From Verrucomicrobiota bacterium (GTDB lineage: Bacteria; Verrucomicrobiota; Verrucomicrobiia; Chthoniobacterales; UBA10450): a stretch of DNA of 38,433 nt. Below are positions 1 through 38,433 of this stretch, in pieces. A model generated the notes under the pieces. It was not told the origin of the DNA, searched no databases, and saw nothing but the letters and a program-made list of their open reading frames with translations. The position numbers were made by a program, and so were the translations under genes. The first letter of the stretch is position 1; the number at the start of each line of letters is the position of its first letter. The DNA is taken from positions 1 through 38,433 of the forward strand of contig QHNQ01000152.1 in assembly GCA_003218135.1 (NCBI GenBank), read 5' to 3'.

Positions 1-327
1 TTTCCCGCGCGGCTCCCACTTAAAATGTTTCACCGCGTTCGTGACATAAACCTGCGATCGATCGATTCCAGCTTCTTCGAGCGCTTGGTCCATGATTTTC
101 CCGGCTGGCCCGACGAACGGTTTACCGGCGACATCTTCATAATCACCCGGTTGTTCGCCGACGAGCATCATCGTGGCACTTTTCGGACCTTCACCAAAAA
201 CCGTCTGCGTCGCCCGCTTGTAAAGATGACACGCCTCACAATCCTTCGCCGCCTCGCGCATGGCCGACCAGCTCATCGTGTCGGGTGGCCGCGCCGGTCG
301 CGCAAATTCCTCGTCGTCGGTTCGCAT
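1..327 (-). CDS. UdgX-type uracil-DNA glycosylase, N-terminal part (cut by window edge)
   Basis: Translation of the reverse strand gives 109 residues from an ATG at 327 and runs off the left edge without a stop. A CxxC pair (C30, C33) followed by a TVFGEGP stretch matches the iron-sulfur N-terminus of family 4/5-like uracil-DNA glycosylases. The active-site loop reads GEQPGDYEDVAGKPFVGPAG near residues 58-77; the Gln and the acidic insert after GEQPG are typical of the UdgX subgroup, which in characterised members traps uracil-DNA covalently. The visible end, VTNAVKHFKWEPRGK, is where UdgX proteins continue into their KRRIH-type loop, but that loop lies outside the window. In this phylum the protein is sometimes fused to a further domain, which cannot be judged here. 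The family call is good; the UdgX subgroup rests on the GEQPGD loop alone. Confidence 0.85.
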   Translation of the reverse strand, partial: MRTDDEEFARPARPPDTMSWSAMREAAKDCEACHLYKRATQTVFGEGPKSATMMLVGEQPGDYEDVAGKPFVGPAGKIMDQALEEAGIDRSQVYVTNAVKHFKWEPRGK

Positions 328-377
328 GCTACGATTATGAATCGCAACTCGCGCGCGATTCGTCTCCACTACTTCCT

Positions 378-911
378 ATGCCGACTCTTGAAACCGAACG
401 GCTGATCTTGCGCTCCTTCTGCGCACAAGATGTCGATGTCATGGCGCAGTTGTTCGCGAATCCGGATTTTATGCGCTTCTCATTAGGCGTTTTTACCGAG
501 CGTAAACAGACAATCGCTTTCATTGACAAAGTCATGGGCTGGGATGGCGTCGGCATCCCGTCGCAGTTCGCCGTTGTCCCGCGTGACGAGGATGCGCTCA
601 TCGGTTACTGCGGTTTCTTTTATCATCCGGAGCATCAGATCGAAGACATCGAGATCGGGTACCGACTCCATCCCGATTACTGGAACCGCGGCCTCATTAC
701 CGAAGCCGCGCGCGCCGTGCGTGATCACGGCTTTCGCGATTGGAAGCTTTCGCGCGTCATCTCACTCATACATCCCGAAAACATTCCTTCACGTCGCGTT
801 GCAGAGAAAAATGGAATGCAGGTCGAGAAGGAAATTACATTTCGGGGTTTTCCGACGCTGGTGTTTGCGATAACGCGGGAGCAGTGGCTGGCGAAGTATG
901 GCGCTCGATGA
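378..911 (+). CDS. GNAT family N-acetyltransferase (RimJ/RimL type)
   Basis: This 177-residue protein opens with LETERLILRSFCAQD, the standard start of the RimJ/RimL-like acetyltransferase family. The acetyl-CoA-binding region follows the usual plan: IGYCGFFYHPEHQIEDIEIGYRL, then NRGLITEAARAV, in which the Q/RxxGxG/A loop is reduced to NRGLIT, and finally HPENIPSRRVAEKNGM, the classic C-terminal helix. Such enzymes move an acetyl group from acetyl-CoA to an amine of a protein or small molecule; the substrate cannot be read from sequence. The ATG at 378 is chosen because the family motif begins four residues later; an upstream in-frame ATG at 285 would overlap the divergent glycosylase gene. 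The last 77 nucleotides overlap the 3' end of parA on the other strand. Confidence 0.88.
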   Translation: MPTLETERLILRSFCAQDVDVMAQLFANPDFMRFSLGVFTERKQTIAFIDKVMGWDGVGIPSQFAVVPRDEDALIGYCGFFYHPEHQIEDIEIGYRLHPDYWNRGLITEAARAVRDHGFRDWKLSRVISLIHPENIPSRRVAEKNGMQVEKEITFRGFPTLVFAITREQWLAKYGAR

Positions 912-1659
912 ACTCGCGCGCCAGAGCGCGATACGCCCGGGCGGCAGCTCCGCTCGGAGCATATTCCAGAATCGATTTTCCAAAGCTCGGGGCCTCGCTC
1001 AATCGCACGCTGCGCGGAATTACAGTTTCATAAACGCGTTCGCCAAAATGCTTACGCACGTCCTCAACTACCTGCTGGCTAAGATTGGTCCGAGCATCGA
1101 ACATCGTCATCACGATCCCGCCCAGCTGTAGCCGCTGGTTCGCGCCTGAGTCGAGTACTTGTTCAATTAGCCGCACGATTTTCACCAATCCTTCGAGTGC
1201 GAAATATTCGCACTGGATCGGCGTCAACAGTTCATCGGCCGCGGCGAGTGCGTTGCTCATCAGAATTCCAAGTGACGGGGGACAATCCAAAAGAACGAAA
1301 TCGAATGTCTCATCGGCGTGCAGCGGCCTGAGCGTTTCTGCCAGACGCGTGAGGTGATTCGGCATCCGCGCGATTTCCACCTCAGCGCCGGCCAAGTCCA
1401 GGTCAGCGGGCACGATAAACAGGTGATCGCGCCGCGTCGGGAAAATTTTTTCAGTAATAGAAGCTTCACCGAGCAGCGGTTCGTACAAACTGATTTGCTC
1501 CACGTCTTGCAAACCAAACGAGCTCGTCGCGTTCGCTTGCGGATCAAGATCTACAAGCAGGATGCGGTGGCCCAATTCCGCCAACGCGGCACCAAGATTT
1601 ACGGCCGTGGTCGTTTTGCCGACGCCGCCTTTTTGGTTAGCAATCGCGACGATTTTCAT
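835..1659 (-). CDS. parA: ParA/Soj family partition ATPase
   Basis: The 274-residue product starts MKIVAIANQKGGVGKTTTAVN, the deviant Walker A box (KGGVGKTT) of ParA/Soj ATPases. Switch I/A' VDLDPQANATSSFG lies near residues 36-50, and Walker B reads DFVLLDCPPSLG near 119-130. The C-terminal SVRLSEAPSFGKSILEYAPSGAAARAYRALARE is the usual ParA ending. These proteins form ATP-dependent dimers on nonspecific DNA and move ParB-parS complexes during chromosome segregation. No parB follows: the next gene downstream is the convergent acetyltransferase, which overlaps by 77 nt. The C-terminal tail from about residue 256 is Pro/Ala/Thr-rich and is the part that overlaps. ParA is therefore orphan in this window, and ParB may be encoded elsewhere. 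Confidence 0.95.
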   Translation of the reverse strand: MKIVAIANQKGGVGKTTTAVNLGAALAELGHRILLVDLDPQANATSSFGLQDVEQISLYEPLLGEASITEKIFPTRRDHLFIVPADLDLAGAEVEIARMPNHLTRLAETLRPLHADETFDFVLLDCPPSLGILMSNALAAADELLTPIQCEYFALEGLVKIVRLIEQVLDSGANQRLQLGGIVMTMFDARTNLSQQVVEDVRKHFGERVYETVIPRSVRLSEAPSFGKSILEYAPSGAAARAYRALAREFIERHTSPATAPALSQTPASENPEM

Positions 1660-1670
1660 TTTTCAGAAAG

Positions 1671-1772
1671 ATGCACAGCCGTCCGGGCTGTGGGGCCAAC
1701 GGGCATCTTGCCTGTCGGATTTGCAGGCGGGACACCCGCCTGCCCCACAGACAAGCTGTCTGTGCTCCGCTT
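1671..1772. repeat. Compound palindromic intergenic element
   Basis: The spacer between parA and the crotonase gene is built of short inverted repeats. CACAGCC and GGCTGTG flank a small loop at its left end, GGCGGG and CCCGCC pair in its middle, and ACAGACAAGCTGTCTGT is a near-perfect palindrome at its right end. The segments GCTGTGGGG and CCCCACAG also pair across about 50 nt. It has no coding potential and looks like a REP/BIME-type element. No second copy was seen in this window. Confidence 0.5.
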
Positions 1773-1912
1773 GCCAGATCATGTTGCCGGTGGCGGCAAA
1801 CGGAAACTAAATTTTTCGAATTTCAGGTTTGGAGTTTCAGGAGTAGCGGTTTAACGGTCAAAGAGCCGTGAAAGCTTCTCCAGCAACGATCGAATCGGCA
1901 TCGCGTCCGAAA

Positions 1913-2698
1913 ATGTCCGAAGCCGAAGAGCCACTCGTCTTGCGAAGTCAGGACGCGCGCGGCGTGGTTACATTGACGTTGAACCGCCCGCAGGCCTTCA
2001 ACGCTTTATCTGAAGCAATCCTAGCGAAGCTGCAGCGCGAGCTGGACGTGATCGCGTCCGACGAATCAGTGCGTGTAGTTGTCATTGCGGCCGAGGGCAA
2101 AGCTTTTTGCGCAGGTCACGATCTTAAAGAAATGCGAGCCGATCCATCACTGGAGTATTACGAGCGACTTTTTGCTCAATGCTCCGAGATGATGCTCGCG
2201 ATCCAGCGCTTGCCGGTGCCTGTGATTGCGCGCGTGCAGGGAATCGCCACGGCCGCAGGTTGTCAGTTGGTCGCGATGTGCGATCTCGCCGTCGCGTCGA
2301 GTAGCGCCCGGTTCGCCGTGAGCGGCGTAAACGTCGGCCTTTTCTGTTCCACACCCGGCGTGGCACTTTCACGAAACGTTTTGCGCAAGCAGGCGTTCGA
2401 GATGCTCGTTACCGGCGAGTTCATCAACGCCCACGAAGCGAAGGCGCGCGGCTTGATTAACCGCGTTGCCGAACCCGAGCAGCTCGATGCCGAACTCGAA
2501 AAACTCATTGGCGCAATCATCAGCAAACCGCGAACTGCGGTGGCAATCGGGAAAGAATTTTTTTACAGGCAAGCCGAATTGGGCATCGCAGCCGCGTATG
2601 AAGCAGCGAGTCAGACCATGGCCTGCAATATGATGGACGAAGCTGCGCTCGAAGGCGTCCAAGCGTTTATCGAAAAGCGTGCACCCAACTGGAGATGA
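1913..2698 (+). CDS. Enoyl-CoA hydratase/isomerase family protein, ECHDC3-like
   Basis: This crotonase-fold protein has 261 residues from the ATG at 1913; an in-frame GTG at 1868 would add 15 residues and neither start has a clear ribosome site. The first oxyanion-hole loop reads AAEGKAFCAGHDLKEM, and the second is GIATAAGCQLVAMCDLAVAS. The segment NVGLFCSTPGVALSRNV matches ECHDC3-like proteins, in which the two catalytic glutamates of classical enoyl-CoA hydratase are not conserved. CoA-thioester binding is therefore well supported, but hydratase activity is not. The C-terminal part (FIEKRAPNWR) ends as expected for the family. It lies alone between two repeat elements, with no other fatty-acid genes nearby, so its pathway is unknown. 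Confidence 0.88.
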   Translation: MSEAEEPLVLRSQDARGVVTLTLNRPQAFNALSEAILAKLQRELDVIASDESVRVVVIAAEGKAFCAGHDLKEMRADPSLEYYERLFAQCSEMMLAIQRLPVPVIARVQGIATAAGCQLVAMCDLAVASSSARFAVSGVNVGLFCSTPGVALSRNVLRKQAFEMLVTGEFINAHEAKARGLINRVAEPEQLDAELEKLIGAIISKPRTAVAIGKEFFYRQAELGIAAAYEAASQTMACNMMDEAALEGVQAFIEKRAPNWR

Positions 2699-2714
2699 GC
2701 CGCAAGCAGACGGC

Positions 2715-2869
2715 TTGGGGAGCGCACGCGTCTCGCGTGCTGGCGAACGCGTCCTCGCGGTCGCGGACTTTTCCTTCACCGCTGCTTCTTCGTTGCGGAC
2801 GGGGTTTGAAGGAAAAGATTGTTTCGGCGCGACGCCGAAACCAGCACGCGAGACGCGTGCGCTCCCCAG
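2715..2869. repeat. Long inverted repeat with about 28-nt arms
   Basis: The left arm (about 2717-2744) contains GGGGAGCGCACGCGTCTCGC and continues GTGCTGG. The right arm (about 2840-2868) is its near-perfect reverse complement. The arms enclose about 95 nt that hold smaller hairpins such as TTTCGGCG with CGCCGAAA. Each arm also contains an internal palindrome around ACGCGTCTCGCGT. It fills the whole spacer between the crotonase gene and lpxD and has no plausible gene. It behaves like a non-autonomous palindromic element or paired REP. Confidence 0.65.
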
Positions 2870-2892
2870 AAGCCTAACGCTTTAACGCTTCC

Positions 2893-3906
2893 ATGACTTT
2901 CACTCTTCAAGAACTGGCGAGGACATCGGGCGGCGAGTTGATCGGTGATCCAACGCTGCAAATCACAGGCGCCGCGTCGCTGGTGGAAGCCACTCCCGGA
3001 GAAATCAGCTTTTTTGGAAACCGAAAATACATCGGCCTGCTGCGCAAAACCCGTGCATCGGCAATTTTTGTTCCTCCGGATTTTGCGGAGCCTATCAATG
3101 CCGCGCACATCCGCGTTTCCAATCCGACGAAGGCATTCGAGGAGGTGCTGCTCAAATTCGCGCCGAAACCAATCACCTTCGCGCCCGGCGTTCATTCCAG
3201 CGCGGTCGTCGATCCGAGCGCTCAGCTGGGCGAGCGTGTTTCAATTCAGCCGCTTGCGGTCATTGAACCGGGCGCAAGGATTGGCGACGACACGATCATT
3301 GGCGCAGGAAGCTACGTCGGCCAGGAGACGGTGATCGGGTCCGCATGTCTCATTTATCCGAACGTGACAATTCGCGAGCGAAGCCGGATTGGGTCGCGCG
3401 TAATCATTCACAGCGGCGCTGTTATCGGAGCTGACGGCTTTGGTTTCGAAATGGTTGATGGCCGCCACCAAAAAATTCAGCAGCTCGGTAGGGTCCAAAT
3501 CGACGACGATGTCGAGATCGGCGCGAACACTACGGTCGATCGCGCGCGATATGGCCGGACATGGATTCAAGAAGGCGTGAAGATCGATAATCTCGTGCAG
3601 ATCGCGCACAACGTGGTGATCGGAAAAAATTCCGTGATCGTCGCGCAGACAGGCATTTCGGGCAGCACGCGTGTGGGCGAGCGCGTCATCATAGCGGGAC
3701 AAGTGGGCGTTACCGGCCACATTGAAATTGCTGATGGCAGCATCATCGCGGGGATGAGCGGCGTTTCAAAGAGCATTCCGGGCGGCGTCTGGTTCGGTTA
3801 TCCCGCTGTTCCGCTTGCACAAGCAAAACAGCAAATTGCCTGGGTTCACCGGCTCGGAAAACTCTTCGCGCGGGTCAAAGAGATTGAGAAGAAGTTGGGG
3901 TTGTAA
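2893..3906 (+). CDS. lpxD: UDP-3-O-(3-hydroxyacyl)glucosamine N-acyltransferase LpxD
   Basis: LpxD adds the second 3-hydroxyacyl chain to UDP-3-O-acyl-glucosamine in lipid A synthesis, in the cytoplasm. The 337-residue length is normal. Residues 1-95 form the LpxD N-terminal uridine-binding domain (FTLQELARTSGGELIGDP, EISFFGNRKY). Residues 100-290 are a left-handed beta-helix of hexapeptide repeats (IGDDTIIGAGSYVG, IGSRVIIHSGAVIGADGFGF). The catalytic histidine lies in QIAHNV at position 239, the same number as in E. coli. The C-terminal helix (IAWVHRLGKLFARVKEIEKKL) is also present. No other lipid A genes are adjacent, so it seems to be transcribed alone. The gene is preceded by a degenerate AACGCTT direct repeat. 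Confidence 0.97.
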   Translation: MTFTLQELARTSGGELIGDPTLQITGAASLVEATPGEISFFGNRKYIGLLRKTRASAIFVPPDFAEPINAAHIRVSNPTKAFEEVLLKFAPKPITFAPGVHSSAVVDPSAQLGERVSIQPLAVIEPGARIGDDTIIGAGSYVGQETVIGSACLIYPNVTIRERSRIGSRVIIHSGAVIGADGFGFEMVDGRHQKIQQLGRVQIDDDVEIGANTTVDRARYGRTWIQEGVKIDNLVQIAHNVVIGKNSVIVAQTGISGSTRVGERVIIAGQVGVTGHIEIADGSIIAGMSGVSKSIPGGVWFGYPAVPLAQAKQQIAWVHRLGKLFARVKEIEKKLGL

Positions 3907-3923
3907 AGGCGCGGTTTAGCCAA

Positions 3924-3986
3924 GGCCCCGTGGGCCGTCTCACAAACCGAAGGTTAACGCCAAACTGACCGGCCACAGGCGGTGGC
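3924..3986. repeat. Two small palindromes in the lpxD 3' spacer
   Basis: GGCCC and GGGCC pair around a 3-nt loop at 3924-3936, and GCCAC and GTGGC pair around a 5-nt loop at 4 kb-proximal positions 3972-3986. Neither is followed by a T-run on the plus strand, so they are more likely repeat remnants than terminators. The spacer lies between the convergent lpxD and NYN nuclease genes. Confidence 0.35.
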
Positions 3987-4006
3987 TACAGAATTCCTAC
4001 ATTACT

Positions 4007-4414
4007 TTAGCGTCGGGCGTCAGCAATAAGTCCCCGCAACCCATCAGGCGAAATCGACTCAGCGCCGCACGCATGCACGGTTTCAGCCTCCATTGAATCG
4101 GAGGTGGCAACCACCAGCTCGTACTGTTTGGCATACTTGCTCGCTAACCGTTCGATAATGGCATCGGCGGATTGCCCACTGCGCGAATAGAAAATCTGCA
4201 CGTCCGCTGGGTCAGCAGTCGCCTCCACCCTTTTGCCTTTCCCATCAAAAACTGCGACGACGCGCACACCGGTCCAGTCCTGATAGTCGCGCAGTTGCTT
4301 GATTAAAGCTTCGCGGGCCAGCGAAGAACGCCGCGCGTGAAGCTTGCGCAATTCTGGCCACGCAAAAATAACGCTGTGGCCGTCAACGATCAGGTAGCGT
4401 GTGCGCTCCGGCAT
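4007..4414 (-). CDS. YacP-like NYN/PIN-fold ribonuclease
   Basis: The 135-residue protein begins with YLIVDGHSVIFAWPELR, the nucleic-acid-binding Asp motif of the NYN_YacP family. It continues with VVAVFDGKGKR and an acidic cluster, SADAIIERLASKYAKQYELVVATSDSMEAET, typical of the PIN/NYN active site (Asp residues in VFDGKG, SADAII and TSDS). The B. subtilis relative YacP/Rae1 is a ribosome-associated mRNA endonuclease. Here that role is inferred only from family membership. It is slightly shorter than YacP (about 170 aa), because the C-terminal helical part is brief. Its neighbours give no functional clue. Confidence 0.85.
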   Translation of the reverse strand: MPERTRYLIVDGHSVIFAWPELRKLHARRSSLAREALIKQLRDYQDWTGVRVVAVFDGKGKRVEATADPADVQIFYSRSGQSADAIIERLASKYAKQYELVVATSDSMEAETVHACGAESISPDGLRGLIADARR

Positions 4415-4524
4415 ACTGAGACTGTATATCTGCTCAACCGGATTGAATCTACGTCCCTTCGAATTGCTATCTCGCTTTCAGTAACACCTTGCTTGATCGA
4501 TGTGCTGTGGATATCGACGAGGCT

Positions 4525-4587
4525 GTAGGGTCCGCTGTCCTCAGCGGACGTTAAGCGGATTTGCTGAGGACAGCGAACGCTAGAACC
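4525..4587. repeat. Palindromic repeat family A, copy 1 (double unit)
   Basis: The arms GTCCGCTG and CAGCGGAC flank TCCT at 4530-4549. A second half-unit in the opposite orientation, GCTGAGGACAGCGAACGCT, follows at about 4563-4581. The core GCTGTCCTCAGC recurs at 7093-7121 and 37681-37709. The element lies upstream of the YacP gene and downstream of the small basic protein gene. Confidence 0.7.
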
Positions 4588-4592
4588 TAAAA

Positions 4593-4736
4593 CTATTCCG
4601 TGGATTCAGGTTCTTTCTTGGGCCGCTGCTTCGCTTGCGCTGGTCGGACCGTGCTGGCTCTCAGTGCAGCTTTTTTGCGCTGCAAATAAGCGCGTCGCTT
4701 TTTGCGCTTGGCTCGTGCGCGATGCTGTTGCCCCAT
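4593..4736 (-). CDS. Small lysine/arginine-rich protein
   Basis: This predicted 47-residue protein begins MGQQHRARAKRKKRRAYLQR and is very basic throughout, ending in KKEPESTE. An in-frame upstream start at 4820 would add 28 residues, but the MGQQHRARAKRKKR segment has the look of a natural N-terminus for small RNA-binding or ribosome-associated proteins of this phylum. I do not recognise a named family. No signal peptide or membrane segment is present. Its product probably binds nucleic acid, judging only from charge. The call as a real gene is moderate, because short basic ORFs also arise by chance. Confidence 0.5.
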   Translation of the reverse strand: MGQQHRARAKRKKRRAYLQRKKAALRASTVRPAQAKQRPKKEPESTE

Positions 4737-5059
4737 GCATGTTCTATCGATGAAACGCCGGAAAAACGCAATCCGCATTCGCGCTAATTTTCGGTCGCAA
4801 CGCACGCTTTTTTCCCGCACTCTTCTTGTGGAGGGGGATACGATCGCCCGCCCAGCCGTAGGTCGCGCGGCGACCGGAGGCGGGAGGTGAAGACTCAGAG
4901 GTTTCGCGTTGGAGAGAAAAGGGCGAGGCGGCCCACGCGCTGCAGCGTATCCCGCATCCCAACGACGCGAACTGACAATTCACTAACATTACGCTTTTCC
5001 GCGCCGCACTGGAAAACGTGATTGCATTTGTAGATCGCTTCCTGTTAAAAAGGGCGTTC
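4737..5059. other. Divergent intergenic region with a cruciform-like repeat
   Basis: This 323-nt stretch separates the minus-strand small basic protein from the plus-strand coiled-coil gene, so it should contain both promoters. I see no convincing -35/-10 pair. At 4847-4884 there is a nested palindrome: outer arms CCCGCC and GGCGGG enclose inner arms GGTCGC and GCGACC with a 3-nt loop. The long minus-strand open frame across this region has no recognisable protein features and is treated as non-coding. Confidence 0.5.
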
Positions 5060-5839
5060 ATGGCGAACAGGGGATCGGCGTTCTTCACGGCCAGGCAGAG
5101 GACCGTGAGCGGGCTCGCCATTCTTTTTCTCCTGGTCGCGGCATTTTTCGGCTTTTTGAACAGCCAGAAAATGAAGGCGCTCCGCACAAATACCGCGAAT
5201 GCTATCGCGGCACGCGATGCAGCCGAGCGCCGTGAGGCGCACGAGAAATTGAATGCCGCAGCCGGTGGAACGACTGGAGCAGAAGAACGCGCGACAAAAG
5301 TAGAAGCGGAACTGGCGCAGGTTCAGAAAGAAAAGGCCGATCTGCAAGCAAAGTTAGATGCCAACCAGCAGGAGATGGCATCTCTACAAAAACGTGTCGG
5401 AGAAGCGCCGAGTGCTGATTTGCAAGCGCAAGTCGATGATCTTCGGCGTCAACTCGATAGCGCGGAAAAGGAAAAAACTTTCCTCGCCCAAAAAATCCAG
5501 GACGCCCAGGAGCACGCGAATCAGCCTAAGGAAACAAGAAAGCGGCGCGAAAACACCGTCGCCCATCGTGAAATCACCAGCGGTCGCACGGGTGTGCGCG
5601 GCACTGTGCTCGCATACAATCAGGCTTACAATTTCGTGGTGTTAAATCTCGGCGCTCGCAATGGAGTGGAGACGAACTCCGAAATGCTCGTGCTGCGCGA
5701 CGGGACGCTGATCGGAAAAATTCGCATTTCTTCAGTTGAACCGGCGACTGCTATCGGCGATATCATCACCAACAGTTTGGAGCGCGGCGTCCAAGTACAA
5801 CCTGGAGACACTGTGATTTATGCTGGCACAAGTCCATAA
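5060..5839 (+). CDS. Membrane-anchored coiled-coil protein with C-terminal beta domain
   Basis: The ATG at 5060 is preceded by AAGGG with a 5-nt spacer, so it is preferred over the GTG at 5018. The 259-residue product has a short basic N-terminus, one membrane helix (LAILFLLVAAFFGFLN, about 18-33), then a long coiled coil rich in Ala, Glu, Lys and Gln (about 45-165). The C-terminal 75 residues look like a small beta domain: TGVRGTVLAYNQAYNFVVLN, VLRDGTLIGKIRISSVEPATAIGDII, GDTVIYAG. The architecture suggests a periplasmic protein tethered to the inner membrane, perhaps a structural or scaffold component, somewhat like MreC in layout, though I would not call it MreC. It overlaps the next lipoprotein gene by 20 nt, indicating an operon. 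Confidence 0.8.
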   Translation: MANRGSAFFTARQRTVSGLAILFLLVAAFFGFLNSQKMKALRTNTANAIAARDAAERREAHEKLNAAAGGTTGAEERATKVEAELAQVQKEKADLQAKLDANQQEMASLQKRVGEAPSADLQAQVDDLRRQLDSAEKEKTFLAQKIQDAQEHANQPKETRKRRENTVAHREITSGRTGVRGTVLAYNQAYNFVVLNLGARNGVETNSEMLVLRDGTLIGKIRISSVEPATAIGDIITNSLERGVQVQPGDTVIYAGTSP

Positions 5840-6026
5840 GCTTCGAAGAATCGTCGTCCCCGTTTTGTTGTGTGCATTCGTGGTCGCGATCACCTCATGC
5901 GCGACACAGAAGGAGACTGCTCTCGTCAAGGATCCAGACGATCACCACGACTCAGCAATCCCGTGGAACAAACAGGAATCATGGGAAAGGGGCGAGCAGT
6001 TCGCAGGGATGACCGACCGGCGCTAA
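5820..6026 (+). CDS. Small lipoprotein
   Basis: This 68-residue protein has a basic start, a hydrophobic helix (IVVPVLLCAFVVAI) and a lipobox ending in ITSC, so Cys27 should be lipidated after signal peptidase II cleavage. The mature part is about 42 residues and ends DSAIPWNKQESWERGEQFAGMTDRR; this Trp-rich tail has the look of a conserved motif. The start codon lies inside the 3' end of the coiled-coil gene, with a 20-nt overlap in another frame, so the two are probably translated together and may act together at the envelope. Its function is unknown. Confidence 0.75.
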   Translation: MLAQVHKLRRIVVPVLLCAFVVAITSCATQKETALVKDPDDHHDSAIPWNKQESWERGEQFAGMTDRR

Positions 6027-6052
6027 GTGCAACGCCGGATTATGCATATTTT

Positions 6053-6072
6053 ATCTGTAATCAATTACAGAT
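6053..6072. terminator. AT-rich palindrome followed by T-run (possible terminator or operator)
   Basis: TCTGTAAT and ATTACAGA form a perfect 8-bp inverted repeat with a 2-nt centre, extended by one A-T pair on each side, followed by TTTTT. It lies 27 nt after the lipoprotein stop and 40 nt before the DUF2007 start. The stem is AT-rich and the loop is very short, so it could equally be a protein-binding site. Confidence 0.4.
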
Positions 6073-6112
6073 TTTTCAGGCCGAATTCTCGTTAGGCGTT
6101 CGAGAATGGCTT

Positions 6113-6511
6113 GTGAAAACAGTCGCCACATTCAGTAAGCCTGAGGAAGCGCACCTCTTTCGCACCCGGCTGGAGGCAGCAGGCATTCCCGCATACGTTC
6201 AGGACGAGCATTTCATCCAAATGAACTGGCTCTATTCCAATGCGGTTGGTGGCGTACGCGTCCAGATTGCGGACGAGGATTTTGACGCAGCCCGAGAGTT
6301 CCTTGCCTCGGACTCTCCTCAGCCATCGCCTGACGCTGTGGATGTCGTATGTCCGAAGTGTGGTTCGCACGACACAGCACCGGACGAGTTGCCCCGGCGG
6401 ATCTCGTTTTTGAGTTTGCTTCTCATCAACTTCCCGGTGTTGTTTGCGCGCCACCGCTGGCGGTGCGCATCCTGCCACTATGTCTTCCGTTGTCACCCTG
6501 CCAACGCCTAA
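6113..6511 (+). CDS. DUF2007-type signal-transducing-like protein with zinc ribbon
   Basis: The protein begins (GTG) MKTVATFSKPEEAHLFRTRL, the typical start of DUF2007 proteins, followed by LEAAGIPAYVQDEHF and VGGVRVQIADEDFDAAREFLA, completing the PII-like ferredoxin fold of about 65 residues. After a short linker there is VVCPKCGSHDT and later WRCASCHYVFRC, four cysteines that could bind one zinc. The hydrophobic stretch ISFLSLLLINFPVLFA lies between the Cys pairs and could be a membrane segment or a buried core. The GTG at 6113 is chosen because the family motif starts there; the open frame upstream is not protein-like. The biochemical role of the family is not established. Confidence 0.8.
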   Translation: MKTVATFSKPEEAHLFRTRLEAAGIPAYVQDEHFIQMNWLYSNAVGGVRVQIADEDFDAAREFLASDSPQPSPDAVDVVCPKCGSHDTAPDELPRRISFLSLLLINFPVLFARHRWRCASCHYVFRCHPANA

Positions 6512-6639
6512 CCATGCGCTGGCATCTAACCGCTAGCCGCTGTGCGATCACATTTTCGATGATTAAGAACCTCAGATCGCATTTACGCCTCAGCTACGGT
6601 AGCGGCGACTCAGCTCGTTCTCGTTAGCCCGCGCTCGAA

Positions 6640-7041
6640 ATGCTTGGCGATGCATCTAATTCGCCCGGTCCGGGGCGCGACCTGTTATGCAGTGGGCCAA
6701 GCGCGTGTCTTCTCTGGTGCGTCCCGTGGTTTGCCTTCGCGGTCGGCTTTCGCGAACCGCCTGTCTGGAGAACGGTGCTGTGGACAATGTCGCTCACGTT
6801 CATGGGTCTAGTGTGTCTGCTCAATGCTTCCCGCTGCGGCCGCGTTCACTGTCGCTTCACAGGGCCGTTTCTGATTCTCTGCGCTGTCGCCTCACTCGGA
6901 TATGGGCTTGGCCTTCTGCCGCTTGGAGCGTCTGGATGGAAATGGATTGGCGCCGTAACAATTATTGGTGCGATTGCGCTCACCTGGATTCCAGAAGTCC
7001 TTCTTGGCCGCTATCGGCGAAGTGGAACAGACGTGGCCTAA
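6640..7041 (+). CDS. Small membrane protein with CGRVHC motif
   Basis: The 133-residue product has four hydrophobic segments (about 21-37, 45-62, 74-94 and 101-121). The loop between the second and third contains NASRCGRVHCRFTGPF. The two cysteines and the histidine in CGRVHC could bind a metal or a thiol partner. I recall similar short membrane proteins annotated only as hypothetical, and no function can be assigned. It ends IPEVLLGRYRRSGTDVA. The gene is followed by a family A repeat and the convergent glgC. The first 20 residues are poorly protein-like, so a later start is possible. Confidence 0.6.
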   Translation: MLGDASNSPGPGRDLLCSGPSACLLWCVPWFAFAVGFREPPVWRTVLWTMSLTFMGLVCLLNASRCGRVHCRFTGPFLILCAVASLGYGLGLLPLGASGWKWIGAVTIIGAIALTWIPEVLLGRYRRSGTDVA

Positions 7042-7092
7042 GCAACGATGAAGCGAACCCAGTCACTTGGCTTACCTCTGTCTCGTTAGCTC

Positions 7093-7121
7093 GTTATCCG
7101 CTGAGGACAGCGAATGCTACA
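7093..7121. repeat. Palindromic repeat family A, copy 2
   Basis: The segment contains TCCGCTGAGGACAGCGAATG followed by CTACAG, close to the reverse complement of the copy at 37681-37709 and similar to the second half of the element at 4525-4587. It lies directly downstream of the glgC stop codon. Confidence 0.65.
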
Positions 7122-7124
7122 GAA

Positions 7125-8465
7125 TCAAATCCAGAAACCGGCTGGGATAACGGCGTTTTTCGGGATCACGACGATGCCGTCGCGGATGAAGTAGTCGTCT
7201 GCATCCAGGTTCGGCGGTTTGCCTTCGGGTGTGATTACGACGCCATCAGCGATGCGGACGTTCTTATCGATGATGGCGCGGTCGATCACGCAATTGCGTC
7301 CGATGCCCATACGCGGCTGCGATGAATCGGTTTGGTCCAGCTCAAAATAATCCGCCCCCATCACGATGCTGTTGCGGATGGTCGCGCCGCTTTGAATCAC
7401 GCTGCGTATCCCGACCAGACTTCGCTCCAGATGTGCATCGGAGATGATGCAGCCATCTGAAACAATCGCCTGCCGCAGCGTGGCGCCGTTAATTTTGCTT
7501 CCCGGTAAAAAACGCGGATGCGTATAGACGGGAGAATCGGGCTCGAAGAAGCTATATTCCGGGACCACATCTGTGAGATTCAGGTTCGCCTCATAAAACG
7601 CGCGGATCGTTCCGATATCTTCCCAGTAACCTTTGAAGATAAACGCGCTGACATGCCGGTTTTTGATCGATGCCGGAATAATGTCTTTCCCAAAATCTAC
7701 CAGTTGGTTATGCAAAGATTCCATGAGCACGGAGCGGTTGAAAACATAAATGCCCATCGACGCCTGAAATAATTCCTCTTCCTCATCGGAACCGATGGCG
7801 CGAAGGAGCTCGCGGCTCATTTTCATTTCCTGCAAGGCAGATTCATCCGACGGTTTCTCGATGAACCCGGTGATCCGTCGATCGACATCGCTCTGCATAA
7901 TGCCGAACTCGGAAACCTGATGTGGCTTGACCGGTTTCGTGGCCAGTGTGATGTCCGCACCCATTTGAATGTGCTGATGCAGCAGCGCCCGAAAATCCAT
8001 TCGGTAAAGCTGATCGCCGCTTAAGATCAGGTAATAATCGTACGGTCGTTCCAGGAAGTAACGCATGTTCTGCCGAACCGCGTCTGCAGTTCCCTGATAC
8101 CATTGCGAGCCGGCAAGCGTCTGTTGCGCCGCGAGAATGTCAATGAAGCTGCGCGAAAAATTGTCGAATTTGTAACTGTCCTGAATGTGCCGATGCAGCG
8201 ACATGCTGTTGAACTGCGTCAGTACGTAGATCGAGCGCAGGCCGGAGTTCAGGCAATTGCTGATTGGAATATCGACGATCCGATATTTCCCACCGAGCGG
8301 CACGGCAGGTTTGGCGCGATCCTTCGTCAAGGGAAACAACCGCGTGCCGGCGCCACCGCCCATGACGATTGCAAGCGTTCGCTGAAGTGTGCCCGCCGGC
8401 AGTGCCCCATCGACTTTCGGAGCCGAACTTCTCGAAACCAAATCGCGCTGCGGCGGGGCTTTCAC
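7125..8465 (-). CDS. glgC: Glucose-1-phosphate adenylyltransferase
   Basis: GlgC makes ADP-glucose from ATP and glucose-1-phosphate, the committed step of glycogen synthesis. The nucleotidyltransferase motif GGGAGTRLFPLTKDRAKPAV lies near the N-terminus, followed by YRIVDIPISNCLNSG. The ATP/sugar site appears as YQGTADAVRQN and LSGDQLYRMD, and the segment EFGIMQSDVDRRITGFIEKP contains the substrate-binding EKP. The C-terminal 120 residues are a left-handed beta-helix (SDGCIISDAHLERSLVG, IGRNCVIDRAIID) ending VIPAGFWI, closer to the cyanobacterial/plant type than to E. coli. There is no ATG at the start; a GTG at 8465 or a TTG at 8474 must be used. No other glycogen genes are in the window. 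Confidence 0.95.
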   Translation of the reverse strand: MKAPPQRDLVSRSSAPKVDGALPAGTLQRTLAIVMGGGAGTRLFPLTKDRAKPAVPLGGKYRIVDIPISNCLNSGLRSIYVLTQFNSMSLHRHIQDSYKFDNFSRSFIDILAAQQTLAGSQWYQGTADAVRQNMRYFLERPYDYYLILSGDQLYRMDFRALLHQHIQMGADITLATKPVKPHQVSEFGIMQSDVDRRITGFIEKPSDESALQEMKMSRELLRAIGSDEEEELFQASMGIYVFNRSVLMESLHNQLVDFGKDIIPASIKNRHVSAFIFKGYWEDIGTIRAFYEANLNLTDVVPEYSFFEPDSPVYTHPRFLPGSKINGATLRQAIVSDGCIISDAHLERSLVGIRSVIQSGATIRNSIVMGADYFELDQTDSSQPRMGIGRNCVIDRAIIDKNVRIADGVVITPEGKPPNLDADDYFIRDGIVVIPKNAVIPAGFWI

Positions 8466-8549
8466 TGCGTCCAATCAAGCCCGAACGCTTTCAGGGTCAA
8501 TGAGGCAACGAATCTTGCGAGTGTCGATGCGCGACATTACACTCGCAAC

Positions 8550-10421
8550 ATGTGTGGAATTGTTGGATACGTCGGACGCGCCAAGGCGACGCCGATTTTA
8601 CTCGACGGACTGCGTCGCCTTGAATATCGAGGCTACGACTCAGCCGGCCTCACTGTTATTGAGCGAGGACACCTCGAGACTCGCAAATGCGCAGGACGGA
8701 TTGCGGCGCTCGCGAAATTAGTTCGGAAGCAACCGGTCGCGGGTTCGCTGGGAATCAGCCACACACGCTGGGCCACGCACGGCGGTGTGAACGACGAAAA
8801 CGCGCATCCGCATTTCGACGCCACTGGCAAGCTGGCCCTTGTGCATAACGGAGTGATCGAAAACTATCAGGCACTGAAAGATGAACTCGTTCGCGACGGC
8901 GACACGAACTTTCGTTCCGAGACCGACACGGAAGTGCTCGCGCATCTGATCGGGAAATTGTACGACGACTCGTGTGCCAGCACGGTGGACGCTCCCGGGA
9001 AACGGGCGCGGCTGTTTGATGCTGTTCGCACGGCGCTTCGGCAAGTCATCGGCACATATGGCATCGCGCTGGTTCATGCGGATGTGCCGGATTTCATGAT
9101 CGGCGCGCGCCGCGGAAGTCCTCTGGTGCTTGGCGTCGGCAACGGCGAAAATTTTCTGGCCAGTGACGTCAGCGCGATTGTCGCTTACACACGGGACGCA
9201 GTTTATCTGAACGACTTCGATTTGGTGGCTGCGGGGCCGGACAAGTTCGAGATCAGTTCGCTTGCCGGAGACATCACCGAGCATCCCGTCAGCAAAGTCG
9301 AGTTCACAGCCGAAGACATTCGTAAGGGGGACTATCCCCACTACATGCTCAAGGAAATCTGTGAGCAACCAAACACAGTGCGCGATGCCATGCGTGGCCG
9401 TCTTAACCATGAGGAATGCACTGCGAAATTGGGCGGCTTGAACATGGCCCCGCCTGAACTGCGCGATGTCGGGCGGATCGTTCTCACCGGCTGTGGCACC
9501 GCGCTGCACGCCGCCAGAGTCGGCGAATATTTGATCGAGCGCCTGGCGAACATCCCTACTGAAGTTGATTTCGCGAGTGAGTTTCGCCACCGCAATATGC
9601 CCATGACGTCTGAGACGCTGGTCTTCGCGATCAGCCAGAGCGGCGAAACTGCGGATACCCTTGGGGCATTGCGTGAAAGCCGGCGCAAAGGCTTTCGCAC
9701 GCTGGGAATTTGTAACAATGTCGCGAGCACAATCGCGCGTGAAAACGACGGCGGGGTTTACATGCACGCCGGGCCGGAGATCGGCGTGGCGGCCACGAAA
9801 TCGTTCACGTCGCAGCTTGTGGTCCTCGCGTTGCTTGGGCTGCTCTTTGGCCGGATGCGCAATCTTTCCGCGGCTGAAGGAAATCGCGTTATTGAAGCGC
9901 TGGAAAAATTGCCGGAGCAAATCGAAACGGTTTTGGATCTGAACGATCAGATCAAGGCAATTGCCAAGAGATACGCCCACGCCAACGGGTTTCTCTTCTT
10001 CGGCCGGCAGTCCAACTTTCCGATTGCGCTCGAAGGCGCGCTCAAGATGAAGGAGATCACTTATCTCTTTGCCGAGGGCCATCCAAGCGCTGAACTCAAG
10101 CACGGCATTATCGCGCTGATTCGTTCCGATCTGCCATCAGTCTTTATCGCGCCCGATGACTCGGTATTTCCAAAAAACCTGAACAACATCGAGCAAGTGA
10201 AGGCCCGCAAGGGTCCGATTATCGCCCTGACAAGCGGCAACTGCGCGAAGCATCTCAAAGAGATTGCCAACGAAATCGTCCTATTACCGGAAGCGCCCGA
10301 TTACGTCATGCCCATTCTCACGGTGATCCCGCTTCAGCTTCTCGCCTATCATCTGGCCGTCGAATTGGGCCGGGACGTCGATAAGCCGCGCAATCTCGCA
10401 AAGAGTGTAACCGTGGAATGA
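8550..10421 (+). CDS. glmS: Glutamine-fructose-6-phosphate aminotransferase (isomerizing)
   Basis: GlmS converts fructose-6-phosphate and glutamine to glucosamine-6-phosphate, the entry to amino-sugar synthesis for peptidoglycan and lipid A. The ATG at 8550 places the nucleophile Cys directly after Met (MCGIVGYVGR), as required for this Ntn amidotransferase; the longer upstream frame is antisense to glgC. The amidotransferase half includes LRRLEYRGYDSAG and SHTRWATHGGVN. Two SIS domains follow (LTGCGTALHAARVGEYLIE and SQSGETADTLGALRE; then FLFFGRQSNFPIALEGALKMKE). The C-terminus LAKSVTVE is the canonical one. The 623-residue length is normal, with a short extra stretch near residue 140. Its stop codon overlaps the ATG of the pilB frame (ATGA). 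Confidence 0.97.
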   Translation: MCGIVGYVGRAKATPILLDGLRRLEYRGYDSAGLTVIERGHLETRKCAGRIAALAKLVRKQPVAGSLGISHTRWATHGGVNDENAHPHFDATGKLALVHNGVIENYQALKDELVRDGDTNFRSETDTEVLAHLIGKLYDDSCASTVDAPGKRARLFDAVRTALRQVIGTYGIALVHADVPDFMIGARRGSPLVLGVGNGENFLASDVSAIVAYTRDAVYLNDFDLVAAGPDKFEISSLAGDITEHPVSKVEFTAEDIRKGDYPHYMLKEICEQPNTVRDAMRGRLNHEECTAKLGGLNMAPPELRDVGRIVLTGCGTALHAARVGEYLIERLANIPTEVDFASEFRHRNMPMTSETLVFAISQSGETADTLGALRESRRKGFRTLGICNNVASTIARENDGGVYMHAGPEIGVAATKSFTSQLVVLALLGLLFGRMRNLSAAEGNRVIEALEKLPEQIETVLDLNDQIKAIAKRYAHANGFLFFGRQSNFPIALEGALKMKEITYLFAEGHPSAELKHGIIALIRSDLPSVFIAPDDSVFPKNLNNIEQVKARKGPIIALTSGNCAKHLKEIANEIVLLPEAPDYVMPILTVIPLQLLAYHLAVELGRDVDKPRNLAKSVTVE

Positions 10422-12238
10422 TTCCGGAGCGGTCGCCGCGGCGACCACATTTCGGTTCCTTCGCCGAAATGCCCCTTTCGCTGGAAAACCAGCGGTTTTG
10501 CGATAAACTGGCGCCCAGTTTTCTTCCCCAGCCCGTGCAACACAACGAACAATACGTACTCAAAGTCCTCGAGGACGTGGGAGTCGTCACGCGTCCCCAG
10601 ATAGACAGCGCGCGCTCCCGGTTAAACGGCGAACCTGGCGTGCTGGATATTCTTATCAACGACGGGGTTGTCTCGGAGGTAGACATCTCGCGCACACTCG
10701 CCGCGCAAGCGCACATGGATTGGATCGACATCTCCTCCATGTTGATTCCGCCGCAAGTCATTAATCAGATCCGCGGAGAAGATGCGCGCCGCTTCAAAGT
10801 GATTCCGGTCGCTTTCGGAGAAACGGGCCTGGTGGTGGCGGTGGGCAACCCGCTCGACATGGATACGATGGACAGCCTGAGCTTTCTTCTGCAACGCGAA
10901 CTGGAACTGGTTTGCACCAGTCCCAGGAAAATTAACGAAGCATTAATCAAATACTACGGCACGGCCGACGAAGCAGCGGACGTCCTGCAAAAGAAAATTG
11001 GAGAAGACATTGACCTTGGCTTGGAATTTGGTGAAGGCGCGGAACCGGCCGCAGTCGATGAAGCAGACGCGCCGATTGTCCGGCTGGTATCCATGTTGCT
11101 GATCGAGGCGCACCGTGCCGGCGCCAGCGATATTCATCTGGAACCGCTGGACAAAAAATTTCGAGTCCGATTTCGGATCGACGGCGTGCTGCAGGAAATG
11201 CAAGCGCCGCCCAAGCGTCTGCAGTCAGCCATTGTGAGTCGCCTGAAAATCATGACTGGATCGATGAGTATCGCAGAGAAACGTTTACCGCAGGATGGTC
11301 GCATCCAGGTGAAGATCAAAAAGAAACCCATCGATCTACGCGTCTCCACCATTCCCACCAATCACGGCGAGAGTGTCGTTATGCGTCTGCTCGATAAAGC
11401 CAGTCTCAAGCTCGGTTTGCCGGAGCTTGGTTTTCTTTCCGACGACCAGGAAACGTTCGAACGTCTGATCAAGCTGCCGGATGGAATTCTCCTCGTGACC
11501 GGGCCTACAGGCTCCGGCAAGACGACGACGCTTTACGCCTGCCTCCATTACATCAACAAACCAGACCGCAAGATCATTACTGTCGAGGAACCGATCGAGT
11601 ATCAGATGGCCGGCATAAATCAGGTGCAGGTAAACCCCGAGATCGGCATGACGTTTCCGGCCGCTTTGCGTTCCATGCTGCGCCAGGCGCCGAACATCAT
11701 TATGATCGGTGAAATTCGCGATCTTGAGACGGCAAGCATTTCTACAAACGCCAGCCTGACCGGCCACCTTGTGTTCAGTACGCTGCACACTAATGATGCG
11801 CCCTCTGCTGTTGCCCGACTAATTGACCTCGGCGTGCAGCCGTTTCTGGTCGCGTCTTCGGTACGTGCGGTCGTGGCGCAAAGGCTCGTTCGCCGCCTGT
11901 GTAACAATTGCAAGCAACCGGGCGAACTCAGCGACACCGAGTTGCGGGCACTCCAAATCGAGCGCGGGCAAATTTCTGAAGCGCAGGTAATGAAACCGGT
12001 CGGTTGCGAGCAGTGCCGTCAAATCGGTTACAAGGGTCGCATGGGCATCTTTGAAATTTTTGTGATCGACGATGAAGTGCGCCAAATGATCAACAAACGC
12101 ACTTCGACTTTTATCCTCCGACAAAAGGCGCGGGAAGTGGGGATGCGGACATTGCGCGAAGACGGTGTGCGCAAGGTTCTGGCCGGCCTCACTTCTGCCG
12201 AAGAAGTGATCTCCATCACGGTGGGAGACGTGAGTTAA
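10418..12238 (+). CDS. pilB: Type IV pilus assembly / type II secretion ATPase PilB (GspE family)
   Basis: The product is a hexameric ATPase that powers pilin polymerisation at the inner membrane. Residues about 45-190 form a MshEN/T2SSE N-terminal domain, and the core follows with HRAGASDIHLEPLDKKFRVR. Walker A, GPTGSGKTTTLY, starts near residue 362; the Asp box is ITVEEPIEYQ, Walker B is IIMIGEIRD and the His box is STLHTND. A tetracysteine zinc site (CNNCKQPG and CEQCRQIGYKG) precedes the C-terminal helix bundle. The ATG at 10418 overlaps the glmS stop as ATGA, suggesting coupling; an ATG at 10469 is an alternative, since the first 17 residues are not conserved-looking. It is followed by a damaged paralogue and pilC. 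Confidence 0.93.
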   Translation: MIPERSPRRPHFGSFAEMPLSLENQRFCDKLAPSFLPQPVQHNEQYVLKVLEDVGVVTRPQIDSARSRLNGEPGVLDILINDGVVSEVDISRTLAAQAHMDWIDISSMLIPPQVINQIRGEDARRFKVIPVAFGETGLVVAVGNPLDMDTMDSLSFLLQRELELVCTSPRKINEALIKYYGTADEAADVLQKKIGEDIDLGLEFGEGAEPAAVDEADAPIVRLVSMLLIEAHRAGASDIHLEPLDKKFRVRFRIDGVLQEMQAPPKRLQSAIVSRLKIMTGSMSIAEKRLPQDGRIQVKIKKKPIDLRVSTIPTNHGESVVMRLLDKASLKLGLPELGFLSDDQETFERLIKLPDGILLVTGPTGSGKTTTLYACLHYINKPDRKIITVEEPIEYQMAGINQVQVNPEIGMTFPAALRSMLRQAPNIIMIGEIRDLETASISTNASLTGHLVFSTLHTNDAPSAVARLIDLGVQPFLVASSVRAVVAQRLVRRLCNNCKQPGELSDTELRALQIERGQISEAQVMKPVGCEQCRQIGYKGRMGIFEIFVIDDEVRQMINKRTSTFILRQKAREVGMRTLREDGVRKVLAGLTSAEEVISITVGDVS

Positions 12239-12272
12239 AGACTGCTTCAACCCTTCAACGCTTCAATAAGAC

Positions 12273-13795
12273 ATGACGCACAAACAGCTTGCCGAATTTT
12301 TTGTTGAGCAGCGCGTACTTGAGCCTTCGCAGGCTGAGGACGTGTTGAGCGAAGCAGAGTTGAACGGAAAGACGATTGCACAGGCAATGATGGATGGCGG
12401 CTTCATCGATGAAGCGGGATTCTATCAGACCATTGCGAACGGCCTGGTCACCGATTTCATCGATGTAACCGAACGCGATATCGCGCCGGAAATCCTGCAT
12501 TTGATTCCCAGTGGACTCGCCCGGTTGCACGGCGCTCTGCCGATTGAAATGAGCGGCAGCACGCTGCGTGTAGCATTGGTGGATCCTTTCGATCTCCATA
12601 CGGCTGAGGATCTTCGTTTCGCGCTCGGTCAAGACATCCAGGTCGTCGTTTCGCCGCCAGAGCAAATCGAAGAACTGATCAAGCAGTATTACGGCACGGA
12701 TACAACGAGCATGGAGGATGTTCTCAAGCAGCTTGGCGAAGCTGGCGAGCTCCTGCAATTGAGAGAGACGGATGGCGATGCTGCTGTTGAAGCAGAGGCG
12801 AACACGACGCCGATCATCCGGTTTGTCGATCTCGTTCTCTATCACGCGATACAGGACCGCGCGAGCGACATCCATTTCGAGCCGTTCGAAAATGAATTCA
12901 AAATCCGCTACCGCGTCGATGGCGCGCTTTACGAAATGTCGCCGCCGCCGCGCCACCTTGCGCTGCCGGTCATTTCGCGCGTCAAGGTGATGGCAAACAT
13001 GAATATCGCGGAACGACGGCTTCCGCAGGATGGCCGTATTCAGAAGAACATCGCTGGACGCAATGTCGATCTTCGTGTTTCAACATTGCCGACTCAATAT
13101 GGCGAGAGCCTGGTGCTGCGCGTGCTGGATCGCAGCATCGTCAATCTCGATCTCGAAGCGCTGGGGATGCCGGATTACATTTTCAATTTTCTGCTCGAAA
13201 TGATCGAGCGGCCGAACGGAATCTTCATTGCCACTGGACCCACCGGATCTGGAAAAACAACCACGCTTTACTCCTGCTTGCGCAGGATCAACACGATCGA
13301 TTCGAAGCTGATTACGGTGGAGGAACCGGTCGAGTACGATTTGGAAGGAATCGTGCAGGTGCCTGTAAACGAAGGCATCGGCCTGACGTTTGCGCGAGCG
13401 TTGCGATCGTTTCTGCGTCAGGACCCGGATCGAATCATGGTAGGCGAGACCAACGATTATTGCGCAGCATCTGCCGGCAATGCCGCACGACGTATGAACC
13501 GAGCGACACGTTCCTGGCGGAACTGGGGATTTCCCGGGCGGATATTGGCGACAAACAATTCTTTTACGGCAAAGGCTGCGACGCCTGCAACAATACGGGC
13601 TACAAAGGACGAAAAGGAATTTACGAGCTTCTAAAGATTACTGATCCAGTGCGTGAATTGATTAATGAACGCTCGCCAACGGTCACAATAAGACAAAAAG
13701 CAATTGAGCTTGGAATGATGACGCTGCGCCAAGACGGCTTGCGCAGCATCTACGCCGGCGACACTACTATCGAAGAAGTGCTCAGGTACACGTGA
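12273..13795 (+). pseudogene. Second PilB/GspE-like ATPase, disrupted by internal deletion and frameshift
   Basis: The first frame (12273 to about 13450) encodes a normal GspE N-terminal domain and core: DRASDIHFEPFENEFKIRYR, Walker A GPTGSGKTTTLYS, Asp box ITVEEPVEYDL, and Walker B DPDRIMVGE. At about 13447-13451 the sequence jumps directly to QRLLRSICRQCRTTYEPSD in another frame, which continues through the CDACNNTGYKGRKG zinc half-site to a normal C-terminus at 13795. By comparison with the neighbouring PilB, about 55 codons between the GE of Walker B and the QRL are missing, including the His box. A loss of 163 nt would explain both the gap and the frameshift: adding it back gives exactly 562 codons. 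The product is almost certainly inactive unless this is an assembly error. Confidence 0.85.
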
Positions 13796-13796
13796 A

Positions 13797-13902
13797 GAAA
13801 TTTAGCGATCCAGCGATTCAGAGACTTAGCGATTGAAATGGACTCGGAGAGCCTGGTTTGCTTTAATCGTTAAATCATTAAATCGTTAACTCGCTAAATT
13901 CC
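13797..13902. repeat. Imperfect long inverted repeat made of TTAGCGATT-like units
   Basis: The spacer before pilC consists of a left arm with AATTTAGCGA, AGCGATT and ACTTAGCGATT, and a right arm whose reverse complement reads AATTTAGCGAGTTAACGATT and similar. The arms are about 40 nt each and enclose about 25 nt. The right arm is also a string of degenerate AATCGTTAA direct repeats. It has no coding capacity. It leaves no obvious promoter before pilC other than what these AT-rich repeats may provide. Confidence 0.6.
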
Positions 13903-13905
13903 ATC

Positions 13906-15195
13906 ATGCCACGTTTTAACTACGTAGCTCTTGATGCCCGGGGACAGGAAGCCACAGGCTCGGTTGAAGCCGCGTCCACGAATGCCGCGATTACCCAGTT
14001 GCGCCAGTCCGGCTATTTCCCTACCAGCGTGATCGAGGAGGCCATAAGCAGCCCCGACGGTCAGGAAGCGCGACGTCGCGCAGCAAAGGTGGCACGCACG
14101 ACCAAACCGCGCGCGAAGAAGGGCATCGTTCTCTTCGAACGCAGGAAGGTTAGGTCAAAAGTTTTGATGATCTTCACTCGTCAATTGGCGACGCTGATTG
14201 ACTCGGGCTTGCCGTTGCTAAGAAGCTTGAACGTCCTGGCGAAACAGGAGCGCGATAAGCTGATGAAAAAAACGATCATTAAAGTCGCAGACTCGGTGCA
14301 GAGCGGCAGCACGTTTTCCGACGCGCTGGCCCTGCACCCGCGAGTCTTTAACGACTTATACGTGAACATGGTTAAGGCCGGCGAAGTCGGTGGCGTACTC
14401 GAGCTTGTGCTGACCCGGCTTTCGGAATTTCAGGAGAAGGCCGCGAAGATTAAAAACAAAGTCGCGGCAGCAATGGTCTATCCGGGCATCGTGATGACGA
14501 TGGCCTTAGGCATCATGACTTTTCTTCTCATCTTCATCGTGCCGAGGTTCGAAATGATTTTCCAGGACCTGCTCGGCGACAAACCGCTGCCGCCCGTCAC
14601 CAGGTTTGTCATGGGGGTAAGTGGCTTCGTGAAGAGCGACGGCTTGATTATCTTTGGTGCCATAGTGGCTGCGGTGATGCTTTACAAATTTGTTGGCCGC
14701 ACACGTCGCGGGCGATTGCTCATTGATAATTTTAAACTGCGCATGCCGTTATTTGGCAACTTGAATCGCAAGACGGCGATCTCAAGGTTCGCACGCACAC
14801 TTGGAACACTGGTCACAAGCGGTGTTCCGATTTTGCAGGCATTAAATATCACTCGCGAAACTGCCGGCAACGCGGCCATTGCCTTAGCGATCTCGAAGGT
14901 GCACGACAGCGTGAAGGAAGGCGAATCGATCGTGCAACCAATGGAGGCCAGCAAAGTCTTTCCACCGATGGTGGTCAGCATGGTCGACGTGGGCGAGGAA
15001 ACCGGTAAGCTTCCGGAAATGCTCTTAAAGGTCGCCGACGTCTTTGACGACGAGGTTGATAACGCGGTCGTAGCTCTGACCTCGGCGCTCGAACCGATCA
15101 TGATTGTTTTCCTGGCGATAGTTGTCGGCACGATCGTGCTCGCTCTTTTCACGCCGCTCATCAGCATCATCACCGGCCTGCAGCAGCAAACGTGA
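13906..15195 (+). CDS. pilC: Type IV pilus/type II secretion inner-membrane platform protein PilC (GspF family)
   Basis: PilC/GspF is the polytopic platform on which the PilB ATPase acts. The 429-residue length is normal. The N-terminal MPRFNYVALDARGQEATGSVEAAS and AAITQLRQSGYFPTSV are typical. Two T2SSF domains follow: the first with FTRQLATLIDSGLPLLRSLNVLAKQE (about 90-210), the second with ISRFARTLGTLVTSGVPILQALNITRETAGN (about 285-410). Membrane helices are visible at about 191-213, 245-265 and 395-415, including MVYPGIVMTMALGIMTFLLI. SMVDVGEETGKLPEML is also a family signature. It belongs with pilB and the pseudopilin; no pilT, pilM-Q or prepilin peptidase is in the window. Confidence 0.95.
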   Translation: MPRFNYVALDARGQEATGSVEAASTNAAITQLRQSGYFPTSVIEEAISSPDGQEARRRAAKVARTTKPRAKKGIVLFERRKVRSKVLMIFTRQLATLIDSGLPLLRSLNVLAKQERDKLMKKTIIKVADSVQSGSTFSDALALHPRVFNDLYVNMVKAGEVGGVLELVLTRLSEFQEKAAKIKNKVAAAMVYPGIVMTMALGIMTFLLIFIVPRFEMIFQDLLGDKPLPPVTRFVMGVSGFVKSDGLIIFGAIVAAVMLYKFVGRTRRGRLLIDNFKLRMPLFGNLNRKTAISRFARTLGTLVTSGVPILQALNITRETAGNAAIALAISKVHDSVKEGESIVQPMEASKVFPPMVVSMVDVGEETGKLPEMLLKVADVFDDEVDNAVVALTSALEPIMIVFLAIVVGTIVLALFTPLISIITGLQQQT

Positions 15196-15218
15196 TCCGC
15201 CTCTGGCGCGAATGACGA

Positions 15219-15905
15219 ATGATGAAGGAAGTTCTCCCCGGAAATTGTAGAGGCGTTCGCCGTGGCGAACGCCATTACAATGCTTTCACTCTTATTGAGC
15301 TGGTCGTTGTCGTCGGACTCATCCTCGTCCTGACTGGATTGGTTCTCAGCACAGTTGGCTACGCCCGAAAGAAAGGCGCCCGCGCCCGCGCCGAAACCGA
15401 AATCGCCGCCGTGTCAGCAGCCTGCGAAAGTTACAAGTCGGACAACGCTGTTTACCCGAGGGACCCAACTGCAAATACAGCTACAGACGCGCTCAATGCT
15501 CGCACCATGTTAGACCCGGCTACGACAGACGCAGCCCGCTACAGAGCAGCAAGTCTGGTGCTTTACCGTGCTCTTTCCGGCGACAGAAATCTCGACCGTG
15601 CTGTTACCGATGCCGACAAGAGTTTTAATATCGATGGCACCCCGTTGAGTCAGCCACTGACGCAGCTGCCACAGTCTTACTTTGCATTTAAGCCAAACAT
15701 GCTGTCTCCCTCTGGGGGAATCGGCACCGTGACCGCCACTACAGATCCATTCGGAAATGCCTACGGTTATTCGACGGCAAACCAATACGATCCAAACACG
15801 GGGTACAATCCAACGTTCGATCTCTGGAGCACTGCTGGAGTTGCACCATCTCCCACGCCCGCTCCTCCTGCCACGCAACAGGATCTTTGGATCAAAAACT
15901 GGTAG
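15219..15905 (+). CDS. Type II secretion/type IV pseudopilin (GspG-like)
   Basis: The product has a class III prepilin signal: FTLIELVVVVGLILVLTGLV, with Phe23 as +1 and Glu27 as the usual +5. The -1 residue is Ala22 rather than the preferred Gly. The mature protein has an N-terminal hydrophobic helix followed by ARKKGARARAETEIAAVSAACESYKSDN, as in GspG-like major pseudopilins, and a C-terminal part with DPFGNAYGYST. The Pro/Ala-rich tail is variable. The 22-residue leader is encoded by two intergenic repeat units (see repeat at 15245-15280), and no closer in-frame start exists, so the leader is unusual. It starts 23 nt after pilC and so belongs to the same transcription unit. Confidence 0.88.
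   Translation: MMKEVLPGNCRGVRRGERHYNAFTLIELVVVVGLILVLTGLVLSTVGYARKKGARARAETEIAAVSAACESYKSDNAVYPRDPTANTATDALNARTMLDPATTDAARYRAASLVLYRALSGDRNLDRAVTDADKSFNIDGTPLSQPLTQLPQSYFAFKPNMLSPSGGIGTVTATTDPFGNAYGYSTANQYDPNTGYNPTFDLWSTAGVAPSPTPAPPATQQDLWIKNW
15245..15280. repeat. Palindromic repeat family B inside the pseudopilin leader
   Basis: Perfect arms GGCGTTCGCC (15252-15261) and GGCGAACGCC (15264-15273) are separated by GT and flanked by TTGTA and TACAA. The flanks and core match the family B elements at 15924-15990 and 18677-18740. Here the palindrome is read in frame as leader residues 12-18 of the pseudopilin. Confidence 0.7.
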
Positions 15906-15923
15906 GGTAATTTACGAGGCGAG

Positions 15924-15990
15924 AATTTGTAGGGCGTCTGTGTCAGACGCCATTCCCGGCGCGGCGTTTCACAGAAACGCCCTACAATTT
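15924..15990. repeat. Palindromic repeat family B, paired copy
   Basis: The outer arms TTTGTAGGGCGT and ACGCCCTACAA pair across the element. Each half has its own hairpin: GGCGTCTG with CAGACGCC on the left, and GGCGTTTC with GAAACGCC on the right. It sits between the convergent pseudopilin and OmpA-domain genes and could also stop transcription in both directions. Confidence 0.75.
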
Positions 15991-16010
15991 CGTGTAAACC
16001 GAGGCTACAA

Positions 16011-17060
16011 CTACCCTTCGCTCGTATGGACCACGACTTCGACCCGGCGATTAGCGTTTTGCTCTTCAATTGAGCCGTTTGGCGACGACCGGAATTTCGT
16101 CGCGCCGTAACCGTGCGTCTCGATTTGCGCAGGGTTAATCCGCATTGCCTCGACAAGGTATCGCTTGACGCTGTCGGCGCGGCGCTGGCTCAGATCGAGA
16201 TTGTATTCAAACGTGCCGAAGGAATCCGTGTAGCCTTCCACCCTGAACGTCGCTTTCGGATTGCGCTGGATCAGAGTGCCCAGCTTTTGCAATTGGTTGA
16301 TCGCGCTGAATTGCAGCACGTCACTGTCATATTCAAAAAGCTGATCATCGGGCAGCCGCAATTTTGTGCCTGATCCGAGTGGACCTTTTTGCGCCAGCAG
16401 TTGATCCAAATCGCTGAAACCGGGAGTGCGCCCTTTATTTGGGCCGGCGCTATCGCCGGGGAGTTTGCTCGTGAACGTGTTCGGCCGCTTGATCGCAGTA
16501 CTTGTTGCAAGCTCGGTTCCGCTCAGTGCCGGCTGTGGACGCCCTGATGTGGAGCTATTATTGAGCAAAGCTTGTTCGTGCAATGCGTTTGGGTCGTTTG
16601 CAAGCGTCTGCGCAGTGGAGCGTTCGATTTCGTTCAGAACGGAACTGATTTCGGGTTGTTCGACCTTAGGTTGGTCAGGCAAAACGTCGCGCATGTCGTC
16701 CGGAAGCGCAGCGCTCGCTTGAATGTCCTGCAATAATTTATCGAACGACTTTTTTTCGTCCGGCAATTGCACATCGGTATTGTCCGGGTTCGGTTTCGCC
16801 GCCGGATTTGCCTGGTCAGCGCTGCTCTTGTCCAGATTCGAATCCGTGATGCTCCTGACCTTGAACGTTGGCGTCTGCTCGCTTGGGGCGAACAGCGCTT
16901 CCGTAGATGCGAACCGCGTCCGATAAAAATAAGCGCAGAGCGCGAAGTGTATTGCCAGCGAAACAACCAGGCCGAACCAGATCCAGCTGCGTTCTCTGCT
17001 GCCGGTGAGTAGACCTTCCGTCTCGAGCTGATCAAAGTCTTCGAACTCGGAGACCTTCAT
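16011..17060 (-). CDS. Inner-membrane-anchored OmpA-domain protein
   Basis: The 349-residue protein has a cytoplasmic N-terminus of about 26 residues, one membrane helix (WIWFGLVVSLAIHFALCAYF, about 27-46), a long low-complexity linker rich in Pro, Asn, Ser and Asp (about 60-225), and a C-terminal OmpA/MotB domain (about 245-347). The peptidoglycan-binding signature is visible as FRVEGYTDSFGTFEYNLDLS, then QRRADSVKRYLVE and IETHGYGATKF, ending NRRVEVVVHTS. Lack of a cleavable signal and the linker suggest that it spans the periplasm from inner membrane to cell wall, in a TonB- or MotB-like way. No mot or tol genes are adjacent. It is convergent with the pseudopilin gene. Confidence 0.88.
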   Translation of the reverse strand: MKVSEFEDFDQLETEGLLTGSRERSWIWFGLVVSLAIHFALCAYFYRTRFASTEALFAPSEQTPTFKVRSITDSNLDKSSADQANPAAKPNPDNTDVQLPDEKKSFDKLLQDIQASAALPDDMRDVLPDQPKVEQPEISSVLNEIERSTAQTLANDPNALHEQALLNNSSTSGRPQPALSGTELATSTAIKRPNTFTSKLPGDSAGPNKGRTPGFSDLDQLLAQKGPLGSGTKLRLPDDQLFEYDSDVLQFSAINQLQKLGTLIQRNPKATFRVEGYTDSFGTFEYNLDLSQRRADSVKRYLVEAMRINPAQIETHGYGATKFRSSPNGSIEEQNANRRVEVVVHTSEG

Positions 17061-17107
17061 GTGACTGGCAACGTATCACATTTGTAGGCGTGAGCCACGG
17101 CTTGGTC

Positions 17108-17235
17108 AAAATGACGAAATCTGAATGAACGAATGACGAACTAAGCTCGAATGATCAAATGACGGAAGGATCAGATGCATGCACATTCGGATTTCGTCAT
17201 TCCTTCGGTATTCGTCATTCGTGCTTCGTCATTTT
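17108..17235. repeat. Imperfect inverted repeat of AATGACGAA-type units
   Basis: The left half holds repeated units such as AAATGACGAAATCTGAATG and CGAATGACGAA. The right half holds their complements, CATTCGGATTTCGTCATT and TTCGTCATTCGTGCTTCGTC. The right end runs into the 3' end of panB, whose TGA stop lies in an AAATGACG unit. A related unit (GAATGACGAATGATG) forms the start of the pseudopilin gene at 15210-15224. Confidence 0.6.
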
Positions 17236-17978
17236 CCTCGTGTGCGTTCGATGAACGCACGTGCCGCTCGCCGAATTTCCTCCGCCACACGCGCTTCAGG
17301 TGAGACAAACTTCGGCGTGAACCACGGAAACAGTCCGATCAAATCGTGGGTGACCAGGATTTGTCCGTCGCAATGCTCGCCGGAACCGATTCCAATGGTT
17401 GGGATCGAGATGGCATTTGTGATCTGCTTCGCGACGTCGGCGAGCACAATCTCCAGCACCACGGAAAATGCGCCGGCTTTTTCGACGGCTCGCGCGTCGG
17501 CGAGCAGAGCTTCCTCCTCCGATTGCGTGCGCCCCTTGATTCTATAGCCACCTTCCTCGCGCACACTTTGGGGAAGCATGCCGATGTGCGCCATGAACCG
17601 AATGCCTTCTTGTGTGATCGCTTTGATTTGCGCCATATGACTCGCGCCGCCTTCGAGCTTCACCGCTTGCGCGCCCGCGTCGACAAATTTTTTCGCCGTC
17701 GCGATCGCCTGTTCGGGGGTGTCGTAGGTGTGAATTGGCATGTCCGCGACGAGCAACGCCTGTTTTGTCCCGCGTGCCGCCGCGCGCGTGTGATGCAACA
17801 TCTCTTCCAGCGTTACAGGCGTCGTGTCCTGGTACCCAAGCACAACCATGCCCAGCGAGTCGCCGACCAGGATGATGTCGATGCCGGTTTCGTCGAGCAA
17901 CCGCGCCGTGGGATAATCGTATGCGGTCAGCGCGGTGATTTTCTCGCCGCGTTGTTTCATCTGGCGAAAATCTTTCAT
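17229..17978 (-). CDS. panB: 3-methyl-2-oxobutanoate hydroxymethyltransferase
   Basis: PanB makes ketopantoate from 2-oxoisovalerate and methylene-tetrahydrofolate, the first committed step of pantothenate and CoA synthesis. The 249-residue product from the ATG at 17978 starts MKDFRQMKQRGEKITALTAY, as expected; the further upstream start at 18044 lies in repeat sequence. The TIM-barrel motifs are present: DYPTARLLDETGIDIILVGDS, a metal-binding Asp in VGDSLGMV, VADMPIHTY, AVKLEGG and AHIGMLPQSV. The C-terminal IGIGSGEHCDGQILVTHDL and RAFIERTRGK complete the family pattern. It lies downstream of folK, so two folate/CoA-related genes sit together, but about 165 nt of repeat sequence separates them. 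Confidence 0.95.
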   Translation of the reverse strand: MKDFRQMKQRGEKITALTAYDYPTARLLDETGIDIILVGDSLGMVVLGYQDTTPVTLEEMLHHTRAAARGTKQALLVADMPIHTYDTPEQAIATAKKFVDAGAQAVKLEGGASHMAQIKAITQEGIRFMAHIGMLPQSVREEGGYRIKGRTQSEEEALLADARAVEKAGAFSVVLEIVLADVAKQITNAISIPTIGIGSGEHCDGQILVTHDLIGLFPWFTPKFVSPEARVAEEIRRAARAFIERTRGK

Positions 17979-18016
17979 GGCGTTGCTAGGAAGATCAGCT
18001 GCTGATTTGAGAACGC

Positions 18017-18130
18017 AAGCCGTCACGAAAAGCGGCGGGGGCACCGCCGCACGCCAAAACGCAAGCGCAAAAATGTGCGCGCGATCACGGCCACGTTTTG
18101 GAGTGCGGCAGTATTCTGCCGCTTTGGGCA
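18017..18130. repeat. Palindrome-rich spacer between panB and folK
   Basis: CGGCGG and CCGCCG form a hairpin near 18034-18050, and GCGGCAG with CTGCCGC form another near 18107-18123. CCAAAACG and CGTTTTGG pair across about 40 nt between them. The sequence has no coding features and resembles the other compound palindromic elements of this window. Confidence 0.5.
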
Positions 18131-18143
18131 GCGCCTCAAGAAG

Positions 18144-18644
18144 TTACCAATCGTCAGTGAAACAGGCCACGTCTCCAGACTCCTCAAGTTTCGCGAGCAA
18201 TTCCCTCACGGTTTTTGTTTGGCCAAGCAAAATCAAGGTCGGCCGGATATCGGCTAGAGGTTCAAGGACGAACTTTCTCTGGTGCATCCGCGGATGCGGC
18301 AATTGGAGAGGTTTGTTGTTAATTCTGCGATCGCCGCAGTACAGCAGGTCAATGTCCATGGTTCGTGAAACATTTTTTTTGTGATCGCGCCTCCGGCCTA
18401 ATCCTTCTTCGATTTGAATCAATTGCTTGAGCAAGCTTGCGGGATCGTTTTTGTAATCAAATTCAACAACTGCGTTTAGAAATTTTTCCGCTCCGGGCTC
18501 GCAACCGACAGGATCGGTTTCGTAAATCGCCGAACAAAGAATCGGCGGCCTCACATTTGAGAGACCGAGAATCGCCTTTCGTGCCGCCCGCAAATTACCG
18601 AGGCGATCACCGAGATTAGAGCCGAGGCCGACTGCAGTTCTCAT
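18144..18644 (-). CDS. folK: 2-amino-4-hydroxy-6-hydroxymethyldihydropteridine diphosphokinase
   Basis: FolK (HPPK) transfers pyrophosphate from ATP to 6-hydroxymethyl-dihydropterin in folate synthesis. The 166-residue length is normal. The sequence begins AVGLGSNLGDRLGNLRAAR, has the pterin-binding segment SAIYETDPVG, the FLNAVVEFDY strand, and the HPPK signature LGRRRDHKKNVSRTMDIDLL, in which RTMDIDLL carries the two metal-binding aspartates. It continues with PHPRMHQRKFVLEPLADI, also diagnostic. No folB or folP is adjacent. It lies between dapB and panB on the same strand, separated from each by palindromic repeats. Confidence 0.95.
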   Translation of the reverse strand: MRTAVGLGSNLGDRLGNLRAARKAILGLSNVRPPILCSAIYETDPVGCEPGAEKFLNAVVEFDYKNDPASLLKQLIQIEEGLGRRRDHKKNVSRTMDIDLLYCGDRRINNKPLQLPHPRMHQRKFVLEPLADIRPTLILLGQTKTVRELLAKLEESGDVACFTDDW

Positions 18645-18676
18645 ACGTGTAGTGGCGCGTCTATGACCGCCGACAG

Positions 18677-18740
18677 AAATTGTAGGGCGTCTGTGCTAGT
18701 CCCGAAAGCATTCGGGGTTCACAGAAACGCCCTACAGTTT
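18677..18740. repeat. Palindromic repeat family B, third copy
   Basis: The arms AAATTGTAGGGCGT and ACGCCCTACAGTTT pair across the element. A central hairpin, CCCGAA with TTCGGG, replaces the variable middle seen in the copy at 15924-15990, while the right half (TTCACAGAAACGCCCTACA) is almost identical in both. The element ends against the dapB stop codon. Confidence 0.75.
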
Positions 18741-19426
18741 CACAGGCCCAGCACATCCTGCATTGAGTAGAGACCCGGCGGTTTCCCGATAATCCACTTT
18801 GCTGCGCGCAGTGCTCCACGCGCAAAAATCTCGCGACTCGCTGCGCGATGCGTGAGTTCGAGGCGCTCCCCTGGTCCGCTGAAAATTACCGTGTGCTCGC
18901 CAACAATCTCGCCTTCGCGAATCGATTGAATTGGTAGGTCGTTCTCGATTTTTAGCGTTGCTTTTAAAATCTCCGCAAGAGTCTTGGCTGTGCCGCTGGG
19001 CGCGTCCTTTTTCATTTTATGATGCGTTTCGATGATCTGGGAACTGAAATCCCGCCCGAATAATTCAGCGGCTTTGCGCGTTAACCAGAAGAGCACATTC
19101 ACTCCAACGCTGAAATTGGACGCGAATACAATCGGCAGAACCTGCGCCGCATCTTCGATTTTGCGACGTTGCTGTTGCGAATGTCCAGTCGTCCCAATGA
19201 CGAGCGGTTTATGATCGTGTAACGCAGCGCGGCAGATTTCGTCGATGGCATCGGCGTGGCTGAAATCGATAGCCACGTCGCAATTCTTGATGACTGGCTG
19301 AATCGCATCGCCAAGATCGCATTGCGCGACGATCTCGATTTCCCCGTCGGTCCTCGCGAGATCGAGAACCGTTTTTCCCATGCGTCCGGCCGCGCCGATG
19401 AGCAACACGCGCGTAGACGGCTTCAT
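18740..19426 (-). CDS. dapB: 4-hydroxy-tetrahydrodipicolinate reductase
   Basis: DapB reduces the product of DapA with NAD(P)H in the diaminopimelate/lysine pathway. From the ATG at 19426 the product has 228 residues. It begins MKPSTRVLLIGAAGRMGKTV with the GxxGxMG nucleotide-binding loop, followed by VAIDFSHADA, VIGTTGHS and the substrate-binding loop IIETHHKMKKDAPSGTAKTL, the strongest DapB signature. It ends AAKWIIGKPPGLYSMQDVLGL, as expected. The ATG overlaps the dapA stop as ATGA, so translation is coupled. The longer frame starting at 19492 is inside dapA and is rejected. It is slightly shorter than the E. coli enzyme (273 aa). Confidence 0.96.
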   Translation of the reverse strand: MKPSTRVLLIGAAGRMGKTVLDLARTDGEIEIVAQCDLGDAIQPVIKNCDVAIDFSHADAIDEICRAALHDHKPLVIGTTGHSQQQRRKIEDAAQVLPIVFASNFSVGVNVLFWLTRKAAELFGRDFSSQIIETHHKMKKDAPSGTAKTLAEILKATLKIENDLPIQSIREGEIVGEHTVIFSGPGERLELTHRAASREIFARGALRAAKWIIGKPPGLYSMQDVLGL

Positions 19427-20301
19427 TTGTTTTGCTCGAATTCCTGGAGCGTTTTGCGTAAGTGCGCCTGGTTTGCTGCGGTCATTTCGCACAATGGCAG
19501 ACGAACTTCGCCCAACATCGCGCCGCGCCAGCCGAGGGCCGTCTTCACCGGAACAGGGTTTGGCTCGATGAATAAATCTTTAAACAATGGCAACAATTTC
19601 CGGTGCAGTGTTGCTGCCGATTTGAAATCGCCTGATTCGCAGGCGCGCACGAGCGCACAGACTTCTGCCGGAAACAAATTCGAAGCCACGCTCACAACGC
19701 CCGCTGCGCCAACGGACATAAACGGCAACGTAAGGGAGTCATCGCCACTCAAAATCGTAAACGCTTCGGGCAAACGGCGGCGCAGATCGCTGACACGCTC
19801 CACGCTTCCGCTCGCCTCTTTGATCGATACAATGTTGCGGCACTCTTTTGCCAAACGCACCACAGTTTCGGGATTAATATCTACACTGCAGCGTCCAGGA
19901 ATGTTGTAGAGGATGATGGGCAGCGATGTGGCGTCCGCGATTGTTTTGAAATGGCGAAAGAGTCCCTCCTGACTTGGTTTATTGTAGTACGGTGCCACGA
20001 GCAGCGCGCCGCCGATGCCGAGTTTCTCGGCCATTTTGGTATCCGCCACCGCGTGTTCAGTGGCGTTTGAACCTGTTCCCGCAATAACGAGACAGCGTTT
20101 ATTCGCGGTTGCGACCGTAAGTCGGATCACTTGCTGGCGTTCGTCGTGTGAAAGCGTCGGCGATTCACCGGTGGTTCCGATCGCGACGATTCCGGTGATT
20201 CCTGCCGCGATTTGCGTTTCGATAAGCGTTTGGAAAGCAGAAGCGTCAATCCCGCCATTGCGAAACGGAGTAACCACCGCCGTGAACGTGCCGCGAAACA
20301 T
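19423..20301 (-). CDS. dapA: 4-hydroxy-tetrahydrodipicolinate synthase
   Basis: DapA condenses pyruvate with aspartate semialdehyde. The 292 residues match the E. coli length. The sequence starts MFRGTFTAVVTPFRNGGID, has the TTGESPTLSHDE loop (43-54), the proton-relay tyrosine in LYNIPGRCSVDI (Tyr132), and the Schiff-base lysine in SIKEASG at position 161, the same number as in E. coli. SGDDSLTLPFMSVGAAGVVSV is also typical. The gene lies upstream of dapB with an ATGA overlap and downstream of dapF, forming a compact minus-strand diaminopimelate cluster that feeds peptidoglycan and lysine synthesis. Confidence 0.97.
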   Translation of the reverse strand: MFRGTFTAVVTPFRNGGIDASAFQTLIETQIAAGITGIVAIGTTGESPTLSHDERQQVIRLTVATANKRCLVIAGTGSNATEHAVADTKMAEKLGIGGALLVAPYYNKPSQEGLFRHFKTIADATSLPIILYNIPGRCSVDINPETVVRLAKECRNIVSIKEASGSVERVSDLRRRLPEAFTILSGDDSLTLPFMSVGAAGVVSVASNLFPAEVCALVRACESGDFKSAATLHRKLLPLFKDLFIEPNPVPVKTALGWRGAMLGEVRLPLCEMTAANQAHLRKTLQEFEQNK

Positions 20302-20317
20302 CTGGAAAAGTTAAAAC

Positions 20318-20343
20318 GTTACAAGGTTACAAAGTTACAAAGT
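20318..20343. repeat. GTTACAA direct repeats upstream of dapA
   Basis: Three GTTACAA units at 20318, 20326 and 20334 are spaced 8 nt apart in the dapF-dapA spacer, just upstream of the dapA start. Similar short degenerate direct repeats precede lpxD (AACGCTT), the second pilB-like gene (CTTCAAC) and pilC. Confidence 0.5.
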
Positions 20344-20364
20344 CAGCGCTCCGCCGCGTCTAAA

Positions 20365-21204
20365 TCAAATCTCAATCGACCCTTCAAAAACGAATTCAGC
20401 GGGACCGGTGAGCGTGACGTTGCGAAAAGCGGTATCGCTCTTTTCAAATCCGACACGAAGTTCGTCTCCGCCACGCGCAATTACTGTAATCGGTGAAGCG
20501 GCGTTTTCGGTAGCCGCGAAGACGAGCGCGCTTGCCACTATCCCGGTACCGCATGCAAGCGTTTCGGCCTCAACACCGCGTTCGTAGGTGCGGACGGCAA
20601 TTTTCTTCGGCCCACGTTTCTCGAGGAAGTTTACATTTGTTCCCTTCGGCGAAAACATTTTGTGGTGGCGGATGGCTGAACCCGCTCCTTGCACATCGAC
20701 ATCGTCGAGCTGCAAAACCGAAATGACGACGTGCGGCACACCGCTATTGATGAAGTGTACGGTTTTGTTCTCATCCATAACGCGAAGCGTCGTTTTAAGC
20801 CGTAAGTCGGTCGGCTCAGTCATCTGCAGCGTAACAAGATCACCCGCCAGCTTCGCCGAAATCACGCCTGCCGGCGTTTCAAACGAAATTTTTTCCTTGC
20901 TGCCGGCAACTTTGTTTGCAAAACGGGCAAAGCAGCGGGCGCCATTGCCGCACATTTCAGCTTCTCCTCCATCTGCATTGAAGTAGCGCATGCGAAAGTC
21001 GGCATGGTTCGAAGCCTTTTCGAGTAATAGAATTCCGTCCGCGCCGATGCCGCGATGACGATCACAAAGGCGCGCAATCTGAGGGCGATCCAAATGGACG
21101 TGCCCTGTCCTGTTATCGATCAGGATGAAATCGTTTCCTGCGCCGTTCATTTTGGTGAAGTGTAGCACGGTCAAAATTGTAGCGGCGGCCGTGATCGTTG
21201 TCAT
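20365..21204 (-). CDS. dapF: Diaminopimelate epimerase
   Basis: DapF interconverts LL- and meso-diaminopimelate, the form used in the cell wall. The N-terminal core LHFTKMNGAGNDFILIDNR is diagnostic. The first catalytic cysteine lies in GGEAEMCGNGARCFARF and the second in VEAETLACGTGIVASAL, where the ACGTG pair is typical. GVPHVVI and GTNVNFLEK are other family strands. The start is uncertain: an ATG at 21204 gives 279 residues, while a GTG at 21168 gives MLHFTKMNGAGNDF, closer to the usual length upstream of the core; a GTG at 21216 is also open. It is divergent from the secreted hydrolase gene and heads the dap cluster. Confidence 0.95.
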   Translation of the reverse strand: MTTITAAATILTVLHFTKMNGAGNDFILIDNRTGHVHLDRPQIARLCDRHRGIGADGILLLEKASNHADFRMRYFNADGGEAEMCGNGARCFARFANKVAGSKEKISFETPAGVISAKLAGDLVTLQMTEPTDLRLKTTLRVMDENKTVHFINSGVPHVVISVLQLDDVDVQGAGSAIRHHKMFSPKGTNVNFLEKRGPKKIAVRTYERGVEAETLACGTGIVASALVFAATENAASPITVIARGGDELRVGFEKSDTAFRNVTLTGPAEFVFEGSIEI

Positions 21205-21260
21205 GTCGAGTGTCACATCAGGGCGTTGCCAGATGATGTTTCGGTGTTTAGTTATCCGCC

Positions 21261-22010
21261 GTGAAAAAATCGGGCCTTGGGGTTGTGATGACGATCCTTG
21301 GTCTCACACTGCAGATCTCTTTGGCTGGAGACTACAACGACTTGATTCTCGAGCAGGTCAAACAGATGCCGCAAGGTGGCCGTTATTCTGTTTCGCATTT
21401 CGCAAAGATCCGGCTGCAATCGTCGGCGCATTTTGAGTCCGGCAAATTTTTCATTGTGCCCTCGGGGCCAAGCTTCTGCTCGGGCGCAACGTATCTGGTG
21501 TTCATCAGAACAATCGAGGCTTTGCGCGCGCGAGGCGAGCTTGGCCTCGACTATTCCACCCTCGAAAGGCTGATCATCCGGGACCAACGCGATGGCGAAG
21601 GAGTTTGGGGCCGCTGGAATGCAAATGGGCCCGGCACAGCCCGTCTGTTTCACGAGCTGCAGCTGGGACAAAACTTCGACAACTTCGATCGAGCCAAGCC
21701 GGGCGATTTCATGAAAATCTTCTGGTCACGGCAGGTGGGTAGGAACGAACACGGACACTCTACAATTTTTCTCGGAATGGAAAATCGGGCGGACGGCCAG
21801 TACGTCCGTTATTGGTCAAGCAATATTCCGTCCGGATACGGTGAGAAAGCTGTCCCGCGAGCTAAGATTGCCTACGCAATATTTTCGCGTCTTCAAACAC
21901 CTGCGAACCTGGCTCGAATCAACAGCGCGCCTTACGTCGATACTTATCTAGCGTCTCTACTTCGGACTCGTTCGAGCATTTCAGAAGCCGGCACAAAGTG
22001 CGGGCTGTAA
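21261..22010 (+). CDS. Secreted papain-like (NlpC/P60 or CHAP-like) hydrolase
   Basis: The 249-residue protein has an N-terminal signal peptide (MKKSGLGVVMTILGLTLQIS, cut near LAG), so it is periplasmic or secreted. A candidate catalytic cysteine lies at the start of a helix, SGPSFCSGATYLVFIR (Cys73). A histidine lies at the start of a strand after a PGDF turn: KPGDFMKIFW then NEHGHSTIFLG (His166), and YWSSN (Asn188) gives a possible third residue. This Cys-His-Asn order with PGDF is typical of NlpC/P60 and CHAP amidases that cut cell-wall peptides. I cannot assign it to one of these families by sight. It is divergent from dapF, which agrees with a cell-wall role but does not prove it. Confidence 0.65.
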   Translation: MKKSGLGVVMTILGLTLQISLAGDYNDLILEQVKQMPQGGRYSVSHFAKIRLQSSAHFESGKFFIVPSGPSFCSGATYLVFIRTIEALRARGELGLDYSTLERLIIRDQRDGEGVWGRWNANGPGTARLFHELQLGQNFDNFDRAKPGDFMKIFWSRQVGRNEHGHSTIFLGMENRADGQYVRYWSSNIPSGYGEKAVPRAKIAYAIFSRLQTPANLARINSAPYVDTYLASLLRTRSSISEAGTKCGL

Positions 22011-22147
22011 CCGGGCGCGCTCTCTTCCAGCTCACTCCAAGAGCGTTTCGCATGATGCAAAACGCTGCCCGCAAGATGCGCGGCGCTCCCGGTGTCGCAG
22101 CCAAATCGGGCTTGCTTTTATAAAGCTTGCGCAGCTAAAACGAAACC

Positions 22148-22699
22148 ATGCTTATCGAAACCTTAAAACGTCATTGGTGGGTTCCGGTGCTAAGAGGAAT
22201 TCTCGCAATTCTGTTCGGAATAATCGCGTTTGCCTATCCTGGCTTAACTGCCGCCACGTTGGTGATATTTTTCGGGGCCTGGGTACTGGTGGACGGTGTG
22301 TTTCGCATAATCGCTGCCATTGGGCATCGTGCTTCCGACCCAGAATGGGGATTCCATCTTATCATCGGAATTCTCGGAATCATCGTCGGCCTGCTCGCGT
22401 TTCACGCACCCGGGGTAACCGCGCTGGCGCTCGTCATTTATATCGCAGTCTGGGTGCTCATGATCGGCGCCACCGAGATCGCGTTTGCAATCAAAGTGCG
22501 CCGGGAAGTTAAAGGCGAATGGTTGCTTATCCTTCTGGGCCTATTATCCATCGCTTTCGCCGTTCTGCTCTTGTGGAATCCGCTCCTGGGCGCAGCCACG
22601 TTGATCTGGCTGATAGCATGGTACGCGATTGTGTTCGGAATCCTGGGGATCATTCTTGGGTTCCGCTTGCGCAGTTTACCGACAATCCCTGTGCGCTAG
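22148..22699 (+). CDS. HdeD family membrane protein (DUF308)
   Basis: The 183-residue protein consists of six hydrophobic helices with repeated motifs: WWVPVLRGILAILFGIIAFAYPG, GFHLIIGILGIIVGLLAFHAPG and WLLILLGLLSIAFAVLLLWNP. This internal triplication of two-helix units is the hallmark of HdeD-like proteins. In E. coli HdeD is linked to acid resistance at high cell density, but most family members have no known role. It stands alone, with the convergent protease gene downstream. Confidence 0.9.
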   Translation: MLIETLKRHWWVPVLRGILAILFGIIAFAYPGLTAATLVIFFGAWVLVDGVFRIIAAIGHRASDPEWGFHLIIGILGIIVGLLAFHAPGVTALALVIYIAVWVLMIGATEIAFAIKVRREVKGEWLLILLGLLSIAFAVLLLWNPLLGAATLIWLIAWYAIVFGILGIILGFRLRSLPTIPVR

Positions 22700-22742
22700 T
22701 CGGCGCAACTAATTCCATTCTAGTTTCGTTTTATTCGTCCGC

Positions 22743-22763
22743 TTTGCTTGCTGAGCGAGCAAA
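22743..22763. terminator. Hairpin between hdeD-like gene and S8 protease gene
   Basis: TTTGCTTG and CGAGCAAA can pair (one G-T pair) around a CTGAG loop. T-rich sequence lies on both sides but there is no clean T-run. It lies between two convergent genes and could serve as a weak bidirectional terminator. Confidence 0.35.
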
Positions 22764-22849
22764 TTCGTTCGTTTACAATCACGGTTTTGTATGGCGACGG
22801 ACCAAGAGTTAAGGCTCGCATGCTGTCGACTCGACCGCCCAATATTTAA

Positions 22850-23653
22850 TTAACCGCGGACGTTCGGGGCGGCAATATCTGCCGTCCAAGGGGCGGCTGC
22901 GCGAAGTAAGATGGATTTCGCCTCCAAGGGGCGGAGCTTCGGGAAGACGGAGAGCAACCGGGCGAGCAAACCACTAAATACCGGCGCCGCAAAGCTACTT
23001 CCAGTCATTTGCTTAATCGCACCCCGATTCCACGGGACTTCTATATCGACGCCGCGTGCCGCAAACTCGACAAGATTTCCCGGTTTGTAATAAAACCGAT
23101 GGTAGTCAGCCACTCGGGCCATGTTGACGGTGATGACGCTGGGAAAGTAGCCGGGCCACTCTGGCTTGGAGAAGTCGTCATTGTTGCAGGCCGAGACGAT
23201 GTGGACGCCGTGCAGATAAGCTTCATCAACCCACTCTTTGTATTGGAATATGTGCTGCGGCAGACCACAACCGAAACTGCAATTAAGAACTGCGTAACCG
23301 CGGTCAAACGCCTGCCGTACCCCCTCACGAATGATCGCCGTGCGGGAATCGAGGTGCTCACCCAAGACGCGTACGCTTCCGATTTCAGCATCAGGGGCGA
23401 TCGATCTGATGATGCTGGCGACAGCGGTGCCGTGGCCGAAAAGGTCGGTGCCATCGCCCGGCCGTGCCTCAACGTGCAGCCCCGCATCAACAACGTGAAT
23501 ATCGTCCCGAAGCTTTAAGCCGGATAAGCGAGGGTGGCTGATTTCGATTCCCGAATCAATGACGGCCACGCGTACGCCTCGCCCGGTTCCCTCGTGCAAT
23601 GCTCGAAGAGCCCGATCCAGCTGAATTACGCCACTACCGTCATCGTCCATCAC
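22850..23653 (-). CDS. Subtilisin-like (S8) serine protease without signal peptide
   Basis: The 267-residue protein is a compact S8 catalytic domain. The triad is Asp33 in VAVIDSGIEISHPRL, His74 in FGHGTAVASIIRSIAP and Ser220 in TGSSFAAPVFSGLLA; the oxyanion Asn is in VSACNNDD (157-158). There is no signal peptide and no inhibitory propeptide, so it should act in the cytoplasm. Small intracellular S8 enzymes of this kind occur in natural-peptide clusters, where they cut leader peptides, as well as in other contexts. It begins 3 nt after the GAF gene stop, and the whole run from the ABC exporter to this gene is on one strand. Its substrate is unknown; the two small CxxC peptides nearby are candidates. 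Confidence 0.92.
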   Translation of the reverse strand: MMDDDGSGVIQLDRALRALHEGTGRGVRVAVIDSGIEISHPRLSGLKLRDDIHVVDAGLHVEARPGDGTDLFGHGTAVASIIRSIAPDAEIGSVRVLGEHLDSRTAIIREGVRQAFDRGYAVLNCSFGCGLPQHIFQYKEWVDEAYLHGVHIVSACNNDDFSKPEWPGYFPSVITVNMARVADYHRFYYKPGNLVEFAARGVDIEVPWNRGAIKQMTGSSFAAPVFSGLLARLLSVFPKLRPLEAKSILLRAAAPWTADIAAPNVRG

Positions 23654-23656
23654 CTG

Positions 23657-24274
23657 TCAGACCCAACCAAGTGCCTGTTTGAACAGACGAAAATCGATTA
23701 GCTGACTTATCACCCCAATCCCTTTTCTAAAACTGTCCAGATCAGATCGCTCAAAGCCCAGCGGCTCATTGCCCACGAGAACGGGGCGACCGTCCTCGGA
23801 TGTAATGCTAGTCAACTGCACGCACGAAACAACACCGTGTAAGTGTTCGAGAATGTAAAATGGCACAACCATCATAGCGTAGGTGGTTTTGTGGGTGATC
23901 CGGTCGAGATTCGGACTATGTTCGGCATTTTTGAAGACTTGGTTCTCCACGACTGGCTGCTCGGTTGCTGCAACCATGCTCACAATCCCGCGAGTCAGTG
24001 GTTGCTTGAACCCAACAATCGTTTCGGCATCCGGCCCGCTATTGTACGCAACGATCAAGTGAGTCTTCGGATTATCTAGCAGCCAAATGCTACCCTCATC
24101 TGCTCCAACATGCTGAAACATGTCCTGAAGTATCTGCGATACGTGGGCCCCAGAAATGCTAAGAAAATTGGCTGGCGTAATGGCCCGCGAGAGCTCGGCT
24201 AAATAATCCTGGAGCAGCGGACGGCGCCTGGCGAGTTCAGGGTGCGGAAGAAAATTTGCTCTAACTGGCTGCAT
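23657..24274 (-). CDS. GAF domain protein
   Basis: The 205-residue protein has one GAF domain from about residue 35 to 195: a first helix ISGAHVSQILQDMFQHVGADEGSIWLLD, strands HLIVAYNSGP, the loop LTRGIVSMVAATEQPVVENQVF, strands YAMMVVPFYILEHLHGVVSCVQLTS, and the last helix LDSFRKGIGVISQLIDFRLF. GAF domains bind small ligands or mediate dimer contacts; no output domain such as a kinase or cyclase is attached, so it may act by protein contact. It lies between the L,D-transpeptidase fusion and the protease, with only 3 nt to the latter. The ligand cannot be inferred. Confidence 0.85.
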   Translation of the reverse strand: MQPVRANFLPHPELARRRPLLQDYLAELSRAITPANFLSISGAHVSQILQDMFQHVGADEGSIWLLDNPKTHLIVAYNSGPDAETIVGFKQPLTRGIVSMVAATEQPVVENQVFKNAEHSPNLDRITHKTTYAMMVVPFYILEHLHGVVSCVQLTSITSEDGRPVLVGNEPLGFERSDLDSFRKGIGVISQLIDFRLFKQALGWV

Positions 24275-24364
24275 TATCGTCGAGCAGCTGACCTCGTGAG
24301 TTCTTCCACAATTCGTTCATTAAGAAACCCGCGAAGAAAGCCGCTCGAAATCATACGGAATTTT

Positions 24365-25555
24365 TCATGCCTGTATAGTCACCGGCGTACCGACAGTAGC
24401 CGTTTGGAAAAGGAGCTTCGCAACTTGCTCCGGCAGCCGGACGCAGCCGTGTGACGCTGGGTATCCCGGGAGCTGACCAACGTGCAAGCCAAACGACATC
24501 CCGCTCAACCGAAGGAAATACTTCATCGGGCAGTGGTAGATGGTCGATACGTGATTCTTATCCTTCTCGCTAACAGTGTAACTGCCGGTGGGCGTTGCCC
24601 TCCCGTGGCGGCCAGAAGAAATCGGTGAGTCAATAGCCACATCGTTGTCGACCATCAGATAGACGCGTTGTTTGGAGATGCTGACTACGACACTGATATT
24701 TTGTGAAGTTGCTCTGTTAAGCACGTCCTCATTAATTTTGGCTGATTCTTGCTGTGCTGTCTGAACTTTTCGTTGTTTTGCAGCACTCAAATTCTGCAAA
24801 GTTGATTCCCGCTGTTTTGCGGCGCTCTGTTCTTGAGCGGGCCCGACGCTTTCAGTGCCAGCGCGCGCAACTGTCGCTGCAAAAGGCGCCGAACTGATGC
24901 CAAATAACACAATCGCGGCGGCCAACTCGCGCATGCCTCGCCCGGAAACTTCATCCTCGGCGGCAATGCCGATGATCCTGCAGGTTTGGAGCCGCTCATC
25001 GTCGATGCCGTACCGACCAAGCCCCGTCGTAGGACGGAGCCAAAAGCCAATGAGCGCGCCAGAAATCTCGTCGGCATTCTGCGACCAGCGAAAGATGGGA
25101 ATTATAGTGCTATCTTCCTGAGCAGCGAACGGCTCCGATACCTCAAACCGCCGCAAACGCGTTATCTCCTCGGCCAGAGCGTCGGCGATAGCGCCAGCTG
25201 AAGTAGGAAGATTGCCATGTAATTTTTGGCACAATTCTCGATCAATTCCATCGCTGTTCCACCAAACGAATTCAGATGATTCATCGATGCAAACCGTGCC
25301 TCCGTCGTCTGCTTGAGGACGCAAAAGCACCGATTCGAGTGTGACCTCCGACTCTCCCGTAAAAATTTCGAATTTCGAGGCGTCAGATTTCGCAAACCGG
25401 CACGCGAGCAAGGGTTTTGTCACCAGCTGATCAACACAGCCGAACAGATCCGGGGCGCGGCCGACCGGAACCTTCAGCGGCATGTCATCCTCACCTGGGA
25501 GCACATCTGCGGGGAGTAAGAACCGCAGTGTTTCTACGCCAAGACCCAATTTCAT
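24365..25555 (-). CDS. GAF-like domain fused through a membrane helix to an L,D-transpeptidase
   Basis: The C-terminal part (about 285-396) is a YkuD-type L,D-transpeptidase: SVVVSISKQRVYLMVDNDVAIDSPISSG, ATPTGSYTV, GLHVGQLPGYPASHGCVRLPEQ with the catalytic Cys371 and His358. Such enzymes cross-link or modify peptidoglycan in the periplasm. The first about 205 residues are not a signal peptide; their end (STIIPIFRWSQNADEISGAL then GIDDERLQTCRIIGIAAED) resembles the last strands and helix of a GAF domain, though weakly. A hydrophobic helix, MRELAAAIVLFGISSAPFAA (208-227), follows, then a Gln/Ser/Lys-rich coiled segment (about 240-280). An internal ATG at 24934 would make a normal secreted enzyme instead, so two products are possible. 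It starts 9 nt after the upstream small gene. Confidence 0.85.
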   Translation of the reverse strand: MKLGLGVETLRFLLPADVLPGEDDMPLKVPVGRAPDLFGCVDQLVTKPLLACRFAKSDASKFEIFTGESEVTLESVLLRPQADDGGTVCIDESSEFVWWNSDGIDRELCQKLHGNLPTSAGAIADALAEEITRLRRFEVSEPFAAQEDSTIIPIFRWSQNADEISGALIGFWLRPTTGLGRYGIDDERLQTCRIIGIAAEDEVSGRGMRELAAAIVLFGISSAPFAATVARAGTESVGPAQEQSAAKQRESTLQNLSAAKQRKVQTAQQESAKINEDVLNRATSQNISVVVSISKQRVYLMVDNDVAIDSPISSGRHGRATPTGSYTVSEKDKNHVSTIYHCPMKYFLRLSGMSFGLHVGQLPGYPASHGCVRLPEQVAKLLFQTATVGTPVTIQA

Positions 25556-25564
25556 TGCGATTGC

Positions 25565-25819
25565 CTATGCGATCGCCGGTCGCATGGGCCTGTGGCAGGC
25601 AAAACACACATAAAACGTGGCCGCTCGCGTTTCCTCAGTGTGATTAATTGCCCCGCACCAAGGACACTCGAACATGACTGAGTTCTCGGACGAGCGTCCG
25701 CGAACTTCCGGCTTAGCCGCACGCGGCGCGCGTGTTCCTTTAATCGCACCGGTCAGGTCCACGTCCCCCTCAGCCTTCTGGCCAGTAATTACTTCCACTG
25801 ATCTTTTTTTCGTACTCAT
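25565..25819 (-). CDS. Small double-CxxC peptide 1
   Basis: The 84-residue product has a hydrophilic N-terminal half (MSTKKRSVEVITGQKAEGDV and a basic/proline stretch) and a C-terminal zinc-ribbon-like module: CPWC (Cys52, Cys55), then EETRA, then Cys72 and Cys75 in YVCFACHRPM. The order C-x2-C-x6-7-EETRA-x4-5-Y-x-C-x2-C is shared with the 76-residue protein at 25958-26188, so the two are related. The last residues are RPMRPAIA, unlike the aromatic end of the other. It lies between the L,D-transpeptidase fusion and the other small gene, on the same strand. It may be a metal-binding regulator or a substrate of the neighbouring protease and exporter. I do not recognise a named family. Confidence 0.75.
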   Translation of the reverse strand: MSTKKRSVEVITGQKAEGDVDLTGAIKGTRAPRAAKPEVRGRSSENSVMFECPWCGAINHTEETRAATFYVCFACHRPMRPAIA

Positions 25820-25912
25820 ATTCGCTATCCGTTGAATCCCACTTCCTCCGCATCAACAGCCGTGGCCAACTTCATGTCATGTCAATGACCAGGCCCAGTA
25901 AACAACAAGCTG

Positions 25913-25938
25913 GGCGGCGCCGATTTTACGGCGCCGCC
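25913..25938 (-). terminator. Strong GC hairpin between the two small double-CxxC genes
   Basis: Perfect 10-bp arms GGCGGCGCCG and CGGCGCCGCC enclose a 6-nt AT loop. In the direction of transcription (minus strand) it is followed by a T-rich CTTGTTGTTT, so it may be a partial terminator or a 3'-end stabiliser. Its location after the first small gene suggests that the upstream peptide is made in excess over the downstream genes. Confidence 0.6.
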
Positions 25939-25957
25939 TGCCTGCTGCAGCTGAGCA

Positions 25958-26188
25958 TTAGAAGTAATAATTGCCACCGCAGTTCCCGCATGTGTACCAT
26001 TGATAGGCTCTCGTTTCTTCGACGATATAACGAAGAAACCCACAATGTGGGCAAACGACGTACCGCCCTCGCCGATAGCGGCCTTCGACTTCGCTTTCCT
26101 TCGGTGGCCCACCGGCGTCTTTTCCTCCCTCGCCCTCTTTTTTTCCTTTTTCTGCGACGATCGCTTCGATCGTTTTTGTTTCTGCCAT
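25958..26188 (-). CDS. Small double-CxxC peptide 2
   Basis: From the ATG at 26188 the product has 76 residues. The N-terminal half, MAETKTIEAIVAEKGKKEGE followed by GGKDAGGPPKESE, is highly charged and contains two GG pairs. The C-terminal half contains CPHC (Cys46, Cys49), EETRA (58-62), and Cys67/Cys70 in YTCGNCGGNYYF, with aromatic residues at the very end. The match of CPxCG, EETRA and YxCxxC to the neighbouring 84-residue protein shows common descent. A ribosome site AAAGGA lies 6 nt upstream of this ATG, better than for most genes here; an upstream in-frame start at 26245 overlaps a hairpin. Function unknown; zinc binding is likely from the Cys pairs. Confidence 0.75.
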   Translation of the reverse strand: MAETKTIEAIVAEKGKKEGEGGKDAGGPPKESEVEGRYRRGRYVVCPHCGFLRYIVEETRAYQWYTCGNCGGNYYF

Positions 26189-26194
26189 ATGCTG

Positions 26195-26200
26195 TCCTTT
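26195..26200 (-). promoter_or_regulatory. Shine-Dalgarno site fixing the start of small peptide 2
   Basis: On the minus strand AAAGGA is followed by 6 nt and the ATG at 26188. Most genes in this window lack a clear ribosome site, so this strong site suggests high translation of the small peptide and decides against the upstream start at 26245. Confidence 0.65.
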
Positions 26201-26221
26201 CTCTTTTTTGCTCTTTGTTGC

Positions 26222-26245
26222 TTGCCCGGCTAATGCACCGGGCAA
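26222..26245 (-). promoter_or_regulatory. Hairpin in the leader of small peptide 2
   Basis: TTGCCCGG and CCGGGCAA form a perfect 8-bp stem with an 8-nt loop, between the ABC exporter stop and the small peptide 2 start. It has no T-run directly after it in the direction of transcription (GCAACAAAG follows), so it may be a processing or stability element rather than a terminator. Confidence 0.45.
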
Positions 26246-26323
26246 AATTGATTAATTGTTCATAATTGCCTTCGTTTTATCAGAGATACGATTTTAGTGC
26301 CCGTACTTGCAATCTTTCTTTGA

Positions 26324-28306
26324 TCAGACCCGTGCAATGTAGGTTGCAATTTCTTTGGTCTTCGGGCCCATTGCGGCCACATAAAGTTGATAAAGCAAAC
26401 CATCGCGGGAGAGCAGTTCTTTCGCAGTCCCCTGCTCGACAACCCTGCCTTCATCGAGAACGACGAAGTAATCACAAAACTGGAGCAGCCAGTTAACGTC
26501 ATGGTCGACGACCATGACGGTCTTGCCGCGTGTGCCTTCACGGAGCATTTTGCGAATCTCGAATTTTTCCTCGTTATCCATGCCGACGGTTGGTTCGTCC
26601 AGAAACAGCAAAGCAGGGTCCCGCAGCAAACAGCGCGTAAGCGCCAATAGTTTGCGCTCACCGCCAGATAGCGTTTTACCGGCGGCCAAATTCGCGTCTA
26701 AAATTGAGCCCGTCTCCGACGGTGGAAGCTTTTGGCTGAGAATTCTCCAAACTCCCGTGCGTTCGCAGATGGCCTGAAGTTCCTCGTCGGTCGCATCCGG
26801 CTTTGCCATCCGCAGATTTTCTCGCACGGTGTCAAAAAAGAATGCCGGAAATTGCGACATCATTGCAATGCGCCGCCTTAGCGTATCGGGGGTGTAATCA
26901 GTTGTGGGCCGTCCGCCGACTATGATTTGGCCTCGCTGGGGATCATAAAATCGGAGCGCCAACTTGAAAAAGGTCGTCTTGCCCTGTCCCATCTTCGCTA
27001 CGAAGCCAGTCGTTTTTTCTGGCGGGACAGTGAAAGAGAGCTGATCAAAAATCTGCGAGGAGCCTGGCTCATAGGAGAAGACAACATTTCGCGCCTCGAT
27101 CGTGGGCGCTGCCACTTGCGTTTCCATTGTGCCGGGCTGCTCTTCCGTTTTGCTGCGGGATTCCAGAATGTTGATTACCCGCTCGATGTTTGGCCAGGAG
27201 CTTGAAGCCATTACGAGATAGCCAGAGAGCGCCTGAATGGGCGACATCAACATCGGTGCGAGCAGAAGGACTGCTACCACGTCGCCTGGGCGCGCGTTCC
27301 CGCCCGGCTTAAGGACGAGCCACACTGCGAATCCTAACAATGCAATCTCGATCAACAGCGTAGGCAATCGATTCAGCAGGTTAACAGTCTCAATCGTGAT
27401 TGTTTGTCGCAAACGCGCCTTGAGGGACTGGTCCAAACTCGCATTATGCTTCTCGCTAAAAATGCGTTCTGCTTCCATTGCCTGGATTTCTTCTGGGGAC
27501 TGCGTGGCGCCTGTGACAAGGCTCGACAAGGACAGCATGTAGGTCTGTACAGCCTTTGACGCGGTGCGAATACTGTCGCCGATCTTGCTGATGAGATAAG
27601 GCGAGAACAGCGCCAAACCCACGATCATCGGCGGGATTGCCCACGAGGGAAGCTCGACCCCGAAGATAGCGAGAGGTTCTTTGTGCAGTTGGACAAAATT
27701 GTAACTCACCAGGCACGTCGTTCCGGCGAGGACAACAAATTGCAGTATTGGATCGACAATAATCTGCCGAAGAGTCATCTCCGTCTCGATTGTCATTTGG
27801 TTGATAATTGCGTTTAGTTGGCCGGGATCGTAGTCGTGAAAAAACTCGGGCGATTGTCTGAGAACGCGATCGAACAGATTCGTGCGCAAGCGGTTCGAGA
27901 GTAGTGCGTCCATTTTCGTCGTCACCCATCTCAAGGGAATGGAAAAGCCAACACCGCAAATCGCGAGGAAAACCCAGCCAAGATAAGTCCCGACGAGGCG
28001 ATCAGAGCTGCTAGTACTAACTTGGTTGGTGAGGTAGCCGAAAAGTTGGATTATACCGCGATCAATTGCTTCGTGGGTCAAAGAGAGGATCGCATATAAC
28101 AATACCAAGCCGCGGCAGACACCGATAAGCTTCCAGCCGAAACTCAAAAGGGTTTTCCATTTTAGAGAAGAGATAGGTTCGACAGGTTGTCGATACATCT
28201 TGGCCGCAGGTGATCCGCTGGGGACCGGGCCGCCTGGGAACTGAGAAAGCGTGGGCCGCGAAGCGATCTTTGTCGCAGCCGGAGACGGCAGATGCCGACT
28301 GTTCAT
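26324..28306 (-). CDS. ABC exporter, fused membrane and ATPase domains
   Basis: This 660-residue half-transporter has a type I exporter membrane domain (about 55-375) with several helices, among them GLVLLYAILSLTHEA, GWVFLAICGVGFSI and ILQFVVLAGTTCLVS, and an ATPase domain (about 400-640). Walker A reads AKMGQGKTT (Lys443), with Ala where the first Gly is usual. The signature is LSGGE (546-550) rather than LSGGQ. Walker B is LLFLDEP, the D-loop VGMD and the switch His is in VVDHD (602). There is no peptidase C39 domain. The start at 28306 is the longest; an ATG at 28198 (MYRQPVEPISSL) is more compact and leaves a clearer divergent promoter region. It is the first gene of the minus-strand run that includes two small CxxC peptides and a protease, so peptide export is an attractive but unproven role. 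Confidence 0.9.
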   Translation of the reverse strand: MNSRHLPSPAATKIASRPTLSQFPGGPVPSGSPAAKMYRQPVEPISSLKWKTLLSFGWKLIGVCRGLVLLYAILSLTHEAIDRGIIQLFGYLTNQVSTSSSDRLVGTYLGWVFLAICGVGFSIPLRWVTTKMDALLSNRLRTNLFDRVLRQSPEFFHDYDPGQLNAIINQMTIETEMTLRQIIVDPILQFVVLAGTTCLVSYNFVQLHKEPLAIFGVELPSWAIPPMIVGLALFSPYLISKIGDSIRTASKAVQTYMLSLSSLVTGATQSPEEIQAMEAERIFSEKHNASLDQSLKARLRQTITIETVNLLNRLPTLLIEIALLGFAVWLVLKPGGNARPGDVVAVLLLAPMLMSPIQALSGYLVMASSSWPNIERVINILESRSKTEEQPGTMETQVAAPTIEARNVVFSYEPGSSQIFDQLSFTVPPEKTTGFVAKMGQGKTTFFKLALRFYDPQRGQIIVGGRPTTDYTPDTLRRRIAMMSQFPAFFFDTVRENLRMAKPDATDEELQAICERTGVWRILSQKLPPSETGSILDANLAAGKTLSGGERKLLALTRCLLRDPALLFLDEPTVGMDNEEKFEIRKMLREGTRGKTVMVVDHDVNWLLQFCDYFVVLDEGRVVEQGTAKELLSRDGLLYQLYVAAMGPKTKEIATYIARV

Positions 28307-28370
28307 ATTTTATTGTGGCAGAGCGCTGTGCCCGTTTTCCCTTCAGCACCAGAGGCGGCGATGTTGGGTT

Positions 28371-28385
28371 TTTGCCATTGGCAAA
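28371..28385. promoter_or_regulatory. 15-bp palindrome in the divergent exporter/methyltransferase spacer
   Basis: TTTGCCA and TGGCAAA are perfect 7-bp arms around a single T. It lies between the starts of two divergent genes, followed by AT-rich sequence (CTTAATTTTATTC), which is the expected position of an operator. No regulator gene is next to it. Confidence 0.4.
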
Positions 28386-28494
28386 TCAAGACTTAATTTT
28401 ATTCAGTCGCCGCGCGTCATTTTCCACTGCAATAAACGCCACGTTGTCGAGACACGACAGTTTGCCTCATCGTACCGCGCCAGTAGAATCGGCC

Positions 28495-29178
28495 GTGGTT
28501 ACTCAGCCGAATTCAGCTCTGAGCGCCTCAGCTCACGTGAATCAGGTGCTCGAGTTGCTGCGCAAACTGATGGAGTACCGCAGCTCGGACGTACGCCTTC
28601 GATTAGAAAAAGTCGGGCAGGCCGCCTCCATGTTGCACATGGATGTTCTGCTTCTCATCTATCACTTCGCCAGGTTCAGCCCGGGAAATGTCTTGGAGAT
28701 TGGTCCTTATGTCGGAGGATCGACGATTGCCGCAGCGTATGGCGCGCGCGAATCCAGTGTGCCGAAAAAAATTGTTAGTATCGAGGCGGGAGGAAAATTG
28801 AAACATTTCCGTCTCTCAAGCAGCCACATCATCAAAGATTTGAAGAAGAACCTCGCTCGTTTTGGAGTTGCGGAAGATGTTACGCTGATCAATGGGCGCT
28901 CCTTCGACGAAGCAACCATACCAGAAGTTCGTCAGGCCATGGATGGTGGCGAAGTAGGGCTCTTTATTTTCGATGCGGACAACAATGTGCGACGCGACCT
29001 GGATTGCTACGGCGATTTACTCGCCGACCGTTGCTGGGTCATAATAGATGATTACCTCGGCCCGGCGAAAGCAGCACCGATTCGGGCACAGGTCGATGCA
29101 CTGGTATCGGAGGGTCGACTTCTCCCATTTGGGTATTACGGATGGGGTACTTGGGTCGGCCAGTGGCAGCGCGCATAG
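28495..29178 (+). CDS. Class I SAM-dependent methyltransferase
   Basis: The core has motif I, VLEIGPYVGGSTIAAAYGA, then VSIEAGG, an acidic strand VGLFIFDADNNV, and CWVIIDDYLGPAKAAP. This is the pattern of Methyltransf_24/O-methyltransferase-like enzymes that often act on small molecules or glycans. No ATG precedes the fold closely: a GTG at 28495 gives about 227 residues and is preferred, because the longer frame from the ATG at 28210 runs antisense to the exporter and is not protein-like. It is divergent from the exporter gene and may belong to the same cassette, but it could also be independent. The substrate is unknown. Confidence 0.8.
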   Translation: MVTQPNSALSASAHVNQVLELLRKLMEYRSSDVRLRLEKVGQAASMLHMDVLLLIYHFARFSPGNVLEIGPYVGGSTIAAAYGARESSVPKKIVSIEAGGKLKHFRLSSSHIIKDLKKNLARFGVAEDVTLINGRSFDEATIPEVRQAMDGGEVGLFIFDADNNVRRDLDCYGDLLADRCWVIIDDYLGPAKAAPIRAQVDALVSEGRLLPFGYYGWGTWVGQWQRA

Positions 29179-29425
29179 TTTTGCCGCAGAGCGCTCCATC
29201 GAAAAGAATCCGATGATGGCATCCACTATTGTCGCCCAGCCGAAAGTAATTTGTGCTGTTGTGGATGAAATCCGTTGACAACGAGGCGCTTCACTCGCAG
29301 GATCAACACTCGTTTTTACCATGCTTGCCCCGCAACTTGTCCCGTCCGCCCTTACAAACAGCGTGCCGGTCATTCTTCAATTCCCGATCCCGCACACGCG
29401 GGACTCGGTCCGATCCTTGCGCCAT

Positions 29426-29638
29426 ATGACGACACAACTTCTTAACGAAGCAGCCCAGGTGATCCCCAATCAGCAACTTCTGATTAATGTTGTTTCCAAA
29501 CGTGTCCGTCAGCTTGGATTGGGACATCGACCGTTGGTAGAGACGACACCCCGGATGTCATTGACGGACATTGCGCTGAAAGAAATCATCGCTGGCAAGC
29601 TGGACTACGAGGCGTTAGAGGGTTCGGACGGCGCTTAG
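29426..29638 (+). CDS. rpoZ: RNA polymerase omega subunit
   Basis: The 70-residue protein starts MTTQLLNEAAQVIPNQQLLI and contains NVVSKRVRQLGLGHRPLVE, the conserved omega core (usually VxxRARQLxxG). The C-terminal helices MSLTDIALKEIIAGKLDYE resemble the ALxEIxxGKI motif of RpoZ. Omega helps to assemble the beta-prime subunit of RNA polymerase. The ATG at 29426 is chosen because the region upstream of it in the open frame is not conserved-looking. It lies just upstream of smpB, and the pair is probably co-transcribed. The call rests on motif similarity and is fairly strong for such a short protein. Confidence 0.8.
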   Translation: MTTQLLNEAAQVIPNQQLLINVVSKRVRQLGLGHRPLVETTPRMSLTDIALKEIIAGKLDYEALEGSDGA

Positions 29639-29694
29639 TCGCTGACACAGGCTCAGCGCGTCCGCTCGTTTGTCGCGAGCTCGGCGTACGCAAA

Positions 29695-30156
29695 ATGGCG
29701 AGCGAATCGATCACCAATCGCAAAGTGCTCCGTGACTATCGCATTCTCGAGCGGTACGAAGCGGGCATCGAATTGAAAGGTAGCGAAGTCAAATCGATTC
29801 GCGCGGGCAAGGCAAACATCAGTGATGCGTTCGCGCGGATCGAAAATGGCGAAGCTTTTCTTTACAACGCCGATATCCAGCCATACGAACGTGCCAGCCA
29901 CGAAATTCCGGCGGCGAAGCGCGTCCGCAAATTGTTATTGCATCGTCAGGAGATCGATAAGCTCTACGGCGAAACGCAGGTGAAAGGCCGCGCGCTCGTC
30001 GTTCTCAAGCTCTACTGGAAAAATGGAAAGCTAAAGGCTGAGCTCGGCGTGGGGCAGGGGAAGGTCGCGCATGATAAACGGGCCGACTTGAAGAAACGCG
30101 CAGTGGATCGCGAGACGGCGCGCGAAGTCGCGCGGTTCAACCGCAGACACGCTTGA
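29695..30156 (+). CDS. smpB: SsrA-binding protein SmpB
   Basis: SmpB binds tmRNA and brings it to stalled ribosomes for trans-translation. The 153-residue length is normal. The sequence shows NRKVLRDYRILERYEAGIEL, then GSEVKSIRAGKANISDAFAR, LYNADIQPYERA, the RKLLLHRQEIDKL helix and the basic tail KRADLKKRAVDRETAREVAR that enters the decoding site. No tmRNA gene is visible in this window. It lies between rpoZ and an SDR gene on the same strand. Confidence 0.97.
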   Translation: MASESITNRKVLRDYRILERYEAGIELKGSEVKSIRAGKANISDAFARIENGEAFLYNADIQPYERASHEIPAAKRVRKLLLHRQEIDKLYGETQVKGRALVVLKLYWKNGKLKAELGVGQGKVAHDKRADLKKRAVDRETAREVARFNRRHA

Positions 30157-30217
30157 GCGTCTCGTTATTCACGGCCGTTTGCTGCGAAGGTTTCGTATCT
30201 CATTGTAAACCGTTGAA

Positions 30218-31243
30218 ATGAATCTTCGCGTTCTGTTAGCCACAGGCGCCATTCTGCTAGCCGTCTGGTTAATCGTTCGTTTCATCCGCACCGTAAGTTA
30301 TCCACTACGCGAAAAAGTCGTCCTCATCACCGGCGGATCGCGCGGACTGGGACTGGTGCTTGCGCGACACATTTGCGCGCGAGGTGGGAATGTTGCCCTC
30401 ATTGCACGCGATGCTGAGGAACTGGCGCGTGCAAAGACCGACCTCGCTATGCGGCCCAACACAGTAATGACAATTCAATGCGATTTGCTCGATAGCGAAC
30501 AAATTCAGGCGGCTGTTCGCCGAGTGATCGATCGGTTCGGCAAAATCGATATCTTGATCAACAACGCCGGCATCATCGAAGTCGGTCCACTCGAGCATTT
30601 GATGCGCGAGGATTTCGAGCGCGCTATACGGCTGCATTTTTGGGCGCCTTTCGAATTAATCTCGCAAATCGTTCCCGAGATGCGCATCTGGGGCGGAGGC
30701 CGCATCCTCAATATTTCTTCCATTGGTGGCAAAGTTGCCGTGCCGCACATGGCGTCCTACAGCGCAAGTAAATTTGCGTTGACCGGTTTTTCCGATGCGA
30801 TTCGCGCCGAACTGGCGCGTGACAACATCCATGTGACAACGGTCGCGCCAGGACTAATGCGTACCGGTTCTCATGTGAATGCGAAATTCAAAGGCAGGCA
30901 TGATGACGAGTTTGCCTGGTTCGCTGCTTCCGCAGGTGCGCCGCTCATTTCGATGAACGCCGATCGCGCCGCGAGGAAAATTCTCGCTGCCTGCCGTCGC
31001 GGGCAACCATCGCTTACGCTCACCTTTGCTGCGCGCAAGATTGTTTTGGGCAATGCTCTTTTTCCAAATCTGACCGGCTACCTGATGAAATTTGTAAATC
31101 GGCTTCTTCCCGGAACTGGGGGTGAGCAAGGCAATGAATCGCGCGCCGGGTCGGAGGTCCCTCGGCGAACACCGGGATGGATGACAAAGCTTGCCGATCG
31201 TGCGACTCAGAAGAACAACGAAGAAAGAAGCCACGCGCCATAA
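30218..31243 (+). CDS. Membrane-anchored short-chain dehydrogenase/reductase
   Basis: A single N-terminal membrane helix (VLLATGAILLAVWLIVRFI, 5-23) precedes a classical SDR domain. The cofactor loop is TGGSRGLG (38-45), followed by the NNAG motif (115-118), the catalytic Ser168 in NISSIGGK, and Tyr181/Lys185 in YSASKFAL. IRFIRTVSYPLREKVVLITG is typical of SDRs that act at membranes on lipids or polyketide-like substrates. The NAD(P) specificity and substrate are not clear; an Arg after the glycine loop could favour NADP. The C-terminal tail (about 310-341) is charged and low-complexity. It lies downstream of smpB and is followed by thpR. Confidence 0.9.
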   Translation: MNLRVLLATGAILLAVWLIVRFIRTVSYPLREKVVLITGGSRGLGLVLARHICARGGNVALIARDAEELARAKTDLAMRPNTVMTIQCDLLDSEQIQAAVRRVIDRFGKIDILINNAGIIEVGPLEHLMREDFERAIRLHFWAPFELISQIVPEMRIWGGGRILNISSIGGKVAVPHMASYSASKFALTGFSDAIRAELARDNIHVTTVAPGLMRTGSHVNAKFKGRHDDEFAWFAASAGAPLISMNADRAARKILAACRRGQPSLTLTFAARKIVLGNALFPNLTGYLMKFVNRLLPGTGGEQGNESRAGSEVPRRTPGWMTKLADRATQKNNEERSHAP

Positions 31244-31339
31244 CGGCAGCCGCCCCCTCGGGCTCAATTGGACGTTGGACGTTCGATGCCTGCCACGCCG
31301 TAGCATTGCGAAGGCGGGTTGAGCGTTGGACTGACCGAT

Positions 31340-31885
31340 ATGGCCAACCGTCTCTTCGTTGCGATCGATTTGCCGGACGCAACCCGCCGGTTGCTTGCGG
31401 ATCTTGACCCGCACATCCGCGGCGTGCGCTGGACTGATCCGCCTCAGATGCACCTGACACTCGCGTTCTTCGATGATGTGCCGCAGGACGTTGATCTCGC
31501 GCTGCGTGAAAGACTTAGCGCGATCGAGTTCGGCGCGTTCTTTCTGCCCGTTACTGGTGTCGGGACGTTTTCTGCAAAAGGTGCTCCGAAAATTATCTGG
31601 ATCGGTGTCGGCAAAGCGCACCCGCATTTGTTTCAAATCCACAAACGCGTGCAGGAAGCCGCGCTCGCCGCGGGGATCGAGCCGGAGTTGCGCCCGTGGC
31701 ATCCGCACATCACGATCGCCCGCTGCCGCAATGTCGCACCACAATCGCTGCGAAACTTTTTAAGACTCAATGCGGAGTTCGATGCTGGAATGATTCGCGT
31801 CGAGGCTTTCCATCTTTACTCGAGCAAACTGACTGCCGCGGGGCCAATTCACACGCGCGAACTGACGGTCAACTGTCGCAAATAG
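31340..31885 (+). CDS. thpR: RNA 2',3'-cyclic phosphodiesterase
   Basis: ThpR (LigT family, 2H phosphoesterase) opens 2',3'-cyclic phosphates to 2'-phosphates. The two HxT motifs are present: MHLTLAF (His38) and PHITIAR (His123). The N-terminus MANRLFVAIDLPDATRRLLA from the ATG at 31340 is the usual one; the GTG/ATG upstream adds only MSVGLTD. The 181-residue length is normal, and the segment IIWIGVGKAHPHLFQIHKRV also matches. It stands downstream of the SDR gene with a spacer of about 95 nt that contains a GGACGTT direct repeat. Confidence 0.93.
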   Translation: MANRLFVAIDLPDATRRLLADLDPHIRGVRWTDPPQMHLTLAFFDDVPQDVDLALRERLSAIEFGAFFLPVTGVGTFSAKGAPKIIWIGVGKAHPHLFQIHKRVQEAALAAGIEPELRPWHPHITIARCRNVAPQSLRNFLRLNAEFDAGMIRVEAFHLYSSKLTAAGPIHTRELTVNCRK

Positions 31886-31956
31886 GATTCGCTGTAGCCG
31901 CTTCGCTGCCCTGCGGCGCCGTAGCGCCACACTAATTCGTTTACCACTAAGCCTCG

Positions 31957-31975
31957 CGCGTCTCACAGAGACGCG
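31957..31975. repeat. Hairpin in the thpR-MFS convergent spacer
   Basis: CGCGTCTC and GAGACGCG pair around ACA, directly before the MFS stop codon. The same CGCGTCTC core occurs in both arms of the inverted repeat at 2715-2869, next to GGGGAG in each case. It may serve as a bidirectional terminator for two convergent genes. Confidence 0.5.
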
Positions 31976-31986
31976 GCTCCCCGGGT

Positions 31987-33414
31987 TCACAACCCTTTGC
32001 TCGAGAGCGGCGCAGCGATGTGCTCAAGCGAGCATCGCTCGGCTGGAATGCCAATCCATGCTTCAATCGCCGCCCCGAAAATCATTAATGCCGCCGCCAC
32101 CAAATATCCGATGAACAACGCGGTAATCGATCCGATGCCGATAATCCATCCGAACAACAGCGGTGCGCCGACCCCGCCAATCAGCGTTCCAATTGCATAG
32201 AAAATTGCGATAGCTAGCGCGCGAATTTCCAGCGGAAAAATTTCGCTCACCGTCAGGTACGCTGAGCTGGCCGCGGCTGACGCGATGAAAAAAATTATCG
32301 TCCACGCAAGAGTCTGTGTTTGTGCGGTGAGCACGCCAGCGCGAAAAAGCCATCCGGTGAGCGCGAGCAAAATTCCTGCGAGGCCATACGTAGCGGTAAT
32401 CATTTGTTTGCGCCCGATTGTGTCGAACAGATGTCCTAGCAGAAGCGGCCCGAGCACATTGCCGAGCGCAAACGGCAGAAGATAAGCGCCGACCTTCTGC
32501 TCCGGCACCCCGTAGAATCGCATTAGCACGAGTGCATAAGTGAAAAAGATCGCATTATAGAAAAAGGCCTGCGTGGACATCAGTACAAGACCGAGAAATG
32601 AACGGCGACGATATTCGTGCACAATCGCGTCCCACATTTCCCGCCAGGGCGTATGCCTGCGCGTGAGAATTGTAATTGGAGTGTTGGACTGGAGGAGCGG
32701 TGATGCCCCTAACTTTCGCTCGACTTCGGCAACGATTTGTTCTGCTTCGGAATTTCGACCGTGAATCATCAACCAGCGCGGGCTTTCGGGAATCCAGCGA
32801 CGAAAGAAGATCACAATGAGCCCCAGGGTTGCGCCGATTCCAAACGCAAATCGCCAGCCTAACCACACGGGCACATGCCGAGGGTCAAGCAATACGAGCG
32901 TTGCTGCGGCGCCCACGGCGGCGCCAATCCAGTATGAACCGTTAATGATTAAATCGACTCGGCCCCGCACGCGCGCCGGGATCAGTTCGTCAATCGCGGA
33001 ATTGATCGCCGCGTATTCGCCACCAATGCCAGCGCCTGTAAGGGCGCGAAAGACTGCGTAGCTCTCGAAGTTCCACGAAAAAGCAGACAGCGCAGTTCCG
33101 ATGAGATAAACCGCAACGGTGATGAAGAACAATTTTTTGCGTCCGAATCGATCTGTCCCGTAACCGAAAAGCAGCGCGCCGAGCACCGCGCCTGTGAGGT
33201 AGCAGGTCGCACTAGCGCCGACCTGCGTATCAGTCAATCCAAGCGTCTCCTGTCGCGTTAGAATTCCGCCCAACGCTCCAGCCAAGGTAACTTCCAAACC
33301 ATCGAGAATCCAGGTCGCGCCGAGGGAAACCACAATTAGCCAGTGCCACGAACTCCACGGCAGTCGATCCAGTCGTGCCGGCACATAGGATTCAATTTTT
33401 TTGCCATTTGCCAT
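31987..33414 (-). CDS. MFS transporter of the sugar-porter type
   Basis: The 475-residue protein has 12 predicted membrane helices. The motif GYGTDRFGRKKLF after helix 2 is the MFS motif A, and it recurs in the second half as GHLFDTIGRKQMI. The sequence PESPRWLMIHGRN after helix 6 is the hallmark of the sugar-porter/SP family and related SV2/aromatic acid carriers. The N-terminal DGLEVTLAG and GEYAAINSAIDELIPARVRGR are typical of the acid:H+ symporter branch. The substrate could be a sugar, an aromatic or dicarboxylic acid; none is indicated by the neighbours. Confidence 0.9.
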   Translation of the reverse strand: MANGKKIESYVPARLDRLPWSSWHWLIVVSLGATWILDGLEVTLAGALGGILTRQETLGLTDTQVGASATCYLTGAVLGALLFGYGTDRFGRKKLFFITVAVYLIGTALSAFSWNFESYAVFRALTGAGIGGEYAAINSAIDELIPARVRGRVDLIINGSYWIGAAVGAAATLVLLDPRHVPVWLGWRFAFGIGATLGLIVIFFRRWIPESPRWLMIHGRNSEAEQIVAEVERKLGASPLLQSNTPITILTRRHTPWREMWDAIVHEYRRRSFLGLVLMSTQAFFYNAIFFTYALVLMRFYGVPEQKVGAYLLPFALGNVLGPLLLGHLFDTIGRKQMITATYGLAGILLALTGWLFRAGVLTAQTQTLAWTIIFFIASAAASSAYLTVSEIFPLEIRALAIAIFYAIGTLIGGVGAPLLFGWIIGIGSITALFIGYLVAAALMIFGAAIEAWIGIPAERCSLEHIAAPLSSKGL

Positions 33415-33474
33415 CGTGGCAGTCTACTGATCGCCTGTCTACAGCATGCCGTCGACCATAACCGCCAGTTACCC

Positions 33475-34113
33475 TCATGAGATGCGTCGCTCATGATCAG
33501 AAGCCCCAACTTGCGGCAGTGCGGCCTGCGCGATGAAATGCAGGGAGCGTCCTACGAGCCAATCTACGGGACGCGGATACAGGTCGAGCTTTGATTTCCA
33601 AGTTCGTAATCTGAGACCGAGAGCCTCAAAGGTATTTAGCCATTCTTGTTTCGGCCAATAGTTATATGGCAGTGCCACGTTATACCGGCGGTTTCCGATT
33701 CGATCCATAAACCGCAGGGTCGGTCCGGCTGCAAAGCCATTGAGAGTATGATCCTTAATCACGATCGTTTTGCGCGCCACTCTCGCCGCCTCGCGTAGCA
33801 ACAAGACCGGGTCGTCCATGTGATGCAGAACATCGACAAACACGAGTGTATCGAAACTCCGGTCAGGAAAAGGAATAGTCGTCCCGTCAAATTTCACAAC
33901 CGGGATATGCGTGTGGTCGCGCACCAACACATCGATGCCTGTAATGACCACGTTCGGCTTATCCTTTTGCATGAGCGCGGCTAGTAGCCCGTCGCCGCAG
34001 CCGACATCCAGGACCTGGCCATTAGCTGGCAGCAACGCGGAGAGCTCGCGCGCCAGCACTCTCACCCTGCGATTGTGGACATAGCTTCCATGAATCTTTT
34101 CAAGCAGATTCAT
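33475..34113 (-). CDS. Class I SAM-dependent methyltransferase of a glycan gene set
   Basis: The 212-residue protein from the ATG at 34113 has motif I, VLDVGCGDGLLAALM, the acidic strand VITGIDVLVRD, motif FDTLVFVDVLHHMDDPVLLL and the post-motif AARVARKTIVIKDH, all typical of UbiE/BioC-like enzymes. Its start overlaps the stop of the upstream GT2 gene as ATGA, which shows coupled expression. With the GT2 and the divergent GT39-like protein, it may modify a polyprenyl-linked sugar or other envelope glycan. Substrate unknown. Confidence 0.85.
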   Translation of the reverse strand: MNLLEKIHGSYVHNRRVRVLARELSALLPANGQVLDVGCGDGLLAALMQKDKPNVVITGIDVLVRDHTHIPVVKFDGTTIPFPDRSFDTLVFVDVLHHMDDPVLLLREAARVARKTIVIKDHTLNGFAAGPTLRFMDRIGNRRYNVALPYNYWPKQEWLNTFEALGLRLRTWKSKLDLYPRPVDWLVGRSLHFIAQAALPQVGASDHERRIS

Positions 34114-35324
34114 TTCCGCTTCATTCCCAGAATGCTCATGAAAAAGCTGAAGAGCACAGTCTGAAAGCCGAGTGCTGTTAGCGTCGCACCTGGAATGACT
34201 ACTCGCATGACCTCGCTGTAGTCTAGCCGGCCCCAGCCCGTTCTTCGCCAAATCAGCACAGCCATCAATAGCAGAATAAAACCGGCGACTAGCGCGACAG
34301 TGCCACCGGCCAGTCCTGTTTCAAGGGTAATGTGCCGGAACGCACGTTCAAGTCGCGGATCGGGAGGCAGCAAACCTTCCGTGATCGCGAACAACTTCGT
34401 TAGTATCGCGAACAGCACGGCCTGGAATCCACACAACAATGCAAGACTCGCAAAGAGCAAGGTATGCGCGTCGAATATCACGCCATTAAATGTTAGCCGC
34501 GAGAATACGACCGCGTAGCCGGCTCCGCCAAGTAAGATCAATAGCAGACCTGGCATGAGAAAAAGCCAGCGCGGACTGCAAATCAGGAAGAACCGCAACG
34601 TTCGCCAACCGTCGCGAAACGTTTTGAGATGCGGCGCTCGAGTCTTCCGGCCGTCAGGATGAAGCGTGATGGGAACTTCGGCAATCCTTTCCTTGTTAAG
34701 GCTCGCCTTGATGATCATCTCAGTGGCAAACTCCATTCCAGTGCAACGTTGATCGAGCCGTTGGAAGAGGCCCTTCGTGAAGCCACGCATACCGCAATAG
34801 ATGTCGTGCACGGGCGCGCAGAACCACTTGCGCGCCAGGAACGAAAACATCGGATTACCCAGCCAGCGATGAGAAAGTGGCATAGCACGCCGGCGGACCG
34901 TGCCCCCGCCCGATGGTAGTCGGCATCCTTGCACGAGCTCATAGCCTTCGCGCAGCTTGATGAGGAAAGGCATAAGCTGGCTGAAATCGTAACTGTCGTC
35001 GGCATCGCCCATGATCACATACTTACCGCGAGCTGCACCGATACCACCCATAAGCGCGTTTCCGTAGCCTGGCGGGGTGACCGGCACTACACGCCCGCCG
35101 CAATAACGGGCAATCTCCTGCGAGCCATCCGTGCTACCGTTATCTGCAATGATGACTTCGCCGATGATGCCCTGCTTGTGAAGGAAGCCTTGCGCCTTGT
35201 TGATACAGCTTGCCAAAGTCTCAGCCTCGTTCAGGCAGGGCATCACAATAGAGAGTTCCACTGGACGCTCGGAAGGAACGGCAAGCGCAATATCGGACCG
35301 CGTTTCAGCCGGGGCGGTAATCAT
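34110..35324 (-). CDS. Family 2 glycosyltransferase with C-terminal membrane domain (DPM-like)
   Basis: Residues about 22-250 form a GT2 domain: VELSIVMPCLNEAETLASCI, EVIIADNGSTDGSQEIA, and YVIMGDADDSYDF with the DxD metal/nucleotide motif. The segment HDIYCGMRGFTK and the RTRAP-like KTRAPHLKTFRDGWRTLRF are found in dolichol-phosphate-sugar synthase-like enzymes. Four C-terminal membrane helices follow, starting at WLFLMPGLLLILLGGAGYAV. It probably transfers a sugar to a polyprenyl phosphate. The ATG at 35324 is chosen; the open frame upstream to 35702 is not protein-like and overlaps the divergent gene. The downstream methyltransferase overlaps its stop. Confidence 0.9.
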   Translation of the reverse strand: MITAPAETRSDIALAVPSERPVELSIVMPCLNEAETLASCINKAQGFLHKQGIIGEVIIADNGSTDGSQEIARYCGGRVVPVTPPGYGNALMGGIGAARGKYVIMGDADDSYDFSQLMPFLIKLREGYELVQGCRLPSGGGTVRRRAMPLSHRWLGNPMFSFLARKWFCAPVHDIYCGMRGFTKGLFQRLDQRCTGMEFATEMIIKASLNKERIAEVPITLHPDGRKTRAPHLKTFRDGWRTLRFFLICSPRWLFLMPGLLLILLGGAGYAVVFSRLTFNGVIFDAHTLLFASLALLCGFQAVLFAILTKLFAITEGLLPPDPRLERAFRHITLETGLAGGTVALVAGFILLLMAVLIWRRTGWGRLDYSEVMRVVIPGATLTALGFQTVLFSFFMSILGMKRK

Positions 35325-35548
35325 ATTGCTCCGGGATACATCGCCGTTCCAAGGCACTTTGCAACCGATCCGTCCGAGACAGGAGGGGAACGTGCGTGAA
35401 ACCAACGGCCAGAGCGACCGGAAGATGACGATGAAGTTGACACCCGTACCCAAGCGCGTAAAAAAGCAGGGCGTTGTCTTCGAGATTGAACAATGTTTCT
35501 TCGGACATTTAAAGCAGCTCAGCTTCGACACGACCATCGAGCATAAAT

Positions 35549-37213
35549 TTGAACCTCGTGACGACATCCGGACGCCCAAGCGAGCTTTCAGTGCGCCGCT
35601 TAGCGGGCTGGCTGGCATTCGCCGCCTTATGTGTCTTTGTTTTTCTGGCTGCCTACCGAATTGAACTTCCAGGACTCTATTACGACGAACTGGCTTTTGC
35701 AAATGCAGCCCTGGGCGCTCCCGATAACACCTTTATTTATATGCGGCTGGGACGGCTGCCATTTCTCGTCTTCCCTTATATGGGAGCTTTAAAGGCATGG
35801 GGCTACTATCCGATTTTCCACCATTTCGGCGTATCGGCTTTGACTATTCGCTTGCCGGCCATTCTGCTCGCGGCAGTGACACTGCTCATTTTGTATCAGC
35901 TCATGCGAGCGAAGCTTGGGGCTGTCTGGGCGACCATCGCCCTATGGATATTGGCGGTGGATCCGGCTAATGTTTTTCCAAGTCGCCTGGATTGGGGGCC
36001 GACAGTCTTGACGCACCTCTTCCAAGCAACCATTCTTGCTCTCTGGTTTAATTATCGCGACGAGCCGAAACTGTGGAAGCCAGCGCTCATTTTCGTTTGC
36101 TTCGGCCTCGGTTTTTTCGACAGGTTCAATTTTGTTTGGCTGGCATCAGCTTTCGTTATCGGAATTTCTTTGTGCTACCCGGACAGCCTGAAGAGGCTGT
36201 GGATTTCATGTCCGAAATTCGTTCGCTGGACAGCGATCATTCTTCTTTTGATCGCGTTGGGGGTCACGCTGTACTTAATTTTGCCGCTTCTTCTGTATTT
36301 CCACCACGCAACCGGGGCTCCTACGGCGTCGCTCAAAGTAAAGTGGTATGGGGTCCTAGGCACGTTATCAGGTCACGAAGTAGCTGGGTTTATCTTTGGA
36401 GACGCTAGGACGATAATTTCCTGGGTTCCCTTTTGGTTGATTGTTGTCGCTGGATTTTTGGCATTGGCCACCTCGTTTCTGCCAATGCCAAACACCGAAG
36501 CGCGCGAGGATCGAAAAAACGGTCTCTTCTGCTTCCTTGTTGGTTCTCTGATTTTCTTGCAGATCGTAATTACGCCTCAGGCGGACGGTGCGCAGCATTA
36601 CCTAATGGTTTTTCCCTTGCCTTTCCTGGCGTTTGCCTTTCTTGGGAAATCGGTCTACACGCAACTCGCTGCGAAAAATCTCTGCCACATTGGTGGTCTC
36701 CTTTTTGGTTCCGCGGCAGCTTGTCTTTTTGTTATGAACGTCCATAACAGCGCCGAATATCTTTCCCATTTCCGAACCAACCCGCACTATAACCCACGAT
36801 GGTCTCCGGAAATCTATTCTCTCTCTCGTTACATCAACGAGCATGGCTTCGAGGCGAGAAGCATAATCTGCGTGGACTGGGGTCTGCACACCCAACTCCA
36901 CGCACTAGCGCCAAAAAAGCTCCGCCGGAGGCTGCACGATCAATGGCCGATATTCAAAGAGCTTGGAGAGAAGAATCAGAAGGAGCAGACTGCTACGCTA
37001 GATTACTTTTTCCTACAGGGTAAAACCTTTGTTCTTACATTTGCCGCTTCGAAAGAAACTTTCCCTGAGACTCGACGGAATTTCCTTGCCTCGATGATGG
37101 CTCACCCGGAGCTGAAATCTCAATTGGTAAAGGAATTTTGGTTTGCAGGAGAAAAGATTTACGACCTGTACGAGGTTGTTCGCCCTCCGCATTCTGTGTT
37201 ACAGGCCAATTAG
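35549..37213 (+). CDS. Membrane glycosyltransferase, GT39/ArnT-like
   Basis: The 554-residue protein has about 10-11 membrane helices and a C-terminal soluble domain (about 400-554). After the first helix comes LPGLYYDELAFANAALG, the acidic loop of GT-C enzymes (GT39/GT83) that use polyprenyl-phosphate sugars as donors. LDWGPTVLTHLFQAT is also found in such proteins. Its neighbour on the other strand is a GT2 of the type that makes such donors, so the two may act in sequence to glycosylate a lipid or protein on the periplasmic side. The only upstream start is a TTG at 35549, or a GTG at 35558. The base composition is more AT-rich than in neighbouring genes. Confidence 0.82.
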   Translation: MNLVTTSGRPSELSVRRLAGWLAFAALCVFVFLAAYRIELPGLYYDELAFANAALGAPDNTFIYMRLGRLPFLVFPYMGALKAWGYYPIFHHFGVSALTIRLPAILLAAVTLLILYQLMRAKLGAVWATIALWILAVDPANVFPSRLDWGPTVLTHLFQATILALWFNYRDEPKLWKPALIFVCFGLGFFDRFNFVWLASAFVIGISLCYPDSLKRLWISCPKFVRWTAIILLLIALGVTLYLILPLLLYFHHATGAPTASLKVKWYGVLGTLSGHEVAGFIFGDARTIISWVPFWLIVVAGFLALATSFLPMPNTEAREDRKNGLFCFLVGSLIFLQIVITPQADGAQHYLMVFPLPFLAFAFLGKSVYTQLAAKNLCHIGGLLFGSAAACLFVMNVHNSAEYLSHFRTNPHYNPRWSPEIYSLSRYINEHGFEARSIICVDWGLHTQLHALAPKKLRRRLHDQWPIFKELGEKNQKEQTATLDYFFLQGKTFVLTFAASKETFPETRRNFLASMMAHPELKSQLVKEFWFAGEKIYDLYEVVRPPHSVLQAN

Positions 37214-37386
37214 TGCGCAGCGAACGACGATTTTCCGCAGGTTCGCGCTGCTTCTTCGGCCGGACGTTTGGCCGGGACCACTTTTCGAGGATGTGCCCCC
37301 CCGTCACGGCAACCAGTTTACACAAATGCCTTTGCGTCAGGCGCATGCGAAGAGAAGGAAATCCTGCAAAAACTATCCGAATACAC

Positions 37387-37415
37387 TTGACTGTCGGTCA
37401 TCTGTTGGTTATTTT
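37387..37415 (+). promoter_or_regulatory. Possible sigma-70-type promoter upstream of the 23S rRNA
   Basis: TTGACT and TATTTT are separated by 17 nt, a fair match to the bacterial housekeeping consensus. It lies about 360 nt upstream of the 23S start, and downstream of it are a hairpin and a boxA-like site. This fits an rRNA leader, but the match may be accidental. Confidence 0.4.
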
Positions 37416-37612
37416 AACGATCCCGCCGGAAGCGGGACTCTACTAATTTGGAGTGCGTTCTACGTACAACTGGGACTGCAAATTGGTGCTCAATTTTGTC
37501 CCGACGTGTTCATCGGGGCTGTCTCCGCAGACGCTATGGCGGAGCAGACCCGAGTTCAAGTCGGACGCAAGATTGAGTTTTTTTGTGGTCTGAAATGTAC
37601 GTGAACGGCTGG

Positions 37613-37622
37613 TTCTTTGACA
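37613..37622 (+). promoter_or_regulatory. boxA-like antitermination site
   Basis: TTCTTTGACA resembles the rRNA boxA consensus (TGCTCTTTAACA in E. coli), the site for NusB/NusE. It lies about 150 nt upstream of the 23S start, which is the expected place in an rRNA leader. The TTGACA within it could also be read as a -35 box, but no good -10 follows. Confidence 0.45.
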
Positions 37623-37680
37623 TCTACATACAGGGTAGTAAGAAAATACAACTTTAAGAGCTGAGTCTGAAATCAAGTTG

Positions 37681-37709
37681 CTGTAGCGTCCGCTGTCCTC
37701 AGCGGATCA
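37681..37709. repeat. Palindromic repeat family A, copy 3
   Basis: CTGTAGCGTCCGCTGTCCTC followed by AGCGGATCA is close to the reverse complement of the copy at 7093-7121, and its first 25 nt resemble the copy at 4525. Its position inside an rRNA leader is unexpected. Confidence 0.65.
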
Positions 37710-37744
37710 CCTGCAGCAAGAGAGTTTCAGTTATCATACAAATC

Positions 37745-37767
37745 TCGGTCCGGCGTTGCCGGACTGA
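37745..37767 (+). other. Stable hairpin directly before the 23S rRNA
   Basis: TCGGTCCGGC and GCCGGACTGA form a 10-bp stem with one G-T pair and a GTT loop, ending about 7 nt before the inferred mature 5' end. It has no T-run, so a processing or folding role in the rRNA precursor is more likely than termination. Confidence 0.45.
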
Positions 37768-37773
37768 ACAGAT

Positions 37774-38433
<660 letters not shown>

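Follow-up and report, generated by a model that had tools for sequence, protein, structure and literature searches.

We analyzed a 38,433-nucleotide stretch of DNA (the window) from a soil Verrucomicrobiota bacterium, in which six minus-strand genes form a compact cassette. By rising coordinate, these encode an S8 subtilase, a GAF-domain protein, an L,D-transpeptidase (LDT), two small peptides (B, then A), and an ABC exporter. All six genes are real and stand in this order, and their intergenic spacers measure 3, 90, 9, 138, and 135 nt, as the initial annotation had it. A short imperfect palindrome (28317–28332) lies upstream of the ABC gene.

Pfam supports the domain assignments made for the main cassette proteins, with one exception in the LDT. 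The leaderless subtilase (267 aa; 22850–23653) matches PF00082 (E = 7.5e-28, 98.1 bits), which places it among the subtilases, and alignment identifies its catalytic triad as D33, H74, and S220. The GAF protein (205 aa; 23657–24274) exceeds the gathering score of PF01590 (E = 1.2e-5), while PF13185 falls below its own. The MsbA-type ABC exporter (660 aa; 26324–28306) has only PF00664 and PF00005 above gathering score, and no C39 peptidase domain was found in it.

The LDT (396 aa; 24365–25555) carries a YkuD domain (E = 1.2e-19, 71.8 bits) with the motif SHGC[VI]R, here SHGCVR. Verrucomicrobiales relatives in an alignment of 13 LDTs read SAGCIR. The N-terminal domain (residues 1–201; 24953–25555) had been called GAF-like; Pfam finds no GAF and no other match there, and the AlphaFold2 model has low confidence (pLDDT <50 over residues 1–249). 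This domain is followed by an EVSGR motif (residues 202–206; 24938–24952), conserved in position across the 13 LDTs, and then by a candidate signal peptide (residues 207–232; 24860–24937) with a GMRE n-region, a hydrophobic run, and a terminal A-x-A.

The two peptides are members of a single family, as had been proposed: peptide A finds peptide B in the same genome (E = 0.002), and a family profile, built with both included, matches them at E = 3.0e-19 and 1.8e-18. Peptide B (84 aa; 25565–25819) has two CxxC knuckles, an EVRGR motif (residues 38–42; 25694–25708), and a zinc-ribbon-like core between C52 and C75 (25595–25666). Peptide A (76 aa; 25958–26188) is modeled by AlphaFold2 as unstructured to residue 40, with strands thereafter, giving a leader (residues 1–40) and a ribbon core (residues 41–76). 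Its EVEGR motif occupies residues 33–37 (26078–26092), and the zinc-ribbon-like element itself residues 46–73 (25970–26053), with Cys knuckles in the alignment and four modeled strands. A structure search of the PDB returned nothing below E = 0.001; the top match, the ZitP zinc finger, has a non-significant E value (0.84, probability 0.89). A ribbon core also forms the C terminus of a large protein (1758 aa) in which WD40-like repeats can be seen by eye and whose N terminus matches a PADLOC candidate model (E = 4.3e-10). This protein has no tag, and thus the ribbon core can exist without tag processing.

A divergent methyltransferase gene had been counted as part of the cassette and given a start at 28210. 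Its nearest relatives (68 to 81% identity) align only from residues 85–101 onward, and the probable start is therefore a GTG at 28495 (28495–29178, plus strand). Matches occur in 54 of 147 related genomes, only nine of which have the subtilase, and the subtilase is absent from all 10 genomes with close matches (68 to 81% identity). We therefore regard the methyltransferase as an unrelated neighbor. Two further genes of the system lie on another contig (C41) of the same genome: a sigma-like gene (SIG) and a small gene, SUP.

Distribution among relatives

Peptides and subtilase co-occur. Among the 147 relatives, the source genome included, 16 encode peptides, 14 of these also have an S8 ortholog, four have S8 only (G117, G131, G144, and G145), and 127 have neither (Fisher P = 2.6e-14; the sequences compared are kin, so that the Fisher tests and shuffled expectations given here overstate independence). 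The two genomes with peptides and no detected S8 are 93% (G068) and 89% (G123) complete. The gene order is repeated in large part in a locus of the same genus (L032), in L033, and in a locus labeled as Acidobacteria (L125).

The exporter often adjoins the peptides: 23 of 54 distinct peptide genes are preceded, within 1.5 kb and in the same orientation, by an ABC gene. The other 31 peptides have none within that distance. Solitary peptides adjoin unrelated genes, and the ten such neighborhoods that were scanned share no theme except that, in one genus, four loci have GH25-like genes close to the peptide. The family is amplified in genus g6, where each of eight genomes has 4 to 9 matches (E < 1e-7).

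We find that the GAF gene is immediately upstream of S8 in 59 of the 61 distinct S8 loci, comprising the window, its relatives, and the further loci L080–L125, all picked by S8 or peptide similarity and not by GAF. In 46 of these 59 pairs the two genes overlap, judged by longest-ORF starts. In other phyla, a profile places GAF beside S8 in at least 5 of 31 loci; this count is a lower bound because the gene before S8 in two more (L127 and L128) clusters with GAF by BLAST. In 12 other loci the LDT gene immediately follows S8, and in 34 of 46 distinct cases the SUP gene follows SIG. The locus of Chthoniobacter flavus Ellin428 (L090) contains GAF, S8, and a SUP with the tag described below.

The tag and the subtilase

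Three unrelated families, the peptides, LDT, and SUP, have in common a short tag, [DE]-[VAI]-x-[GA]-[RH]. In this genome it is in frame in four proteins of the system families: peptides A and B, LDT, and SUP. The tag is present in 50 of 54 distinct peptides (1.4 expected by shuffling), in 26 of 31 SUPs outside the seed loci (1.3 expected), and in all 15 full-length LDTs, one of which (L172, identical to L162) came to light when the motif was already defined. By comparison, SIG, GAF, ABC, cyclase, and CobW_C proteins carry it close to the shuffled rate. These high counts need the relaxed form, since only 20 of 33 peptides carry the strict tag, and only 2 of 14 LDTs do. Of 845 other locus genes of at least 150 aa, two have a strict EV[GSATE]G[RH], and one of these two is a later candidate client. 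Relaxed-tag matches are also present in 58 of 98 distinct S8 proteins (17.5 expected); we read them as the family's own catalytic D-x-F-G-H-G-T and on that reading left the family out of the tag counts.

In 49 of the 50 tagged peptides the tag sits 5 to 10 residues ahead of the first ribbon ligand, separating the unstructured leader from the zinc-ribbon core. All 15 LDTs have the same order of elements: tag, G-x-[RK]-E, the protein's most hydrophobic 14-mer, and A-x-A, the last 19 to 24 residues past the proposed cut.

The tag alone is not diagnostic: the EVxGR pattern has 66 matches in the DNA of the whole genome, against 105 for its reversed control, and we rejected it as a genome-wide finder. 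Three of the 66 lie in the 6.3-kb cassette, against 0.15 expected from an even spread in this post hoc comparison, and one lies in SUP. The two other matches in the window are not in frame in any ORF of at least 60 aa.

The subtilase has a feature that bears on the basic residue ending the tag. Its E165 aligns with Gly166 of subtilisin BPN', at the base of the S1 pocket. In PMC3378952, residue 166 of BPN' is described as the bottom of S1, and Asp at this position as moving the preference toward P1 Lys; SUB1, according to the same paper, accepts aliphatic residues at P4 and only Ala or Gly at P2. The glutamate is kept in 42 of the 46 loci L080–L125 (three have V, one a gap) and in 17 of 19 loci beyond that set. 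Going by alignment, such a near-invariant Glu would suit a basic P1 residue. E165 alone does not decide P1, because Verrucomicrobiota E165 proteases accompany both R and H at this position of the tag.

Among distinct SUPs, the aligned tag is present in 35 of 37 from E165 loci and in none of four from V165 loci (L049, L114, L123, and L124; Fisher P = 1.5e-4). The two that lack the tag despite an E165 protease are from L122 and L047.

A proposed protease-tag system and its alternatives

We consider it probable that a GAF-controlled cytosolic subtilase cuts after the tag in the peptides, LDT, and SUP; we infer this cleavage, and the export and regulation that would follow, from the comparisons above. 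The initial annotation saw a possible peptide maturation and export cassette, and the refutation tests that it set itself, on whether the peptides usually lack the exporter or protease and on whether gene order is conserved in relatives, turned out favorably. That direction appears right, with the role of LDT and the membership of the methyltransferase changed and SIG and SUP added. The GAF protein, a candidate sensor or regulator, would control the activity of the paired leaderless subtilase, which would recognize the tag as P5 to P1 and cut after its basic residue, as motif and S1 residue suggest.

A GAF-gated protease could also belong to an intracellular signaling or defense-like conflict system, in which GAF relays a cyclic-nucleotide or stress signal that activates S8, the cut ribbon peptides serve as intracellular adaptors or effectors, and export is secondary. 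Neighbors in relatives would fit: TPR-S with a class III cyclase, CHAT-TPR, CHASE2-cyclase, and a TIR-SH3 protein, as would the 1758-aa ribbon-core protein with its PADLOC candidate match. However, no such neighbors were identified among the scanned genes of the window; the LDT works outside the cytosol; and the ABC exporter often adjoins the peptides. PADLOC itself matches S8 to a generic subtilase model and, more weakly, to IetS, matches the ABC protein in its ATPase part, and gives nothing for GAF, LDT, SIG, SUP, or cyclase. We consider this explanation unlikely.

For the LDT, the favored subtilase reading implies that the N-terminal domain would keep the uncut enzyme in the cytosol. Cleavage would then create a new N terminus, GMREL-AAAIVLFG...ARA, which resembles an ordinary signal peptide, so that the LDT would reach the wall only after protease action. 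The segment could instead be a plain membrane anchor that allows export uncut, as an internal signal anchor gives the same topology; this is quite unlikely, given the nearly fixed distance between tag and segment and the A-x-A at its end (A230 and A232), invariant in the alignment of 13. The LDT does appear to be part of the system, as first supposed, but looks like a further protease substrate rather than a sign that the peptides are attached to the cell wall. It shares the SHGCVR catalytic domain of YkuD L,D-transpeptidases and differs from them in its extra N-terminal domain and its internal, tagged, signal-peptide-like segment. If this is correct, a cytosolic protease decides the export of a cell-wall enzyme by uncovering its signal peptide. 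We found no description of such secretion control in the open-access literature.

In the peptides, the predicted cut would remove the unstructured leader and free a microprotein, a zinc ribbon 39 or 42 residues long, for possible transport out of the cell by the adjacent ABC exporter. The closest worked example is QhpE/QhpF, from quinohemoprotein amine dehydrogenase maturation: there, a cytosolic subtilisin-like protease cuts the leader from a small Cys-containing subunit, which is then exported by an ABC transporter encoded in the same operon (PMC7876137). We infer a like order of leader removal and ABC export for the present cassette. Unlike that system, the seven genes scanned here include no radical SAM enzyme or flavoenzyme (neither a QhpD-type radical SAM nor a QhpC substrate was matched), and a GAF partner and several unrelated tagged proteins are present. 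The S8 protein scores 89.9 bits against the QhpE equivalog NF049966, under its cut-off of 165, and 31.4 bits against the cyanobactin protease PatA (TIGR03895; cut-off 421.05). Its best NCBIfam match is the mycosin model TIGR03921, at 102 bits, but the cut-off of 278.75 is not reached and no ESX protein, as would belong to a type VII secretion system, is among the seven scanned.

The leader/core layout of the peptides fits the RiPP pattern in alignment, model, and tag position, and together with the amplification in g6 and the ABC gene beside peptides it could point to a secreted bacteriocin or signal, with S8 merely a leader peptidase and LDT an immunity protein or bystander. We give this reading little weight: no peptide-modifying enzyme is found among the seven scanned genes, as already noted in the initial annotation, the same tag marks the LDT in 12 loci that yielded no peptide, and SUP carries it too.

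The step from subtilase to SUP, the weakest of those proposed, would tie the same protease to transcription; the one SUP scanned against Pfam (from L032) had no match at E = 0.1, to an anti-sigma family or any other. Least probable of all is that the tag serves for docking or degradation, read by GAF, S8, or some other factor. This reading is compatible with cleavage deduced from sequence and with a SUP that would lose merely ~20 residues. However, an aliphatic P4, small P2, and basic P1 are the residues that a subtilase should prefer if it has an acid at position 166, and the cut would land exactly at the start of the signal-peptide-like LDT segment.

Double-glycine/C39, sortase LPXTG, and PEP-CTERM systems each use one protease and one short tag for many clients. 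The same economy is proposed here, but with a soluble subtilase and a tag that precedes a core or an internal signal-peptide-like segment. It is possible, and we advance this broader claim only tentatively, that the cassette represents a new cytosolic protease-tag system, in which one GAF-gated subtilase and one tag yield several outputs at once: wall-enzyme release, ribbon-microprotein maturation, and a sigma-linked switch. The available part of eLife 52696 does not describe the present gene set. If the proposed system is real, an unannotated small-protein family in Verrucomicrobiota gains a function and a readable tag, and the substrates of the widespread GAF-S8 pair become predictable from sequence.

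The system would reach Chloroflexota, and single loci elsewhere, through related tags (EVVAH and DVEGH, the latter often repeated). Of the papers listed by a literature text search for DVEGH, none is bacterial by title. In other phyla, position 165 of the S8 protease is S or T in 33 of 34 cases. In 14 of these 34 loci, S8 has within 3 kb at least one ORF of up to 250 aa with a tag variant (DVEGH, EVVAH, EVTGH, DVQAH, or DVEAH, chosen post hoc); there are 16 such ORFs in the 174 kb near S8 (≤3 kb), compared with one in the 250 kb farther out.

Gene content and distribution

Taken in transcription order, the six minus-strand genes (22850-28306) code for an ABC exporter, a pair of small CxxC peptides (A and B), an L,D-transpeptidase (LDT), a GAF-domain protein and a leaderless S8 subtilase. 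The coordinates and spacers given for these genes in the initial annotation agree with the sequence, and its four large families (ABC exporter, LDT, GAF, and S8) are backed by Pfam and NCBIfam. The divergent methyltransferase, which had also been placed in the cassette, does not belong to the system. Of 147 relatives, 54 have a match to it (32 from the same genus, besides the own genome); nine of these 54 carry S8, and S8 is absent from all 10 genomes with a close match (68-81% identity). Alignments with its closest relatives begin at approximately residue 85-101 of the called protein. Thus, the start first called is probably wrong, the likely start being GTG 28495.

We find an S8 ortholog in 18 of 147 genomes (relatives including the own genome; E <= 1e-20). 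The peptide profile matches 16 of the 147 at E < 1e-7, a cut placed at a clear gap: the next match (1.2e-6) lies within an 818-aa frame, and weaker matches were dropped (58 genomes had any match at E <= 0.01). A strong match in genome G068, inside a 1764-aa frame, was kept separate. S8 and peptides occur together in 14 genomes, peptides alone in two (G068 and G123), S8 alone in four (G117, G131, G144, and G145), and neither in 127 (Fisher p 2.6e-14), with a profile not fully independent of S8 because some members were first seen beside it. In a first search with peptide A alone as the query, 13 genomes matched at E < 1e-3, 11 of them with S8.

The system is uncommon, and its parts are each of a known kind. 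A phylum-wide sample of 387 genomes (own included) has S8 in six (E <= 1e-40) and peptides in two (E <= 1e-6), both of which carry S8. Among the best 80 loci from a scan of named genomes, L080-L124 (E <= 2e-55) are labeled Verrucomicrobiota and L125 Acidobacteria; the remaining 34 are, by their titles, 20 Chloroflexota, 9 Actinomycetota, and 5 others.

The window and its relatives, taken together with L080-L125 (from the best 80), provide 63 distinct S8 genes, of which 61 have 700 nt or more of upstream sequence. GAF directly precedes S8 in 59 of these 61 loci, the exceptions being L045, in which the ORF called as S8 extends into GAF, and L122, in which GAF lies on the opposite strand. The two genes overlap in 46 distinct loci (longest-ORF starts). 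This GAF protein would probably control S8. Of 54 distinct peptide genes, 23 have an ABC gene upstream on the same strand, no more than 1.5 kb away, and the ABC protein would export the peptides. In 12 other loci, LDT directly follows S8, with no peptide found within the sequence stretch examined.

Among the recurrent neighbors of GAF-S8, SIG is sigma-like (its region-2 match, at E 6.4e-5, is slightly under the gathering score); the others are a TPR-S-cyclase fusion and a CobW_C protein whose tail is rich in His, which recurs in one genus. One stretch in a member of the window's genus, L032, holds a divergent cyclase, SIG, a small protein (SUP), GAF, S8, ABC, four peptides, and LDT, together with extra S8-like pieces. 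In the own genome, SIG and SUP are side by side on contig C41. The fusion of TPR-S with a class III cyclase adjoins GAF-S8 at L032:2880-4817 and L036:11758-13803, and might provide GAF with a nucleotide ligand. The CobW_C protein (L038:10419-11663 and relatives), directly behind S8 in seven loci, seems by eye to have an N-terminus without a normal P-loop; it may supply zinc for the ribbons. A TIR-SH3 protein (L032:13472-14584) adjoins the system in the closest relative, and a GH25-like gene is near a peptide at L054, L055, L057, and L060, all one genus (Pfam for the L057 member).

A tag shared by peptides, SUP, and LDT

In the peptides, a charged leader is followed by the motif E-[VA]-x-[GA]-[RH] and, 5-10 residues on, by a ribbon core (49/50). 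The relaxed form of this tag, [DE]-[VAI]-x-[GA]-[RH], is present in 50 of 54 peptides (shuffled expectation 1.4) and 38 of 46 SUPs (2.2 by shuffling; 26/31 vs 1.3 outside the seed loci). It is also in 16 of 17 distinct LDT strings, which include a fragment of the window LDT; the only string without it is a 119-aa piece, and all 15 full-length LDTs have it. The strict form, EV[GSATE]G[RH], occurs in 20 of 33 peptides; among 14 LDTs, two have it and the remainder have E[VI]xAH.

No strict tag was found in SIG, GAF, S8, ABC, cyclase, CHAT, DegP, or CobW_C proteins, and the relaxed tag is at about the shuffled rate in SIG, GAF, ABC, cyclase, and CobW_C. S8 proteins exceed that rate, an excess we read as their own catalytic motif. 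Of 845 other genes encoding 150 aa or more, two have the strict tag, one being a 151-aa L128 protein that later became a candidate client; a third such gene (145 aa) is below the size limit.

Across 46 distinct cases, SUP follows SIG in 34 and precedes GAF in 26 (both in 18, neither in 4); the one member scanned had no Pfam match. SIG and SUP might act in regulation. At L036, L037, L084, and L091, SIG is followed by three consecutive SUP paralogs, most of them tagged.

Every full-length LDT (15 of 15) has G-x-[RK]-E after the tag and then the most hydrophobic 14-residue stretch of the protein (mean hydropathy 1.9-2.3), with A-x-A 19-24 residues past the proposed cut. By its sequence, this layout is that of a putative secretion signal buried behind a domain, and LDT would be secreted. 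The tag begins between residues 182 and 205; in the 555-aa protein called for L172, whose start is uncertain, it begins at 346. L172 (the same as L162) comes from a genome added after the motif had been set. The AlphaFold2 model of LDT is confident in the catalytic domain only.

The protease pocket and its proposed clients

We propose that S8 would cleave the tagged proteins, the likely cut site being after the tag. In the S8 profile, Glu165 aligns with Gly166 of BPN'. As PMC3378952 describes, this Gly sits at the base of S1, where an Asp moves BPN' preference toward P1 Lys; for SUB1, it describes aliphatic residues in the S4 pocket and P2 limited to Ala or Gly. In the tag, P4 is V (or A, I), P2 is G/A, and P1 is R/H.

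Glu165 is present in 42 of the 46 loci L080-L125, from the best 80 (three Val, one gap), and in 17 of 19 further loci (one Val, one gap). Among distinct SUPs, 35 of 37 from Glu165 loci carry the tag at the aligned position (untagged: L122 and L047) vs none of four from Val165 loci (L114, L123, L124, and L049; Fisher p 1.5e-4). Glu165 is supporting rather than deciding evidence, because proteases with this residue pair with both R and H. S8 C-termini at L034, L038, L039, L041, L042, and L043 have proline-rich tails (R-x-G-[RK]-P-P-P) with a faint likeness to the tag, possibly self-processing or inhibitory.

In other phyla, 33 of 34 proteases (among the best 80) have S or T at this position, and the tag of small proteins near S8 ends in H. 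DVEGH, single or repeated, is found in small ORFs beside S8 in nine Chloroflexota loci (L127, L129, L140, L141, L142, L147, L149, L152, and L153), with up to five copies in one 84-aa protein (L127). Small ORFs beside S8 also have EVVAH (L131 and L137, Anaerolineales; L156, Deltaproteobacteria-labeled), EVTGH (L128), and DVQAH (L126, Actinomycetota). With DVEAH included, 16 such ORFs are within 3 kb of S8 (14/34 loci among the best 80) and one is beyond, a descriptive count because the strings were picked after small ORFs had been seen.

No described system with this combination was found in the open-access literature. The account of QhpE/QhpF in PMC7876137 offers a precedent for a cytosolic subtilase and an ABC transporter working this way; the window S8 does not reach the curated QhpE cut-off.

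The ribbon peptides

As modeled by AlphaFold2 (mean pLDDT 63, pTM 0.38), peptide A is unstructured, at low confidence, to residue 40, with four predicted strands within 41-75 (block pLDDT 76-88). The model has no PDB match at E 0.001 or better; the zinc finger of ZitP ranks first (E 0.84, not significant), with mostly ribosomal proteins after it. In several family members, the first knuckle reads CxxD or DxxC, which may make zinc binding variable across the family. Such replacements of the first CxxC are seen at L062, L065, L066, L069, L071, L176, L178, L179, L180, and L033:9953-10195.

A 1758-aa protein of G068 (L171:1760-7036, contig C29) ends in a ribbon core of the peptide family (CxxD/CxxC), without the tag. 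By eye, it also has an ATPase-like region, WD40-like repeats, and TPRs, and its N-terminus has a candidate match in PADLOC.
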